From: Natronoglycomyces albus
GTDB lineage: Bacteria; Actinomycetota; Actinomycetes; Mycobacteriales; Micromonosporaceae
Direction: 5' to 3'
Assembly (NCBI RefSeq): GCF_016925535.1
Contig: NZ_CP070496.1
Location: 3,758,257 to 3,822,256 of the forward strand
DNA length: 64,000 nt
The position numbers and the translations under genes are program-made. The notes under the pieces are model-generated. The model was not told where the DNA came from. It saw nothing but the letters and a program-made list of their open reading frames with translations, and searched no databases. This document shows, piece after piece, positions 1-64,000 of the stretch. Position 1 is the first letter of the stretch. Every line of letters starts with the position of its first letter.

Positions 1-1
1 C

Positions 2-340
2 CACATCGATCTTTTCGTGACCGGCTCGATGGCCGCACTCGACCCCGAGGTCGAACGGGCCGCGCTGCGGATCTTGCAGGAGTCGCTGAGCAACGTGGTG
101 CGGCACGCGGGCCCGGCCAGAGCCTCGGTCGTGGTCCATGTTGACGACGAGGCGGTGCGGATTGAGGTGACCAACAACGGTGACTGCGATGCTGCGGCTG
201 CGCCAGGTTCAGGGCTGGTCGGGATGACTGAACGTGCCGAGCTCCTCGGCGGCCACCTAGAAGCCGGGCCCACCGCCGACGGTTGGCGTGTTCACGCGCG
301 CCTTCCTCGGCACCTGTCGCCCAGAACGGGGATAATATGA
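2..340 (+). CDS. Sensor histidine kinase, C-terminal part (cut by window start)
   Basis: The frame is open from the first bases and ends at 340. The residues carry the ATP-binding (HATPase_c) end of a NarX/DesK-type kinase: an N-box reading ILQESLSNVVRHA and a G-box around GSGLVGMTERAELLGG. The dimerisation and sensor parts lie outside the window. The stop overlaps the start of the next gene by four bases (ATGA), so the two are co-translated as a two-component system. The signal sensed cannot be told from this fragment. Confidence 0.9.
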   Translation, partial: HIDLFVTGSMAALDPEVERAALRILQESLSNVVRHAGPARASVVVHVDDEAVRIEVTNNGDCDAAAAPGSGLVGMTERAELLGGHLEAGPTADGWRVHARLPRHLSPRTGII

Positions 341-999
341 CCATCCGTCTACTTCTTGCCGATGATCAGAAGGTCGTCCGGGCGGGGTTTCGCGCGTTGC
401 TGGAGGACGAACCGGGTCTGGAGATCGTCGCCGAGGCAAGGGACGGTCTCGAAGCAGTTGAGTTGGCCACCAAGTACCAAGCGTCGATTGTGCTGATGGA
501 CGTGCGCATGCCGCGGCTGGATGGTATCGAGGCGACGCGGCGGCTCACAAAAGCCGGTACCGACAGTCCGGATGTCATCGTCGTAACGACCTTCGATGAC
601 GATGAGTACGTCTACGGTGCGCTGCGGTCCGGGGCCGCTGGATTCCTACTCAAGGACACTCCGGCGGAGACGCTCGTCAACGCGATCCGCGCGGTCGACG
701 CTGGCCATGGCCTGATCATGCCTCAGGTCACGCGGCGGGTCATCTCCCGTTTCGCCGCGCTCAGCCCAGATCCTGGGCGTACCGGCGACCTTGACGCTCT
801 CACTCCGCGCGAACGCGATGTGCTCGTGCAGGTGGCCCGCGGCGGTTCGAACGCTGAGATCGCCAGGGCGCTGTTCGTTGAGGAGGCGACCGTGAAGTCG
901 CACGTGTCGAGCATCCTGCTTAAGCTCGGGTTGCAAAGCCGCGTTCAGGCGGTCATCTGTGCCTACGAGACCGGCCTGGTGACGGCGGGAGGCCGCTGA
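337..999 (+). CDS. NarL/FixJ-family response regulator
   Basis: This is a 220-residue two-domain regulator and the partner of the kinase just upstream. The receiver domain has the acidic pair Asp9-Asp10 and the phospho-acceptor Asp55 in VLMDVRMP. The C-terminal LuxR-type helix-turn-helix starts near LTPRERDVLVQVARGG and contains the recognition helix EATVKSHVSSILLKLGL. The ATG at 337 was preferred over 283 because it starts directly at the receiver fold and makes the usual ATGA overlap. Targets are unknown; no exporter or stress gene follows on the same strand. Confidence 0.93.
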   Translation: MTIRLLLADDQKVVRAGFRALLEDEPGLEIVAEARDGLEAVELATKYQASIVLMDVRMPRLDGIEATRRLTKAGTDSPDVIVVTTFDDDEYVYGALRSGAAGFLLKDTPAETLVNAIRAVDAGHGLIMPQVTRRVISRFAALSPDPGRTGDLDALTPRERDVLVQVARGGSNAEIARALFVEEATVKSHVSSILLKLGLQSRVQAVICAYETGLVTAGGR

Positions 1000-1130
1000 T
1001 CTTGATCCTCGATGTTCGGCAACCGTGGTTTCGACCGGTCCTTGAACTCGTCGAAAAGACTGAGCGGCATCTCGCTCCCGCACGGAGGTTTAGCCCCAGG
1101 CTCAATGATTGAGTTTTATTGTTGCCTGAC

Positions 1131-1270
1131 TCAGACCCGGTCGCGCCCGTATAGCTGGTCTAGTCCGATCAGCACCACGTCCTCGCGGCCAGCCATGTTT
1201 CGCAGCTCATTGGTGAAACCCGACCCGCTGAACAGGGCCAACTTCGTACTCGCGGGTCTTGGTCGGACAT
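1131..1270 (-). pseudogene. Remnant of a DUF234-type AAA ATPase, C-terminal end only
   Basis: On the minus strand an open frame of about 45 codons ends at the TGA at 1131-1133. It reads KLALFSGSGFTNELRN, then EDVVLIGLDQLYGRDRV. Archaeal-type ATPases with a C-terminal DUF234 domain typically end with a motif like LFSxSGF-T-L followed by a valine-leucine strand and LxxLY. A stop in frame just upstream (near 1270) removes everything before it, and no Walker motifs are nearby. It is therefore a decayed gene end. The family assignment rests on about 40 residues recalled by eye. Confidence 0.5.
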
Positions 1271-1300
1271 GTCACTTGGTTTTCGGCTGTTTCACCACGA

Positions 1301-1336
1301 CTACAGTTAGTTGAACTACAGTTCAACTAACTGTAG
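1301..1336. promoter_or_regulatory. Perfect 16-bp inverted repeat, AT-rich
   Basis: Positions 1301-1316 and 1321-1336 are exact reverse complements around a 4-base spacer. The arms contain AGTTGAACT/AGTTCAACT, and a further half copy (AGTTCAACT) follows at 1334-1342. It resembles a MarR- or TetR-type operator more than a terminator. It lies between convergent gene ends with no intact gene to control, next to the ATPase remnant, so it may be the leftover operator of a lost gene. The rest of 1000-1438 shows no other gene. Confidence 0.55.
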
Positions 1337-1438
1337 TTCAACTTTATTATCCCTGCATAAACGCTGTTTCCTGGTCCGAGACCACGGCTAGAAAAGCGCG
1401 CTGGTGTGCCCATTTGGGCGAGTCGACTCCGGTGAAAG

Positions 1439-2296
1439 CTAGGAGGACATAATGGCCCAGGTCCCTCGAGCGTTCACCGTTACCACTGCGGGCCCAGACG
1501 TCACGGCTACCGTGCCCTCATAGTTGCCGATTTCGTTTGCCAAGAGATCCCAGCCAACCAGCGAGTCACTGATATACGTGACGATAAAATTCCCTTCACC
1601 TTGGTGAGTGAGCGCCCAGTTGGCTGCCCCACCACTGTATTGGTATACGCCGTCGCCTTGGGACTCCTCAGGATCGCCCAGCTTTGGTGCGTCAGCGATG
1701 GGCGCGATCGTGACTTCCCATGGGCCATCGGCGGTAATCTGCAACGAAGCCGAGTCCATGCCGAGCCAATCGAGACCGTACGCGCTGGTGCCTTCGTAGT
1801 TGCCAATCGTGTTCACTAGGAGATCCGACATCTCATTACTCTCGTCGAGAGTGGTGAGGATGAAGTTTGACGAACCAGTGTGGCTGGCGGTAACGATTCC
1901 TTGCCCAGCGGGCAAGTCAATCACGCTGTCACCCGAACCAGACTCGGTGAAGGCTGCAAAAACGGGGAAGGTCGATGAAAAATAGTCCGCCTCGCTCTCC
2001 TCCTCAGCTTCGGTACCGGCTTCAACGTCGTTCTCTTCCTCGTCGATGTCGGATGCGACCGAAGAATCTTCATCATTGTCCGCAGAGTCGGAGTCCAATT
2101 CTGTTCCGACCAAGACGAACGCGAGCGCCCCAAAGCAGCACACGCCAACGACGCCAACGATCCCGAGGGTTATCGCCCACCAACGCAGGTACCAAGGATT
2201 CTTTTTGACGTAATAAGGCACAGCCCCTCCCGGTGCTGGCTGGCCTGGCTGGGGCTGGCCTGGCTGGGGCTGCTGGTAATAGTATTCGTTGCTCAT
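1439..2296 (-). CDS. Membrane-anchored surface protein with two repeated beta domains
   Basis: 285 residues. A Gln/Pro-rich cytosolic tail (repeats of QPGQP) is followed by one membrane helix at about 35-60 (WAITLGIVGVVGVCCFGALAF). Next comes an acidic Asp/Glu linker and then two copies of a domain of about 80-90 residues. Each copy has the pattern SG-F-LTTL or NFIVTYI, then LLVNTIGNYEGT or LLANEIGNYEGT, and ends in GPWEV/GTWAI. The fold is probably an extracellular beta sandwich. The N-terminal Pro-rich tail plus one helix is common in actinobacterial DUF4190-like proteins. Function is unknown. Confidence 0.75.
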   Translation of the reverse strand: MSNEYYYQQPQPGQPQPGQPAPGGAVPYYVKKNPWYLRWWAITLGIVGVVGVCCFGALAFVLVGTELDSDSADNDEDSSVASDIDEEENDVEAGTEAEEESEADYFSSTFPVFAAFTESGSGDSVIDLPAGQGIVTASHTGSSNFILTTLDESNEMSDLLVNTIGNYEGTSAYGLDWLGMDSASLQITADGPWEVTIAPIADAPKLGDPEESQGDGVYQYSGGAANWALTHQGEGNFIVTYISDSLVGWDLLANEIGNYEGTVAVTSGPAVVTVNARGTWAIMSS

Positions 2297-2647
2297 GACG
2301 GGAACCTTTCGAGCCAGTGCCAGTATCGAGAAGTTCCGCCGCCGTCGGAGAGAATTCTAATGAGAAACCGAACGCTGATAGTGGCTGTATTTACAGGGTA
2401 AACCTGGCATACGGCCACGTACTCCTTTCGTGAAACACAAGGCTTCGATCAAAAGCAAGGTTGCGGCATGTGAATCGATCAGCCCCCGCTACCTGTACAT
2501 ACGCAGGGAACGTGGCTTCTTGATGCTCACAACCACCGCGAGTCTTAGCCCGTCAAGTCGAGCATGGCGCGACTACGCGCGGCGAGGTTGGTTTCACACT
2601 CCGAATGAGCTGCACAAACACAACGTAAGGAAGTCAGTTGACCAAAG

Positions 2648-2682
2648 CTATACACTCGTATAGCATTTGATACATGCGTATA
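2648..2682 (+). promoter_or_regulatory. Tandem operator-like palindromes overlapping the TetR start
   Basis: CTATAC-ACTC-GTATAG at 2648-2663 is a 6-4-6 palindrome. A second, shorter copy, ATAC-ATGC-GTAT at 2670-2681, spans the ATG of the following TetR gene. No Shine-Dalgarno sequence is visible, so the mRNA may be leaderless with the TATAGC motif acting as the -10. This arrangement suggests autorepression. Upstream (2297-2647) I see no gene. Confidence 0.5.
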
Positions 2683-3465
2683 GCCCCGTCCGATGATGAC
2701 CTCTCCTCCGCCGCACGCATCCGCAATGCCGCCATCGAGCTATTCGCGCGCGACGGGTTCGACACCGGCCTGCGGGCGATAGCCAACCACGCCGATGTCT
2801 CACTAGGACTCATACGCCACCACTACGGATCAAAAGACGGCCTGCGCTCCGCCTGCGACGCCCACATCCTCAGCGTGGTGGAAGGTCTCATGGCGGCCAA
2901 GTTCGACTCCGAGAACCCCACCGCGACCTTCATACAGCAACTGGCTTCGTCCGCCGAATACACCACCCTCACTCGCTACATGGTCCGCGACCTCCAAGCT
3001 GGCGGACAATTCGCCCGCGACTTCATGGAACGCCTCATCGAACACACCCAGACGTATCTGGAGCGAGGCGTCGAGCTGGGAACGTTGAAACCAAGCATCG
3101 ACCCCGCCGGGCGAGCTCGCTTCCTCACCAACGCGGCTATGGGAAGCATGCTGATCGAATTCGGTCTCTTGTCCGATCAATCCACCGAAGCCACCTGGCA
3201 GCAATACGTTGACCGGGTCACCCTCCCGGCCCTGGAGCTATACACCCAAGGGCTCTTCACCGACCGACAAATGCTCGACGCCTACCTCAGCTATGTATCG
3301 GATCCGCCCGAGCGCGACGCCGAGGCGCAACCCGACGCCGAGTTAGCGCCTCGCCCGCCAACCATCACACGTCACCCCCAGAAGGGTCCCGATTATGTCC
3401 ACAGTCATCAACATTTCCAAGCTCACCAAGACATTCGGCTCCGTCACCGCTTTGAGCGAACTTGA
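2674..3465 (+). CDS. TetR-family regulator of the adjacent ABC exporter
   Basis: 263 residues. The N-terminal TetR helix-turn-helix runs from RIRNAAIELFARDGFDTG through VSLGLIRHHYGSKDGL. The C-terminal ligand domain is helical. The reading frame runs 71 bases into the next gene; the last 20 or so residues (HSHQHFQAHQD...) are therefore encoded in an overlapping frame. The gene is first in a three-gene operon with an ABC ATPase and permease, and two palindromes sit on its start. By context it represses drug or metabolite export. Confidence 0.88.
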   Translation: MRIAPSDDDLSSAARIRNAAIELFARDGFDTGLRAIANHADVSLGLIRHHYGSKDGLRSACDAHILSVVEGLMAAKFDSENPTATFIQQLASSAEYTTLTRYMVRDLQAGGQFARDFMERLIEHTQTYLERGVELGTLKPSIDPAGRARFLTNAAMGSMLIEFGLLSDQSTEATWQQYVDRVTLPALELYTQGLFTDRQMLDAYLSYVSDPPERDAEAQPDAELAPRPPTITRHPQKGPDYVHSHQHFQAHQDIRLRHRFERT

Positions 3466-4303
3466 CATGAGCGTCCAATCCGGAGAAATAGCCGCGTTCC
3501 TCGGCCCCAACGGGGCCGGGAAGTCCACCGCGATCCGCGTCCTATTGGGCCTGCTCAAGGCCGACTCGGGCAACATCGACCTGCTCGGCTCCGACCCTTG
3601 GCACGACTCGGTCGACCTACACCGCCGCTTGGCCTACGTTCCCGGCGACGTCACGCTGTGGCCCAACCTCACCGGGGGCGAGGCCATCGACATTCTGTGC
3701 CGCCTGCGAGGAAACGTCGATTCCAAGCGCCGAGAGGAACTTATCGAGCGTTTCCGACTCGACCCCAGAAAGAAGGGTCGCACCTACTCGAAGGGAAACC
3801 GGCAAAAGGTAGCGCTGATCTCCGCCCTCGCCGCCGACGTGGAGCTGTACATACTCGACGAACCCACCTCGGGGCTCGACCCGCTGATGGAGGCGGCATT
3901 CCAAGAATTCATCGGCGAACTCAAATCCGAGGGGCGCACCGTCCTTCTCTCCAGCCATATCCTGGCCGAGGTCGAGAAGCTGTGCGACACCGTCACCATC
4001 ATTCGCGACGGAGTCACCGTGCAGTCGGGTCGCCTCGAAGAGCTGCGCCACCTGACCCGCAGCAGCGTCACCGTCACCACCGCCGAGGACGCCAGCGCCA
4101 TCGCCAACATGGACGGCGTTCACAGCTTCAAACTGGAAGGCTCCCGGGCCTCGTTCTCGCTGGACACCGACCACAGCCAAGCGGTCATGAAGGAACTGGC
4201 GGACCTGGGAATCCTCAACTTGGTGAGCAATCCGCCGTCCTTGGAAGAGCTATTCATGCGCCACTACGGCAACGGCGCTGAGGCCCAGCAGGTGCAATCA
4301 TGA
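3395..4303 (+). CDS. ABC transporter ATP-binding protein (drug-export type)
   Basis: 302 residues. The ATPase has Walker A GPNGAGKST, signature YSKGNRQKV (the usual LSGGQ is replaced, as is common in this drug-export subfamily), Walker B LYILDEPTSGLD and the switch His in SSHILAEV. AGAAGGG lies about eight bases before the ATG at 3395, so the overlap with the TetR gene seems real. The stop overlaps the permease start by ATGA. It powers the 4300-5904 permease. Confidence 0.93.
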   Translation: MSTVINISKLTKTFGSVTALSELDMSVQSGEIAAFLGPNGAGKSTAIRVLLGLLKADSGNIDLLGSDPWHDSVDLHRRLAYVPGDVTLWPNLTGGEAIDILCRLRGNVDSKRREELIERFRLDPRKKGRTYSKGNRQKVALISALAADVELYILDEPTSGLDPLMEAAFQEFIGELKSEGRTVLLSSHILAEVEKLCDTVTIIRDGVTVQSGRLEELRHLTRSSVTVTTAEDASAIANMDGVHSFKLEGSRASFSLDTDHSQAVMKELADLGILNLVSNPPSLEELFMRHYGNGAEAQQVQS

Positions 4304-5904
4304 AGGAACTGACCGCCACTGGCACCTTGTTGCGCCTAAATCTGCGGCGCGACCGCATCAAGCTTCCCGCCTGGGTTATCGGCCTCGCGTTCATGGCGTT
4401 CTACTTCTCCAACGCGATCACGCTGGCCTATCCGTCCCAAGAGGACCTATCCGCCATCGTCAGCTTCATGCAGGGCCCAGCGGGAACCATCATGACCGGG
4501 CCGGGCTACGGCCTGGATGACCCGTCATATTCCACTGTCTTCGCGGCCGTCTACGGGTTTTACCTGCTCATAGGCGCGGCGTTCATGAACGTCCTACTAA
4601 TCGTGCGCCATACCCGCCAAGAGGAGGAGACCGGACGCACCGAAATGACACGATCCAGTGTGGTCGGTCGACACAGTCCTCTCGCCGCCGCCATGCTGCT
4701 AGCGCTCATCGCCAACGCCGCGTTGGGAATCCTCATCGCGGTAGCGATGAGCGGGACCGGCTACGGCGCCAGTGGAGTAATACTCTTTGGGGCCTCCGTG
4801 GCCAGCGTGGGCCTGGTGTTCGCCGCGTTGACCTCAATCGCCGTCCAGGCAGTCGAGCACGCCCGTACCGCCACGGCCATCGGCTCGGCCCTCATCGGTG
4901 CCGCCGTGGTGATTCGGGGCGCGGGCGATGTCTTGGAAGAACAAGGCAGCGCACTGTCGTGGTTCTCCCCCTTCGCCTGGGCTCAACAGACCCGGGTCTT
5001 CGTCGACCCCCGCTGGTGGCCGCTGGTGTTGTGCCTAGCGTTGGCCGTCCTCAGCGTGCTGGTCGCCTACGCCCTGGAATCTCGCCGCGATGTCGGCGCT
5101 GGTTTCGTGGCCCCCCGATTGGGCAGAAACTCGGCCACCAAGCGACTGTCGAACCCGTTGGCGTTGGCTATGCGACTGGACCGCAGCAACATCATCGGCT
5201 GGGCCGTGGGCCTGGGCATCGCCGGGTTGCTCTATGGGTCATTGGCCGATTCGGTACAGCAAAGTTTCACCGACCTGCCTGAGAATATGGTCGCGGTGAT
5301 GGGCGGCGACGAGACCCAGATGCTGGAAGGCTTCCTGTCGATCATGGTGTTCTTCACCTCGACGCTGGCGGCCTGTTACGCGATCGTCTCGGTACACCGG
5401 CTGAGCTCCGAGGAGAATTCGGGGCGAGCCGAAGCTATCTTGTCCACGGCCGTCAGTCGCCTCACGTGGGTTACCTCAAGCCTGGCGACGGCTTTGATCG
5501 GCGCGTTCACGCTACTAGTGGCCGCCGGGTTTTCGATGGGCTTGGCCGTGGCGTTGGTGTTGGGTGAGGCTCGGTATGTGCCGGAACTCCTGGTCGGACA
5601 CCTGGCATATCTACCGGCCATTGCCGTGATCATCGCGTTGGCCGGTCTCGGTTTCGCGTTGGGGCCCAAGTATCTCAACCTGGCCTGGTTCGTGGCCATC
5701 TATGGCATCGTGATGGGTTACTTCGGCCCGCTGCTGGACCCACCGGAGCTGTTCTTGCAACTGTCGCCGTTTGAGCATGTGGCACGAGTTCCGTCCGATT
5801 CGCTACAGGCGTGGCCATTGGTCGCCCTTGCGCTGGTGGCGCTCATTGTCGCCTCTGGCGCGGTGGGGTTGTTCCGTCGTCGGGATATGACAACCGCGGC
5901 TTAA
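4300..5904 (+). CDS. ABC exporter permease, tetronasin/polyketide-exporter type
   Basis: 534 residues with about twelve membrane helices in two similar halves. The first half has SVVGRHSPLAAAMLLALIAN and the second has STAVSRLTWVTSSLATALIG. This duplicated layout and length match the TnrB-like permeases that work with a single ATPase in actinomycete antibiotic export. It is co-translated with the ATPase (ATGA overlap). The substrate cannot be deduced from sequence. Confidence 0.9.
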   Translation: MKELTATGTLLRLNLRRDRIKLPAWVIGLAFMAFYFSNAITLAYPSQEDLSAIVSFMQGPAGTIMTGPGYGLDDPSYSTVFAAVYGFYLLIGAAFMNVLLIVRHTRQEEETGRTEMTRSSVVGRHSPLAAAMLLALIANAALGILIAVAMSGTGYGASGVILFGASVASVGLVFAALTSIAVQAVEHARTATAIGSALIGAAVVIRGAGDVLEEQGSALSWFSPFAWAQQTRVFVDPRWWPLVLCLALAVLSVLVAYALESRRDVGAGFVAPRLGRNSATKRLSNPLALAMRLDRSNIIGWAVGLGIAGLLYGSLADSVQQSFTDLPENMVAVMGGDETQMLEGFLSIMVFFTSTLAACYAIVSVHRLSSEENSGRAEAILSTAVSRLTWVTSSLATALIGAFTLLVAAGFSMGLAVALVLGEARYVPELLVGHLAYLPAIAVIIALAGLGFALGPKYLNLAWFVAIYGIVMGYFGPLLDPPELFLQLSPFEHVARVPSDSLQAWPLVALALVALIVASGAVGLFRRRDMTTAA

Positions 5905-5939
5905 ACTGGCCGCCGTCAGTCGGCCGGCTCGGCCTGTAC

Positions 5940-5961
5940 CCACGCGGTTGACACCGCGTGG
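5940..5961 (+). terminator. Hairpin after the exporter operon
   Basis: CCACGCGG and CCGCGTGG pair around TTGACA, 36 bases after the permease stop, and flanking GGCC/GGCC can extend the stem. There is no clear U-tract, as is usual in high-GC actinobacteria. Confidence 0.5.
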
Positions 5962-6021
5962 TGTGGGCCGGGTCGGCCTTTGTCCGCGAGGTGAATGCTG
6001 GGGTCGAGTGGGGGCATGGTC

Positions 6022-6219
6022 TCAGGCGCTGGTGGCCCGGCGATCTTTCTGAGGCTTGGATGGGGAGTCTTCGCTGCTGTGCCGCGCTTTTTCCCAGACG
6101 GCATCGTCATTGGGGCAACCTTCTGCCACCATCGTCTCGGACTCTATTTCTACGGACGCGTGCTCGCTGACCACGTCCTGGGCCCTAGTTCGACTGACTT
6201 TTCGAGGTTTGTTGAACAT
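6022..6219 (-). CDS. Small hypothetical protein with strong ribosome binding site
   Basis: 65 residues, beginning MFNKPRKVSRTRAQD. The longer frame to 6267 is less likely because AAGGAGG sits seven bases before the ATG at 6219, a near-perfect Shine-Dalgarno sequence. The protein is charged, with one Cys and no membrane segment or signal peptide. It lies alone between the exporter operon and the aldehyde dehydrogenase. I do not recognise a family; the ribosome binding site is the main argument that it is real. Confidence 0.5.
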   Translation of the reverse strand: MFNKPRKVSRTRAQDVVSEHASVEIESETMVAEGCPNDDAVWEKARHSSEDSPSKPQKDRRATSA

Positions 6220-6339
6220 GCTGCAACCTCCTTGGTCCTCTTGGCCCGATGCTAACAACGCGAGCACCTCTCAGGGCTGGATTGGCCTAATCGGGCCCTC
6301 GTTGTCCGAAGTCCGACGATGGCGCATCCCGAAAACAGC

Positions 6340-6364
6340 TGTGCCCCGGGGTTACCGGGGCACA
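6340..6364 (-). terminator. Terminator of the aldehyde dehydrogenase gene
   Basis: TGTGCCCCGG and CCGGGGCACA form a perfect 10-bp stem with a 5-base loop, 16 bases past the stop of the minus-strand gene. On that strand GCTGTTTT follows. Confidence 0.75.
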
Positions 6365-6379
6365 GGATGACGAGGCCGC

Positions 6380-7774
6380 CTATCGCAGTCGCCGGATGAT
6401 CGAATCCTTTAGCTGCCGGAACGGCGGGTAGACCGCGCGCAGCGTGTCCGGGTGCAGTGGCTTGTCGACCACTGACTTGATGTGACTGAAGGTGTCGATC
6501 GTGTATTCGCCGTGGTAGGCGCCGCTGCCAGATTCTCCGACCCCACCGAATGGCAGGTTCGGAACCTCGAATTGCACCATGGGCGCCCCGAAGCCCACGC
6601 CTCCAGAGGAGGTGCGGGTCAGCAGCCGCCGTTTGGTCAAGTCCGAGCGGGTGAAGGCGTACAGCGCCAGTGGCTTTTCACGTGCGTTGACGAAGTCGAC
6701 GGCTTGGTCGATGTTGTCCAGCTCGACCACTGGCAGGATCGGCCCGAAGATTTCCTCCTGCATCACCGGCGACTCGGGGTCGACGTTGCTCAGTACGGTC
6801 GGAGCCACATAGCGGGTGTCGCGGTTGTAGCCGCCCCCGAATTCACATCGTCCCTGTCGCAGGTAGGCGGTGAGGCGGTCGAAGTGTTTCTCGTTGACGA
6901 TGCGCCCATAGTCCGGGCTGGCCGCCGGCGAATGCCCGTACATCGATTGGACTGCCGAGTGCAGGTGACCGATGAGCTCTTGCCCGCTGCCGCCGAGGGC
7001 AATCACGTAGTCGGGGGCGATGCAGGTCTGTCCGGCATTGAGGAACTTCGCCCAGGCGATGCGCTTGGCCGTGGTCTTCATGTCAACCGGTGGCTCCACA
7101 ATGGCCGGAGACTTGCCGCCTAGTTCCAAGGTCGTCGTCGTAAGGTGCTTGGCCGCGGCCGCGGCCACGATGCGCCCCACTCTCGCCGATCCGGTGAAGA
7201 AAATGTGGTCGAACTTCTCGTCCAACAAGTCTTCGGCCACCTCGGCCCCGCCTTGCACCACGCACACGGCTCGGTTGTCCACATAGTCATTGATGAGCTT
7301 GGCCAGCAGGCGCGAGACGATCGGAGTCTGTTCGGAGGGCTTCAACACCACGCAGTTGCCAGCGGCTAGGGCTCCCGCCAACGGACCCAAAGTCAGCTGA
7401 ACCGGATAGTTGAACGGCCCGATGATCAAGACGAGCCCCAGGGGTTCTCGCAGTGTGTAGGCTTTGCCCGGCTGCAAGTGCAGCGGCGTGTGGACTCGCT
7501 GCGGCCGAGTCCAGGAACGCAGGTTCTTCAACATGTGGCTGATGCTGGAGCCGACGTGATCGACCTCGGTCATGAATGCCTCAGTCGCGGGCTTGCCAAG
7601 GTCGGAGGCAAGTGCGTCGGCTAGGTCGCTGCGGTGGTCGTGCAACAACTGCCGCAGGGCCCGGAGCTGTTCGAGCCGCCACGGGATCGGTTTCGTGTGC
7701 CCGGTGGCGTAGTGGTCGCGGAGCTGTTGGATGTCGTTGACGCCAAGGTCGTCGCGTTCAGAGTGGGTGGCCAT
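6380..7774 (-). CDS. Aldehyde dehydrogenase, class 3-like
   Basis: 464 residues, the short form typical of class 3 / fatty-aldehyde dehydrogenases. It oxidises aldehydes to acids with NAD(P). The Rossmann glycine motif is FFTGSARVG. The general base Glu is in TTLELGGKSP, the catalytic Cys is in NAGQTCIAPDYV, and EEIFGPILPV is the usual late motif. No hydrophobic C-terminal anchor is present, so it is probably cytosolic. It stands alone with its own terminator. The substrate is unknown. Confidence 0.93.
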   Translation of the reverse strand: MATHSERDDLGVNDIQQLRDHYATGHTKPIPWRLEQLRALRQLLHDHRSDLADALASDLGKPATEAFMTEVDHVGSSISHMLKNLRSWTRPQRVHTPLHLQPGKAYTLREPLGLVLIIGPFNYPVQLTLGPLAGALAAGNCVVLKPSEQTPIVSRLLAKLINDYVDNRAVCVVQGGAEVAEDLLDEKFDHIFFTGSARVGRIVAAAAAKHLTTTTLELGGKSPAIVEPPVDMKTTAKRIAWAKFLNAGQTCIAPDYVIALGGSGQELIGHLHSAVQSMYGHSPAASPDYGRIVNEKHFDRLTAYLRQGRCEFGGGYNRDTRYVAPTVLSNVDPESPVMQEEIFGPILPVVELDNIDQAVDFVNAREKPLALYAFTRSDLTKRRLLTRTSSGGVGFGAPMVQFEVPNLPFGGVGESGSGAYHGEYTIDTFSHIKSVVDKPLHPDTLRAVYPPFRQLKDSIIRRLR

Positions 7775-7818
7775 GGGCCTACTTTAGCGAGTTGGTGCGA
7801 TCGGCGATGTTCCGTTAA

Positions 7819-7847
7819 GGGAGGGGCCGCAATCTTTGGCCCCTCCC
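7819..7847 (-). terminator. Terminator of the dicarboxylate transporter gene
   Basis: GGGAGGGGCC and GGCCCCTCCC pair perfectly around a 9-base loop, just after the minus-strand stop at 7856. Confidence 0.7.
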
Positions 7848-7855
7848 CACTTTCC

Positions 7856-9421
7856 TTACAGTGCGATATCGAAGACCCAGCTGGCCAGCGCGTACATTCC
7901 TAGAAGGACAACCACGAGGCTGATGATGTTCAGCACGGCACCGGCTTTCACCATCTGTCCGATGCGGACTTGCCCGGAGCCGAACACGATCGCGTTGGGT
8001 GGGGTGGCGACCGGCAGCATGAACGCGAAGGTCGCCGCGAGCGCGGTGGGGATGACTAGGGCCAACACGGGTAGTCCCAGTCCCATGCCGATTCCGGCCA
8101 TGACGGGTAGGAAGGTGGCTGCGGTGGCGGTGTTCGAGGTCAGTTCGGTCAGCAGGAGGACGGTGGCGGCGACGACGAGGATGAGCAGCCACACGGGGAC
8201 TCCGTCGAGGAATCCGACTTGTTGGCCGATCCATACGCTGAGGTCGGTTTGGGTGAATTGGCTGGACAGGGAGAGGCCGCCGCCGAAGAGCAGCAGGATT
8301 CCCCACGGGAGGGTTTTCGCGGTGTCCCAGTCCATTGCCTTATTGCCTTGGGAGTCGATGGGCAGCAGGAATAGCAAGATGGCGATGAACACGGCGATGC
8401 CGCCGTCTGAGACCACGTCGAGCCAGGCGAAGCGTTCGACGAGGCCGTCGTTTTGGGCCAGGATGCCGAAGGTGATCCAGGAGCTGGAGGCGAGCACGAA
8501 GACTCCCAGCACGGTCCATTCGCCGCGGGTGATGGGGCCCAGTTCGCGCAGTTGTTCTTTGATGAGTTCGCGGCTTCCGGCCAGCTTTTGGATCGTGGGT
8601 GGGTAGATGATCTTGGTGAGGACGAACCAGGCGATGACCATGAAGATGGCGGCCAGGGGTAGGCCCACCATCATCCATTGGGCGAAGCTGATGTTGATGT
8701 CGTGGTTTTCGCTCAGGAAGCCGGCCATGAGGGCGTTCGGTGGGGTGCCGATGATGGTGGAGACTGAGCCGATGGAGGCGGCGTAGGCGATGCCGAGCAT
8801 GAGCGCGGTCGCGAAGTTCTTGTCGGTGGTTTCTTGGCCGTCTTTGCCGTTGCTGACGAGGGCGAGCACGGCTAGCCCCACTGGCAGCATCATGATCGTG
8901 GTGGCGGTGTTGCTCACCCACATGGTGACGAATCCGGTGGCGATCATGAATCCGCCGATCAGGGCGGCGGGGCTGTTGCCGACGACGCTGAGGACGGCTA
9001 GGGCGAAGCGCCGGTGCAGGTTGACCTTCTGCATGGCGAGGGCGAGGATGAATCCGCCCATGAACAGGAAGATGATTTGGTTGGCGTAGGGCGAGGCTAC
9101 GGCGGCGATGCCGACGTAGCCGTCTTCGCCGACTATGGTGCCGTCTTCGTCGCGGGAGAAGCTGGTCAGGAAGGGGAAGGCGACCAGTGGCACTAGGGCG
9201 GTGACGGGTAGGGGGATGGCTTCGGTCATCCACCAGATGGCCATGAGGGTGGCGGTGGCGGCGACGATGGCGGCGGAGTTGTTGAGGGTGTCGGGGAGGA
9301 GAAGGTAGACGGCGATGGCGGCTAGGGGGCCGAGAGTGAGTCCGATGAGTCTGCGCCGTCGGTCGCGTTCGTCGACTTCGGGTTCCGTCGTGACGGTGGG
9401 TTCCTTGGTGTGGGTGGTCAC
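7856..9421 (-). CDS. DASS-family (SLC13) dicarboxylate/sodium symporter
   Basis: 521 residues with about eleven to thirteen membrane helices. The DASS signatures are visible: MWVSNTATTIMMLPVG in the first half and ELTSNTATAATFLPV in the second. These SNT motifs bind sodium and the carboxylate in this family. IGGFMIATG and TPPNAIVFGSG are other family blocks. The start is GTG at 9421 with AGGAG six bases upstream. It probably imports succinate, fumarate or malate. Between 9422 and 9794 I see only its promoter region and the katA terminator. Confidence 0.93.
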   Translation of the reverse strand: MTTHTKEPTVTTEPEVDERDRRRRLIGLTLGPLAAIAVYLLLPDTLNNSAAIVAATATLMAIWWMTEAIPLPVTALVPLVAFPFLTSFSRDEDGTIVGEDGYVGIAAVASPYANQIIFLFMGGFILALAMQKVNLHRRFALAVLSVVGNSPAALIGGFMIATGFVTMWVSNTATTIMMLPVGLAVLALVSNGKDGQETTDKNFATALMLGIAYAASIGSVSTIIGTPPNALMAGFLSENHDINISFAQWMMVGLPLAAIFMVIAWFVLTKIIYPPTIQKLAGSRELIKEQLRELGPITRGEWTVLGVFVLASSSWITFGILAQNDGLVERFAWLDVVSDGGIAVFIAILLFLLPIDSQGNKAMDWDTAKTLPWGILLLFGGGLSLSSQFTQTDLSVWIGQQVGFLDGVPVWLLILVVAATVLLLTELTSNTATAATFLPVMAGIGMGLGLPVLALVIPTALAATFAFMLPVATPPNAIVFGSGQVRIGQMVKAGAVLNIISLVVVLLGMYALASWVFDIAL

Positions 9422-9671
9422 GTGTGACTCCTGAGGTTGTGTTTCACGTGCGCTAATTGCTCACAGAGTTATCCCAATCACAGCTAAAATCAATGACCCT
9501 CTAGGTAACGGTTCGATAAATCTCTCCCGCTTCCTGGAAAAACATCATGCTTACCCTTTGTGGCCGACGAATAGGGCGCTAGTTTCTTCTCTGCCATGGC
9601 GATATGCGTTTTCTGCGGCGGGTCCGGTGGGCCGATTGCTGTGCTGTGGGGTGTGGGCCGCGCACGCAGAA

Positions 9672-9701
9672 GCCGGCCGGAACCATGTGGTTCCGGCCGG
9701 C
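9672..9701 (-). terminator. Long GC hairpin after katA
   Basis: GCCGGCCGGAAC and GTTCCGGCCGGC form a perfect 12-bp stem with loop CATGTG, about 95 bases beyond the katA stop. Confidence 0.6.
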
Positions 9702-9794
9702 CATACCCTACTTAGCGGAAGGTCTGTTGTCCCTGGGTCGGGTTCTCCTCTAGCGGTTGTGCTGGCACAGCCGCAGAGTTAAACCGGGGACGTG

Positions 9795-11267
9795 TTACTT
9801 CTGGCGACGTTCGCTCACCGCGGCGGTGAGTCGCTTGCCGAAGTCTTCGTCGGCGTTGGCGAAGTTGGAGATCGCCCGGTCGACGATGTCGTCTCGCGAG
9901 ACCAGTGAGATCGAGTCCGCCAGGTTGGTGATCAGGCGTTCCTTTTCGTCGTCGCTCATGAGTCGGTACAGGTTGCCCGCCTGGACGAAGTCGTTGTCGT
10001 CGGCGTGTTTGGGTGTCTCCCATTCCCCGGTCTGGCCAGAGACCTCGATGGGTTTCCACAGCGGCTGGCCGGTTTCGTACGGGCCTCCAAAGGAGTTTGG
10101 CTCGTAGTTCTTCTGCCCGCCGTGTCGTCCGTCGTAGTGGAATCCGTCGCGGTTTCCGTTGCGGGCGGTCGTGGCCTTCGGTTGGTTGACCGGTAGGTGG
10201 TCTCCGTTGACGCCCACGCGGTAGCGGTGTGCGTCTCCGTAGGAGAAGAGGCGGCCTTGCAGCATCTTGTCCGGGCTGGGCCCGATCCCGGGCACGAAGT
10301 GTGCCGGGGAGAAAATGGACTGTTCGACTTCGGCGAAGACGTTGTCGGGGTTGCGGTTGAGTTCCAGCTTTCCGATTTCGATCTTCGGGTAGTCGCCTTG
10401 CGGCCATACCTTGGTGAGGTCGAATGGGTTGAACCGGTAGTTCGCCGCTTCGGCCTCGGGCATGACCTGTACGTACACCGTCCAGCTCGGGTAGTCGCCA
10501 CGCTCGATGGATTCGCGCAGGTCCCGCTGGTGGGAGTCTGGGTCTTCACCGGCAAGCTTGTCGGCTTCGGCTTGGGTGAGGCACTTGATGCCCTGGTCGG
10601 TCTTGAAGTGGTACTTCACCCAGAAGACCTCGCCGGCCTCGTTGACCCACTGGTAGGTGTGGGAGCCGAAGCCGTCCATGTTTCGGTAGGACGCCGGAAT
10701 GCCGCGGTCGCCAAATAGCCAGGTCACTTGGTGGGTCGACTCTGGGCTGAGTCCCCAGAAGTCCCATACGTTGTCTGGTTCTTGTGATCCGGTGTACGGG
10801 TCGCGCTTTTGTGTGTGGATGAAGTCGGGGAACTTGATGGTGTCGCGGATGAAGAACACCGGCGTGTTGTTTCCGACTAGGTCGTAGTTGCCCTCTTCGG
10901 TGTAGAACTTCAGCGCGAATCCGCGCGGGTCACGCACGGCGTCGGGCGACCCAAGGTTTCCGGCCACGGTGGAGAACCGTAGGAACGTCTCGGTTTCTTT
11001 GCCCACTCCGGAGAGGAACGCGGCCCTGGTGTACTTGCTCACATCCGCGGTGACGGTGAAGGTTCCGTACGCTCCGGCGCCGCGCGCGTGGACGACGCGC
11101 TCCGGGATGCGTTCGCGGTTGAAGTGGGCCAGTTTTTCCAGCAGCACTTGGTCTTGAATGAGCAGCGGTCCGCCGACTCCGGCCGCCTCGCTCTGGTTGT
11201 TGCTTGATACCGGAGCACCAGACTCAGTGGTCAGGGGCCCGGCGGTGTTGTCCAGCGCCTCGCTCAT
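9795..11267 (-). CDS. katA: Monofunctional haem catalase
   Basis: 490 residues, small-subunit catalase. It breaks down hydrogen peroxide. The active-site His is in [11 protein letters not shown], the NADPH/haem segment in [14 protein letters not shown], and the haem Tyr ligand in [12 protein letters not shown]. The ATG at 11267 was chosen over an upstream frame start (11360) because GAGGAAAG lies right before it and the protein then begins normally. The gene is divergent from a Fur-family regulator, with a shared palindromic operator, which implies peroxide-responsive control. Confidence 0.96.
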
Positions 11268-11365
11268 AGTTCTTTCCTCGCAATGTGGTTTCTCGTAGTG
11301 CCCGATGTAAAGGAAGTGTGCCGCGTCGGTGGCTCGATCGTGTCCACTTCCCTCGAACAAGACCT

Positions 11366-11411
11366 ATCTTAGACCGAGTCTAAGTCAAGATCTAGTCTAT
11401 ACTTAAAAGAG
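11366..11411. promoter_or_regulatory. Fur/PerR-type operator between katA and its regulator
   Basis: CTTAGAC-CGA-GTCTAAG (11368-11384) is a perfect 7-3-7 palindrome. An imperfect second copy follows (AAGTC...TAGTCTATACTT, ending 11405). It lies between the two divergent starts. By position it should repress both genes until the regulator is oxidised. Confidence 0.7.
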
Positions 11412-11467
11412 TTCGAGCCGGAGCGGCTAGAATGGTCACGTCCCACAACCGCATCGGAAAGATCACC

Positions 11468-11878
11468 ATGAGCGACCTGATTGAGAGGCTGCGAGACCGG
11501 CAGTGGCGGATGACGCCGCAGCGTAGAGCTATTGCCGAGACCCTAGATGGCAGCCACGTGCACTACACGGCAGAGGAGATTCACCGCCTCGCCAACGAAA
11601 GGCTGCCCGAAATCTCGCGCGCGACGGTCTATAACACCCTCAACGAGATGGTCTCCCTGGGCGAAGTGCTTGAAGTCACCGTCGATGGCCGCAGCAAGCG
11701 TTACGACCCCAACGTCGAACACGACCACCACCACCTGGTGTGCGACGAGTGCGGAACCGTGCGCGACGTCCACCCCAATGGAAACCCGGCCAACTGGCTC
11801 CCCGGCGACGAACGACACGGCTTTGCCGTGCGCGATGCGGACATCATCTTCCGCGGCCTGTGCCCCGACTGCCAGTAA
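11468..11878 (+). CDS. Fur-family peroxide regulator (PerR/CatR-like)
   Basis: 136 residues from the ATG at 11468 (GGAAAG upstream); a longer frame begins at 11432. The winged helix spans RMTPQRRAIAETL to ISRATVYNTLNEMVSLGEV. The regulatory metal segment is HDHHHLVCDECG, and a structural zinc site pairs CDEC with CPDC at the C-terminus. The divergent catalase and shared palindrome point to a PerR/CatR role rather than iron control. It probably autoregulates. Confidence 0.92.
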   Translation: MSDLIERLRDRQWRMTPQRRAIAETLDGSHVHYTAEEIHRLANERLPEISRATVYNTLNEMVSLGEVLEVTVDGRSKRYDPNVEHDHHHLVCDECGTVRDVHPNGNPANWLPGDERHGFAVRDADIIFRGLCPDCQ

Positions 11879-12156
11879 CCCCTTCCCCGCCCCCGCACAA
11901 CACCCGCCCCCGGTTCAGCTGTGGGCGAGTTGAAGTACCGCTGCGCCCCGAGCCAACACGGACGACCGCCGCATAGGCTCCCAGGGCCGCCACCTCGCAG
12001 AGAAACCCCTGGGCCCACTCCCCTCAGCCGCTTGGCGACCCCTGCTTATACGAGAACCATGCCAACGGCACCACCTTCAGGGCTTTAATTTTCAGCAAGC
12101 CGCAGCGGGCGGCTTGCGATTCGATCGACGCCATTTCCTAGTGGCCGCTCTTCGCT

Positions 12157-12220
12157 TGCCCCATGCCCCATGCCCCATGCCCCAGGGAACGCTTTATGAA
12201 AGCGCTTTCATAAAGCGTTC
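12157..12220. promoter_or_regulatory. Four 7-bp repeats next to a perfect 34-bp palindrome
   Basis: TGCCCCA occurs four times in a row at 12157-12184. Two bases later, 12187-12220 is a perfect palindrome with no loop. Its core, ATGAAAGCGCTTTCAT, has the central CG and flanks expected of a LacI/GalR-family operator. No gene starts within 450 bases on either side except the SARP gene (12730). The rest of 11879-12714 is AT-rich and shows no convincing gene. Confidence 0.5.
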
Positions 12221-12670
12221 AGAACTAATACTGCTGATATTCCATTTAATATTCGCGCAATAGGAAATCGCTTTGATAGCAGGAAAGCCCGTTCTTCAAC
12301 TACGAACGTGACATTTACTCGAATTATCCTCGGCCACCACTTGAAGTCACTCCGGACATATGTAAGTATCAGGGTCATCCCATGATTCATCGGTCTCTAG
12401 TTTGCTCACATGACACGACGGATCAACCAGGAAACACAGACTATGACCTGAGCAGGGCCTCCATATGCCTGTGTCGTCCACTTGGGCTGGCAAATAGTCC
12501 TATTTGCCAGATGCGCACCATTTGCGACCTGAGTGGGATGGCACGAACACAGACTGTCCACAACTGACTAGCCGGGATCAAAAATGACATGAATATGCGA
12601 ATCTTTGGATATTTTTTAGAGTCTATGAATGGCATCACCCCATGCTGTTCAGCGCAGGAGGAAACAGATA

Positions 12671-12690
12671 TCACGAGCGTTGGCTCGTGA
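12671..12690 (+). promoter_or_regulatory. 8-bp hairpin in front of the SARP gene
   Basis: TCACGAGC and GCTCGTGA pair around GTTG, 40 bases before the regulator start. It could be an operator or a 5' leader stem. Confidence 0.4.
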
Positions 12691-12729
12691 CTTTGGAAGC
12701 TGACATCCTTTTCGTTGAAAGATGCACAC

Positions 12730-13548
12730 ATGTACTTCAAAACTCTAGGATCATTTACTATTTCAGGTCCGTCCGATGACCTGCACATAACTTCACTGAC
12801 TCAACGAGCACTTTTGGTCGCCCTATTGTACGAGTCCGGCTCCCCCGTACCCACCAGGAGACTCCTAGAATGCATGTGGGACTCCCCGCCCGCCTCCGCC
12901 AGAGCCAATCTAAGAACCCAAATTGCTCGCACCCGCACCCTCCTCAACCAGGTCGAACCCGACGGCGGCCAGCGGCTGGAGACTCGACGCGGCCCTGAAG
13001 CCTCCTACCAGCTCCGGATTAATGCCGATGAACTTGATTTCTACCGATTTCGGTACTCCTCCATGCGGGGTCGGCAATCGTTGGGTCAGTGCGACTATTC
13101 CCAAGCAATTACCGAGCTGACCCAGGCGTTGACCTACTGGAGCGGGTCGTTGACCGAAGGTCTCCCCCCCACGAAATGGTGCCGGTCCGCCGGAGCTGGT
13201 CTCCATGCCGAGTATCTACGCGTAAAACAAGACCTCATTGCCGCTGAGCTATTGGGCCACACCCGCCGAGCGCTCGACTTTGACATTGAGAACCTCCTAC
13301 ACGAGGAACCCTCCAACACCGACACCTGGGTGATACTCGCCGCGGCACGATTCTTCAATCAGGGCCCCATCAAGGCTCTCGATGTCATTCGGGACTGCCG
13401 AAGCATGTTCACCGACGAGTACGGGATCGAACTTCCCGAACCGGTCTCTGTAATGCAAAAAGCGGTCCTCGACCAAGACGAAGGCCTCGTTCGACGCTGC
13501 ATCCTGCAAAAATACGAATCACCTCGTCTAGTCCACAGCGCCCCTTGA
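12730..13548 (+). CDS. SARP/AfsR-type transcription activator
   Basis: 272 residues from ATG 12730; a TTG at 12715 in the same frame is possible. The N-terminal OmpR-type winged helix begins MYFKTLGSFTISG and includes RRLLECMWDSPPASARANLR. The bacterial transcription activation (BTAD) helical domain follows from about residue 100 (LDFYRFRYSSMRGRQ...). There is no NB-ARC or TPR extension, so it is a short SARP like pathway-specific activators. It lies upstream of the lanthipeptide genes on the same strand and is a good candidate for their activator, though two unrelated genes lie between. Confidence 0.85.
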   Translation: MYFKTLGSFTISGPSDDLHITSLTQRALLVALLYESGSPVPTRRLLECMWDSPPASARANLRTQIARTRTLLNQVEPDGGQRLETRRGPEASYQLRINADELDFYRFRYSSMRGRQSLGQCDYSQAITELTQALTYWSGSLTEGLPPTKWCRSAGAGLHAEYLRVKQDLIAAELLGHTRRALDFDIENLLHEEPSNTDTWVILAAARFFNQGPIKALDVIRDCRSMFTDEYGIELPEPVSVMQKAVLDQDEGLVRRCILQKYESPRLVHSAP

Positions 13549-13668
13549 CTGCCACGATCGTCCGCCAGGCACTGCGAGATCACCTCACGTGAAAGGCGGA
13601 TGGGTTGAGGCGCCCATACCTCAAAACTGCCGCCCATCGGCACCATCGAGAACGGAGCCACCCCAAAC

Positions 13669-14415
13669 ATGTCCGCATCTCACTCAACCAACGATGGGCA
13701 CCCACGACGGCGCTTCGCGCTTCATGCTCTGTCCCTCGCCATGGTCGCCGTCCTGGTAATTGCCCTGGTGGCCGCGTATCGCATGATGTATGGAGACGCA
13801 GCCGAGGCCTCCTCAGACGGGCAGGATGGCACCGCAGAGGCTGGGGCCTCCGCAGAGTTCCTAGACGACGTCATCACCTACTACGATGACTTCGACGGAT
13901 ATTGGGAGACAGTCGAGGCAGTCCAGGACGGTCTGATCTCAGAATCTGACCTCACCCACCCGTGGGTACTGGACCGCGACCATGTCGACACCGACGTCAG
14001 CTATCCGGTCACGCCACCGGCAGGGGGACCGCACAACTCTATTTGGCAAGAATGCACGGGCACCGTCTACTCTGATCCGGTCTTGGACGTGCACGCCGTC
14101 CATAGTTTGGAGCATGGCGCGGTATGGCTCACGTATGATCCCTCCGCCATAGACGCGCCCGACATTATGGCGTTGGCCGAAACCATCAGCGAATTTACCT
14201 ACACGTTCATGAGTCCATATCCAGGTCAGGAGGCCACGGTGTCGCTACAGGCTTGGGGCGCCCAACTTCCGCTGGAGGACGTCGACATCACTGTCGTGAC
14301 GGCCTTCATCACCCATTACCGACTCAATGAGCACACCTCACCGGAGCCGTTTGGCCCCTGCTCAGCGGGAACCACCGAGACCTCAGCGACGACCGACGAA
14401 CCGGCAGATTCATGA
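13669..14415 (+). CDS. DUF3105 membrane-anchored protein
   Basis: 248 residues. One N-terminal membrane helix (MVAVLVIALVAAYRMMYG) is followed by an acidic linker and a DUF3105 domain. The diagnostic pattern is GGPHNSIWQECTGTVY, then AVHSLEHGAVWLTYDP. Conserved His and Cys in this family suggest metal or redox chemistry, but no activity is established. It overlaps the next gene by ATGA, forming a two-gene unit. Confidence 0.85.
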   Translation: MSASHSTNDGHPRRRFALHALSLAMVAVLVIALVAAYRMMYGDAAEASSDGQDGTAEAGASAEFLDDVITYYDDFDGYWETVEAVQDGLISESDLTHPWVLDRDHVDTDVSYPVTPPAGGPHNSIWQECTGTVYSDPVLDVHAVHSLEHGAVWLTYDPSAIDAPDIMALAETISEFTYTFMSPYPGQEATVSLQAWGAQLPLEDVDITVVTAFITHYRLNEHTSPEPFGPCSAGTTETSATTDEPADS

Positions 14416-14918
14416 GCAGGAGGGATCGCCAAAGCCTGCGTTCACGCCTGCGAACGCTCTCCAACCTGGAACTGATCAACATCGTCTGGATAGCGGTGGC
14501 GGTGTTCGTCCTGCTAGATGTGCCTCGCAGCCTCCCCAACGTACTCGGTTTCGGCCTGGTCGCACTGTTGCTCGGGCAAGGGGCGGCCTATTGGGCCGCG
14601 AAAGTCCGTCAGATCGAGGACAGTCAGCCCCGGCCCCGGCACCTGGCCCTCTTCCGTGCCCTCCAACCGATCAATGTGACGGCGCTGGTGTTGGCGGGTG
14701 CCTACGTGGGGTGGGCCGCGATTACCTCGCCAGGAGCGTCGACTTTGCCAGGGCTAATATTCTTGGCCCTGGCCATCGCCGAATACGTCAACTACTTCCA
14801 CTGGCAACTTATGCACGACTCTGCCTCAGATGTACGGTTTCTTATTCGGCATCGGCGGCTGCGGCGCTCAGCGCTCTATCGAGATATTCGGCAACACACC
14901 GCCGCATCTCCATTATGA
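14412..14918 (+). CDS. Four-helix membrane protein, unknown
   Basis: 168 residues with four hydrophobic segments (IVWIAVAVFVLLDV, VLGFGLVALLLGQGAAY, VTALVLAGAYVGWAAI, LIFLALAIAEYVNYF), cytosolic basic ends and no known motif. It is translationally coupled to the DUF3105 protein, so the two probably work together in the membrane. I do not recognise the family. Confidence 0.75.
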   Translation: MSRRDRQSLRSRLRTLSNLELINIVWIAVAVFVLLDVPRSLPNVLGFGLVALLLGQGAAYWAAKVRQIEDSQPRPRHLALFRALQPINVTALVLAGAYVGWAAITSPGASTLPGLIFLALAIAEYVNYFHWQLMHDSASDVRFLIRHRRLRRSALYRDIRQHTAASPL

Positions 14919-15000
14919 TCGTTCGCCCGAGGCGAACCCCGGGCCGTTGGTGGAACCCACCTGAGAGAGGGTCGTTCGCGCGAGACTGCCCGATTCAATT

Positions 15001-15029
15001 CTTGTCATGTGCAGACCGCACCTGACAAG
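15001..15029 (+). terminator. Hairpin downstream of the DUF3105 operon
   Basis: CTTGTCA-T-GTGC-AGACC-GCAC-C-TGACAAG folds into a stem with one internal mismatch. It directly abuts the 94-bp repeat element. It may be a terminator of the genes ending at 14918, although no U-tract follows. Confidence 0.4.
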
Positions 15030-15032
15030 GAG

Positions 15033-15126
15033 GCTTATGCAAAAATGCAGATTCAAGGCCGCAGGAGGCGAAGTTTACGCAGGTAAGCGAGCCGACGAGA
15101 TCGCGGAAAGTGCCTTTTGTAAGAGC
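15033..15126. repeat. 94-bp dispersed repeat, copy 1 (MITE-like)
   Basis: It starts GCTTATGCAAAAATGC and ends GTGCCTTTTGTAAGAGC. The internal part (AAGGCCGCAGGAGGCGAAG, then TTTACGCAGGTAA) is nearly identical to 56777-56870. The ends are imperfect inverted repeats of each other. There is no coding capacity of its own. Clear target-site duplications are not seen. Confidence 0.75.
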
Positions 15127-15285
15127 TTCTATCAGGTTTGTTTCCGGGGCGAGGATGGTGTGCTGTCAGTGCGTGGGGAGGCGGAGGCCCTTGTCCATAT
15201 CCGCTGGGTATGGACAAGGGCCGACAACGCGGCCAGGCGCGACATCACACCACCGCAGTAGGAAGAGAAACCTGATAGAAGCTCT
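15122..15285. repeat. 164-bp element bounded by an 18-bp inverted repeat, with a nested hairpin
   Basis: AGAGCTTCTATCAGGTTT (15122-15139) is the exact reverse complement of 15268-15285. Inside, 15186-15199 pairs perfectly with 15209-15222 (14-bp stem, 9-base loop). No protein-coding frame stands out. It could be a mobile element remnant or a structured RNA. Confidence 0.6.
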
Positions 15286-15444
15286 AAGCCTCAAGGTCCG
15301 ATTTCTCATCGTTCATGCGAATTCCTATACTTTCCTCCGGGCTTGAATGCGCACGCCTGCACAAGTCCCGATTTTTATCAGATGCCTTCGGCGCAGCGCG
15401 GACAATTTCGCGCATTCTTCCTAATTGGCGCAAATATTATTTAG

Positions 15445-15518
15445 TTGTGCCCACTACCCCAACTTGCGTATAGCAATATGCGGCAGTGATGCAGCGCATA
15501 TGCATCACTTGTGCCCAC
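15445..15518 (+). promoter_or_regulatory. Direct repeats and palindrome upstream of the lanthipeptide precursors
   Basis: TTGTGCCCAC occurs at 15445-15454 and again at 15509-15518. Between them GTGATGCA/TGCATCAC (15486-15508) is an 8-7-8 palindrome. A further 7-bp inverted repeat (CAGCACT/AGTGCTG) follows at 15539-15565. This is the only sizeable promoter region for the cluster, so these are likely activator and operator sites. Confidence 0.45.
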
Positions 15519-15593
15519 ACATGGAAAGGTCACCTCCACAGCACTAATTGTCATCAACAGTGCTGATTCCACAGAGGAAGTGAGGTGAACAAA

Positions 15594-15830
15594 ATGAACG
15601 CAATTCGCGCTTGGAAAGACCCCGAGTACCGCGCCGGCCTCAGCAACGAGGAACTGGCCGAACTCCCGGCTAACCCCGTCGGCATCGCCGAGCTTCCCGA
15701 GGGACAGCTCGACTCCGTCGGTGGTGGAACCACCTGGGGCTGCGCCACGGTCACGCTGACCGTGACTGTCTGCTCTCCAACCAACACCATGTGTGGCAGC
15801 TGCTCCTGGGGAACCAGTGGCTGCTGTTAA
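15594..15830 (+). CDS. Class II lanthipeptide precursor 1
   Basis: 78 residues. The leader is about 45 residues and ends DSVGGG. The core of about 33 begins TTWGCATVTLTVTVC and ends GSCSWGTSGCC. It has 13 Ser/Thr and 6 Cys, so up to six lanthionine-type rings are possible. ATG 15594 was chosen over GTG 15585 because it aligns the leader exactly with precursor 2 (MNAIRAWKDPEYR against MDKIRAWKDPEYR) and has GAGGTG upstream. The product should be modified by the LanM at 16254 and cut after the Gly-Gly by LanT. Confidence 0.93.
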   Translation: MNAIRAWKDPEYRAGLSNEELAELPANPVGIAELPEGQLDSVGGGTTWGCATVTLTVTVCSPTNTMCGSCSWGTSGCC

Positions 15831-15875
15831 TACCCCCCTGGAACGGATTCGTTCCCAAAATAAAGGAAAACCACA

Positions 15876-16121
15876 ATGGACAAGATTAGGGCCTGGAAAG
15901 ACCCAGAATATCGTCGTTCACTCGGGAACGACGCGCCCGACCACCCTGTGGGCCAGCCCGGCCTTGAGCCGATCACCGACGCCGAGCTAACTGACGTCGG
16001 CGTCGGAGGCGCTTCGGGAACCGGTCACATCGGAACCATGGGTTGCTGCTGGTGCCTCCCCTGGTACTCCGGCTGGACCCGTTGCGGCCTGGTCTGCAAC
16101 CCGAAGCAGCCTTGCGCCTAA
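15876..16121 (+). CDS. Class II lanthipeptide precursor 2
   Basis: 81 residues with AAAGGA upstream. The leader start is nearly identical to precursor 1 and ends DVGVGG at residue 45, the same length. The core of 36 is quite different: ASGTGHIGTMGCCWCLPWY, then SGWTRCGLVCNPKQPCA. It has only 5 Ser/Thr against 6 Cys, so at least one Cys must stay free or form a disulfide. One LanM and two unlike cores is the arrangement of two-component lantibiotics. Confidence 0.92.
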   Translation: MDKIRAWKDPEYRRSLGNDAPDHPVGQPGLEPITDAELTDVGVGGASGTGHIGTMGCCWCLPWYSGWTRCGLVCNPKQPCA

Positions 16122-16160
16122 CTGAAATATAAGACGCTTGTCTTACTTACGGTGCAAACC

Positions 16161-16192
16161 TGATCGGCAAGGTCTTTCGACCTTGCCGATCA
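16161..16192 (+). terminator. Attenuating hairpin between precursors and lanM
   Basis: A perfect 14-bp stem (TGATCGGCAAGGTC / GACCTTGCCGATCA, loop TTTC) lies 40 bases after precursor 2 and 60 before lanM. There is no U-tract. Such hairpins in lanthipeptide operons commonly keep precursor mRNA above synthetase mRNA. Confidence 0.65.
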
Positions 16193-16253
16193 GCCTACCG
16201 GCCACTTCATTCACCTTGAAGACTCTTACCAACCCCGTTCTAAGGAAACCACC

Positions 16254-19200
16254 ATGTCCACTCCCCACCACGATTCGGGCCGGATCGCTTTTCCTTCGCC
16301 TGGACTGCCCTGGCAGCTGGCTCTGACCCTGAGCGAGCGAAAAGCCAACGGCCGCCCCACCGAAGTCGATGAGATTCGCGGAGAAAAACGCCTCGACATG
16401 TGGCGCGAGCTCAAATCCGTCGGCGCCGAGGCGAAACAGGCCGCCAACCCTCTGGCTCCTTTGGGCATGGGCTCAGAAGCAGAACTGCGCGAATACCTCG
16501 GGGAGACTCGGGAGTCCGTCATGGGACGCACTCTTGAGGAACCTCGCTGGTATCAACAATTCCGCCGGTGGTGGACCGATGGTGTGAACGTCGACCCCGA
16601 CGACCGCGAGATCGTCGCCGACATCTCCATGCTCGAACTCGCGCGCCCCATCCTCGAAGGCGCGGTGAGAGAACTGCGTCAGCGCATCACCGACATGCTC
16701 GACAACGTGCCCGAAGCCGACCGGATTCTCAGCCGCCCCGACCACATGGTGCACCTCCTACTCGCGACCCTGCCCGGCGGCGAAATGCTCAGCCACATCG
16801 ACCGCACCACCGTGCTCGAGCTCAACGTCGCCCGCGTCGAGGGCCGTCTTGACGGCCACAGCGCCGAGGATCGCTTCGCCGCGTTTGTCGACATGCTGCG
16901 TGACCTCGATGCCTCCTGGCAAATCTGGGACGAATACCCCGTGCTCGCCCGCCTCATCACCACCGAGCTTGACTTCTGGATCGAGGCCTGCGTCGAACTG
17001 ACTCAAGCCCTCATCGATGATGTGAGCGGCCTGCGCGCCCGTGGAATGCTCTCCGAAGAGGTTGACGAACTCAAAGGCATCGAATTCGGCGCTGGCGACA
17101 AGCACCGGGAGGGTCGCTCCGTGGCGTTGTTGACCTTCGACCACGGAAAGCTCGCGTTCAAGCCACGACCGCTGCACATGGACACTGCTTTCGACGGCCT
17201 AGTTGCCTGGGTCAACGACCAAGACATCAAGCACTCCCTGCGCCGCTTCGGCGTCTGGGATAAGGGCGGCTACGGATGGTCGGAGTTCATCGAATCCGGG
17301 ATTTCGATCGACGAGGAAGGCGCCGACCGTTACGCGTGGCGCCTCGGAGCGCTCACGTCGCTGCTGTACGTACTCCACGCCACCGACTTCCACTTCGAAA
17401 ACGTTCTCGCCTCCGGAGAACACCCGGTCCTGGTCGATCTGGAGTCACTCCTCCACAGTGACAAGAGTTCCGCGGTCCTTTCCACCGCCGACACCAACTA
17501 CGAGCCGGTTGCGCTCCAAGCTCTGATCAACTCCGTGCAGTCGATCGGGGTGATTCCCAGCCGCTTCCTCATGAAGGACGACGAGGGATTGTTCGGTCTC
17601 GACGTCAGCGCGCTTGGTGGCGGTGGCGGTCAAGTGACCCCCATGGCCATCCCCGTGTGGGAAGGCGAGGGCACCGACAACATGCGGCTGGTCAACAAAC
17701 ATATGGAGATGGACGACGAACTCAACCAGCCCATTGACGCGGATGGAAAGCCCTACGACCTGCTCGTACGAGTTGACCACTTCGCCGATGGCTTCAATGC
17801 TTGCTACCAGATCCTTCATGACGCCAAGGACGAGCTTCTGGCCCAAGGCGGCCCTCTGGCCGCATTCGCCGACACTGCCAGTCGGCTCATCGCCCGTCCC
17901 ACGCACGTGTACGCCCGACTTCTACTCGAAAGCACCCACCCGGACTTCCTGCGCGACGGTCTCGACCGCGACCGCTCGCTGGCCCGGGTCCTCAGCGGAC
18001 ACCAACAGATGGAATGCCGCATCGCCATGCTGCGCAATGAGATTGCCGAGATGCACCGTGGCGACGTTCCGGTCTTCCACACCGAAGCCGACTCCGGGGC
18101 GATTCGGGCGGGAATGGACTCCCAACCCATCGGCTACGGCCCGGACGTGCCCTTCGCCGAAATCGAAGCCCGGGTGGCTGGGCTCGACGAAAATGACCGG
18201 GCCTTCCAAGAATGGGTGATCCGCTCTTCCGTGGCTGCCACCACCATGAGCGACGAAGGCGCAACCTGGCCCAACTGGAGCCGAAAGCGGTCGGAGCGCC
18301 GTTACAGCGCCCAGCAGGCAGCGGAGGCGGCCAAGGACATCGCCGACCGGCTCGACCATCTCGCGATCCGCCAAGGGGACCGCATCGGCTGGATCGGCCT
18401 GGGCCTCATAGAAGAGAAGTACTGGCAACTGCAAGCAGCCAGCCTCGACTCCTATATCGGGTATGCCGGGATCGCACACGCCATCGACGCCGTCAGCGCG
18501 GTCACCGACGACGAGCGACTAGCAAACCTTGCCCACCAGACATACCGAGAACTGACCGAGCACGTGTCACACTTCTCCACCGGGATGCTGGAGATCGCCC
18601 GGGAAAAGGAACGCCCCGAACCACCTGGAATTGGCGCATACACCGGCATCGGTGGAGCCATGTACGTGCTAGCACACGCGACCGCCCGCCACGGCAACCC
18701 CGAATACGCCCACGCCGCCGCGTCGCTGTTGCCAGTTATGGAGATGTACATCGACGACGACATCCTCATCGACGTCATCTCCGGGGCCGCAGGGGCTATC
18801 TTCTCCCTCCTGGCACTGGAGACGGTCACCAATGACGGAGCCGCCCTCCGCCTCGCCCAGCGCTGCGCCGACCGGCTCCTAGCCACCAAAAAGGAAATGG
18901 AATCCGGCTGGGGCTGGATCACCCCCATCAACCCCAATGTGCCCCTGGCCGGGTTCTCGCACGGCAACTCCGGCATCATCACCGCCTTTGCCCGGTTGCA
19001 TGAAGTCGCGCCCAACCCCGCCTATGTCGAAGCGATCGAGCAAGCCCTCGCCTACGAGAAATCACTGTTCGACCCCCACACCGGCAACTGGCCTGATTTG
19101 CGCGAAGGCAACGTTGGCGCCTCGGCTGACATGCGAGCCTGGTGCCACGGTGCCCCCGGGGTCACCATCGCACGGGGCGAATTGCTGCGAACCGGCGTTG

Positions 19201-19595
19201 TCAGCCACCTCACCGAGGAGCTGGAACTCGACCGCCAGCGCGGCGTGCTCGCCTCCCTCGAAACTGGCCTCACTCAAGACCCGGTGTCCGGCATCGGTAA
19301 CCACAGTCTCTGTCACGGAGACGTCGGTAACCTCCTCATCGCCTCCGACTACGTCAATCCGGAGTCAGAGCCCGAGGTTGCCGACCTACTCGGCCGGGTC
19401 TGGGACACGCTTATCGCCGACGGCAGCCAGAACGGGTGGCTAAGCGGTGTGCCACACGGAATCGAGACGCCCGGGCTCCTCACCGGAACCTCCGGAATCG
19501 CCTGGGGCCTGGCCCGTCTGGCACGGCCCGACCTGGTGCCAGACATCCTGCGGCTGGAAGCTCCTCGAACGCACGAACCCGAGGGCTCCGTATGA
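16254..19595 (+). CDS. lanM: Class II lanthipeptide synthetase LanM
   Basis: 1113 residues, full length for LanM. The N-terminal two-thirds is the kinase-like dehydratase (DUF4135), which phosphorylates and dehydrates Ser/Thr. Visible blocks are LAFKPRPLHMDTAFDGL and TDFHFENVLASGEHPVLVDLE. The C-terminal third is the LanC-like cyclase, with SHGNSGI, WCHGAPG and CHGDVGN. Cys964, Cys1020 and His1021 fit the zinc ligands that activate Cys thiols for ring closure. A single LanM must handle both precursors. The stop overlaps the next start by ATGA. Confidence 0.96.
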   Translation: MSTPHHDSGRIAFPSPGLPWQLALTLSERKANGRPTEVDEIRGEKRLDMWRELKSVGAEAKQAANPLAPLGMGSEAELREYLGETRESVMGRTLEEPRWYQQFRRWWTDGVNVDPDDREIVADISMLELARPILEGAVRELRQRITDMLDNVPEADRILSRPDHMVHLLLATLPGGEMLSHIDRTTVLELNVARVEGRLDGHSAEDRFAAFVDMLRDLDASWQIWDEYPVLARLITTELDFWIEACVELTQALIDDVSGLRARGMLSEEVDELKGIEFGAGDKHREGRSVALLTFDHGKLAFKPRPLHMDTAFDGLVAWVNDQDIKHSLRRFGVWDKGGYGWSEFIESGISIDEEGADRYAWRLGALTSLLYVLHATDFHFENVLASGEHPVLVDLESLLHSDKSSAVLSTADTNYEPVALQALINSVQSIGVIPSRFLMKDDEGLFGLDVSALGGGGGQVTPMAIPVWEGEGTDNMRLVNKHMEMDDELNQPIDADGKPYDLLVRVDHFADGFNACYQILHDAKDELLAQGGPLAAFADTASRLIARPTHVYARLLLESTHPDFLRDGLDRDRSLARVLSGHQQMECRIAMLRNEIAEMHRGDVPVFHTEADSGAIRAGMDSQPIGYGPDVPFAEIEARVAGLDENDRAFQEWVIRSSVAATTMSDEGATWPNWSRKRSERRYSAQQAAEAAKDIADRLDHLAIRQGDRIGWIGLGLIEEKYWQLQAASLDSYIGYAGIAHAIDAVSAVTDDERLANLAHQTYRELTEHVSHFSTGMLEIAREKERPEPPGIGAYTGIGGAMYVLAHATARHGNPEYAHAAASLLPVMEMYIDDDILIDVISGAAGAIFSLLALETVTNDGAALRLAQRCADRLLATKKEMESGWGWITPINPNVPLAGFSHGNSGIITAFARLHEVAPNPAYVEAIEQALAYEKSLFDPHTGNWPDLREGNVGASADMRAWCHGAPGVTIARGELLRTGVVSHLTEELELDRQRGVLASLETGLTQDPVSGIGNHSLCHGDVGNLLIASDYVNPESEPEVADLLGRVWDTLIADGSQNGWLSGVPHGIETPGLLTGTSGIAWGLARLARPDLVPDILRLEAPRTHEPEGSV

Positions 19596-20086
19596 GCAGC
19601 GCCGATCGCCCCGAAATACTCCCCCAACAGGGTGTTTTCCGCGAGGAGTTCCTCGCCGCCTACTCTGAACGACCACGCGGCAGCGGCGAGATCTTCTTCG
19701 ACCCCACCGAGATGAAACCGCGCTGGAAACACGGCGTCTGGGCATCGGTGGTGGTTGTGGCCCTGCTGGTGGCAGGTCTGATGTATCCGGTACAGGGCGG
19801 CACCGCGGCTGTGTTGGCGGGTGCGGACCACAACTCGGTGGTCTTGGCGATGGCCGATGACAATGTGCCCGAAGTTGGCAGCACCATCACCATCACGGTG
19901 GGCGATGTCGAAATCGAGGGGCGCGTCAGCGCCGAGCAGGAAGCCGAAGACCCGGCACCGCACATGCTGCTCGTCGACCTGGTGAGCTCCAGCCCGCTAT
20001 CCGAAAGCGATGTCGGCACCCCGGCCACCATCCAACAGGGTGTGCGGCCCATCTTGATCGATATCATCACGAGAGGCGCACTGTGA
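19592..20086 (+). CDS. Short single-helix protein, truncated HlyD-like adaptor
   Basis: 164 residues; the ATG at 19592 overlaps the lanM stop (ATGA). A basic cytosolic start is followed by one membrane helix (WASVVVVALLVAGLMYPVQGG). A short outer region resembles the lipoyl/barrel part of HlyD-type adaptors (VPEVGSTITITVGDVEIEG). Full adaptors of bacteriocin exporters are more than twice this length and have coiled coils, missing here. It is coupled to lanT, so it probably assists export. The HlyD link is by eye and tentative. Confidence 0.65.
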   Translation: MSSADRPEILPQQGVFREEFLAAYSERPRGSGEIFFDPTEMKPRWKHGVWASVVVVALLVAGLMYPVQGGTAAVLAGADHNSVVLAMADDNVPEVGSTITITVGDVEIEGRVSAEQEAEDPAPHMLLVDLVSSSPLSESDVGTPATIQQGVRPILIDIITRGAL

Positions 20087-22239
20087 TGGCTACACGCATT
20101 CTCGGACGTCGCCGAGTCCCCGTCATGTTGCAGTCCACAGCAGTGGAGTGTGGTGCGGCGTGCCTGGCCATGGTGTTGAGTTACCACGGCCAGCACACTC
20201 CGATCGCCGAAATCCGTGACGAGATGTTCCTTGGCCGCGACGGAGCCACGGCGGGCGCGATCGCCCGTCAGGCCCGCGCCTATGGGCTCACCACGCAAGG
20301 TTTCCGGTCCGACCCCGCTTCGCTGACTGAGCTGACGTTCCCCATTATCGTCCACTGGGGAATGAATCACTTCGTTGTGGTGGAACGGATCGGCAAGGAC
20401 TTCGTCGACATCGTCGATCCCGACGCGGGCCGACGCCACATCAGCAAGGAGGAGTTCTCCTCCCAGTTCACCGGCGTAGTCTTGCAACTGACACCCGGCG
20501 AAGGCTTCACCCAACGCAGTCGCATGGGAATCGGGCTGTGGAAGTTCGTCAAACCATTCATCCCCCGCTCCCCGAAAGTAATCTCCGCGGTCCTGTCGGC
20601 CTCGATGGTATTGACAGTCATGGGCCTGGTGCCAGCCTTGCTCATCGGTTATCTGCTCGACCAAGTACTTCCCACCTCGCAACTGGACCTCATCCACGTG
20701 CTCGCTGCGGGCTGCGCCGCATACGCCCTGGGTCATACCTTGGTCACTCTCGTACGCGCAGAGCTACTGCTGTGGTTCCAAGTGCGCATCGACTGGTCAA
20801 TGATGAGCGCATTCCTGCGACATCTGATGTCCTTGCCGTACAAGTACTTCCAGATTCGCCAAGGCGGCGACCTGCTGGTGCGAGTCTCCTCCACCAGCTA
20901 CATCCGCGACGTGGTGAGTTCACAGATGCTGGCCATCGTGATCGACGTCGGCCTGCTGTTCATCTACCTGATGGTGATCGGCATCCAGTCGTGGATCTAC
21001 GTCATGGTCATTCTCGGAATCGCCCTACTCCAAATCGCGATCATGCTGGGCTCGGCCCGCCGAGCCCAGCGATTCACCGAACGGGAACTACGCGCCACCG
21101 GCGACGCGCAAAGCGTGCTGCTGGAGACCATCACCGCCGCAGAATCAGTCAAATCCGCCGGGGCCGAAAAGGCGGCCGTGGCACGTTGGTCGTCCAAGTA
21201 TTCCCACCAGATCGACGCGTCGATTCACCGCCGCCGCCTCGACAACCTGCTCGACGCGATCCTCGGACTGCTAGCCGTCTCAACGCCGCTGTTGATGCTG
21301 CTCATGGGCAGCTACATGGTCATCGGCGGCCAAATCTCGGTGGGCACCATGTTCGCGCTCAACGCCCTGGCAGCCGCTGCACTGGCGCCCGTGACCCAAC
21401 TGGGAGCGAGCATCAAGTCATTGCAGACGGTACGGGTTCACCTGGACCGGCTGCGCGACATCTTCAACGAAAAGCCCGAAGACACTGACCAAGGAGACCT
21501 GCCGGCAAGCTTGGAACGCGACATCACTCTCGAAGATGTCTCGTTCCGTTACTCCGGCGACGGACCGGCGATTCTCTCGGACATCAACGTCACCATTCAG
21601 CGGGGCCACATGGTCGCCATCGTGGGCCGCAGCGGCTCTGGAAAGAGCACCCTGTCCCGGCTCATGTTGGGCCTATACCACCCCAGCGCTGGCACGGTGT
21701 CCTTCTCCGGAGAGCCACTACACAACCTCGACCTCAGCAGCCTACGCAAACAATGCGGGGTCGTCACACAAGAAGGCAGCGTCTTTAGCGGTTCCATCCT
21801 CAATAACATCACTCTCGCCGCGCCCGAGGCTTCGCTACAAGATGTCATGGAGGCATCGCAACTCGCCGAGCTGCACACCGACATCACAAACATGACGATG
21901 GGATATGAGACGGTCCTCGGTGAAGGCGGCAGCGGCCTCTCCGGCGGGCAGCAACAACGGCTCGTGCTGGCGCGCGCGCTGGCTACAAGGCCCAAGCTGC
22001 TGTTGCTCGACGAGGCCACTAGTCATTTGGACGCTGCCACAGAGGCGGCGGTTCACCGCAACCTGGCGGACTTGGATTGCACGCGTATCGTCATCGCTCA
22101 CCGGCTCAGCACGGTGCGCGACGCGGACGTGATCATCGTCCTCGACGAAGGTCGCATTGTGGAGACGGGGACGCACCAGGAACTTCTCTACAACAATTCC
22201 ACCTACGCGCACCTAGTTTCCGAGCAGCTGACGGTATGA
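20086..22239 (+). CDS. lanT: Peptidase-containing ABC exporter LanT
   Basis: 717 residues from ATG 20086 (a GTG at 20083 in the same frame is an alternative). The N-terminal C39 peptidase has the catalytic Cys in TAVECGAACLAMV and His in GMNHFVVVERI, with Asp in VDPDAG. Six membrane helices follow, then an ATPase with GRSGSGKST, LSGGQQQRL and LLLLDEATSHLD. It cleaves double-glycine leaders and exports the peptide, which matches the GG ends of both precursors. Coupled to the upstream gene. Confidence 0.95.
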   Translation: MATRILGRRRVPVMLQSTAVECGAACLAMVLSYHGQHTPIAEIRDEMFLGRDGATAGAIARQARAYGLTTQGFRSDPASLTELTFPIIVHWGMNHFVVVERIGKDFVDIVDPDAGRRHISKEEFSSQFTGVVLQLTPGEGFTQRSRMGIGLWKFVKPFIPRSPKVISAVLSASMVLTVMGLVPALLIGYLLDQVLPTSQLDLIHVLAAGCAAYALGHTLVTLVRAELLLWFQVRIDWSMMSAFLRHLMSLPYKYFQIRQGGDLLVRVSSTSYIRDVVSSQMLAIVIDVGLLFIYLMVIGIQSWIYVMVILGIALLQIAIMLGSARRAQRFTERELRATGDAQSVLLETITAAESVKSAGAEKAAVARWSSKYSHQIDASIHRRRLDNLLDAILGLLAVSTPLLMLLMGSYMVIGGQISVGTMFALNALAAAALAPVTQLGASIKSLQTVRVHLDRLRDIFNEKPEDTDQGDLPASLERDITLEDVSFRYSGDGPAILSDINVTIQRGHMVAIVGRSGSGKSTLSRLMLGLYHPSAGTVSFSGEPLHNLDLSSLRKQCGVVTQEGSVFSGSILNNITLAAPEASLQDVMEASQLAELHTDITNMTMGYETVLGEGGSGLSGGQQQRLVLARALATRPKLLLLDEATSHLDAATEAAVHRNLADLDCTRIVIAHRLSTVRDADVIIVLDEGRIVETGTHQELLYNNSTYAHLVSEQLTV

Positions 22240-22273
22240 CGTGTCCGCACGCAATAGCGCTCTGAGTGGCCTG

Positions 22274-22318
22274 GCGCACGGCCGGGAGTCATCCGAAAGG
22301 GGATTCCCGGCCGTGCGC
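22274..22318 (+). terminator. Hairpin between lanT and the immunity genes
   Basis: GCGCACGGCCGGGA (22274-22287) pairs perfectly with 22305-22318 around 17 bases. It separates biosynthesis/export from the downstream ABC pair and may reduce read-through. Confidence 0.6.
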
Positions 22319-22374
22319 GCAGCCGCGAACCCCCTAGAACTTCACCCACCGACTGACCAGCTTGAGGGATTACG

Positions 22375-23289
22375 TTGCCGAAGAGAACGGATACGACGCC
22401 CATTGCCGTCGACGGGCTGACGAAGAAATACGGATCGGTCACAGCTGTCGACCAGCTCTCGTTTACGGTTCGCCCGGGCCGGATCACCGGATTTCTCGGA
22501 CCAAACGGAGCCGGAAAGACGACTACCCTTCGCATGACGCTGGGATTGGTGACGCCTTCGGCCGGGCGCGCGACCATTCACGGTCACATCTATCGCCAGC
22601 TGGCGAATCCAACGTCGGTTGTGGGCGCGGTACTCGACGACGTCGGAGCGCACGACAGTCGCTCGGGACGCCATCACTTGCGGCAGCTGTGCGCGGCCGC
22701 ACGGATACCGGCCTCTCGAGTTGACGATGTCCTCGCGGAAGTGGACCTGACGCAGGCGGCCGACCGGGACTACGGCACCTATTCGCGGGGAATGCGGCAG
22801 CGACTGTCCCTAGCCCAGGCGCTACTTGGAGATCCGGAAGTCCTCATCATGGACGAACCCACCAACGGGCTCGATCCCAGCGGTATCCGCTGGATACTCG
22901 ACGCGCTGCGCGAGTTTGCCGATCAGGGGCGGACCGTGTTGATCTCAACGCACGTGATCGCCGAAATTCAAAGCCTGCTAGAGGACGTCATCATTATCAA
23001 CCGAGGCACTTTGGTCGCGCAGGGCACGGTCGCACAGGTGTGCGGCTCGGAATCTGGCACGGGGCAAGTCAGCGCCCACGCTTCGGACCCCGCAGGGCTA
23101 CTGGCCGCCGCGAGAGCTAAGGGGTTGTCCGCGACCATGTCCGGAGGCGCGGTGCTGTTCTCCGATGGCGGCATCGAGCAGGTGAGCGCCCTGGCCGCCC
23201 AGGAGCGGATCACATTGCGCGAAGTCTCGTCTCTCCAGCACAGCCTGGAAGCCGCATTTCTCAACCTGACCCGCCAGGAGGGGAAATAG
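22375..23289 (+). CDS. ABC transporter ATPase, probable lanthipeptide immunity (LanF-like)
   Basis: 304 residues, TTG start with GAGGGA eight bases before it. Walker A is GPNGAGKTT, signature YSRGMRQRLSLAQ, Walker B VLIMDEPTNGLD, switch STHVIAE. The single-ATPase architecture is that of bacitracin/lantibiotic self-protection exporters. With the adjacent permease it should expel or exclude the mature peptides from the producer membrane. Role inferred from position. Confidence 0.88.
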   Translation: MPKRTDTTPIAVDGLTKKYGSVTAVDQLSFTVRPGRITGFLGPNGAGKTTTLRMTLGLVTPSAGRATIHGHIYRQLANPTSVVGAVLDDVGAHDSRSGRHHLRQLCAAARIPASRVDDVLAEVDLTQAADRDYGTYSRGMRQRLSLAQALLGDPEVLIMDEPTNGLDPSGIRWILDALREFADQGRTVLISTHVIAEIQSLLEDVIIINRGTLVAQGTVAQVCGSESGTGQVSAHASDPAGLLAAARAKGLSATMSGGAVLFSDGGIEQVSALAAQERITLREVSSLQHSLEAAFLNLTRQEGK

Positions 23290-23290
23290 C

Positions 23291-24169
23291 ATGAAGGGAC
23301 TCATTCACTCTGAACTATTGAAGTTCTTCACCCTGCGCATGTGGTGGATTTCCGCTCTCGTCCTCGCTGGCTCGGCCGCGATCGCCTCGGCATGGCACGC
23401 GTGGCAGTTCACGATGTACACCGGGTCGTTCGAGCATTACATGAGCGCCTACACCATACCCATGGAGGATTTCTCCGCCGACACATTGGCGCAGCTTCGC
23501 GCCAATTACGAGTCCTTGGGGACCCCGGACAACCTGGGGGTCACCATGTACAACTCCGGCCAGTCGATCGCTCTGTTGGTGGTCGCACTGTTGGGGGTCC
23601 TCATTGTCACAGGCGAACACCAGTACCGGACCTTGACCTCAACGTTCCTTTTCGAGCCGCGCCGCGACCGCGTCATCGCCGCCAAGCTTGTCACGGTCGT
23701 CCTCATCGCTTCTGGCATGTGGTTGGTTACCAAGGTGATTAGCCTCGGCATTGGAGCGGTCGCGCTGTCCGCACAAGGGGTCGGTACTCAGCTGGACAAC
23801 CCTTCGGTCGTTGGCGCGGTGATGCTGAATTTGCTCGCCTTTAACCTGTGGGCGATCTTTGGTTTCGCGCTTGGCGTCTTGGTGCAACGGCAGACTGCGG
23901 CCATCGTGACGCTGGCGATTGTGTACTTCCTGACTTCGGTCGTCGTATTGGTTGTATTCAATGTGCTGCATGACTTGGGCTACACCGGCCAGTGGGTTTC
24001 GAATCTCCCGGTGGTCTTTCCGGGGGTCGCCTCTGAGGTCATGGTCAAGCCCGTGGACTTGCGCCCGACGTTGCCCGACCAGTGGGTCGGCGGGGTGGTC
24101 TTGGGCGGATACGCGGTGGTAGCCGGAACGCTCGGCACGTTGCTACTGAAACGGCGTGATGTGGTGTAG
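23291..24169 (+). CDS. ABC transporter permease, probable lanthipeptide immunity (LanE/G-like)
   Basis: 292 residues with six membrane helices (for example SIALLVVALLGVLIVTGE and YFLTSVVVLVVFNVL). A large extracytoplasmic loop between the first two helices is typical of this ABC-2 family. It begins one base after the ATPase stop, so the two are one unit. Only one permease is present; classical LanFEG systems have two, so this one may form a homodimer. Confidence 0.87.
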   Translation: MKGLIHSELLKFFTLRMWWISALVLAGSAAIASAWHAWQFTMYTGSFEHYMSAYTIPMEDFSADTLAQLRANYESLGTPDNLGVTMYNSGQSIALLVVALLGVLIVTGEHQYRTLTSTFLFEPRRDRVIAAKLVTVVLIASGMWLVTKVISLGIGAVALSAQGVGTQLDNPSVVGAVMLNLLAFNLWAIFGFALGVLVQRQTAAIVTLAIVYFLTSVVVLVVFNVLHDLGYTGQWVSNLPVVFPGVASEVMVKPVDLRPTLPDQWVGGVVLGGYAVVAGTLGTLLLKRRDVV

Positions 24170-24244
24170 CTATATGCCATGAGCGGAGTTACCGCGGGCT
24201 TATCTGATTGGCCACACGCTTCGCCATCGGACCGTCCTTAGCTG

Positions 24245-24284
24245 CGGTCGGGGGCCCAAGGGGTTGGTGGCTCCCGACCGTTTT
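24245..24284 (+). terminator. Terminator at the end of the lanthipeptide cluster
   Basis: CGGTCGGG and CCCGACCG pair and GGCC/GGCT can extend the stem; TTTT follows. It lies between the convergent ends at 24169 and 24306. Confidence 0.7.
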
Positions 24285-24305
24285 AGTGCCCCGGAGGCCG
24301 GATGC

Positions 24306-25523
24306 CTAGCCTCCGCCGCCACCTCCCGCGCCACCGCCGCCTCCACCGCCGCCCCCGGCTCCGGCCCCGCCAGCGCCGCTGAGGTCCGCCCCTGCGGTGC
24401 CTCCAGCCACCGACACCGGAGCAGCCACCCAGCGAACGGAGGCCCGGCGCTGAGACAGGGTGGACCAGGCCGTCGCCGCGACTGTGAGGAACCCACCGGC
24501 GAGAGCCAGCCACCCCAGATGGGCCAGCAGCGCCCGAGTCTCCGGGGCCATCGCAAATGCCGAGGACGTTGGTTCCTCGGCCGGGCGCGGTGCGGGCACA
24601 TTGACCACGCTCGACTCCTCCAGTGTGACCCAGGTGTTCAAGGCTCCACCGGGCTCGATTAGCCCGTGGGTGAACCGCACGCCCAGCCCGTCCTCGGGGT
24701 GCTCGAAGGTGATCTCGTCGCAGGGTTCGGAGTAGTTTCCTTGCCACGCACGGCATCCGGCTCGCATCGGCGGGTCGGCGAACGCACCCTTGGGCGGCTG
24801 TCCCGGAGTCCGCACGGTCACCGCCACGGATTGAATGTCGATGACCCAGCCGCGTCCAATGGCGTCGAAATTCAGCGACACGTCGTCTCCATCGTGGACG
24901 ACAAGGCGCTCGTAGGTATAGGCGATCTCGAAACGGTGCCGACCAGTCAAGGTGGGTTCAGCCTCGAAGTCACCGACCTCGATATATGTTTCGGTGGAGC
25001 CGGGGCGGATGTCCACGGGCATCGGCTCCTCCAGCGAACGGGCACTCACATTGGTCAAACCAAGGTCGTGCCATCCTGCCTCACCAATGGCGCCGCTATG
25101 GGGCAGATGACGGCGCATCCCTTGCCCCGCAGCCTCGGCGTAGTCATAGGTGAAGGTCTCCACAATCCGCGCGGTACCGCTTTCGGTGACGGTGAGGTCA
25201 ATGTCGACATGTTCCACTGACGTTGTCGGTTCGCCGAAGTGAGCCACCATCTGCGAAGCGAACCGAGTGAGGCTCACCGCTGCCGCCACCAGGGAGAAGA
25301 TCACCAGGAGCACCAGGGCGGCCTTGACATAACCGGGATAGGGCGGGCTGGAGAAAGTGGCCCCGATTCGATGGCGCCAGGCAGCTGTCCGGGGCCGCGT
25401 CTGTCGCGGCGCTGTGGCCTCGCCGTGCCCCTGCGCGCGCTGATATCCGCCAGCGCTGGTCGGCGGGATGGAATTCGCCGTAGGGCGGCGACGAAAACCA
25501 TCTCGATGCCTACGCTTTGCCAT
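24306..25523 (-). CDS. DUF2207-like membrane protein with polyglycine tail
   Basis: 405 residues. A basic, disordered start is followed by a membrane helix (ALVLLVIFSLVAAAVSLT). Then comes an extracytoplasmic beta domain with VDIDLTVTESGTARIVETF and GRHRFEIAYTYE, which match the DUF2207 N-terminal domain. A second helix follows, and the last 30 residues are almost all Gly, as in DUF2207 proteins. It is shorter than the usual 550-650 residues: the second large segment is missing. Function unknown. Confidence 0.75.
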   Translation of the reverse strand: MAKRRHRDGFRRRPTANSIPPTSAGGYQRAQGHGEATAPRQTRPRTAAWRHRIGATFSSPPYPGYVKAALVLLVIFSLVAAAVSLTRFASQMVAHFGEPTTSVEHVDIDLTVTESGTARIVETFTYDYAEAAGQGMRRHLPHSGAIGEAGWHDLGLTNVSARSLEEPMPVDIRPGSTETYIEVGDFEAEPTLTGRHRFEIAYTYERLVVHDGDDVSLNFDAIGRGWVIDIQSVAVTVRTPGQPPKGAFADPPMRAGCRAWQGNYSEPCDEITFEHPEDGLGVRFTHGLIEPGGALNTWVTLEESSVVNVPAPRPAEEPTSSAFAMAPETRALLAHLGWLALAGGFLTVAATAWSTLSQRRASVRWVAAPVSVAGGTAGADLSGAGGAGAGGGGGGGGGAGGGGGG

Positions 25524-25832
25524 CCTTTACTTTATCTGAGGCGAACCAACGATCATCCATCCACAATCACGTGACCACACACTTGATACGCAACGAGACT
25601 CCTGAGTCGAATGTGGCGCTCTACTTTGCTGAGGCCGCTGAGGACGAGTGATCATTTGTTGGGCCGCGCACGTGATTTCATGCTGTCTGACCACGGTAAA
25701 GTCCTCTACTCAGGAGTATCGTTTGCCCCTTGACCGCAGCCTTTAGGATGTGAGGGGTCGGTTTTCCCCATACAACGTCAGTGCCCATCTTCGTTGTGCC
25801 TTCGCCATGTACCCCTGACCGATGGACCTCTA

Positions 25833-27050
25833 ATGGCCAATAGTTTCGATAATTCACAACCAAAGCACTCGTTTCCTCCTCCAGTCAAACCCGAGGAGAA
25901 GGTAGAAGAAAAGTCGATTTTCGACTCATTCAAGAGCAAGGGGCGGGCCGCCAAGCTGGGTCTCGTCCTCGCGCTGTTGATTCCGCTGCTGGTCGCGGGA
26001 ACGCCGCTGGCGTTGGGGTATTACAACAAGCGCGAGCCGGTGCGCGCCATGCAGGATTTCTTGGAGGCTTCCCGCACCGGTGACATCAGTACCGCAATGG
26101 AGTATGTCGCCTTTCCTCCCCGGGGGCAGAGCGCGAAGCTCCTGCACCCTGACGCTGTCAGCACCATGTGGGAGGTCGACGATGTCTCCTTGTTGTGGTT
26201 CTCTGACCGATCCGAGTTCACCGACGAGACGGCTAGCGCTCGCGTCGAGGTGACCATTATCGGCCCGCAAGAGACCGAGGTGACCTCAAAATTCATGATG
26301 GGGCAGCGACGGGGCGAACGGTGGTACATCCACCACGCGCTCAGCTCCGTGGAAACAAACTTGCAGACGTTGCCGTACGTGGAGGCGAACGGTCACCGGG
26401 CTGAGATCGGGCGCAGCCGTGGGGATTCGGATAACTTTTATGTCTTGCCGGGGGTATATGAGTTCTACAGCCAGGAGATGGAGGTCTTCGAATCGGGGAT
26501 CGACACCAAGGTTGTCCTGGGTAGCCGCGTCTTCTCAGTGGGGGAAGAACAGATCGAGCTGTTCAACCGCGACAGACGCCAGACGGTGAGTTTGAACGAC
26601 GACTTGCAATTGAAGTCCACAGTTGACGAGGTGGCCAATGCTCGGCTGCGGTCGCATCTGACACTGTGCGTGGATACGACCGATGGCCCGCGACAGGAAG
26701 GGTGTCCGTTCGGCACCACCCCCGATAATCTCCGGGCTGCGTTGAATAACTTCTCCTATCAGGATTTCAGCGACTTCCGGTGGAGCGTACTCGAAGAACC
26801 ATCTGTTGAGGTTTCGATGGGTCGAAGCAACCAGCCACGGGGCGACCTAGCCATCGAATACGACCACGGGTTGGCCGAACTGATTGTCAACGCCGACGGG
26901 GTCGATTTGCGATTCACCTGCCAAATGCACCTGGACTATTTGTATTTCCATGTCAACGAAAACGCCGATATGGCGATTGGTTCCCTGGACGACTTTGAGG
27001 AGATGTCAGCTGACCGGTTTCCAGACTGGGACAACTGCGTCTTTGGTTAA
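25833..27050 (+). CDS. Membrane-anchored extracellular protein, paralogue 1
   Basis: 405 residues from ATG 25833 (a frame start at 25794 lacks support). A Pro/Lys-rich cytosolic tail precedes one helix (LGLVLALLIPLLVAGTPLAL). The outside part starts with an NTF2-like segment (PVRAMQDFLEASRTGDISTA), then YVLPGVYEFYSQEMEV and later GCPFGTTPDNLR. The same blocks recur in the next gene, so the two are tandem paralogues. The DNA between them (27051-27348) shows no gene. Function unknown. Confidence 0.78.
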   Translation: MANSFDNSQPKHSFPPPVKPEEKVEEKSIFDSFKSKGRAAKLGLVLALLIPLLVAGTPLALGYYNKREPVRAMQDFLEASRTGDISTAMEYVAFPPRGQSAKLLHPDAVSTMWEVDDVSLLWFSDRSEFTDETASARVEVTIIGPQETEVTSKFMMGQRRGERWYIHHALSSVETNLQTLPYVEANGHRAEIGRSRGDSDNFYVLPGVYEFYSQEMEVFESGIDTKVVLGSRVFSVGEEQIELFNRDRRQTVSLNDDLQLKSTVDEVANARLRSHLTLCVDTTDGPRQEGCPFGTTPDNLRAALNNFSYQDFSDFRWSVLEEPSVEVSMGRSNQPRGDLAIEYDHGLAELIVNADGVDLRFTCQMHLDYLYFHVNENADMAIGSLDDFEEMSADRFPDWDNCVFG

Positions 27051-27348
27051 CTGCCTTCGGGCTCGATAGCCGAACTGATCAGTGAAGGGGGTTTCTGGCC
27101 CGCCACTAGAGGGTGGGGCCAGGAGCCCCCGTTTCGTCCACCGGTGACCCCGATCAGGCTGGATTCAGAGCGAAGAGCCAGCTAGATGGCCGATTGTTTG
27201 ATAGTGAGGCCAGGTACACATGTGGTGCTCACGAACTGACAGATTCACTTTGCTGCGATAGGCTCCAGGGCCACCGCCGCTTTTGCGTTCCAAAACCATC
27301 TCGCCTGAGCGGCTTCCCACCTCCCCGACCGTTCACTATGGACCAGTT

Positions 27349-28494
27349 ATGCCCAACTCCTCCCCCTCCCCCATGTCCCTTCACAGTCTCGATCGTCGCC
27401 TGATGCGGTATGTCTGCGCGGCAATCGCCGTCGCGTTGCTACTGACGTTGGGAGTCTTGACCACGATCAACGTCCATCACAAGAACGCTCCACTGCGGTC
27501 GGTCACCCAGTTCCTAGAGGCGGCCCAGACCGGTGACGTTGAGACGGCTTTGAACTTTGTCGCGTCGCGGCAACATCCCGGCGGCAACGCCCTCGTCCTG
27601 GCGGATGACGCAGATGGCCCCTTGTGGAGCATTGACGACGTTTCCTTTCACGTGCCGCCGCGCTCCGGAGACACCCACGTGCGCGTCTCGGCCAGCATTT
27701 CCACAGCGGACGGACTCACGGCGACTCATGTCTTCGACGTCGAACAGGAAGCCGGAGCATGGCGGATCTACCAGGCATTGACGCCGGTCACGATCGAGTC
27801 GGACTTTGCGACCTTCCTGCAGGTCAATGACCACACCGCCGAAGTGAGCACGGACCAAGCCAGGCCGATCTATCTGCTGCCTGGCGCCTACGTCTTCTAT
27901 GATGACGAGCTCGAAGTGGTGAGCTTCCCATCGGAGCCGACTTTGTTTCTGGGCTCGCATATCGTTGGCACCCAGAGGGGTCCTACGGGGACGACGCCGA
28001 CGCCTTTCCCGGTGTGGTCGCTCGCCCAGTTGCGGCACGACGCCAACGAGGATGTCAATTCCCAGCTGCGGGATTACTTGACCGCGTGTGAAGGTTCCAG
28101 CTCGACAGGGGTTATCGAGCCGGACTGTCCATTTGGTACGTCGCGCTCCGCAATCGCCGAGGTCATCGGCATGGAGGACAGTGACTCAGCCCTGTCGCAT
28201 TTCCGCTGGCAGATCGAGGAATACCCGGCCGCCGAAGTAGAGCTATGGAATGAGCCGCACAGCACCACCTTCGAGGTCGCGTTTGCAACGCCTGGGTCGA
28301 TCAAGCTTGAGGTCGAGGCAGGCGACGACACCCATGTTCTCCTTTGTTCGATGGAGCCGGAGCGACTATCGCCAATGTTCGAGGGCGATGGCACCCTCGC
28401 GTTTCAGCCCGCTGAGACCGCACCAGATCACACAGACGCACGCGGCGACTATCCACATAGTCTTGATATCAGCGAGTGCTCGCTGGCTTCCTAG
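27349..28494 (+). CDS. Membrane-anchored extracellular protein, paralogue 2
   Basis: 381 residues from ATG 27349 (ATG 27373 and TTG 27283 are in frame). One helix (AAIAVALLLTLGVLTTI) is followed by PLRSVTQFLEAAQTGDVETA, YLLPGAYVFYDDELEV and DCPFGTSRSAI, each matching the upstream gene in order. One Cys pair around DCPFG is conserved between them. Probably a duplicated surface or sensor protein. Function unknown. Confidence 0.78.
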   Translation: MPNSSPSPMSLHSLDRRLMRYVCAAIAVALLLTLGVLTTINVHHKNAPLRSVTQFLEAAQTGDVETALNFVASRQHPGGNALVLADDADGPLWSIDDVSFHVPPRSGDTHVRVSASISTADGLTATHVFDVEQEAGAWRIYQALTPVTIESDFATFLQVNDHTAEVSTDQARPIYLLPGAYVFYDDELEVVSFPSEPTLFLGSHIVGTQRGPTGTTPTPFPVWSLAQLRHDANEDVNSQLRDYLTACEGSSSTGVIEPDCPFGTSRSAIAEVIGMEDSDSALSHFRWQIEEYPAAEVELWNEPHSTTFEVAFATPGSIKLEVEAGDDTHVLLCSMEPERLSPMFEGDGTLAFQPAETAPDHTDARGDYPHSLDISECSLAS

Positions 28495-28681
28495 GAACAC
28501 CGATCATCAAGTACTCCCCGACCGACCGGGAGGCGGCCATTCCAGACTCGCAAAACCACCCAGGCACCAGGCCCCAGCGAATCGGCCAGCGGCCCTGTAC
28601 CAATAATGGCAACGCTTGCCGCATGCTCTTCTGCGAAGCACATCGGGCCAGCCATCAGATCAACTCCACGGATGCGTTCGG

Positions 28682-28750
28682 CCCTCAACGGGCGCAAGCA
28701 AAGTGAATAAAAAACCAGCAATCGGCGTGCTACAGTGCAGGTCAAGAAGT
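28682..28750 (+). promoter_or_regulatory. Leader of CRISPR array 1
   Basis: The stretch before the first repeat carries AAAGTGAATAAAAAA and GGTCAAGAAGT. The reverse complement of the array 2 flank carries the matching AAAGTGAATGAAAA and GGTCAACAAGT at the same place. This marks the transcription side and the site of new spacer addition. Nothing else is seen between 28495 and here. Confidence 0.7.
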
Positions 28751-29327
28751 ATGCTCCCCGCGCACGCGGGGATGAACCCAACTGAGACCATCACAGACCG
28801 TGATAATTTGAATGCTCCCCGCGCACGCGGGGATGAACCCTAAAGGCGGCGACGAACCGCAGCGCCAAAGCAATGCTCCCCGCGCACGCGGGGATGAACC
28901 GTAGAGAACCAAACCCTCTAGTGAGGGATCAAAATGCTCCCCGCGCACGCGGGGATGAACCCATACGAACAGCCCCAATCATTCGGGTCGTTCTATGCTC
29001 CCCGCGCACGCGGGGATGAACCTTAACCGCATCAATAGCTACGTAGCCACCCGGGATGCTCCCCGCGCACGCGGGGATGAACCGCGCCAAACGAACCGAA
29101 CGAGCCCAACAATGAGATGCTCCCCGCGCACGCGGGGATGAACCGTCGTTCGATACAAGTCTGGCAATGTTCATGGAATGCTCCCCGCGCACGCGGGGAT
29201 GAACCCTACCGCAACATCGCAGGCCACCTCGCCGGTGAATGCTCCCCGCGCACGCGGGGATGAACCCGGTGGCTGGAGCGTCACAGCATCATCCGAACTA
29301 TGCTCCCCGCGCACGCGGGGATGAGCC
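28751..29327 (+). CRISPR. CRISPR array 1, type I-E repeat, 10 repeats
   Basis: Ten 28-base repeats (core CTCCCCGCGCACGCGGGGAT, ending GAACC) begin at 28751, 28812, 28873, 28934, 28995, 29056, 29117, 29178, 29239 and 29300, an exact 61-base period with nine 33-base spacers. The last repeat has GATGAGCC instead of GATGAACC, a typical trailer-end mutation, so the array is transcribed on the plus strand. The inverted CCCCGCG/CGCGGGG stem and length are those of type I-E (Cse) systems. No cas gene is in the window. Confidence 0.98.
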
Positions 29328-30085
29328 TCTGCCCCCGGCGCGGTATCCGTTATGTCTCCTTGGGCTCCTTTCACGCACCCCGCGTGGACCATTTTTCCTG
29401 TGCGGGTTTGGATTTGTGGTGGTTATTCCGGGCCGGATGCGGGTTGCCGCTGGCATCTGCTGGTGATGTGTCCCTTGGCGGCAGCGGTGCGCGGTCGCTG
29501 CCACCTGGGACGTGCGGTTGAGGATGTCAATGGGGCCGGGTGTGCTTCGGTGGGGTCTCCACTCGGTGTGCACACGTTGGCGGTGGTGATGTCCTCGTAA
29601 CCGGCATGGGCCCGGGATTCTGTTGTGAGCTAGTTGTTATGTGGTTATCCCGCTGGTCTGAAAGATGGCTGCCGTGGCCTCGTCCAAACGGGTGTTGCTT
29701 GGCCGCCTGGTAGTAGCGACGGTGGTCGCGTTTGCGGCAAGGTCACCATCTGGATGACGCCTACAGTGCACTATCTGAGCCCCGAACACAGGCGGTGACT
29801 TCATCGAGGTTGACGATGGAGCTGTCTGTGTATGGACTAAGACTTTTCAGCCTTTGGGGTTCGGTGCCGTTACGTTGGGGTCATTCTTGTCCGACAGTTA
29901 GCTTGACTGTCAGGGCCACCCCAACCACAGCGATTTACGAACACTTCCAGCACGTGTGTTCGTGTTGCTCACCTGGCCGGTGAGCTGCGATAGGTCTTTG
30001 GTATCGACAGGGCGGACGGTCTTTGGTGTCCAGACACCGCCACCCGATCAGGTCAGGTCAGGTCAGGTCAGGTCAGGTCACTTGG
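29328..30085. other. Non-coding segment, left part of the duplicated module (copy 1)
   Basis: No convincing gene. Stretches match 60,860-61,500 in order: around 29430 (GCTGGTGATG), around 29650 (CTGGTCTGA, then CCTGGTAG) and around 29891-29995 (CCGACAG...CTGTCAGGGCC). It ends with six copies of GGTCA at 30051-30080. Confidence 0.5.
30051..30080. repeat. Pentanucleotide tandem repeat (GGTCA)6
   Basis: Six perfect copies of GGTCA, directly after GATCA. Absent from the homologous position in copy 2 of the module. Confidence 0.85.
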
Positions 30086-30490
30086 TTACTCGGATTCAGG
30101 TTTGTGGTGTGTACACAGGTCCGGATGTGCGGCCGCGTAGGTGGTGAAGTTCTCCGCGAAACGTTTCAACCCATAGGCGGCTTGGCCGAAGACCAGGGTC
30201 TTAATCCACCAAGCGCCCGATGGCAGCAGGTAGGCGCGCACGATCGGGTCGCCTTCCCTGGATTCTTCCCGATGCACCGCGATCGAGTCGCCCATCCAGG
30301 AGCCATACAGGTAGTAGTAATACCCATCGGAGAGGAACCGGCCATAGAACTTGCCCGGCTCCAGGCGTGCGCCCAACAGATCGAGCTTGGAAAGCCTGCT
30401 CGTGACATTGGCCGGGGCCGGTTGCCCGTTGGCGCTACGCATCTGCGGAATCGCGCCCTTACGGTATGGCTGCGGGTTGGATGCGCTCAT
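30086..30490 (-). CDS. Unknown protein A, copy 1 (YYYYLYGSW family)
   Basis: 134 residues, no membrane segment or signal. The conserved centre runs LEPGKFYGRFLSDG, YYYYLYGSWMGDSIAVHREE, AYLLPSGAWWIKTLVFGQ. It is nearly identical to the protein at 61636 through most of its length, and a broken third copy lies at 50427. It is translated with gene B, whose stop overlaps its start by ATGA. The aromatic-rich beta sequence suggests a small binding domain. No family is recognised. Confidence 0.7.
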   Translation of the reverse strand: MSASNPQPYRKGAIPQMRSANGQPAPANVTSRLSKLDLLGARLEPGKFYGRFLSDGYYYYLYGSWMGDSIAVHREESREGDPIVRAYLLPSGAWWIKTLVFGQAAYGLKRFAENFTTYAAAHPDLCTHHKPESE

Positions 30491-31080
30491 GATGCCGCCC
30501 CTAGGATCGCCTCAGCCGACTCGGCGATCACGCGGTCGAGCAACGCCTCACGCCACTGCTCAGTACGAGCCGTAAACGGTGACTCCCACGCAATATCAGC
30601 GATCCGACCCCGCGCCAGACTGATCGTAGCCACCGGAATCACCAAAGACACCCCTTGCAAACTCAGCGCCAGAGCCGCCCCCTTATCCGGATGCGGAGAG
30701 ACCATATAAACGCCAGAGTCGAAACCAAACTCCACCACCTGCGCCCCAGTGGTCTTGATCAAAGCCACATCCCTAGACCCGATTGATGAAGCCTGAGACG
30801 ATGCGGCCGCACCGGTGGTCGTCACCGATGCCGAACCCGTAGCCTTACTGGCCGCGACCTGAACCGAGTTCATCGCCGCATCCCGGTGCGTACCAGTCGA
30901 ACCGGTCGCGCCCATGGAGTTCGCCTGCCCGGCGGCGGCGGTATCGATGGCGTCGATGCTCGAACCGAGCTCGACGCCGGATTGCGCGGTGGTCGACTCG
31001 GGCGAGGAACCACACTGCGGGCCGGTCTCACCGGTTGCCTCGGGTGTTTGGGTGCTGGTCGAATAGATGGGAGTACTCAT
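30487..31080 (-). CDS. Unknown protein B, copy 1 (variable middle, constant ends)
   Basis: 197 residues. The first 13 (MSTPIYSTSTQTP) and the last 88 or so (from KTTGAQVVEFGFDSGVYMV to AESAEAILGAAS) match the copy at 62028 almost exactly. The middle is a Ser/Thr/Ala/Gly-rich, disordered stretch that differs in sequence and length. The C-terminal part looks like a small alpha/beta domain resembling EspG/YbjN-like secretion helpers, but I cannot support a family. First gene of the B-A unit; the 5' leader contains an ACCCGCAT/ATGCGGGT stem. Confidence 0.65.
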   Translation of the reverse strand: MSTPIYSTSTQTPEATGETGPQCGSSPESTTAQSGVELGSSIDAIDTAAAGQANSMGATGSTGTHRDAAMNSVQVAASKATGSASVTTTGAAASSQASSIGSRDVALIKTTGAQVVEFGFDSGVYMVSPHPDKGAALALSLQGVSLVIPVATISLARGRIADIAWESPFTARTEQWREALLDRVIAESAEAILGAAS

Positions 31081-31197
31081 GCCGCACCACCTACAGGCAG
31101 CACCGATACCCGCATCTGCCTGGGCAAATGCGGGTCAAAAAGGTGCGAATATATGGGTGTTGAGTACTCGTTTTTGGGTGCACGGAAGCGTATGGTG

Positions 31198-31284
31198 GTT
31201 CGTAGCATTACGAACTCCGTTTCTTGATGCTGTGAGGGTGGTCCGCGGAAGCTTGTTTAGTCGACAGAGTCCGTCGGACCACCC
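31198..31284. promoter_or_regulatory. Conserved palindrome and hairpin upstream of B (copy 1)
   Basis: GTTCGTA-GCAT-TACGAAC (31198-31215) is a perfect palindrome, also present in copy 2. Next to it GGGTGGTCCG (31236-31245) pairs with CGGACCACCC (31275-31284). In copy 2 the stem is GGGCGGTCC/GGACCGCCC, a T-A to C-G change on both sides, so pairing is conserved. Confidence 0.6.
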
Positions 31285-31304
31285 GATTCCATATTTAGTT
31301 TTCG

Positions 31305-31330
31305 CCCACTCATTGGAGTGGGGGTTTTTC
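31305..31330 (+). terminator. Rho-independent terminator, plus strand
   Basis: CCCACTC-ATTG-GAGTGGG followed by GGTTTTTC. No plus-strand protein gene ends here, so it may end a small RNA from the conserved hairpin region. Between here and 31861 no gene is seen, though 31550-31680 resembles 63020-63150. Confidence 0.7.
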
Positions 31331-31861
31331 TGTGCCCTTAACCGTACGGCCCACAGGGCCACACTCGTGGTATTGACATTCCGTCGCTCGTGTCGCTTTC
31401 GCGACAGAATCAACGAGAACCCCAGCGGCTACCGTGGCGGCCACACAGAACCCGGTGGCGGCGCTCCTCCCCAGAAGCGAACCGGCGTTAGGCGTTGCGG
31501 CACAGGCACACCCGTGCCACCACATCCAACCCAGTGACAACAGCCCGTCACATCGGATAGCACGAAACTATCCCGGATGAAAACACAGAAGTCAACCACC
31601 ACAACCCATCCCGCCCGGCGTGTCGCCCCAAACTAACCAGACCCCACGCCTGAGACGAGACACAGAACACACACCCAGCGCACCTGGTAGCGTTTGGCCC
31701 TAGCCTTCGCAACGCTCCGGTCTCATAGGGACAAGACACGCTCGCATACTCTGGTGGTGGCTCCACAGCGTCACGCGCGAAATCTGCGCCGCTGTCGGCC
31801 ACGGCACCCCATCTAGCACCGCCCCAAGACTGCGAGGGACCAGGTTGTGAGGAACCGAGCA

Positions 31862-33355
31862 ATGAACGATCACGCCCCAGCATGGAGAACCGCCCCGTTC
31901 GCACGACGCCTCGGCGTAGCCGCCAGCGCCGCCCTCCTGGCGGTGTCCTCCACTGCTTGCACCAGCGAAAATGATGGTCGTCAGCTGCGTGTGCTCATGG
32001 CTGATCCGCCTGAGGCGGCTCTGTCTCCGCATTCCAACGACGCCTATTTGCTCTCCCGTTGGTCGGTCTCGGAAACCTTGGTCACTTTGGACGAAGATGG
32101 GGAGCTATCCGCTTCGCTGGCCACTGGATGGTCGATGGTGGACGACAATAGGTGGGAAATTGAGCTACGCGAAGGCGTGCGCTTCCACGACGGGACCACT
32201 ATGGACGCGGCCGCTGTGGAGAACGCGCTGAATGCCGCCGCTGAGTCTGCCACGAAACCACGGGTGCTGGAGGGCATCGAGCTAACGGCTGAGGCTACTG
32301 GTGACCACACGCTCCTCGTCTCGACGGCTTCGCCCGATGCGACGTTGCTCCAGCGTTTGGCTTCGCCGCAGTTGGCGATTCTTGCTACCTCGGCCTATCG
32401 TTCTGGGGATGTCGATCCGGTCGGGGCGGCCACCGGGCCGTTTCGTATCAGTGAGTCCACCAACGGTGGGGCGCAAATGAAGCGGTTTGACGACTATTGG
32501 GGTGCCGCGCCCGCGTTGACTCGCTTCCGCGCCGAGTACGTGGCCGACCCGCATAAGCGGGCTATGGCGTTGCGCGGCAACTCGGCCGATATCGCCGAGA
32601 ACATCCCGGCTAGCGAGCTGGTCCATCTGCATGCGGGGCAAGTTCAGGACTCCCCTACCTCACGCAGTGTCTTGATGTATTTGAACACCGATACCGGGCC
32701 GTTTGCCGATGAGGGATTGCGAGCCGCGGCCCGGGAGGCGATTGAGCCGGAGTCGCTAATCGACGGCCTATATGCGGGCCATGCCGATGAGCCCATTGGG
32801 TTGTTTGGCCCCTCGGTGCCGTGGAGGAGCGATGTCGCTGCTGAGTTTGGTGAGGCCGGGCCGGTTGATTCTGACCGCATTGACCTCGTTACCTATTCCA
32901 ACACCCCTCAGCTGGCCGAAGTGATGGCTTTGGTGAGTTCGCAACTGGAGGATGCCGGATTCGAGGTGACGACAACCGTGCGTGAGTATTCGCAGGTTGA
33001 AGGCGATGTCCTTGGTGGACATTTCGACGCTTTCATTTTGTCGCGTTCCACTGTGCTCGATTCGGGTGACCCGTATTCGTTCTTGGAGAGCGACTTCAGT
33101 TGCAACGGCGTGTTCAACATTTCGCAGTGGTGCACACGCGGCGTAGACACTCAGATCGCCACCATGGCCGCCGCGACACCGGGAGATGAACGAATCAGCC
33201 AGATCGCGCAAGTGGAGGCGGAAATTTTGGGTTCGGTTGCCGCCATTGTGCTTTTGCACGAGCGCCTCATCACCGGAGTCGGGCCCGGGGTGGAGAACGT
33301 GGCTCAAGACCCCAGGGAGTTCACGCTTATTACTCCGGAGACCACAAAGCGTTGA
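31862..33355 (+). CDS. Peptide/nickel-type ABC substrate-binding lipoprotein
   Basis: 497 residues, family 5 solute-binding protein. A basic start and hydrophobic segment lead to a lipobox ending SSTAC, for membrane anchoring. Family motifs include VRFHDGTTMDAAAVENAL and a late segment ending the protein near LLHERLITGVG. ATG 31862 has GAGGAA upstream; a GTG at 31847 is less likely. No permease or ATPase genes adjoin it, so it is an orphan that must share a transporter or act as a receptor. Confidence 0.9.
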   Translation: MNDHAPAWRTAPFARRLGVAASAALLAVSSTACTSENDGRQLRVLMADPPEAALSPHSNDAYLLSRWSVSETLVTLDEDGELSASLATGWSMVDDNRWEIELREGVRFHDGTTMDAAAVENALNAAAESATKPRVLEGIELTAEATGDHTLLVSTASPDATLLQRLASPQLAILATSAYRSGDVDPVGAATGPFRISESTNGGAQMKRFDDYWGAAPALTRFRAEYVADPHKRAMALRGNSADIAENIPASELVHLHAGQVQDSPTSRSVLMYLNTDTGPFADEGLRAAAREAIEPESLIDGLYAGHADEPIGLFGPSVPWRSDVAAEFGEAGPVDSDRIDLVTYSNTPQLAEVMALVSSQLEDAGFEVTTTVREYSQVEGDVLGGHFDAFILSRSTVLDSGDPYSFLESDFSCNGVFNISQWCTRGVDTQIATMAAATPGDERISQIAQVEAEILGSVAAIVLLHERLITGVGPGVENVAQDPREFTLITPETTKR

Positions 33356-33374
33356 TCAGCGCGGCTCAATTCAA

Positions 33375-33408
33375 GAAGGCGGCCCCGCGCCATTGCGAGG
33401 CCGCCTTC
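33375..33408. terminator. Bidirectional terminator between convergent genes
   Basis: GAAGGCGGCC and GGCCGCCTTC form a 10-bp stem around 14 bases, between the stops at 33355 and 33449. Confidence 0.75.
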
Positions 33409-33448
33409 TCAGTGTGTCACTAAACGTGGTTGTCCGTACCAACCCGGG

Positions 33449-34528
33449 CTAGAACAGGCGCAGTGCCTGCAACTTGCCCACGGCTGAGATGCGCTCTTCG
33501 GCCAGCTGGTCGGCGGCCTGTCCGGGCGGGATGCCGTCGGCGGCCGAGCGGGCCAGGATCTCCAGCGTCGTGGTGAAAATGTTCTCGGTGCGGCGCTTGG
33601 CGCGCTCGAAGTTGAACGGCCCGGCGAACTCGTCGGCCACCTGCACCACTCCCCCGGAGTTGGCCAGATAGTCGGGGGCATAGAGGATGCCTCGGTCGGC
33701 TAGGAGCTTGTCGATTCCGGGGCGGGCCAGCTGGTTGTTTGCCGCTCCACACACGATCTCGACGTTCATGGTGCTCACCGACTCGTCGGAGAGCGCTCCA
33801 CCCATCGCGCACGGCGCGTACACGTGCAGCTGGTGCTCTAGCAGTTCCTCGGTGGAGCCGACGAACTTGGCCAGCGGGTAGTTCTCGGTCAACCACTTCT
33901 GGGCCACGGAGTTGACGTCCGTGGCGATGACGCGGGCCCCGGCCTCGGTCAGGTGGCCCACTAGGTGGCGGCCGACCTTGCCCACTCCGGCGACGCCGAC
34001 GGTCTTGCCCGCCAAGTCGGCCGAACCCCAGCGGTGCTGGGCGGAGGCGCGCATCGCCTGGAAGACGCCGAAGGCGGTCAACACCGAGGAGTCCCCCGCG
34101 CCGCCGTGGTCGGGGCTGCGACCGGTGCAAAAGCGCGTCTCGCGGGCGATGTGGTCCATGTCCTGCACGTACGTTCCGACATCACACGCGGTGATGTAGC
34201 GGCCGCCCAGCGACTCCACGAAGCGGCCATAGGCGCGCAGCATCGCCTCGTTCTTGTCCTTGCTCGGGTCTCCCCAGATGACAGCCTTGCCGCCCCCGTG
34301 GTCCAGACCGGCCAGCGCGTTCTTGTACGCCATGCCCTTGGACAGGTCGAGGACGTCGTTTAGCGCCCCGGCTTCGCTGGCGTAAGGGTAGAAGCGGGTG
34401 CCGCCGAGCGCGGGCCCCAGCGCGGAGGAATAGATGGCGATGATGGCTTTAAGCCCCGTGGACGGATCGTGACAGAAGACCACTTGTTCGTGCCCGGCCA
34501 ACTCGACCGGAGCTTCGAATACGCTCAT
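33449..34528 (-). CDS. vdh: Leucine/valine dehydrogenase (Glu/Leu/Phe/Val family)
   Basis: 359 residues. It deaminates branched-chain amino acids with NAD. The catalytic Lys regions are [19 protein letters not shown], the NAD-binding Rossmann motif is [14 protein letters not shown], and the substrate region includes [11 protein letters not shown] 34528 has AAGGAG eight bases upstream. In Streptomyces the equivalent Vdh supplies acyl-CoA precursors. The 491-base gap to bldC shows no gene. Val versus Leu preference is not decidable here. Confidence 0.9.
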
Positions 34529-35019
34529 GGCATGTGCTCCTTTGCAATACATGCGTCGGGCCAGGTGATGGCCGCGATTAAGTAATGGTGGCGTCCACGG
34601 ATTAGGCTTGGGTGTGCCGCTCGGAAGGACGTTGGCAGGTCGTGCCAGTATCTTCCAGTCTATTGCCTTTGGTGGGCGCGATGGCAGTGGTGTGGTTGTC
34701 GAAAGTCACGCTTTGCGACGTGTGTGCCACTCGATGACGGTTGGGTCGCGCCCGTGGGGCTGACTGGCCGGCCGGTTGGCGATGCTGACCGTTCGGATGA
34801 GGTATCGCAAAAGTGCGAATCCGGACGCGCCACGGGAGCCACAAGCCCAGTAGCTGCGGGTTCTACTGTGGCCTGTGCGAAGGGCTTAACTCACATGACA
34901 CGGAAGTTTGATACAAAACTGTCCGTTTGGCCTATATGGGATAACTCCGACAGCACGGACGATTGATCTGAATCGAATACCTGGCAACAGGATTCGTAAG
35001 TCTGTGGAGGAGACGAGAC

Positions 35020-35238
35020 ATGACGATGCATGCAAATGCCACTGAAGAGGATGTGCTGCTTACCCCCTCAGAGGTGGCCGCCATGTTCCGAGTTGACCCG
35101 AAGACGGTGACCCGCTGGGCAAAGGCCGGAAAGCTATCGGCCATTCGCACCCTGGGCGGACACCGCCGTTACAAAGAGTCCGAGGTACGTGAGCTTCTGG
35201 GCGGATTCATTCCCGCTCCTCGCGAAGCGGCTGAATAG
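35020..35238 (+). CDS. bldC: Developmental regulator BldC
   Basis: 72 residues, MerR-like winged helix only. The core LLTPSEVAAMFRVDPKTVTRWAKAGKLS, then IRTLGGHRRYKESEVRELL, matches BldC closely; BldC binds DNA cooperatively to delay sporulation genes. GGAGG lies nine bases before the ATG. It is monocistronic, as in other actinomycetes. Confidence 0.95.
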   Translation: MTMHANATEEDVLLTPSEVAAMFRVDPKTVTRWAKAGKLSAIRTLGGHRRYKESEVRELLGGFIPAPREAAE

Positions 35239-36004
35239 GCCACGCAGTAAAAGGACGTGCTCTCCCGACGCACGTTCGGGTTCGCTTCCGCATCCGGTGC
35301 CGCCAGGCCCGGAGACGCTTGCCCCACCCACTACTGCACAACCTATCCAGCCGGTCCACCCTGACGGCTGGCAGCGGACTCGCCAACGACATAACTGAAT
35401 CGACACCAACGAGCGCTTCACGGTTACCGCCCTCTACCAAGGGATGGGGCCGAGGCGGCACCGGGCGCGGCGAAGGCCTATCAACCCTCGCCGATACCCT
35501 CGCCCGCGACCTCGTATTCGCAACAGGGAACCTGCGGCGAACCCGGACCAGACATATCACGCAACGGTGACCAAAGGTGATAGTCGGCAAGACCCGGGGA
35601 AACCGCACGAGAGAACGCTAGTCATTCGCACGACATCACCACGTGCGCATCCGGACCCCGGACAGGACGGATTCGCGAACGTGACGACGTTGACCGGCGT
35701 TCGACCATCTGAAGCGACCCGCCGCCACCAACGGCGACCTCGACAAACACGAGGCGGTGGCGCAAACCAACTTTATAGGTGCGGCTCCTTTGGAGTAGGA
35801 ACCGCAGCCCGACGGGCGCAGCATTGGATGCTGCGCCCGTGAGGTTTTCCAGGCCCCACACCGCCCCCACCAGCCACAATCGGCCGTCCTCAATGCACTG
35901 CGCGCTCGCCGAAGCAGTGTGCGAAAGTGTTGCTGCGCCATCGCCGATTGTGTGCGAAGGTGTTACTAGGCTTGAGCCGATCAAGGTCGGGGAAGAGGCA
36001 CTCA
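35239..36004. other. 766-base stretch without a convincing gene
   Basis: Open frames exist on both strands but lack ribosome binding sites and coherent protein features. The only clear signal is the hairpin at 35812-35840. It may hold the bldC 3' end and the promoter of the gene at 36005. Confidence 0.5.
35812..35840. terminator. Strong hairpin terminator
   Basis: ACGGGCGCAGCA and TGCTGCGCCCGT pair perfectly (12 bp) around TTGGA; GAGGTTTTCC follows on the plus strand. Confidence 0.7.
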
Positions 36005-36541
36005 ATGCGCAGATGGTGGGGGCAACTGGCAGCCAGCAGCGCCATCGTCGCACTGACGGTCGCGCTGGCGATGGGCGTGCCGCTACTCAACAAGGCCATC
36101 AGTAGCGAAGTAGACGTCACTGGTGAATCGTTTCGGCTCAGCCCCGGCGTGACGGTGACGGCTCCCCCCGGAACCGAGATGCGGCCCGGGTTCCACCAAC
36201 CTCAGCAGGGTCGGGCCGAGTTCTCCATCAACTCCGCCACGGTCGCCGTGGAGGCGCAGGCCCCATACCATTTCAGCGCCGACTATCTCATCGATGAGAT
36301 GGAGCGACTTATCGCCGCTCAGCCGGGTGTCCACATGGCCGAAGACCGCGCCTGTCAGGCGGGTCAGATTGTCGGGGCGGGCCGGTCGTTTTTGACCGCT
36401 TCGGGTTCGGGTTTCCTGTGCGCGTTCGTCTATGACGGTGTGCGCGTCGAAGTGACGGCCTCCGGCACCGCCTTGGATTCGGAGACAGTGGAGGCTATCG
36501 AGCGGCTGATCGACAGTCTGGACTTCGGAGGGGCCGCATGA
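36005..36541 (+). CDS. Secreted or membrane-anchored protein coupled to PrsW
   Basis: 178 residues from ATG 36005 (GGGAAGAGG upstream; the frame is open further back). One helix near the start (LAASSAIVALTVALAMGVPL), then an extracytoplasmic domain with one Cys pair (EDRACQAG and GFLCAF). The domain looks like the DUF4245/LpqN-type fold: VTAPPGTEM, then late ETVEAIERLIDSLDF. The ATGA overlap with the protease gene suggests it is its partner or substrate. Confidence 0.75.
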   Translation: MRRWWGQLAASSAIVALTVALAMGVPLLNKAISSEVDVTGESFRLSPGVTVTAPPGTEMRPGFHQPQQGRAEFSINSATVAVEAQAPYHFSADYLIDEMERLIAAQPGVHMAEDRACQAGQIVGAGRSFLTASGSGFLCAFVYDGVRVEVTASGTALDSETVEAIERLIDSLDFGGAA

Positions 36542-37641
36542 CCACCACCCAAGTTCGGCCATCGCTGTGGGCGGAGGACACGCAGCGGGATCGTTGGCGG
36601 CTGTTTCGTTCGCCCCCAGTGTGGGCGGCGAGCTTCTTGATCGTGGCCGCGTCGGTCTTGTTGTTGCATCACACGGTGCCGGTGGCGGTGGCCTATCCGC
36701 GTGCGGCGGCGACGGCCGCGGGATTGTTCGCGCTGTTCGCGATCCCGTTTATCGCCCTGTATCGGCGGATGGCGTGGTTGCAGTCGATGCCAGCTGGCCT
36801 GCACGTGGTGGCGTTCCTGTGGGGCGGCACGGTCGCGGTGATGACGTCGATTTTCGCGGTGGGCGCGGTGCGCGGGTTGCTGGCCACGGCGGTGAGCCCC
36901 CTCTGGGCCGAGACGTGGTCGCCGGTGTTGGGCGCGCCGATTGTCGAGGAGCTGATTAAGGCCGTCGGGGTGGTCATGGTGGCGCTTTTGGCGCCGTGGC
37001 GGCTGCGTAGCGTCTTGGACGGGATCTTTTGCGGGGTGTTCGTCGGGGTCGGTTTTCAGGTGATCGAGGGTTACGCTTTCGCGCTGTCGGCCACGATGAT
37101 GCAGCGCACCGGCGACGTGACCGAACCGGCCATGTCGACGTTCATTGTGCGCGGGATTCTGGCTGGGCTGTGGTCTCACGCGGTATTGACCGCGATAGTC
37201 GGGGCCGGGATCGCCTATGTGATTGTGCGGCGCACTAAACCGCTGTCGCACCGGCTAGGTTTGGCGTTCCTAGCGTTCGCGGCAGCGGTGGGCTTCCATG
37301 CACTGTGGAATTCGCCGTTGCTGCGCGACGGCTTCGGGCTGGGTACTCCGGGGATTTTCATCGGGGTGTTGGTTAAGGGCCTACCGGCGGTGGTGTTGGC
37401 CGCGTGGTTGCTGCGGCGGTTCTTCCTCCAGGAGGTGCAGCGACGGCGCGAATTGCTACGCGACTTTGGCGTGGAGGGCGTCGCGCCCCAGGAAGCCGAG
37501 ACATTGTTGTCGTGGAAGGCGCGGGAGGCGGCGGTCGTGGCCGAACGGAAACGCTCGGGGCGCAAGGCCGCGGCGCGACTGCGGCGACGGCACCGGCGTC
37601 AGCTGCGGGACTTGGAAGCGCTGCACGAACAACATGGCTGA
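36538..37641 (+). CDS. PrsW-family intramembrane metalloprotease
   Basis: 367 residues with about eight helices. PrsW cuts membrane anti-sigma factors. The metal and catalytic motifs are visible: EELIKAVGV (EExxK), GFQVIEGYAF (E on a later helix), SHAVLTAIVG and GFHALWNSPLL (the two His). A charged C-terminal tail (ERKRSGRKAAARLRRRH) is cytosolic. It is co-translated with the preceding protein; no sigma factor gene is adjacent. Confidence 0.92.
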   Translation: MTTTQVRPSLWAEDTQRDRWRLFRSPPVWAASFLIVAASVLLLHHTVPVAVAYPRAAATAAGLFALFAIPFIALYRRMAWLQSMPAGLHVVAFLWGGTVAVMTSIFAVGAVRGLLATAVSPLWAETWSPVLGAPIVEELIKAVGVVMVALLAPWRLRSVLDGIFCGVFVGVGFQVIEGYAFALSATMMQRTGDVTEPAMSTFIVRGILAGLWSHAVLTAIVGAGIAYVIVRRTKPLSHRLGLAFLAFAAAVGFHALWNSPLLRDGFGLGTPGIFIGVLVKGLPAVVLAAWLLRRFFLQEVQRRRELLRDFGVEGVAPQEAETLLSWKAREAAVVAERKRSGRKAAARLRRRHRRQLRDLEALHEQHG

Positions 37642-37667
37642 TGGCTTGCCGCTGCGGCGGTGTCTTT

Positions 37668-37727
37668 GGGGTGGTGCTTGGGGTGGTGCTTGGGGTGGTG
37701 CTTGGGGTGGTGCTCGGGGTGGTGCTT
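37668..37727. repeat. Five copies of a 12-bp repeat
   Basis: GGGGTGGTGCTT repeats five times in register; only the fourth unit has one base changed. It begins 26 bases after the PrsW stop. Confidence 0.9.
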
Positions 37728-37802
37728 GCGGTGGCGCGAAACATCGTGGGGCTGGGTGGAAGCGCGACCGCCTAGCGTGTTTATCCGGCTGGGTCGAGTT
37801 TC

Positions 37803-37938
37803 GGGCAGTCGGGCAGTCGGGCAGTCGGGCAGTCGGGCAGTCGGGCAGTCGGGCAGTCAGGCAGTCAGGCAGTCAGGCAGTCAGGCAGTCAGGCAGTCAG
37901 GCAGTCAGGCAGTCAGGCAGTCAGGCAGTCAGGCAGTC
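37803..37938. repeat. Seventeen copies of an 8-bp repeat
   Basis: Seven GGGCAGTC units are followed by ten AGGCAGTC units with no other change. The block ends six bases before TTATCCACA (37945-37953), a perfect DnaA-box sequence. All frames stay open through it, but no coding gene is convincing. Confidence 0.95.
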
Positions 37939-38734
37939 GAAGAGTTATCCACAGGGCGATAAGTTGATTCTTGACCCCACATGGGCGACTTTGGGATGAT
38001 TTTAAGGGGGCCCCAGCATCGATAAATGTACATGTGTGAATCACATGCCCTCCTGCGGCAACGTGGCATGACGATGCCGCCGAGGTCATTGCGCGCCCAC
38101 CTCAGCGGCACCTCATGGATTAGTCGCGGTGCGGACTCCGCAGCCCCTCCCGGCCAGACTATCGACGGCGAATTGCGGTCGGTGCGACCTTCTCCTGCGC
38201 GTAAGCCGCACCGTCGTAGTATTCCGCCGCCAGGGGCGGCCTCCAGGACCGGTGGATTTACCCAGCAACAGCGAATCGCGGGAATACGCTGGGCTGGCGC
38301 CCCGGAGAGTGGGACGCTCTACCACCAACTAACCCTTATTAAGTTCATGCCCCACCCAGCTAAGTGAAGATTTCTCAACCCCCAGTTTAGCCCTCTGGTG
38401 CGCAAGTGAGAAGGATCTTGACGACCTTTCCCGGTACGCATATGCACCTTCAGCAGGCAAAACAACTAAAAACCAGACAAGGCACGTGCCGGGATCGGGA
38501 CTCATCGCGGCAGCGGCACCAATCACCGGCGGCGTCCGCTGCCGACCCGTACTCACCGACCAGTCGGGGCCGCCGCGCGAGGGATCACTCATGCGCCACC
38601 TCCTACTTTGCTCCCACCTTGGGGAGAACCTGGGAGCAAATTGGGAGCACCAGCGGCCCAGGCGGTCGCTTTCGAAAGCTGGGTCGACCAGCGGCTGAGT
38701 TCTCCATTCAACCCGCGCCAGGACTCACCTCGGG
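37939..38734. other. 796-base stretch without a convincing gene
   Basis: One DnaA-box-like 9-mer at 37945 and GGGAGCAAATTGGGAGCACC near 38633 are the only noted motifs. Open frames on both strands lack start signals and protein character. The lower coding quality suggests decayed or inserted DNA. Confidence 0.45.
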
Positions 38735-39625
38735 TCAGAGCGAACCTGGGAAACCAAAGTTGCCAGCACCATCAGACTCGACAAGCCCCTCTTCCAGCAA
38801 CTGCGCCAACGCCTCGTTACGCATCGCTTCCTGAGACCACACCGCGTCAATGCGAGCTCGTGGAATCGTCCCTTGGCTGGAACGCAGCTCATTGAGAATC
38901 AAGCCGCGCACCTGCCGGTTCGTGCCCGCGTACCTTTGCGGCTTCCGGCTAGGGCCGTCCAACGGCTTGAGGCCCCGCGAGGCGAACTCGCAACGTTCCC
39001 GCAGCGGACAAACCTCGCATCCGGCGCTGCGAGCGGTACACACCAGCGCCCCAAGCTCCATGATCGCAATGGAGACATCGGAGGCAGTCTCCTCGTCGGC
39101 GGGCAGCAAAGCCTCCATCGCGGCCAAGTCCCGCTTGGTGGTCGCGGTGCCAGCGTCACGCTCGCCCGCCAACCGGGCCACCACCCGCCGGACATTCGTA
39201 TCAACGACCGGGTGACGTTGCCGGTAGGCGAACACAGCGACCGCAGCGGCCGTGTACGTGCCAATGCCAGGCAGTTCGAGCAACTGGTCCAACTGGCGAG
39301 GCACCACGTTTCCATGGTGCTCGGCGATGCGTTCGGCGCAGGCTTGGAGCCGCAGAGCCCGGCGCGGATAGCCCAGGCTGCCCCAGGCGCGCAAGACGTC
39401 CCCGGTGGCTGCCGACGCGAGATCGGCCGGGGTCGGCCAGGCCGCCATCCACGCCTCCCACGCGGGCGCGACCCGAGCCACGGGCGTCTGCTGGCTCATC
39501 ACCTCCGAAACCAGCACTCCCCACGCGGTCGTGCCAGGCTGCCGCCAAGGCAATTCGGAGCGCTGATTCTGTTCAAACCAGGGAATGAGCGCTTTGGCGA
39601 GCCAATCGGGGGCAACAGAATCCAT
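38735..39625 (-). CDS. mutY: A/G-specific adenine glycosylase MutY
   Basis: 296 residues from ATG 39625 (AAGAGAG nine bases upstream; ATG 39634 also in frame). It removes A opposite 8-oxo-G. The catalytic Glu is in VSEVMSQQTPVARV; the helix-hairpin-helix and catalytic Asp are in ELPGIGTYTAAAVA and HPVVDTNVRRV. The four iron-sulfur cysteines lie in CTARSAGCEVCPLRERC. The C-terminal NUDIX-like 8-oxo-G recognition domain seems short, as in mycobacterial forms. Confidence 0.95.
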   Translation of the reverse strand: MDSVAPDWLAKALIPWFEQNQRSELPWRQPGTTAWGVLVSEVMSQQTPVARVAPAWEAWMAAWPTPADLASAATGDVLRAWGSLGYPRRALRLQACAERIAEHHGNVVPRQLDQLLELPGIGTYTAAAVAVFAYRQRHPVVDTNVRRVVARLAGERDAGTATTKRDLAAMEALLPADEETASDVSIAIMELGALVCTARSAGCEVCPLRERCEFASRGLKPLDGPSRKPQRYAGTNRQVRGLILNELRSSQGTIPRARIDAVWSQEAMRNEALAQLLEEGLVESDGAGNFGFPGSL

Positions 39626-39704
39626 GCGGCCCATTCTCTCTTACCTGAACCGGGTGCGTGTCGCGGCTGCGCCGGGGACGTGAGCTGCGATAGCGTTCCC
39701 CATC

Positions 39705-40364
39705 ATGCGACTAACTGTGGGCCGGGAAGAACCGGGTGTTTACTGGCGACGGCGGGCGATCGCCGTCGGGGCGCTGCTCGCGTTGGTAATGGTGATCGCG
39801 ATAGCCTGCCGCGCGATCGGCAGCGGGGACGACGACACCGACACCGAGAACACCTCCTCGGAAACAGTCCTCAACGAGGAGGCAACAGTCCCCGCCGACG
39901 ACGCCACCCCCAGCCGCGACGTCAAACGTCCCTACGTCGACGGCGAAGAACCCGACGAAGAAGAGCCCGAACCCGAAGGGCCAGCCGATTGCGAAGAAAA
40001 CGACGTCAGCTTGCAGGTCGTGCCAGCCTATGAGTCGGCCGCCGCTGGCACCGACGTGCCTACCAGCGTGCTCGTGGCCAACGGCAGCTCACAACCGTGC
40101 CTGGCCCCCATTGACGAGCTAGCTTTGGTGGCGCTGGCGGGCACCGAGCAAGTTTTCAGCTCGGCCGACTGCGGCGACGACTCCGACATTCAGTCAAACG
40201 AGCTCCCCGCCGGGGACGGCGAGATGGCGCAATTCAACTTCCAGGGCATTGCCTCGGCGGAAGGATGCGCGGGGGAAGCACGTCGGCTCCCCAGCGGAGA
40301 CTACGAGCTCAAAGCGGTCATGGCCGATTGGGAAAGCGAACCGGTGACGATAACGCTGGACTAG
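39705..40364 (+). CDS. Membrane-anchored acidic protein, unknown
   Basis: 219 residues. One helix (AIAVGALLALVMVIAIACRA), an acidic Glu/Pro linker and an outer beta domain with three or four Cys (PADCEENDVSLQVVPAYE, SSQPCLAPIDEL, SADCGDD, EGCAGEA). The domain resembles a DUF4232-like or carbohydrate-free beta sandwich but I cannot assign it firmly. Divergent from mutY with a 79-base gap. Confidence 0.72.
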   Translation: MRLTVGREEPGVYWRRRAIAVGALLALVMVIAIACRAIGSGDDDTDTENTSSETVLNEEATVPADDATPSRDVKRPYVDGEEPDEEEPEPEGPADCEENDVSLQVVPAYESAAAGTDVPTSVLVANGSSQPCLAPIDELALVALAGTEQVFSSADCGDDSDIQSNELPAGDGEMAQFNFQGIASAEGCAGEARRLPSGDYELKAVMADWESEPVTITLD

Positions 40365-40604
40365 CGCAGCCCTCGCGTGCATGGAAAACACTTATTGACC
40401 TAAAGCTTGGCGCTGCCATCAGTCGAATTCCATTCACGGTGACTCAGGCGCTACGGTCGTGCCGGTAAAGCCGATCAGGAAATCGTTCATATACTTTTCG
40501 ACTTTTTTGCGAGGGGTGTAGCAATGTGTATCTAGCGTGACCGTACGTGTCACCTGGAGCCACTCGCCCGAAGCAACCACACCTTAGGAACCGCTCTGTG
40601 CTTA

Positions 40605-41012
40605 CTAAGGTCGCGCTACGATCGCTGAAACCCCTGGGAGCTCATCGAAACATGCTGATTCATCTGTCGTTACAACCGATCGGGCGGTTGCCACGGCCGT
40701 TGCGGCAATCATGAGATCGTAGGCGCCTCGCTTCTTGCCCTGGGACTTCACATACGCCAAGAGCCTCGCGTGGACCCTGGCCACAGTCATGTTGTAATCC
40801 TCAGCTGGGACAAGTGCCAAGACGGTATCGATAAAGCGTTGACGCATCCCTCGGTTGTAATCATTGGCCAGCTCCACACCCGCCAGCAGTTCGGCAACCG
40901 TGACGGCTGCGATGGCGATGTCGTCATCGTCGAAGCAGACCGAGTCCAGCGAAATCCTCCCGCGCACGGCAGCAACCAGCACTCCCGTGTCAAGGATTAC
41001 TCGTCGTCCCAC
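40605..41012 (-). CDS. VapC-family toxin, PIN-domain ribonuclease
   Basis: 135 residues. Acidic PIN residues are at Asp8 (VILDTGVLVAA), Glu in VAELLAGVEL, Asp in AYDLMIAATA and Asp in VVTTDESAC. It should cut RNA when freed from its antitoxin. Its start overlaps the antitoxin end by 16 bases. The 240 bases downstream of it (40365-40604) hold no gene. Confidence 0.92.
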   Translation of the reverse strand: MGRRVILDTGVLVAAVRGRISLDSVCFDDDDIAIAAVTVAELLAGVELANDYNRGMRQRFIDTVLALVPAEDYNMTVARVHARLLAYVKSQGKKRGAYDLMIAATAVATARSVVTTDESACFDELPGVSAIVARP

Positions 41013-41257
41013 AAGTTCCTCGAATCGTGATCGACAGCCTCTCGCGCGGAGCGAACATCTGCTTCCCGGTGCTCGTCAAGGCTCTGCCGGAAGTCGGCCA
41101 TCGCCTTGAGGAACTCACCACCATTGACCTTTGGCGTCGGGACGAGCTTGGCAACACGCTGTCCGCCACGAGTGATGATGATCGTCTCGCCTCGCTCGAC
41201 CTCGTTGATCGTAGCTGCGAAGTGTCGCGAAGCCTCAGTAACAGTTATCAGCTTCAT
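40997..41257 (-). CDS. Phd/YefM-type antitoxin of the VapC pair
   Basis: 86 residues. The Phd/YefM DNA-binding start is ITVTEASRHFAATINEVERG, then GETIIITRGGQRVAKLVP; the acidic C-terminus should wrap the toxin. It leads the pair and likely represses the operon. A degenerate CRISPR repeat lies about 100 bases upstream. Confidence 0.92.
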   Translation of the reverse strand: MKLITVTEASRHFAATINEVERGETIIITRGGQRVAKLVPTPKVNGGEFLKAMADFRQSLDEHREADVRSAREAVDHDSRNLWDDE

Positions 41258-41354
41258 GGAATCTAACTATCAGATAAATGCTCTTCACTAGCGGTAAAAC
41301 AGACTGTTGCACGGGGAACGTTTATGTCACTTGCGAACGAAAGTCAGTCTGGTA

Positions 41355-41465
41355 GGTTGCTCCCCGCGTGTGCTGGGAGCTTTGCCACTTGATCAGCAAC
41401 GTAAAACCGTCCATGGCCGTTTTTCATTCACTTTTCGGCTCAATGTGCTCGCTCTCCTTCGGAGC
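41355..41465 (-). CRISPR. Relic CRISPR locus: one degenerate repeat plus leader
   Basis: 41355-41382 matches the array 2 repeat at 23 of 28 positions (core TCCCCGCGTG, then GGGAGC). The bases after it (CAGCAACGTAAAACCG, CCATGGCCG, TTTCATTCACTTTTCGGCTC) match the array 2 leader at 43415-43470 in order and spacing. It is therefore a lost or never-expanded array in the same orientation. The 3' end of the TetR gene at 41424 lies inside this leader. Confidence 0.7.
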
Positions 41466-42233
41466 TTTGTCACCGAGGAGAAAATCGTTCATCAAGTCTT
41501 CGGCCTGTTTTACGAATGGCCGCAGCAACTTGTAGCGCGATAGCGTGATCGCCCGAGCGACCATGGGTGCTGTCTTGCGCGCCAGCGCGTAGCTTCGGGT
41601 CTGCTCGTCGGACTTGTCGTACACCCAGAAGAGGACGAGGCCCATTTGGTGTAGCCACATCATCTGGGGCAATGTCTCGGTCATTTGCGGCGGGACCTTG
41701 GTCGCGGTGTTGCGCAGGATTTCTCGGTAGAGATCGATCGTGCGTTCGCGAGAGACGGACGATTCGGGCGAGAAGGGGCTCAGTGGGCTGTCGGGGTCGG
41801 CTGCGTTGCGGAAGAACTGGCCGGCGAATTTGTGGTAGGGCCGCGAAACTTCCAGCCATGACACCAACGCTATTTCGATGCTGTCGGCCAGGTTTGGCTT
41901 CCCGGCCTTTTCGGTGGAGGCTTTGGCTGCTATTCGGGCGCGGGCTCGCGCGACGTGCCGGGTGGTGCTGTGTTCGTAGAAGCCCTGGATGAGGTGATCT
42001 TTGGAGGAGAAGTAGTAGTAGGCGTTGCCTACGGAGACACCGGCTTCAGCCGCGATCGCACGCATGGTGGTCTTTTCGTATCCATGCTCGACAAACATCT
42101 TGAGGGCTGTGTCCATGATGGTTTGTCGGGTGCGTTCGCCCTTGCTGCGCGCACTTGTATACGCAGCTGCTCCACTGGGCTGGGTGGGGCTAATTTCAGG
42201 GCGTTTACCCGCGTCTGAAGCCGGTGTTGTCAC
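41424..42233 (-). CDS. TetR-family regulator, autoregulated
   Basis: 269 residues from GTG 42233; the frame is open back to 42353 but that overlaps the upstream gene. The helix-turn-helix runs RQTIMDTALKMFVEHGYEKT to GVSVGNAYYYFSSKDHL. The last ten residues (ESEHIEPKSE) are encoded by CRISPR-leader-like DNA. It follows a membrane protein gene by ten bases; both lie behind two strong palindromes. Ligand unknown. Confidence 0.88.
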   Translation of the reverse strand: MTTPASDAGKRPEISPTQPSGAAAYTSARSKGERTRQTIMDTALKMFVEHGYEKTTMRAIAAEAGVSVGNAYYYFSSKDHLIQGFYEHSTTRHVARARARIAAKASTEKAGKPNLADSIEIALVSWLEVSRPYHKFAGQFFRNAADPDSPLSPFSPESSVSRERTIDLYREILRNTATKVPPQMTETLPQMMWLHQMGLVLFWVYDKSDEQTRSYALARKTAPMVARAITLSRYKLLRPFVKQAEDLMNDFLLGDKAPKESEHIEPKSE

Positions 42234-42243
42234 GATTTCGATC

Positions 42244-42666
42244 CTACGTGGCGACCTTGGGCTTGGGCTCGCTGCTAGGCGGGGGTGGCTCGAGTCGTGA
42301 CAGTGAACCCGCCGACGCATTCCCATTGCGGCGGATTCGGTTGAGGACGACAACGTTGAGAACGTGCATGGCCCCCAGAATGAGCAGGACGGCGCCCAGC
42401 TTGAAGGCGACCGTCTCGAAGACGTCGCGCGGGGTGTGGATGGCTTCGGTGACGGGCATCCAGAAGACGACGAAGCCCAAGTTCAGCAGGTAGAAGCCGA
42501 CTTGCAGCAGTTTGTTGACAGCGGTGGCAAGTTCTTCGTCGCCAGCAAAGACGTCCTTGATGAAGTGGTAGCCGTTGCTGCCCAGGGTGCGCCCTACCCA
42601 GACTGTCAGCACGAAGGCCAATCCAAGATAGACCGAGTAGCTGACGATGGCCATGTCCGTTTCCAT
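42244..42666 (-). CDS. Four-helix membrane protein in the TetR operon
   Basis: 140 residues; AAAGGA precedes ATG 42666. Hydrophobic segments are YSVYLGLAFVLTVWVG, LLQVGFYLLNLGFVVFW and LGAVLLILGAMHVLNVVVL. A Pro/Ser tail ends the protein. No known motif. It is the first gene of the operon, so it is probably induced when the regulator is released. Confidence 0.8.
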   Translation of the reverse strand: METDMAIVSYSVYLGLAFVLTVWVGRTLGSNGYHFIKDVFAGDEELATAVNKLLQVGFYLLNLGFVVFWMPVTEAIHTPRDVFETVAFKLGAVLLILGAMHVLNVVVLNRIRRNGNASAGSLSRLEPPPPSSEPKPKVAT

Positions 42667-42692
42667 GGGGGTTCCTTTCTATCGGACACGAT

Positions 42693-42747
42693 TTGAACGT
42701 GTTCAATTATGAATCTGAGCGTACAGGATCTTTTGAACATGTTCAAA
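42693..42747. promoter_or_regulatory. Two TetR operators 40 bp apart
   Basis: TTGAACGTGTTCAA (42693-42706) and the perfect palindrome TTTGAACATGTTCAAA (42732-42747) have centres 40 bp apart, about four helical turns. They sit in the promoter of the membrane protein/TetR operon and are almost certainly its autoregulatory sites. Confidence 0.8.
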
Positions 42748-42828
42748 CTGAGGATAGGAAGAACGAGAAACTACTGGTGCAGACCGACTTTCGTGGCAAC
42801 ACCAGGCAGCACCGAAAAGATAAGCGGA

Positions 42829-43405
42829 GGTTCATCCCCGCGTGCGCGGGGAGCATGCAAGTTCAGACAGCGCTACGTTGCGGCCTGAGGGTTCATTCCC
42901 GCGTGCGCGGGGAGCATTTATCTCTCATTGCCTTACGAATATTCTTTACCGGTTCATCCCCGCGTGCGCGGGGAGCATTGGTGTGAACATTTTTGATATC
43001 GACCACGATCAGGTTCATCCCCGCGTGCGCGGGGAGCATTTGGTATATGTGCCAATGACACACACGCCGATAGGTTCATCCCCGCGTGCGCGGGGAGCAT
43101 AGGGTGTTTCGCGCTCTCTTACCCATGAACTCAGGTTCATCCCCGCGTGCGCGGGGAGCATGTAGGTGTGGGAGATGGTGAAGGGGATGAAGGGGGTTCA
43201 TCCCCGCGTGCGCGGGGAGCATCCCCAACCCCACAGCGTAGAAAGAATTCGCCGCGGTTCATCCCCGCGTGCGCGGGGAGCATTCGATATCAGCGATCCT
43301 AGCTAGGTCTGTCCCGGGTTCATCCCCGCGTGCGCGGGGAGCATCACTTGTCCTCTGAATTCATGGCCGCGTTGCGGGGTTCATCCCCGCGTGCGCGGGG
43401 AGCAT
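42829..43405 (-). CRISPR. CRISPR array 2, same type I-E repeat, 10 repeats, opposite strand
   Basis: Ten repeats, the reverse complement of those in array 1, start at 42829, 42890, 42951, 43012, 43073, 43134, 43195, 43256, 43317 and 43378 (61-base period, nine 33-base spacers). The repeat at 42890 has TTCATTCCC for TTCATCCCC, marking that end as the trailer. Transcription is therefore leftward from a leader beyond 43405. No cas genes adjoin. Confidence 0.98.
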
Positions 43406-43490
43406 ACTTGTTGACCAGCATCGTAACACCGCCCATGGCCGATTTTCATTCACTTTCGGCTCGATGAGCTCGCTTTGTTCCGGGCCTTCC
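43406..43490 (-). promoter_or_regulatory. Leader of CRISPR array 2
   Basis: Conserved with the relic at 41383-41465 and, in reverse complement, with the array 1 leader. Shared blocks are CCATGGCCG, TTTTCATTCACTTT and CGGCTC. The remaining bases to 43606 show no gene. Confidence 0.7.
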
Positions 43491-43606
43491 CCTTCGCAGA
43501 CAACACCGCTCGTGACACGCTGTACCGAAACCCCGGCTCTGTGCCTCACCGAACCTAGCTAGCAAGTGCTCGCTCCTGAGCCGCGCTACGCAGCGCCTGG
43601 CAAGAC

Positions 43607-44518
43607 CTATAGCGCGCTAAGCCGCGTCCTCGGCCCGGCCTTCAGCACCCCGCTGGGGAGCTCCTTGCCCACCATCTCTTGGGCGAACTGGGCCACCTCT
43701 AGCAACTTATCCAAATCAACACCCGTGTCAATTCCCATGTCGTGCAGCATGTGCACGACTTCCTCGGTCGCCACGTTCCCCGACGCGCCCGGCGCATAGG
43801 GGCAGCCGCCCAAGCCGCCCACGGCCGCGTCAAACTCGGTCACCCCGTAGTCCAAGGCGGTGAGGATGTTGGCCAGCGCCGTACCGCGCGTGTTGTGGAA
43901 GTGCAGCAGCACAGGCAGTTCTTTCGACACTGGTTTTACGGCGTCGAGCAGGGCTTGCACCCGGTAGGGGGTGGCCATCCCGGTGGTGTCGCCGAAGGCG
44001 ACTCGGTCGACGCCTTGGTCTACCAGTTGTTCGATGATGCTGGCGACCGCAGCGGGGTCGGTGTCGCCCGCGTAGGGGCATCCGAAGCTGGTCGCCACGA
44101 TCACTTCGACACTGGCGTTCGCCGCGTGGGCTTGTTGTAGCAGCGGCGGGAATTCGGCGAGAGACTCGGCCACGGAGCGCCTCAGGTTGGACTGGTTGTG
44201 TTTTTCGGAGGCTGACACGACCACTTCGATTTCGCGGAATCCGTGGTCGAGGGCTCGGGATACTCCGCGGGCGTTGGGGGCTAGGGCCGAGTATCGCACG
44301 CCTTCGACGGGCCGCACGCGTTTCCACACTTCGTCGGCGTCGGCCATTTGCGGGATGGCCTTCGGGTGGACGAAGCTGACCGCTTCGATGCGCCGCAACC
44401 CGGTGGCGGAGAGCTTCTCGATCAGCTGCACCTTTGCGTCGGTCTCGACTGGGGCTTCGCTTTGCAGCCCGTCGCGGGGTCCGACTTCACGCAGGGATAC
44501 GGATTTCGGTCGCGTCAT
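43607..44518 (-). CDS. mvaB: Hydroxymethylglutaryl-CoA lyase
   Basis: 303 residues. It splits HMG-CoA to acetoacetate and acetyl-CoA, the last step of leucine breakdown. The TIM-barrel start VSLREVGPRDGLQSE carries the metal-binding Asp; FGDTTGMATP and the catalytic Cys in GGCPYAPGASGNVATE complete the signature. ATG 44518 has AGAGAGGA upstream. A TetR gene precedes it on the same strand. Confidence 0.93.
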   Translation of the reverse strand: MTRPKSVSLREVGPRDGLQSEAPVETDAKVQLIEKLSATGLRRIEAVSFVHPKAIPQMADADEVWKRVRPVEGVRYSALAPNARGVSRALDHGFREIEVVVSASEKHNQSNLRRSVAESLAEFPPLLQQAHAANASVEVIVATSFGCPYAGDTDPAAVASIIEQLVDQGVDRVAFGDTTGMATPYRVQALLDAVKPVSKELPVLLHFHNTRGTALANILTALDYGVTEFDAAVGGLGGCPYAPGASGNVATEEVVHMLHDMGIDTGVDLDKLLEVAQFAQEMVGKELPSGVLKAGPRTRLSAL

Positions 44519-44609
44519 CAGAAGCGTCCTCTCTTGGTGGACCATCGGCGGTTACTCAGGCATGTGTCGCCTTTGCTTTGAGTGTATCGCCGGGGCCAGA
44601 GGTCGCGAA

Positions 44610-45230
44610 TTACTTCGGGGCGAGGGCGGCTAGGGCCGCTTGGCAGAGCAGCTGTTTGGTGTCTTCGGGCGTGACTTCGTCGCGCAGGGCCAACCAGGGG
44701 GTGGAGTTCATGAGGCCGAATGCGCCGTGGGCGAGGACGCGGGCTTCTTCGGGTTTGAGGCCCGGTCGCAGGCGGCATAGCAGGCCGACCCATTCCTCGA
44801 CGTAGGCGCGTTGCAGTTTGCGGACTCTTTTGCGAGGTTCTTCGGGGAGACGGTCGAGTTCGTGCAGATGCAACACGATCACTTCGGGGGATTCCACGGC
44901 GAAGGAGACGTGGAAGTTAACTAGGGCTTCGAGGGCGGCCGCGGGGTCGGGCGGGTTGGGTCCGCCCGAGTGCTGTTTGCCGCCAGCGAGCATGCGTTCG
45001 CTGACGGGAATGAGCGCTTCGGCGAGCATCTGCTCTTTTCCGCCTTTGAAGTGGTGGTAAAGGGCGGGCCCGGTGATGTTCGCGGCCGCGCCGATGTCGT
45101 CCATGGACACGCCGTGGTAGCCGTGGCGGGCCAGCAGCTTGATGGCCACGTCGAGGATTTGCTGACGCCGTTTGCTGCCTCGCGCATTGTTGGCGCTGGC
45201 CGGGTGGGGGGCGGGTTCGCTGATGCTCAC
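44610..45230 (-). CDS. TetR-family regulator, probably of acyl-CoA/leucine catabolism
   Basis: 206 residues. The helix-turn-helix is RRQQILDVAIKLLARHGYHG through ITGPALYHHFKGGKEQML. It lies 91 bases before the HMG-CoA lyase gene on the same strand, and related TetR proteins control fatty-acid and branched-chain catabolism. The catabolic role is inferred from this neighbour only. Confidence 0.88.
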   Translation of the reverse strand: MSISEPAPHPASANNARGSKRRQQILDVAIKLLARHGYHGVSMDDIGAAANITGPALYHHFKGGKEQMLAEALIPVSERMLAGGKQHSGGPNPPDPAAALEALVNFHVSFAVESPEVIVLHLHELDRLPEEPRKRVRKLQRAYVEEWVGLLCRLRPGLKPEEARVLAHGAFGLMNSTPWLALRDEVTPEDTKQLLCQAALAALAPK

Positions 45231-45318
45231 GTTCTCAGGTTACCGGCCGGTTGGCTCCGTTCTCGGTTTAGGTTTGTTTGCGTCCGGCGGCTGGGGCCGT
45301 GGTGGGCGTGTGGACCGG

Positions 45319-46458
45319 TCACGAATTCAGCTGTCGGTCTTGCTGCGGGAGCCGTGACATCATTTCTTTTTGGGTCAGGGTGTCGCCCATATGCAGTTCT
45401 GGGGTTGAGTCGAGGCCCTCGGGGCTGAGGCTGGACTGGTAGGTGTTGACGCGCATACGTGGCACACAGTGCGGGTGGTTGGCGACGATCCATTTGATCA
45501 TCGCCTCTCGGACCTCGCAGCGTAGTTCCCACTGGTCGTCGGGGTTGGCCGCGGAGATGAGGAGCCGAATTTGCATGTAGGGGCCGATGGTGTGTTCGAC
45601 GATGATGGAGGCGCGGCGTCCGTCCCATAGTGGGTTGTCGGAGACGACCCGGCGTAGTTCGCGGCGGGCCTCGTCGACGGGTAGTCGCCAGTCGACGTCC
45701 ATGTAGACGGTGCCCAGCAAGGCGGGGTTGTGCCGGGTCCAGTTGACGTAGGGGTTGTCTTTGAAGTAGGAGGTGGGCAGTACGAGGCGTCGTTCGTCCC
45801 AGATGCGCACGACGACGTAGGAGAGGGTGATCTCTTCAATCCATCCCCATTCGCCTTCGACCACGACGACGTCTTCGAGGCGTAGTGCGTCGCCGAAGGC
45901 CAGGGAGATCCCGGCGAACAGGTTCGACAGCATGGTTTGGGCGGCGAGGGCGGCGATGATGCCCGCGAGCCCGGCCCCGGCCAGCAACGAGGCTCCGATG
46001 GCTTGCGCGTTGGGCATGTTCCACATGAACACGCCGACGACGAGGGTCCATGCCAAGGCCACCAGTAGTCGGTGCATGACATTGATTTGGGTGCGGCGGC
46101 GGCGGCCGTCGATGTTTTCGGTGTCGAATGAGCCGAAGTGTCTCTCCAGGCTTTCGCGGGCTAGGGTCAGCAGGTTTGTGGCCAGCCATGCCCCTGAGGC
46201 GAGGGTCCCGATGAGCATCACTTTGGAGATTCCGGCCGACCATTCGGTGTCGGAAAAGAACATCGAGATCCAGGCTTGGATGGCGCCGGTCGCGGCCATG
46301 AGTTGCCCGGGGCGCAGTGCTTTTCCGAAGATGCGGGAGGCGGTCTCGCTCTTGTGTTTGCGTAGAGCTAGTTTGCCGAAGAGCTTGAGGAGGCTGACGA
46401 ATGCTGCTGAGGCAAGGGCAACCAGGAGCAGCTCAATCCAAGGGGGCAGTTCCAACAT
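45319..46458 (-). CDS. MscS-family mechanosensitive ion channel
   Basis: 379 residues from ATG 46458. Three to four helices lead into the pore helix (GLAGIIAALAAQTMLSNLFAG) and the MscS beta domain (LRLEDVVVVEGEWGWIEEI, then LPTSYFKDNPYVNWTRH). These channels release solutes on osmotic downshift. The C-terminal alpha/beta part is present. Confidence 0.93.
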   Translation of the reverse strand: MLELPPWIELLLVALASAAFVSLLKLFGKLALRKHKSETASRIFGKALRPGQLMAATGAIQAWISMFFSDTEWSAGISKVMLIGTLASGAWLATNLLTLARESLERHFGSFDTENIDGRRRRTQINVMHRLLVALAWTLVVGVFMWNMPNAQAIGASLLAGAGLAGIIAALAAQTMLSNLFAGISLAFGDALRLEDVVVVEGEWGWIEEITLSYVVVRIWDERRLVLPTSYFKDNPYVNWTRHNPALLGTVYMDVDWRLPVDEARRELRRVVSDNPLWDGRRASIIVEHTIGPYMQIRLLISAANPDDQWELRCEVREAMIKWIVANHPHCVPRMRVNTYQSSLSPEGLDSTPELHMGDTLTQKEMMSRLPQQDRQLNS

Positions 46459-46635
46459 AGTAATTAAACTAATGGAAACGTGAAGTCGTGTCAGCACACA
46501 CCTTCGCGGATAGTGTTCCGACTTGTACGCGGGGCAAGGCGGGGCCGATGCGCCTTGCGCGCAACGGTTCTGCGGGCCTGGGAAAACGCGCCGGGCGCTG
46601 TGCCAGTTCGCGGCCGAGAGAGCGCCTCATAAACA

Positions 46636-46672
46636 AAGCCCCGTCGACCCGTTGCGGAGGTCGACAGGGCTT
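46636..46672 (-). terminator. Terminator of the TM_helix protein gene
   Basis: AAGCCCCGTCGACC pairs with GGTCGACAGGGCTT (one mismatch) around nine bases. On the minus strand the stem is followed by TGTTT, 24 bases after the stop at 46696. Confidence 0.75.
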
Positions 46673-46695
46673 GCAGAGCAGCGCCTAATGCTCTT

Positions 46696-47478
46696 TTACT
46701 GTTCGGTTCGGTGGCGAATCTCTTCGCTTTGGGTGTCCATCGCCGCTTCGTAGTTCGACGATTGGTAGTCCGATTGCATCGGGCCCTCACCGGTGTTCGC
46801 GTTGGAGGATGCGGCGGCCTCCTTCATCTTCGGAGCCTCCTCCTCAGCGGCGTTGAGGGCACGTTCCCAACGGGAACGCATGGGGCCGATGAGTCCACCG
46901 CCGACGCCGACGATGACGACACCGGCGACCATGGCCAATACGGTCCACAGGATCGGAACCAGGACGACGGTAGCGACGCCGATTTGGGCAAACGCGGCCA
47001 CGGCCACGATCGCGACAATGGCGACCTGGGCGGCCATGCCCAGGGCTTTGCCGTAGCTGGTGTTTTCGAGCGTGCCGGAGATGAGTTCGCGGACAACGTT
47101 GGCGATCGCCATACCGATGACGATGAGCACTGCGGCGACGAACAGGTGCGGCAGCCAAGCCACGAGGTTGTTCAGCAGGTCGGATACCGGGTTGGGGCCA
47201 AATACCGCAAACGACAGTTGCAGCACGACCAGCACCAGGGCGAAGTAGACAAGTCGGCCCATGAGCTGGCTGACCGTGTACTTACCGGTGAAGCGGCGCA
47301 GCTCTGCGCGGTCGGCTACCTTGTCGAGCCCGACCTTCCCAAGTATCTTCCCGATGGCCTTCCCGATCATCTTGGCGATGAACCAACCAACGATCAGGAT
47401 GACAAGAAATAGTGCGGCTCGCGGTAGGAACTCTCCTAGCGCGTCCAGGGAGTTCTGGAAGCTCTGCGTGATATCCAT
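46696..47478 (-). CDS. Mechanosensitive-channel-like TM_helix repeat protein
   Basis: 260 residues from ATG 47478 (CCGGAGT just before). At least five hydrophobic segments include AALFLVILIVGWFIAKMIGK and LPHLFVAAVLIVIGMAIAN, which are the conserved TM_helix repeat (PF05552 type) of small-conductance channels. There is no MscS beta domain. The C-terminal tail is Ser/Asn/Glu-rich and disordered. It neighbours the MscS gene, suggesting joint osmotic roles. Confidence 0.85.
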   Translation of the reverse strand: MDITQSFQNSLDALGEFLPRAALFLVILIVGWFIAKMIGKAIGKILGKVGLDKVADRAELRRFTGKYTVSQLMGRLVYFALVLVVLQLSFAVFGPNPVSDLLNNLVAWLPHLFVAAVLIVIGMAIANVVRELISGTLENTSYGKALGMAAQVAIVAIVAVAAFAQIGVATVVLVPILWTVLAMVAGVVIVGVGGGLIGPMRSRWERALNAAEEEAPKMKEAAASSNANTGEGPMQSDYQSSNYEAAMDTQSEEIRHRTEQ

Positions 47479-47620
47479 ACTCCGGAGCGTAAGGCAGATC
47501 ACGTTTCAATTCGGACTATTTCGCTAAATTTCGGTCATTAAAGACGCGAATTTTATGCCCAGCGAGCGAAAAACCTCAAAAGTGGACACTAATATGGGTC
47601 GGATTCGCGTCACAGGGCCG

Positions 47621-48199
47621 TCAGCCCGTGGCCCAAGTCGTCCAGTTCTGCCACGAACGGCTCGGGGTCGGACCGCGCTGCCCCTGGTAACGCGAACCGT
47701 TCACCGCCGAACCGTACGGATGCTCAGCAGGCGACGACAGGCCAAACAAACACAGTTGGCCGATCTTCATGCCCGGCCACAAAGTGATCGGCAAATTCGC
47801 CACGTTCGACAGCTCCAAAGTGACATGCCCATTGAAACCGGGGTCGATGAAACCAGCCGTCGAGTGAGTGAGCAGACCCAAGCGGCCAAGACTGGATTTT
47901 CCTTCCAGGCGACCGGCGATGTCATCGGGAAGCGTCACACACTCCAGCGTCGCGGCAAGCACGAACTCGCCCGGATGCAAGACGAAAGGCTCACCGTCTT
48001 CCACCTCAACCGGCACCGTCAGGTCATCTTGCTGCACCGCTGGATCAATATGCGTGTACTTCTGGTTGTTGAACACCCGAAAGCGGCGGTCGAGACGCAC
48101 GTCGACGCTGGAGGGCTGGATAAGTTCTTCGCAGAAGGGCTCCAGATGCAGGCGTTCTTCTTTGACGGCGGCGCGAATATCGCGGTCGGAAAGCAACAT
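47621..48199 (-). CDS. dcd: dCTP deaminase
   Basis: 192 residues. It deaminates dCTP for dTTP synthesis; actinobacterial forms are often bifunctional to dUMP. Family blocks are [65 protein letters not shown] and [15 protein letters not shown]. Full length. The adjacent glycosyltransferase frame runs into its first 155 bases. Confidence 0.96.
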
Positions 48200-50345
48200 A
48201 AGGGAAGCTTAACCGCCGCGCTGGCGGCAGGGCGTAGCCCACGTCGTCAAATAGGTATACGTCCCAATTGGGCGGCGCGAGCCGTTGGCATTCCTGTAGC
48301 GCCTCGGCGCACACGATCGCGTCGACCTCAGCGGCCGACGCGGGCGGGTAGCCGGGAATCCTCGACTGCAAGGCCACAATCGTGGTGCCTTCGGGCAGGT
48401 AAAGCCACCACGGATATTCCCACGAGTCGTTGCTTTGCACCAGTCCGACCCGCTGCGCGCCACTATCGGCCACCGCGCTCGCGGCGGCCTCGTACTGCTC
48501 TTGCCAATGGCTACGGCGCATGAATCGCTGTTCTGATTCGGTGGTCGCGAAAACAGACAGCTCCCCGACCAGGCGACGCGGGTAGCCATAGGCGACCGTC
48601 AAAACCCCAGCTAGCGCGGCGGTCGCCGCGAGCGCGACCACTGTGACCAGGATTGACGCGCGTTTGCACCGCCGGGAGATGGCAGTCGCCCAGGTGACGC
48701 CTGGTCCTTTCCCGGGCGGCTGTCGCCGTAGGCGGCTGGCTTGCCGTAGTGCGGCGGCGATACCAATGCCGATCAGCGGCGCGGCCAATACCACTAGAAA
48801 CAGGTACAGCCGGTTGATCCAGGGCTGCCATTGCACGCTGGCGGCGAACGCGATGGCGGTGAGAACCAGGATTAGGGCATAGGCTCGGCGCACGGTCGCC
48901 AAGGTGGTGCCGTGTCGGTTGGGGCGGATCATGAGTGCCAGCGTGGCGATGATCGCCGCTAGGCCGGTGATGGGCAGGGCGGCGCGGTCCTCGTCGGGGT
49001 ACCACGATGCGACTGGCCAAGTGGTGGAGCCGAAGGTAATCGCCTCGTCGTTGGGGTCGACGCCGAGGATGGCCGAGGCGGCGCGAACGAGCTGCGCGTG
49101 GGCCTCAGAGAGCGGCTGTATTGGTGTGTCGAGCGCGGTGTGGGTGATTTTAAGCCCGTTGACCAGCCACAATCGCGGGTCATCCGATTGCACGGTGATC
49201 GACTCATGTAGTTGCTCGGGTCCTAGCGGGTGACCAAAGGTCGTCTGCATCCGCCACAGATGTGGCCCGGCGATGATCAACCCGATGAGCACAATGGCCA
49301 CCGAAGCCCCGACGGTCTTGGCGTAACGCGAGGCGCGCGTTCCTGTTTGGCTGGGTCGCGAATCCTGGATAAGACGCCTAATGCCCCACAGCAGCAGGAG
49401 AAAACCCACGGCGAGCAATCCGCTGGATTTGGTGACCGCGACAAGGCCGGTGGCCAGGGCCAAATAACCCAGGTCACGGAGGCGTGCGTCCAGTGACACC
49501 GTCGCCAGGCAGGCCACCCACGCGGCGGTCACCAGGTCGACCTGGGTGGAGGTGGCTTGCAAGATGATCTCGGGCGTGGTGGCCAAAACTCCCACGGTGA
49601 TCACTTGGGCGTTGCGGCTGCCGCCCAGTTGGGCGCAAATGCGGCTGGCGGCGATGATCGCGCCGATCCCGGCGGCGAATTGCAGTAGGTTATACGCCGC
49701 GTCACTGCCGGAGACCAAACGGAGGTGGGCCAGCAAGTACTCGGCCCCGGGGTTGATGTCGATCTGGCGGTGAATCGCGGTGGCCCAAGGCTGCACGTTG
49801 CCTTGCTGTACCCAGTGTTCGATGCGGGGCAGGTGATAGGTCTGGGAGTCGAAGTTATTGGGGGCCGAGGCTATCGCCAGGATGAATGCCCCGGCGGCGA
49901 TGGTTGCGACGACCCCGGCGGTCCACCAATGCCAGCGCGGCAGGCGGTGTCGGCGTAGTGCGCTTCGGTGGAGCCGGGCGAGGGTGGAGCCTTTGCCGCC
50001 GGGCCAGGCGGAGCCTTCGGCGTGGCTTTGGTCGCGGCGCAGTCGCCAGGTCACGGTGGCGGCGGTGGCGATGCAGGCCAACAGCCAGGCGGCGATGATG
50101 TGGTTGCGGGTGAGGGCGTCGAAACGGCTGAGTGTCTCGATAGTGAGGACGCCGAAGGCTCCCAACAGAAGTGCGGCACGCACGATGGCCAGGCGGATGG
50201 GGGCGACGACTTTACGGGAGGGGCCGCTGCCGGTTTGTCTTCCGGTGACGGGGTTGGGGCGCACGGCGAACGCCAGTACCCCGAGTAGCCCAGTGACCAA
50301 TACGCACAGCAGCACAGACTCGATTAAACCGCATCGAAGGGGCAC
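48045..50345 (-). CDS. Large membrane glycosyltransferase (ArnT/PMT-like, GT39/GT83 clan)
   Basis: 766 residues from a proposed GTG 50345 (GAAGG upstream); the frame is open to 50555 but that part is opposite a pseudogene and lacks protein character. About twelve helices are visible. The first outer loop carries [20 protein letters not shown], with the Asp expected for lipid-linked sugar transferases, and later [16 protein letters not shown]. The C-terminal domain is periplasmic. The last 50 residues overlap dcd in another frame and are Arg-rich, suggesting a shifted or lost stop. Confidence 0.78.
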
Positions 50346-50426
50346 AGGGGGACCTTCGGGGTCGACCAAAATTTCACGCTGGTTTGGGAGTGTGATGGGG
50401 ACGAAAGCCAGCGGCGGGCCGGGGCA

Positions 50427-50717
50427 ATGGGGCAGAGCGCAGAAGTCAGCACCGGTCAAACCGAGGACCGCTACTACTACCTGCACGGTTCGTGGCAGGG
50501 CGACTCGATCGAGATTCGGCGCGCGGACAACCGTGACGCCAAACCGATTGGCCACGCCTACCTGACGCCGCAGGGCCTCTGGTGGATTTAGTGGTACATC
50601 TTCGGCCCCGCCGCCGTGCCCCTCGTGGACTTTGCTGCCCCACCGTGGGGTCGCGGCGGCGGGAGCGCACCGCAGGCGGCTGATCAGCCCTACGGTAGCC
50701 GCTGCGCGGCCATCTAG
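50427..50717 (+). pseudogene. Broken third copy of the protein A family
   Basis: From ATG 50427 the frame reads EDRYYYLHGSWQGDSIEIRR, AYLTPQGLWWI, then an amber stop (50589-50591), then WYIFGPAAVPLVDF. It aligns with YYYYLYGSWMGDSIAVHREE and AYLLPSGAWWIKTLVFGQ of protein A; the stop replaces the Lys after WWI (AAG to TAG). The frame stays open after the stop to 50717. The protein A N-terminus is missing. Confidence 0.7.
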
Positions 50718-51619
50718 CTTTTCTCAGCTGCGGCTTCGCCACTTGACTGATCGAACATTTCCGCCGCGTCGGTGACCACCATCGCGCGGTCGAACCATTC
50801 ATCGAGCTGGTCGAGGTCAGTACACGACTCGATTCGCTCGCGCTGATCGTCCGTAACAGCCACGGATCGGTTTGTAAGTAGGCGCAGCACCAGGTTTGCT
50901 TCACGCTCGGCTTTGCCTTCGGCTTTGATTGTCTCGTACGAATCGCCGACGAGCGCGCGGTGAAAAGGATAAACCTCTGGCATCATGACCATCCTTATCG
51001 TCTCCGAATCCGCTTCGTCGAAGCTGGGAAAGATCTCGTTTGCATATTCTATTGCCTCCTCCTGGCTGAGTTCTCGCAGTTCAGCTTCCAGGGTTTCGAT
51101 GATTTGCGGTCTCCAAGGCGAGTCGTGGTGGATAAGCACCGAGACCACGGTTTCGGCCAACGCGTACGGCCCTTCGCGACGATTCCTTGCCTCGGGCACC
51201 TCCTCGGGACCGACGACCTGGGGAAAGAATTCGAGCCCCCACAACCGGTCACAGCCTGCGTTCTTCGCCCATGCGGCGGTGCGCCGATCTGGGCAGAAGA
51301 CCAGCAGCGCGACATTGCACTTGAGACGTCGCTCCAGGTTGGCCATATAGGCAATCCAGCCGTATGGCTTGTCGACTGCGGGCCGGTTTTGCACCTCGAT
51401 GATGACGGCGAAAACGATCTCACCTTCGGTGTCTCGGCATATCTGCACGGAATCGCAGTTGAGCTCAACGGGGCGCACGTCTGTCAGTGCTTCCGATGAC
51501 GGCTCCACTGTGGCGAAGTCGGGCAGGTGTTTGCCAAATGCCATACGCAACAGTGCGCCCGCCACTGCGGGCTTGGTCTGGAACACCCGCAGCGGGGTCT
51601 CGTGTTTGAAATTAGGCAT
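50714..51619 (-). CDS. PD-(D/E)XK-like / Rpn-type hypothetical protein
   Basis: 301 residues. The first part (ETPLRVFQTKPAVAGALL, then EGEIVFAVIIEVQNRP) resembles the nuclease-like core of Rpn/transposase-associated proteins, with Glu-x-Gln where Glu-x-Lys would be expected. A helical C-terminal half ends TDLDQLDEWFDRAMVVTDAA, as in DUF4351-bearing proteins. No signal or membrane segment. Whether it is an active nuclease is open. Common in actinomycetes in variable copy number. Confidence 0.7.
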   Translation of the reverse strand: MPNFKHETPLRVFQTKPAVAGALLRMAFGKHLPDFATVEPSSEALTDVRPVELNCDSVQICRDTEGEIVFAVIIEVQNRPAVDKPYGWIAYMANLERRLKCNVALLVFCPDRRTAAWAKNAGCDRLWGLEFFPQVVGPEEVPEARNRREGPYALAETVVSVLIHHDSPWRPQIIETLEAELRELSQEEAIEYANEIFPSFDEADSETIRMVMMPEVYPFHRALVGDSYETIKAEGKAEREANLVLRLLTNRSVAVTDDQRERIESCTDLDQLDEWFDRAMVVTDAAEMFDQSSGEAAAEKS

Positions 51620-51859
51620 GGAACAACGCTACGAAGGGTGGGGCCGAGATCCGTTGCGCCACACTAGTACTAACGGACAGGCAGAAGTCACATAAGTGAC
51701 AGAAGCTCCGAGTGTGCCCCGCACCTATACGCGCCTCTCTCACCTCAGCTGCGCGACCACTGTATGGGAGGCACGGCAGCGAAATATGTAGATATACGGC
51801 ATTTTGACACCCGCACGTCTCAGATATTGGGCCGATTCGTTCCGGTTTGCCCTGGTCCA

Positions 51860-51889
51860 TTGACTTTTGACTGTGACCGTGGCTACTCT
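51860..51889 (+). promoter_or_regulatory. Candidate promoter of the chitinase gene
   Basis: TTGACT and TACTCT are 18 bases apart, 64 bases before the start. The rest of 51620-51952 has a GTCAC-ATAA-GTGAC palindrome near 51690 and no gene. Confidence 0.35.
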
Positions 51890-51952
51890 GCCTATTCATA
51901 AGTAAAGTTTATGTACCAAACGGTACGTATGCCTCAGAGAAAGGTGACTCCC

Positions 51953-53014
51953 ATGGTCGCGCGACGCACCCGCGCAGGCTGGACGGTTGCCACAGCGGCC
52001 TCCCTAGCCGTCGCCGTGCCGGTAGCCATCGGCAATGGGGCCCTCGCATCCCCTCTCGACACCCCCGATGACTCCTCCCCCAACGACATCTCCCCCACCT
52101 CCGAACTCTCCACCAACGACCTCCCGGCCCACGCCATCACCGGCTACTGGCACAACTTCGACAACGGCTCCACCGTGCTGCGGCTGTCCGATGTTCCCTC
52201 CGAATACGACATCGTGGCCGTAGCCTTCGCCGACGAAGTGGCCCACCCGCCCGGAGCCGTCGAATTCAACCTCGACAGCGACCTAACCGACCAACTGGGT
52301 TACACAGACGACGACTTCAAAGACGACATCGCCGCCCTCCAGGCGAACGGCCAAAAAGTCATCATCTCCGTGGGCGGCGAAGTAGGCAACGTCATCATCG
52401 ACACCCAGCAAAAGGGCCTCAACTTCGCTGCGAGCATCCTTGACCTCATCGACGAATACGGCTTCGACGGCGTCGACATCGACCTCGAACACGGCATCCA
52501 CGCCGGACCACTCGAAACCGGGATGCGCGCCATTGCCGACCAAGTCGGCGACAGTCTCATCTACACGATGGCGCCACAAACCATCGACATGCAAAACACC
52601 CAATCCCAGTACTTCCAGTTGGCGCTCAACACCCAAGACATCCTGACAATCGTCAACATGCAGTACTACAACTCCGGCACCATGCTCGGCTGCGACAACC
52701 AGGTGTACGCACAAGGCTCCGTCGACTTCCTGACGTCGCTAGCCTGCATTCAGCTGGAAGCGGGCCTCGATGCCAGCCAAGTGGGCCTGGGCGTGCCCGC
52801 CACACCCAACGCCGCTGGCGGCGGCTACGTTCCCGCCAACGTCGTCACCGACGCCCTGGACTGTCTGGCCAAGGGTGAAAACTGCGGCGCCTTCACCCCC
52901 TCCCAGACCTACCCCGACATTCGCGGGGCCATGACCTGGTCGGTCAATTGGGACGCCACCAATGGCTATCAGTTCGCCAACACCGTTGGCTCGCACCTCG
53001 ATGGGTTCCCCTAG
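51953..53014 (+). CDS. Secreted GH18 chitinase
   Basis: 353 residues from ATG 51953 (GAAAGG upstream). A signal peptide (ARRTRAGWTVATAASLAVAV, cut near GALA-SP) is followed by a Ser/Pro/Asp linker and one GH18 barrel. The catalytic DxxDxDxE motif is FDGVDIDLE; KVIISVGGEVGN is the preceding SxGG motif and MAPQTIDM, MQYYNS are later barrel strands. No chitin-binding domain is present. It hydrolyses chitin outside the cell. Confidence 0.94.
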   Translation: MVARRTRAGWTVATAASLAVAVPVAIGNGALASPLDTPDDSSPNDISPTSELSTNDLPAHAITGYWHNFDNGSTVLRLSDVPSEYDIVAVAFADEVAHPPGAVEFNLDSDLTDQLGYTDDDFKDDIAALQANGQKVIISVGGEVGNVIIDTQQKGLNFAASILDLIDEYGFDGVDIDLEHGIHAGPLETGMRAIADQVGDSLIYTMAPQTIDMQNTQSQYFQLALNTQDILTIVNMQYYNSGTMLGCDNQVYAQGSVDFLTSLACIQLEAGLDASQVGLGVPATPNAAGGGYVPANVVTDALDCLAKGENCGAFTPSQTYPDIRGAMTWSVNWDATNGYQFANTVGSHLDGFP

Positions 53015-53054
53015 GCCGCCAGATTCCGGCAGCTCACAACAGTCCGGTCACCTG

Positions 53055-53341
53055 CGGTGTTCGAACCGGTAGCCATTGACGGAGGGTCGGCTACCGATGC
53101 GGACACCGAGGAGAACAGGCCCGGGCAGGGGTACGCGCACTCTCACCCCTTCCGCGACGCGGCGGTCTCATAGATCGCCTAGCCACGGGAGAGGAGGAGC
53201 GAGAACCAACGGCTATGCCGAACCCCGGGATGGCATCAATTCCCGGGTAGCTCGGGGCGGAAACGTCGATCCGCCTCGGGTGTCCTGATCAACCGTCCAC
53301 CCCGAGGCCGGGGCGCATCGCGGCAGTTGTGCGCCCCGGCC
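53055..53341 (+). other. Possible structured RNA with terminator
   Basis: CGGTGT (53055) pairs with ACACCG (53103) and inside it CGGTAGCC (53067) with GGCTACCG (53089). Further on, CCCGGGA/TCCCGGG (about 53223-53246) and GCCTCGGGTG/CACCCCGAGGC form stems, followed by a strong terminator. It matches no riboswitch I can recall and no convincing protein frame fits. Either a small RNA or a leader of the next gene. Confidence 0.35.
53306..53341 (+). terminator. Strong GC terminator
   Basis: GGCCGGGGCGCA pairs perfectly with TGCGCCCCGGCC (12 bp) around 12 bases and is followed by GCTTTCT. It lies 200 bases before the next start. Confidence 0.75.
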
Positions 53342-53541
53342 GCTTTCTATCCGCCACAACCACCCAGGAACTGGTGTTTTAGCTGGTCAGAGTCATGATC
53401 GACAAACGATGCGCAGGTGAGGCGGTTATCCGACACCACTCGTGACTTTCGCTGAGACCCCCGCCCCCGGTAAGGTGGTTAGGTATTCATGCAGGGCAAA
53501 TTACACCTGCACATTTGATCTGTGAGGCCAAGGTGATCGGC

Positions 53542-54264
53542 ATGATGTTGTCGATATTGGTCCCCGTGTACAACGAAGAGTTGAAAGTGGCGGGGACCCT
53601 CAAGGAGCTGCTGGCCGTTGACTTCCCTTGCCCCATAGAAGTGGTAGTCGTCGACGACGGCTCCCGCGACTCCACATGGCAGATCCTGCAAACCATTGAC
53701 GACCCCCGCGTCAACCTGCACCGACATGTTCATAATCGTGGCAAAGGCGCGGCCATCTCCACTGCCGCCAAGGAAGCCGCCGGTGAGTACCTGCTGGTGT
53801 TCGACGCCGACGGCGAATATGACGCCGAGGACATCCCCAAACTGTTGCAGCCAGTACTCGAAGGGCGTGCCAAGGTCGTCTACGGATCACGCACCTTCGG
53901 TAGCCACAGTTCCTATTCGTTCTGGTACGTCATGGGCAACAAGGGCATCACGCTAGCGGCGAACCTGCTGTTCAACTCGTACTTGTCGGACCTGGAGACG
54001 TGTTACAAACTGCTGCCCACCGACCTGTACCGCAGTTTGCGCATCCGCTCGCGAGACTTCGGGATGGAAGCCGAAATCACCGCGAAGCTACTACGACGCG
54101 GCATTCGGCCCTTCGAGGTTCCCATCTCTTATAAGGCGCGCACCCGCGACGAAGGTAAGAAGATCACCTGGACCGACGGCGTGCAGGCCATATGGATTCT
54201 GGGGCGCGAACGGATGCGCCGAGAGCCCAAGACCACCACGCAAGTGGGCTCGGGCCGGGAATGA
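53542..54264 (+). CDS. Polyprenyl-phosphate hexose synthase (DPM1-like GT2)
   Basis: 240 residues from ATG 53542 (AAGG upstream; GTG 53533 possible). GT-A fold: MLSILVPVYNEE, VVVVDDGSRDST, FDADGEYDAEDI (metal-binding DxD) and YGSRTFGSHSS. It has no C-terminal membrane helices, like the soluble Dpm1 forms. It should load a sugar from a nucleotide onto polyprenyl phosphate for membrane transferases such as the one at 48045. Confidence 0.9.
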   Translation: MMLSILVPVYNEELKVAGTLKELLAVDFPCPIEVVVVDDGSRDSTWQILQTIDDPRVNLHRHVHNRGKGAAISTAAKEAAGEYLLVFDADGEYDAEDIPKLLQPVLEGRAKVVYGSRTFGSHSSYSFWYVMGNKGITLAANLLFNSYLSDLETCYKLLPTDLYRSLRIRSRDFGMEAEITAKLLRRGIRPFEVPISYKARTRDEGKKITWTDGVQAIWILGRERMRREPKTTTQVGSGRE

Positions 54265-54395
54265 CCGCGCATCACAGCACGCATGCCTAGCGCCCTGCCA
54301 AAGAGCGGGCTCTAGGCCGCCCGAGGCGGCGTACACGCTGCTAAACGAGCTGCCGTACCTGCCGAAGGCTGCTTCTCGTTCTAGCGCACAAAAAA

Positions 54396-54423
54396 CGGCT
54401 GCACCACGGTAGCGGTGCAGCCG
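54396..54423. terminator. Bidirectional terminator
   Basis: CGGCTGCACC and GGTGCAGCCG pair around eight bases; six A residues precede and ATCATTTT follows. It serves both the gene ending at 54264 and the minus-strand gene ending at 54620. The rest of this gap holds no gene. Confidence 0.85.
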
Positions 54424-54619
54424 ATCATTTTCTGGGGAAAATCGCGGACCATTCTGCCTTTGGCTTGTGGCCTGGCTAGATTGGTTGCGACCTCATTCGC
54501 GCTATTTTTCAGTGCCGGGAAATGTTAATTCACGGTGAAGAGGATGCGAACTCTTCTCAACTGATTCAATAGCTCGAATAAGTATTAAGTTGGCAATGCT
54601 GTGGAGAACTCGACTGGTT

Positions 54620-55033
54620 CTAGTGGCTGTCGAAAAGCTTGCCACCGGTCTCGCGCAGACCAACGCAGTAGTTCGAGAAAGTGTGTTCGAAACTGCGGGC
54701 CTCACCGTTCCAGGTGCCCTCGGCGATCAGAGTCGCGGGCCGGACCTCCATCGTGCACATCATGTCGCCATCAGCGGGGATGGCCTCGATGTGACCATTG
54801 GCGGCAGTGAGCTGGGCGCAGGAATCCCAGATGATCTGGGGGTCGCCACTACCGGCCGGGCAGGAGACGGAGGTCGACTGGATGGAGCCATCGTTGAACT
54901 CAACAAAGAGGTTGAATTCACCAGTGGCATTCGCGGAATCGGTAGACGATGCGGAAGCGGTTGCGCCGAAGGAAACGGCGATCATTGCGGCAGCTGCGGT
55001 AGCAGTCGTTACTTTCAGGATCTGTTTGATCAT
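54620..55033 (-). CDS. Secreted subtilisin-inhibitor-like (SSI) protein
   Basis: 137 residues. A signal peptide (LKVTTATAAAAMIAVSFGA) precedes a domain of about 108 residues with the SSI cysteine pattern: SVSCPAGSG then SCAQL, and MMCTMEVRP then FSNYC. In SSI the reactive loop reads C-P-M-V-Y-D-P; here it is C-T-M-E-V-R-P, so P1 is Met and P1' is Glu. It should block subtilisin- or chymotrypsin-type proteases outside the cell. The gap upstream to radA (55034-55372) shows no gene. Confidence 0.85.
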   Translation of the reverse strand: MIKQILKVTTATAAAAMIAVSFGATASASSTDSANATGEFNLFVEFNDGSIQSTSVSCPAGSGDPQIIWDSCAQLTAANGHIEAIPADGDMMCTMEVRPATLIAEGTWNGEARSFEHTFSNYCVGLRETGGKLFDSH

Positions 55034-55372
55034 GTATTTAGCTTAACGTCACCTTTTCGACTGACCGCCCTTTCTGGCCCGTGCCATTCACAAGTATCTG
55101 TATTTGCGTTCGTCTATTAAAAATGCGAACTATCGCCCACAGCTCGCATCCAGCGCCTTTGTCTCACGTTGCGAGACTTGATCTTGCCGCGTATCAGCCG
55201 TAATCTATCGCGTGACACTAGGCACATCACTTGACACTTATCGTGATCATGGCAGGTGAGGGCGTCGGCATGACCTCTCTCACCTCACCAACCCCACTGG
55301 CCCCGCATGGGTCTCGACTGGCCCAGCGCTCCCTGTCCACAACCGTCACACCCAGCCGGTAGGTTGAGCCCC

Positions 55373-56830
55373 ATGGCTAAAGCTCCCCGCACCCAGTACG
55401 CCTGCACCATCTGCGGCCACCGCGTGCCCAAATGGTTCGGACAATGCCCCGACTGCGGCGAATGGGGTTCGATGGAGGAAACCGCGCCCGAAGTACGCAA
55501 GTCCCACCGCGCCGCCGCCTCAGCCAGCGTCGCCCGGCCAGCAACGCCCGCTCAATCCATCGGCGACGTCAGTAGCGAAAAAGCCGCCTTCCTCCCCATC
55601 GGCATCGGCGAATTCGACCGCGTCATGGGCGGCGGAGTCGTCCCCGGCGGCGTCACCCTCATCGCCGGAGAACCCGGCGTAGGTAAATCCACCCTGCTGC
55701 TCGACGTGGCCCACCGCTTCGCCGCCCGGGGCTTCGGCAAAGCCCTCGTGGCCACCGGCGAAGAATCAGCCTCCCAAGTGCGCCGCCGCGCCGACCGCAC
55801 CGACTGCCTCCACCCCGACCTCTTCCTAGCCGCAGAAACCGACCTCGCGGCCGTACTCGGGCACCTCGACGACGTCAAACCCGGGCTGTTGATCCTCGAC
55901 TCAGTCCAAACAGTCACCACCGGCGACAACGACGGCGTCCCCGGCGGCGTCACCCAAGTGCGAGCCGTCGCCAGCGCCGTCATCAGCGTCGCCAAAGCCC
56001 GCGGCATCGCCGTGATCTTGGTCGGTCACGTCACCAAAGACGGCAATATCGCCGGGCCGCGCGTGCTGGAACATTTGGTTGACACTGTGGTCAACTTCGA
56101 AGGAGACCGCCATTCCATGCTGCGGTTGCTGCGCGGAGTGAAGAATCGATTCGGGCCCGCCGACGAAGTGGGCTGTTTTGAGATGCGTGAAGACGGAATC
56201 ACCTCCATTGCCGACCCGACCGGGCTGTTTCTGGCCGAACAACCCGAAGAACCCACCCCAGGCACCTGCGTCACCGTGGCCATGGAAGGCCGCCGGGCTC
56301 TCCTGGTGGAGGTGCAGGCACTCGCGGGGCGCAGCGTGGCAGACGGAGCGGTGCCGCGCCACACTGTCTCGGGCCTGGAACTGGCCCGTCTCAACATGGT
56401 GCTGGCCGTGTTGCAGCGTTACGCCAAAGTCAAAGTGCTGGACAAAGAGATCTACGCGACCACTGTGGGCGGCATGAAGGTCAAAGAACCGGCGGCGGAC
56501 CTGGCGATCGCTCTAGCGATCACGTCGGTGGAGCAGAATTTGGCGATCAGCTCCGACCTGGTCGCCATTGGTGAGGTGAGCTTGACGGGCGCGATTCGCC
56601 GCTGCGCGAACGTCGACCGGCGACTAGCTGAGGCCGCGCGACTGGGGTTTAAGACCATGCTGGTGCCGCCCGGATGCACTGAGGGCACACCAGCCGGTTG
56701 TGAGGTTGTCGAAGTGGCCAACGTGGAGGAAGCCAAGCGGGCCGCGTCGCGGGCGTGGGCGCAACGGAACTTAGAAGCTTATGCAAAAGTGCGAGTTCAA
56801 GGCCGCAGGAGGCGAAGTTTACGCAGGTAA
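55373..56830 (+). CDS. radA: DNA repair protein RadA
   Basis: 485 residues from ATG 55373. The N-terminal zinc finger has CTICG and CPDCG, Walker A is GEPGVGKST, then KNRFGPADEVG, the RadA-specific motif. The C-terminal Lon-like domain follows. RadA helps process recombination intermediates. The last 18 codons (from about EAYAKVRVQG to SLRR and the TAA) are encoded by the 94-bp dispersed repeat, so the native C-terminus has been replaced. disA follows, as in many actinomycetes, but a minus-strand gene is inserted between. Confidence 0.95.
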   Translation: MAKAPRTQYACTICGHRVPKWFGQCPDCGEWGSMEETAPEVRKSHRAAASASVARPATPAQSIGDVSSEKAAFLPIGIGEFDRVMGGGVVPGGVTLIAGEPGVGKSTLLLDVAHRFAARGFGKALVATGEESASQVRRRADRTDCLHPDLFLAAETDLAAVLGHLDDVKPGLLILDSVQTVTTGDNDGVPGGVTQVRAVASAVISVAKARGIAVILVGHVTKDGNIAGPRVLEHLVDTVVNFEGDRHSMLRLLRGVKNRFGPADEVGCFEMREDGITSIADPTGLFLAEQPEEPTPGTCVTVAMEGRRALLVEVQALAGRSVADGAVPRHTVSGLELARLNMVLAVLQRYAKVKVLDKEIYATTVGGMKVKEPAADLAIALAITSVEQNLAISSDLVAIGEVSLTGAIRRCANVDRRLAEAARLGFKTMLVPPGCTEGTPAGCEVVEVANVEEAKRAASRAWAQRNLEAYAKVRVQGRRRRSLRR

Positions 56831-56870
56831 ACGAGCCGACGAGAACGCTGAGAGTGCCTCTTGCATAAGC
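56777..56870. repeat. 94-bp dispersed repeat, copy 2, at the radA 3' end
   Basis: It starts GCTTATGCAAAAGTGC and ends GCCTCTTGCATAAGC, an imperfect terminal inverted repeat (first ten bases perfect). The interior matches 15033-15126 closely. It carries the radA stop codon (56828-56830) and ends three bases before the minus-strand gene at 56874. Confidence 0.8.
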
Positions 56871-56873
56871 CGC

Positions 56874-57509
56874 TTACTTCAACCTGTCGATCACTTGCAC
56901 GTGGCCCGGGGCGTGTGAGGCCAACTCGGCCAACACTCGTGGCGGTGGGTCTTTGAAGTCGTCCAGTCGTACCGCCAAGTCGAAGCCCGCCACCAGGCCC
57001 TCGGTGGCCCGGTTCGCTTCGCGCAGAACCGACCGCGCCATGAAACCGGGCCGATCCGACCCGGCTCGCCCTAGGTAGATGTCGGTCGCGATCAGCAAGT
57101 AGTGGTTGCCGCGTCGCGAACCGACCGAGATGGCGGCCAGTTCCTCGACATTGGTCCACGGGATGAGCAACTCGCGGTGGCTATTGGGTCGCACTCGAAG
57201 CCCGTAGTGGTTGACCAGTAGTTTCGCTGGGCGCATGAGGGGTATGAGGATGAACACCGAGGCGATAGCCGCCACGAGCAGGAAGTAGCTCTTCACCTGC
57301 ACTGTGGGGTTTGCCTCACCGGAATCGAGAATCTCAGGCTCCGTGGCGAGAATCCAATGCAGCAGAGAACCCATTGTCGCCACTACGATGAGATAGGCGA
57401 GCAAATACGCCAGCCGACGCGCGGGGACCCGCCGCCGGACTGTCGTCCACTCGCTAGCGCGTGCCACGCGCACCTCCCATGGCTTTCGGCCCAGTCGAAG
57501 TAGCTTCAC
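56874..57509 (-). CDS. Membrane protein with PH-like domain
   Basis: 211 residues, GTG start. Two helices (LAYLLAYLIVVATMGSLLHW and YFLLVAAIASVFILIPLM) are followed by a bacterial PH-like domain (LLVNHYGLRVRPNSHRELL, IPWTNVEELAAISVG). Such proteins are common and of unknown role. Its stop is next to the 94-bp repeat, so its extreme C-terminus may also be altered. Confidence 0.8.
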   Translation of the reverse strand: MKLLRLGRKPWEVRVARASEWTTVRRRVPARRLAYLLAYLIVVATMGSLLHWILATEPEILDSGEANPTVQVKSYFLLVAAIASVFILIPLMRPAKLLVNHYGLRVRPNSHRELLIPWTNVEELAAISVGSRRGNHYLLIATDIYLGRAGSDRPGFMARSVLREANRATEGLVAGFDLAVRLDDFKDPPPRVLAELASHAPGHVQVIDRLK

Positions 57510-57612
57510 CTGGGGCTATGCGGCACACTCTAGAGATCGGGTGCCGCTCTTCGTACACTGGGAGGCCAGCGCACGAAGATGCAACCTGTAGATGCATAGA
57601 AAAGAGGACCCC

Positions 57613-58680
57613 GTGCCCGCGATACGCGACGACGGCTTGCGCGCGACGCTGGCCATGATGGCCCCTGGCACAGCTTTGCGTGACGGCCTGGAAAGAATCC
57701 TGCGCGGACGCACGGGTGCCTTGATCATCGTCGGTCACGATGACCTGGTCGAGTCGCTGTGCACTGGCGGTTTTCATCTCAATGTCGAATTCTCCGCTAC
57801 CCGGCTGCGCGAGCTATGCAAAATGGACGGATCAGTCGTGTTGACGACCGACGGGACCCGCATCGTGCGGGCCGGAGTACACCTGATGCCGGAGCGCTCC
57901 ATTCCCTCCACCGAATCTGGCACCCGCCACCGCACGGCCGAGCGGGTCGCCAAACAAACCGGCTACCCGGTGATATCGGTCAGCCAGTCCATGAACATTA
58001 TCGGCCTGTTCTTGGGAAACCGCCACCATGTCTTGGACGCGACGGCCGAAATCCTCTCTCGCGCCAACCAGGCGTTGGCCACGTTGGAGCGCTATAAGCA
58101 TCGACTCGACGAGATCACCGGTACCCTCTCGGCGCTTGAGGTCGAAGATTTGGTGACGGTGCGCGAGGCGATGATGGTGATCCAGCGGCTCGAGATGGTG
58201 CGCCACATCGCCGATGAGGTCGAGGGTTACGTCATCGAGTTGGGGGTCGACGGGCGACTGTTGGCGTTGCAGCTCGATGAGCTCATGGCCGGGGTGGAAC
58301 GCGACCGGGCCCTTGTGATTCGCGATTACGCGCCCTCGGCGGAGGGCTACCGCAAAATCATGGTGGAGCTGGACCGTTTGTCCTCCACCGAGCTGCTGGA
58401 CCTGACGGCGGTGGCGGCGGCGCTGGGTTTTGGGACCGGGGCGGACGTGTTGGAACAGCGGGTCAGCCCACGCGGGTTGCGCCTGTTGACCCGGGTGCCC
58501 CGCCTACCGGCCTCGATCGTGGACCGCACCGTCGAATACTACGGAACGTTGCAACCGTTGATGGCCGCCTCGGTTGAGGAACTGATGCAGATCGAAGGCG
58601 TGGGGCAAACTCGCGCCGAAAGCATCCGCGAAGGGCTCTCCCGCCTAGCTGAAATCTCCATCCTGGAACGCTACGTTTGA
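57613..58680 (+). CDS. disA: DNA-integrity scanning diadenylate cyclase DisA
   Basis: 355 residues from GTG 57613 (AGAGGA upstream); ATG 57592 is in frame but lacks a site. It makes c-di-AMP from two ATP and halts at branched DNA. The cyclase motif is KMDGSVVL (usually DGA) and SGTRHRTAER (RHR). A helical linker and a helix-hairpin-helix domain (MQIEGVGQTRAESIREGL) follow. Full length. Confidence 0.95.
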   Translation: MPAIRDDGLRATLAMMAPGTALRDGLERILRGRTGALIIVGHDDLVESLCTGGFHLNVEFSATRLRELCKMDGSVVLTTDGTRIVRAGVHLMPERSIPSTESGTRHRTAERVAKQTGYPVISVSQSMNIIGLFLGNRHHVLDATAEILSRANQALATLERYKHRLDEITGTLSALEVEDLVTVREAMMVIQRLEMVRHIADEVEGYVIELGVDGRLLALQLDELMAGVERDRALVIRDYAPSAEGYRKIMVELDRLSSTELLDLTAVAAALGFGTGADVLEQRVSPRGLRLLTRVPRLPASIVDRTVEYYGTLQPLMAASVEELMQIEGVGQTRAESIREGLSRLAEISILERYV

Positions 58681-58766
58681 AGCAGGCCCGTCAAGATCAC
58701 ACCACTGAGGACCGCGCGCAGGCGAACGTTCCGTTAACGTGGTCTTAGCCGACCGGGGAGGCTGGG

Positions 58767-59345
58767 GTGGGCACGTTCCGCGAAACATGGAAGCCGATGA
58801 CGTTCGTGCAGTCGTTGACGCGCACCGCATTGGCCACAGAGCATCAAGGATGCGAATACCTGGTCGCCGCTGACTTTCTCGGCTGGGATAAGTCGTTGGC
58901 CCTGTATCGCGACCGGCAGCTAGTCGAGCAACGCGATTTCTCCGGAAAGTTTACATTGGACGATGGTGCTCGTATCAGCGTGAAGCTGTCGCTGTTTGGG
59001 GTGAAGCAAGCCAACCTCAAAGTCAACGGCGTGAAGACCGCGCTGAAACCTACCCCGGACACGATCGAATACAAACGACTCCGCTGGAACCAAAAGCACC
59101 CGAAGCGAGCGCGTTGGATCGGATTCGCATCGTGGATGACACTCGTGGCGGCGGTGGTCGTGGGCCTGCCACAATTGGCAGAGCAGATCGGCCAGATCGA
59201 CGCGCTACGCGACTGGGGTTACAGCTTCACCTCGCCGCTGCACCTGCCAGCGGCCCTCAATACGGCCCTGGGAACTGCTGCCATGGTCGCGGCGATTGAA
59301 CGCGCCACCCGCATGAAATACAGCTGGCTAGACGAGTGGGCTTAA
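58767..59345 (+). CDS. Hypothetical protein with two C-terminal helices
   Basis: 192 residues, GTG start. A soluble beta-rich part (LVAADFLGWDKSLALYRDRQ, GARISVKLSLFGVKQANL) is followed by two membrane helices (IGFASWMTLVAAVVVGLPQ and ALNTALGTAAMVAAIE). No known motif. It lies 86 bases after disA on the same strand and may be co-transcribed. Confidence 0.75.
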   Translation: MGTFRETWKPMTFVQSLTRTALATEHQGCEYLVAADFLGWDKSLALYRDRQLVEQRDFSGKFTLDDGARISVKLSLFGVKQANLKVNGVKTALKPTPDTIEYKRLRWNQKHPKRARWIGFASWMTLVAAVVVGLPQLAEQIGQIDALRDWGYSFTSPLHLPAALNTALGTAAMVAAIERATRMKYSWLDEWA

Positions 59346-59379
59346 GCGCGCCAGCGGGCCCGACTATCCAGTCAGCGGT

Positions 59380-59409
59380 AATGCCCCCAGCGGAACAACT
59401 GGGGGCATT
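59380..59409. terminator. Bidirectional terminator between convergent genes
   Basis: AATGCCCCCAG and CTGGGGGCATT pair perfectly (11 bp) around eight bases. Confidence 0.8.
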
Positions 59410-59424
59410 GCCTCGGAGAGTCCG

Positions 59425-60369
59425 TTAACTGGCTGGCAGTTCGCCACTTGCCAAGATGTCCTGTGCGCGCTCCAAGGCCTCCTGGGCCTCATCCGCGAAA
59501 GCGAACACCGCCACCTCATAGTCCAGCAACATCGCGGTTCGCTCCTGCCAATAGGCCTCGGTCTGCACTTCCTCCAGGTCGTACCTGTCGTGGCATTCGA
59601 TATCGGCCGTCTTCATATCACGCTGGTAACGCTCGAACTCCTCTATAGCCTCTTGGGGAACATCTCCTCCGCCAAGCATCATGGCCTCACTCATCACCAG
59701 CGAGGCGGCGTCACGGGGCTGTTCCAGCTCCGGGTACCCGTGCTCCTCCATGCAATTGGACCAGTCGGCACGGGCGGCAACCACATCATCTTGGGTGTCC
59801 CAGGTACCAAAATGCCCGCCCACGGCTTGGGCATAAAGCACCATGTAATCGCGGATCTCTCCCTCGTGGACTATGTCATTGACCTGGCCCGCACAGCCAC
59901 CACTTGACCATTGAGCGACGCCGCCACCTGCTGGAAACTCGACTTCCTCAGTGTGGCCTGAGCCTCCATATGCGGCTTCCCAGATCTCGTCTCTTTCCTC
60001 ATCTGACAACAGATCCCAGGGGTTGTGGCTATCGCCGTCTTCCCACCTTCGCTGAACCATTGGGTAGTCTTCCCCGAAGATGGGTTTGGTCCAGACGTAA
60101 CGCATGACATCACGATCTGTCGTCTCCTCGGACAGGCCCCCGTAGAAATTGTATGCGCCGATGTCGTATCCGAGATCTTCCATGCACATTTGCTCTAGCC
60201 GTTCCTTGGCTGCTCGGAGCTCCTCATACGCGATGTTGTTGTCAATGTATTGCGCCATATATTGTTCGACAACGTCTGAGTCTAGGTCCGGGCTCGATTC
60301 ATCAGTGTCGCTCGCGCACGCTCCCAGCAGCGAAGCTGCGGCGATCATCGGGATTAGTTTGCTACGCAT
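59425..60369 (-). CDS. Secreted lipoprotein, unknown
   Basis: 314 residues from ATG 60369 (the frame is open to 60444). The signal peptide ends in a lipobox LLGAC, so it is lipid-anchored. The mature part is highly acidic, with scattered Cys (MCMEDLGYDI, GGCAGQVND, SNCMEEHGYPEL, ECHDRYDLEEVQ). The repeated C-M-E-(D/E)-x-G-Y pattern occurs in a large group of unstudied actinobacterial lipoproteins. Function unknown. Confidence 0.85.
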   Translation of the reverse strand: MRSKLIPMIAAASLLGACASDTDESSPDLDSDVVEQYMAQYIDNNIAYEELRAAKERLEQMCMEDLGYDIGAYNFYGGLSEETTDRDVMRYVWTKPIFGEDYPMVQRRWEDGDSHNPWDLLSDEERDEIWEAAYGGSGHTEEVEFPAGGGVAQWSSGGCAGQVNDIVHEGEIRDYMVLYAQAVGGHFGTWDTQDDVVAARADWSNCMEEHGYPELEQPRDAASLVMSEAMMLGGGDVPQEAIEEFERYQRDMKTADIECHDRYDLEEVQTEAYWQERTAMLLDYEVAVFAFADEAQEALERAQDILASGELPAS

Positions 60370-60632
60370 ACAACAGCACCATTCAATTTCTACGGTCATA
60401 AAGAGGAGTTGGGCACCGCCTTTGCCATGAGCAAAGGACCGCACCTACCGTAACGGCGAGGTCGCCACATAGACCGGGAAGTCCTTACGCTATGGAAGTA
60501 GACACACCTGCCTGAGCCCTCTTGGCGACAGTTGGCATCTGGCCTGATCGCGCCCAGGATCAAAAGCCCACGCAGGTGGTGGCCCGGATGCCATCCGCAG
60601 GCACTCGCCGGTCAAGATTGTGGGCACACGCG

Positions 60633-60790
60633 GCAATGGCAAGAGATGCGCGGGGAGCACGGAAGTCCCTGCCCCTACGTTTAGGCCCGTAGAGCTCATC
60701 CCCGCATGCGCGGGGAGCACAGCGTGGACGAGCCCTAGCAACTTGGCCGACTGTGTCGATAACAATCGCGCTCCCCGCGCAGGCGGGGGT
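60633..60790. CRISPR. Decayed CRISPR remnant
   Basis: GATGCGCGGGGAGCAC ends at 60660 and CTCATCCCCGCATGCG, continuing CGGGGAGCAC, ends at 60720, exactly one repeat unit (60) apart and in array 2 orientation. A third, opposite copy (GCTCCCCGCGCAGGCGGGGG, from 60770) aligns with the trailer repeat of array 1 and, with its TTTT, now looks like a terminator. No intact repeat remains. Confidence 0.65.
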
Positions 60791-60859
60791 TTTCTTTGGC
60801 TTTGTGGCTCGCTGCTCACTCGGGGCCCACAGGCCACAACCAAGCAGCACTATTTATTG

Positions 60860-61635
60860 GACGTGGCTTCGCTCCTTCCGGCATGCGGTTCTGGCCGCTG
60901 CCTGATTGGTGATGGGGGGCCGGTATGCAGGCCTTCCGCTGCACTAGTGCTGGGCTAGTGGTGCCGTTCCTGCTCAGACGGTGCGCGGTCGTCTCAGCTG
61001 GTCGGGCGGCGGTGATAGGAACCGGTTCGCATACGGGCCCTAGTGGGATCGCCACATGTTGCGCCCGGTACGTAGTGGTTCCTTCTGGGCCTGCATAGGC
61101 CCGCCGAATTCTGTTGTGGGTTTCTGTTGGGTGTGTCTGTTGTGGTGACCCACTGGTCTGAGAACGGCATTCGTGGAACGTTCCCTAAGTGGTGCTTGCC
61201 TAGCCTGGTAGCGGCGAGGTTGTCGCCTGGCCAGGAAGCCCCCTCCCGGGGCGGTTCCAACGATGCGCAATCAAATCTCGGTGAACCCATAGACCACCTG
61301 TGGCGGCGATCCTGGGCCCGGTGAATGGTTCGATGTCTACATCCAGTCGGGACGTGCCGTTAGATGAGGGCCATTCTTGACCGACAGCCAGCTTCGCTGT
61401 CAGGGCCGCCCCCACCACAGCGGTTGGTGCGAACGCCTCCAGCGGTGGGTTCGCGTTGCTTGCCTGGCAGGCAAGCTGCAATGGTGTTTGTCGATAGTGG
61501 AAGTATTTAGTTGGTTGGGTTGCCAGCCGGTGCGGTGATCGGTCGCCCGGCTGGAGCTTGGTTAAGTCAGCGGCGTGGTGTCTCTCATGGAGCCTTCACC
61601 GTTGGCTTGGTCTAGTGGCCACGTTTGTGGCTGCG
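60860..61635. other. Non-coding segment, left part of the duplicated module (copy 2)
   Basis: No gene is convincing. Blocks matching 29328-30085 occur in the same order: CCGGCATGCGG near 60890, CTGGTCTGAGAA near 61153, GCCTGGTAGCGGCGA near 61203 and CCGACAGCCAGCTT near 61379. It lacks the GGTCA repeats. Confidence 0.5.
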
Positions 61636-62031
61636 TCACTGCGTGCCCGATAGGTCGGGGTGTGCGGCGGCGTAGGTGGTGAAGTTCTCCGCGAAACGCT
61701 TCAACCCATAGGCTGACTCGCCGAAGACCAGGGTTTTAATCCACCAAGCACCCGAGGGCAACAGGTAGGCGCGCACGATCGGGTCACCCTCGCGCGATTC
61801 CTCCCGATGCACCGCAACAGAATCGCCCATCCACGAGCCATACAAGTAGTAGTAATACCCATCGGAAAGGAACCGGCCATAGAACTTCCCCGGCTCCAGC
61901 CGCGTGCTCAACAAATCAAGCTTGGAAAGCCTGCTCGTGACATTGGCAGGGGCCGGTTGCCCGTTAGCGCTACGTATGGGGTGACCATTGGGTGAGCGCA
62001 TCGCCGGGATACGCGGAAACGGGCCACTCAT
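61636..62031 (-). CDS. Unknown protein A, copy 2
   Basis: 131 residues. From NVTSRLSKLDLL onward it is almost identical to the protein at 30086 (LLSTRLEPGKFYGRF, YYYYLYGSWMGDSVAVHREE, WWIKTLVFGESAYGLKRF). The first 20 residues differ. The start overlaps the stop of gene B by ATGA. Two intact copies under selection and one dead copy suggest a family that is gained and lost. Confidence 0.72.
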   Translation of the reverse strand: MSGPFPRIPAMRSPNGHPIRSANGQPAPANVTSRLSKLDLLSTRLEPGKFYGRFLSDGYYYYLYGSWMGDSVAVHREESREGDPIVRAYLLPSGAWWIKTLVFGESAYGLKRFAENFTTYAAAHPDLSGTQ

Positions 62032-62723
62032 GACGCGGCCCCCAGAATCGCCTCAGCCGACTCGGCGATCACGCGGTCGAGCAACGCCTCACGCCACTGC
62101 TCAGTACGAGCAGTAAACGGTGACTCCCACGCAATATCAGCGATCCGACCCCGCGCCAGAGCGATCGTGGCCACCGGAATCACCAACGAGACCCCCTGCA
62201 AACTCAGCGCCAGAGCCGCCCCCTTATCCGGATGCGGCGACACCATATAGACCCCGGAGTCGAAACCAAACTCCACCACCTGCGCCCCAGTGGTCTTCAC
62301 TTGCGCGGACGCAGAAGTCGTGGAAAAGGCCGAGGCTCTATCGCTCGACGCGCCGGTAGTCATGACCGACGGCGAACCCGTGGCATCACTGGCCGCGACC
62401 TGAGCCGAAGCCGTTGCTCCCGTGGAGTTCGCCTGATCCTCCGAGCCGGGGCTAGTCGCATCGATCCGGTCATGGGTCGCCGCCTGGTCATGCTGCGCAG
62501 CACTCGCCCCTGACGCCGCATCACCTAGCGCCTCAGTTGCGTCGGCCGTGGTGTCGCATTGCGCACGGGTCGGCTCACTCGCGAAGCCCAGTTGCGCGCT
62601 CGCCGAGCCTGCCGCACCATGTTGTGCACCGGACACGCCAGTCGCACCGGGCGAACCGGTCACTTCGGCCGCATCGGCTAGATCGGGTGTTTGGGTGCTG
62701 GTCGAATAGATGGGAGTGCTCAT
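62028..62723 (-). CDS. Unknown protein B, copy 2
   Basis: 231 residues, 34 longer than copy 1. The same 13-residue start and 88-residue end flank a different Ser/Thr/Ala/Gln-rich middle (for example AGVSGAQHGAAGSASAQLGF is not in copy 1 in this order). One conservative change (ATISL to ATIAL) is the only difference noticed in the constant end. It precedes A in one operon and here neighbours a WXG100-like gene, so a link to ESX-type secretion is possible but unproven. Confidence 0.66.
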   Translation of the reverse strand: MSTPIYSTSTQTPDLADAAEVTGSPGATGVSGAQHGAAGSASAQLGFASEPTRAQCDTTADATEALGDAASGASAAQHDQAATHDRIDATSPGSEDQANSTGATASAQVAASDATGSPSVMTTGASSDRASAFSTTSASAQVKTTGAQVVEFGFDSGVYMVSPHPDKGAALALSLQGVSLVIPVATIALARGRIADIAWESPFTARTEQWREALLDRVIAESAEAILGAAS

Positions 62724-62840
62724 GCCGCACCACCTACAGGCAGGCCCGATACCCGCATCTGCCTGCGCATATGCGGGTCAAAAAGGTGTGAAGATATGGG
62801 TGTTGAGTACTCGTTTTTGGGTGCACGGAAGCGTATGGTG

Positions 62841-62925
62841 GTTCGTAGCATTACGAACTCCGTTTCTTGATGCTGACAGGGCGGTCCGCGGTTCAAGTTT
62901 CCAGACTGAGGTCCGAGGACCGCCC
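62841..62925. promoter_or_regulatory. Conserved palindrome and hairpin upstream of B (copy 2)
   Basis: GTTCGTA-GCAT-TACGAAC (62841-62858), then GGGCGGTCC (62879-62887) pairing with GGACCGCCC (62917-62925). It matches 31198-31284 in layout, with a compensatory pair change in the stem. The remaining bases to 63409 show no gene; 63020-63150 resembles 31550-31680. Confidence 0.6.
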
Positions 62926-63409
62926 GTTTCCATATTCAATTGTCATGTTTAGTTGTGCGCCACAAACCAGTCTGGCTCATGAACGCCTTTGCCCCATGCG
63001 ATGCCGTGATGCACACGGATCACATCGGATATCTGGGAACTATCCATGACGAAAACACGGAAGTCAACGACCACAAGCGTTTCGGCGCGGCGTGTCGCCC
63101 AAAGTTGACTAGTTCCACGCCTGGAATGCGATCCACAACACATAGCGCTGGCGTGTCGTATCCGCTTAGGGAATCGCTGTTCCCCACCTCGGCACCAAGT
63201 ACTGCTAATCGGACAAATTTGCGCACTTTCGGTACAATTTTCATGACTCAGTGAGAAACCCTCAGTTCCGGAAGGTGTCCCGTGCCCTCACCGTTCCGTA
63301 CTGCGCCGCGAGCGCAGGCGAAGAAACGTTCTGTCCACGCCTCGGACAGCAGCTCCCCCAGCCATCCAGCCGACTGCTCGCCGTTGCGGCCCGGAGAGGG
63401 GATGGCCTG

Positions 63410-64000
63410 ATGTCGGGATTCTCCGTAGACCAGGAGGCTTTGGAAAAGGTCGGCGCGAGTTTGCGCCGCCAGGCCGAGTACTGCCATGAAGCGGTGACCT
63501 ACCTGGGCCGACACAACTCGTATCAGCACTCCGAAGGCATTATCAACGTCCTGAACAAAGCCAGCGAAGACCTGCACTATCAAGTCGAAGACTGGCTGAA
63601 AACCGCCGCCATGTACTGCTTCGAAGAGGCGGCCAACCGGATCGATGGGGCGCTAAGGACCTACCGGCACAGCGACGAGGAAGCCGCCGCCGACATGGAT
63701 GCGGCCATCGAACTCATCGGTTCAGGTGGGGAGCTGGTCCTCACCCCCGCAACGATTCCCAGCGACTTTCGCGACCGCTACGATGCCACCGACGCGCTGC
63801 GCCAGCCTCGCGACTACCGCGACCATCCCGACTACGCCTACAGCCCCGCGAAGCTAGACCACATCAGCTTCGCCTCAGGTGCGCGCGCCGTCGTCCACCA
63901 CGGCACGTCGATCGCCGCAAGTCTAGGAGCTATGGACGGCCCTTGGGACATCTACGAGTTGTTCGCCAAGCCAATGTGCGGAGACTGGGCACAGATCAAG
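63410..64000 (+). CDS. WXG100/ESX-type protein, N-terminal part (cut by window end)
   Basis: The frame opens at ATG 63410 (GGAGAGGGG upstream) and stays open for 197 codons to the window edge. The first 90 or so residues (MSGFSVDQEALEKVGASLRR, VLNKASEDLHYQVEDWLKTA) look like two long amphipathic helices of the WXG100/LXG kind that mark ESX (type VII) substrates. The rest (SGARAVVHHGTSIAASLGAM) is unassigned. Adjacent to the B-A module. A toxin domain could follow outside the window. Confidence 0.65.
   Translation, partial: MSGFSVDQEALEKVGASLRRQAEYCHEAVTYLGRHNSYQHSEGIINVLNKASEDLHYQVEDWLKTAAMYCFEEAANRIDGALRTYRHSDEEAAADMDAAIELIGSGGELVLTPATIPSDFRDRYDATDALRQPRDYRDHPDYAYSPAKLDHISFASGARAVVHHGTSIAASLGAMDGPWDIYELFAKPMCGDWAQIK

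Follow-up and report, generated by a model that had tools for sequence, protein, structure and literature searches.

In most descriptions, CRISPR leaders are non-coding. Degraded type I-E loci, with few repeats, a recognisable leader and a terminal repeat that is degenerate at its 3' end, have been described in Escherichia and Salmonella (Touchon and Rocha 2010, PMC2886076), and decay of the 3' end of the terminal repeat is usual in CRISPR arrays (PMC2886076). Minimal CRISPRs have also given rise to CreA guide RNAs, in which two degenerate repeats surround one spacer (PMC8501985). The locus described here, which lies directly behind a gene for a TetR-family regulator, resembles the Escherichia and Salmonella relics in each of these respects. 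It differs from them in that the TetR gene runs into its leader, and in that a second copy of the relic bears a TetR remnant. It shares the two degenerate repeats and the single spacer with CreA but, unlike CreA, is without a convincing promoter target and keeps a real leader and a first repeat better than CreA requires.

Genomic setting and intact arrays

The window, that is, the whole stretch of 64,000 nucleotides that was analysed, lies within a chromosome of 3,937,850 bases (contig C1), in a genome of 4,012,379 bases on three contigs. The repeat ATGCTCCCCGCGCACGCGGGGATGAACC makes up three intact arrays in this genome. Array 1 (28751-29327, plus strand, with its leader at 28700-28750) and array 2 (42829-43405, minus strand, 10 intact repeats) fall inside the window, and leader alignment places the array 2 leader core at 43406-43456 on the minus strand. 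Array 3 is located elsewhere on the chromosome (C1:361901-362416), and its terminal repeat has likewise decayed at the 3' end.

A single type I-E cas operon was found genome-wide (one Cas7 match, one Cas1 match), at C1:1489000-1508000, far from the window. Since the arrays beside this sole operon carry a different repeat, GTGCTCTCCACGGACGTGGAGGTCTTCC, arrays 1 to 3 are orphans by repeat. The leader of the right-hand cas-array has the same 3' end, GGTCAACAAG, as the array 2 leader. The arrays of the window may accordingly be orphans, or may be served in trans given this common leader end. The window also holds short tandem repeats, perfect or near-perfect, at 37804-37938 and 37666-37734, after a membrane-protein-like gene; the units are GGCAGTCA (about 17 copies) and TTGGGGTGGTGC (about 6 copies).

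A decayed one-spacer array

The relic lies on the minus strand. It begins with a leader core of about 52 nt (AAAGTGAATGAAAA..., 41383-41434), which has a 1-nt insertion and has lost its repeat-side GGTCAANAAGT end. This is followed by a degenerate first repeat, AAGCTCCCAGCACACGCGGGGAGCAACC (41355-41382), identical to the intact repeat at 23 of 28 positions, by a 33-nt spacer, TACCAGACTGACTTTCGTTCGCAAGTGACATAA (41322-41354), and by a terminal repeat (41294-41321), of which only the 5' half is recognisable and the 3' half has decayed. The leader is thus on the correct side and strand relative to the repeats. Over 65 nt it shares 88% identity with the leader of array 2 (E 5.8e-16), and a leader-plus-first-repeat model built solely from the three intact arrays matches 41355-41434 on the minus strand with 42.6 bits (E 2.3e-10 for the whole genome). 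The 5' half-repeat ACGTTCCCCGTGCA of the terminal copy matches at 11 of 14 positions exactly 33 nt past the first repeat, where it is the top match in the next 150 nt, against a background of 8.8e-5 per position in the window. The relic therefore has the regular 28 + 33 nt alternation of repeat and spacer.

A sequence-only reading had proposed a lost CRISPR locus here, consisting of a single degenerate repeat and a well-kept leader in array 2 orientation, 1.4 kb away. The loss is supported and the orientation and the distance (1.45 kb) are confirmed, while the half-repeat at 41294-41321 shows that the repeat is not single. Judged by its sequence, the relic is what is left of a type I-E array with one spacer, now dead, and comprises a leader, a repeat, a 33-nt spacer and a terminal repeat decayed at its 3' end.

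An intact leader-repeat junction for spacer uptake was not found at the relic. Where the intact arrays have GGTCAANAAGT followed by ATG, the relic has GATCAAGTGGCA followed by AAG, together with the 1-nt insertion. Because this junction is damaged, affecting both the integration-side end of the leader and the repeat, the relic is unlikely to take up spacers. The first relic repeat still folds into a hairpin (-14.8 kcal/mol, versus -14.3 kcal/mol for the intact repeat). This kept hairpin could hint at a retained function, and counts against a dead array. A terminator at the relic was rejected, as the hairpin is not followed by a T-run and no terminator was called there.

The TetR gene and its C-terminus

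The TetR-family regulator (TetR_N and TetR_C_23 in Pfam; 41424-42233, minus strand) comprises 269 amino acids from a GTG start. Its frame stops with TGA inside the relic leader, and its C-terminus reads ..MNDFLLGDKAPKESEHIEPKSE. The leader core that is common to arrays 1, 2 and 3 and to relatives begins at AAAGTGAAT, and the TetR codons within this core are AGT GAA TGA and part of a Lys codon. The preceding stretch, which codes for ESEHIEP (41435-41455, minus strand), also occurs in the array 2 flank and is absent from arrays 1 and 3. The possibility that ESEHIEP belongs to a longer leader was rejected, as the 12 nt preceding the core are variable among relatives, with a loose tcttgc-type pattern in some.

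TetR residues 254-269 (GDKAPKESEHIEPKSE) come after the last helix. In the predicted structure, this helix spans residues 235-252, and residues 256-267 have pLDDT values below 50. The 16-residue tail is accordingly predicted to be disordered and probably has no structural role. The closest homologues of the protein are found in Glycomyces, and all of the TetR relatives compared come from outside the genus of this genome. Glycomyces TetRs mostly have 4-6 residues beyond the last helix and then stop; these and the other relatives end soon after DFLI, with unrelated residues. The tail seen in this genome is absent from every TetR relative examined, and so no relative that is without CRISPR at this place was found to share it. 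Leader-array repeats were absent within 5 kb of TetR in the Glycomyces loci tested.

The TetR gene is paired with a neighbour gene without a Pfam match (42244-42666, minus strand), and the pairing is also kept in Glycomyces and in Yinghuangia. TetR-operator-like palindromes, GAACGTGTTC and TTTGAACATGTTCAAA, are located at 42697-42750, before the operon formed by the neighbour gene and TetR.

Genes that end in leaders

The leader core AAGTGAANNAAA..AGGTCAANAAGT is conserved across the family, with pattern matches in 12 of 355 genomes and model matches in 14 of 61 relatives. Its 5' motif, AAAGTGAATGA, contains a stop (TGA) in two of three frames, and a gene that runs into the leader therefore ends there. 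In many of the genomes with this core, the preceding gene is cas2e, and its frame closes within the core. In an independent set of 30 cas2e loci of the Micromonosporaceae sensu GTDB, chosen on cas2 score only, 20 have a stop less than 50 nt from the first repeat, several of them with a different, shorter leader; two of the 30 were scored by separate reading, as the simpler pattern did not match them. Cas2 was identified by Pfam in one relative and in this genome, and by tblastn in the others. The cas2e genes that end inside the core do so with EEK, NQSE, SYSDEN, QVNEKPQDHG or EQSEGKSGS before the stop, and about 18 nt lie between the stop of this genome's own cas2e and its array. Genes of other kinds can also end at a leader: a DUF397 gene (ending in CADK) does so in one relative, and the PP2C gene that precedes array 3 does so here.

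The TetR gene shares the leader motif with these cas2e genes and, with several of them, the frame in which it stops (AGT GAA TGA, giving a terminal SE), the stop being supplied by AAGTGAATGA. The difference is that those cas2e genes stand before a live array, whereas here a dead array follows TetR. A partial literature search turned up no account of an overlap between cas2e and the leader in Actinobacteria. The overlap had been thought an uncommon case, which does not agree with the frequency of cas2e stops close to the repeat, several of them in the same motif. The TetR-leader overlap is genuine, but as a genomic fossil it is fairly ordinary.

In this family, the 5' motif of the leader doubles as the end of the preceding gene, mostly cas2e and here TetR. 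This explains how an unrelated gene can receive a tail from a leader, and why minor variation at the C-termini of Cas2e or neighbouring proteins may reflect nothing but leader DNA. TetR would also provide a traceable example, in which an array and the end of a neighbouring gene were copied together and then decayed.

A second relic and the flank of array 2

About 1 kb from the first relic lies what appears to be an older one (40371-40543, minus strand). Local alignment detects a second remnant of the TetR C-terminus (..MNDFLIG..) at 40471-40543, which scores 42.5 against the C-terminal codons of TetR, compared with a maximum of 37 among 300 shuffles. This remnant is followed by GTGAATGGAATTC...AGGTCAATAAGT and then by a broken repeat. 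The leader remnant (GTGAATGG...GGTCAATAAGT) and the broken repeat, at 40371-40437, were detected by the leader-plus-repeat model (E 5.3e-6 in a 2-kb region, E 0.010 genome-wide) and by nhmmer (E 2.4e-4 in the window). Taken alone on a genome-wide scale, the leader of the older relic is marginal. Genes for a Phd/YefM antitoxin and a PIN toxin (Pfam; 40605-41257, minus strand) lie between both relics.

The upstream flank of array 2 (GEGPEQSELIEP, 43457-43500, minus strand) also resembles the 3' end of TetR, its outer part being weakly supported. When the alignment is anchored at the core, the similarity of this flank to the TetR 3' end spans about 60 nt, with a score that was reached by none of 400 shuffles. 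Past the first 20 nt the match is weaker, and 7 of 400 shuffles reach its score. Array 1 flanks, used as controls, do not match the TetR 3' end. The frames of TetR and array 2 are equal up to PK. There TetR has AAAA and array 2 has AAA, and this 1-nt indel separates the frames, so that TetR continues with PKSE and a stop and array 2 with PKVNE.

These comparisons refine what the sequence-only reading had made of the tail. That the TetR frame ends inside the leader holds for about the last three sense codons and the stop (KSE-stop). The claim that all of ESEHIEPKSE is leader DNA stands for the terminal (K)SE and stop; ESEHIEP lies outside the core that alignment of the three leaders shows to be common to all three arrays, and is confined to the relic and the flank of array 2. 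Similarly, the array 2 sequence SELIEPKVNE is in the same frame as the TetR tail up to PK, and out of it after the indel.

Origin of the overlap

The explanation that we regard as highly probable is that a one-spacer type I-E array, now dead, once stood flush behind TetR on the same strand, and that TetR ends in its leader motif. Shown directly are the relic with its second repeat, the position of the TetR stop within the core of the leader, the similar endings of cas2e genes, and the lack of this tail in the relatives examined. The array would have stood behind TetR in the place held by cas2e in related species, and TetR, on running into the 5' motif AAAGTGAATGA, would terminate at its TGA. 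A local duplication of the unit of TetR 3' end, leader and repeat may have produced the older relic (40371-40543) and supplied the flank of array 2. The relic array would no longer take up spacers, as the integration-side end of its leader and its repeat are damaged.

The direction of copying could also have been the reverse. The array 2 leader, with its ELIEP-coding flank, would then be original, and TetR would have gained the whole ESEHIEPKSE tail from a leader that landed behind it. The shorter TetR relatives, none of which has the tail, are consistent with this, as is the flank common to array 2 and the relic. However, in arrays 1 and 3 and in relatives the leader does not include this flank, the homology between array 2 and TetR appears to extend further into TetR codons, and the second relic has the TetR 3' end joined to a leader, all of which make this direction rather unlikely. 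Because the flank homology seems to run into TetR codons, and because of the second relic, the favoured course is that array 2 received the TetR 3' end and the leader together. It is more likely that array 2 carries a copied TetR tail than that TetR took its tail from the array 2 leader.

Alternatively, the relic could have been kept as a putative CreA-like guide RNA, with which the genome's Cascade would tune the TetR operon that transcribes it. Two degenerate repeats around one spacer and the retained repeat hairpin are what such a guide would have, and spacer positions 4-18 match 42780-42794 at 14 of 15 positions, upstream of the neighbour gene and TetR operon, a match that 3 of 3000 shuffles reach when the 162 nt upstream of the operon are searched. 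This match was found post hoc, however, and is equalled by 13 of 150 shuffles across the window; several real spacers match elsewhere just as closely, and the seed (spacer positions 1-3) is mismatched. Loss of the 3' half of the terminal repeat is the decay pattern of an ordinary array end, and an unsystematic look noticed neither toxin RNA nor CreT. The spacer-match statistics give a functional guide RNA no window-wide support, and retention of the relic for such a purpose is very improbable. Least credible of all is a chance resemblance, in which a divergent TetR tail happens to precede a GC-rich hairpin. Tails are indeed variable in this TetR family, but the leader and repeat jointly reach E 2.3e-10 genome-wide, and the elements are in the right order and orientation with the second repeat at the exact 33-nt spacing; on these grounds chance was rejected.

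Other decayed mini-arrays

Decayed mini-arrays are not unique to the TetR locus, since similar relics occur at two other places in the genome. At C1:1974831-1974894, on the minus strand, lies a decayed one-spacer array, in which a leader end (GCCCCAGCTCAATCAAT) and a repeat (ATGCTCCGCGCCCAGGCAGGGATAAACTC) are joined by a spacer some 32 nt long and by a terminal repeat decayed at its 3' end. Within the window, a decayed mini-array of the same repeat, with two repeats and one spacer, is found at 60633-60720. Beside it lies an inverted repeat-like hairpin with a T-rich tail (60768-60795), which is terminator-like and matches the repeat core.
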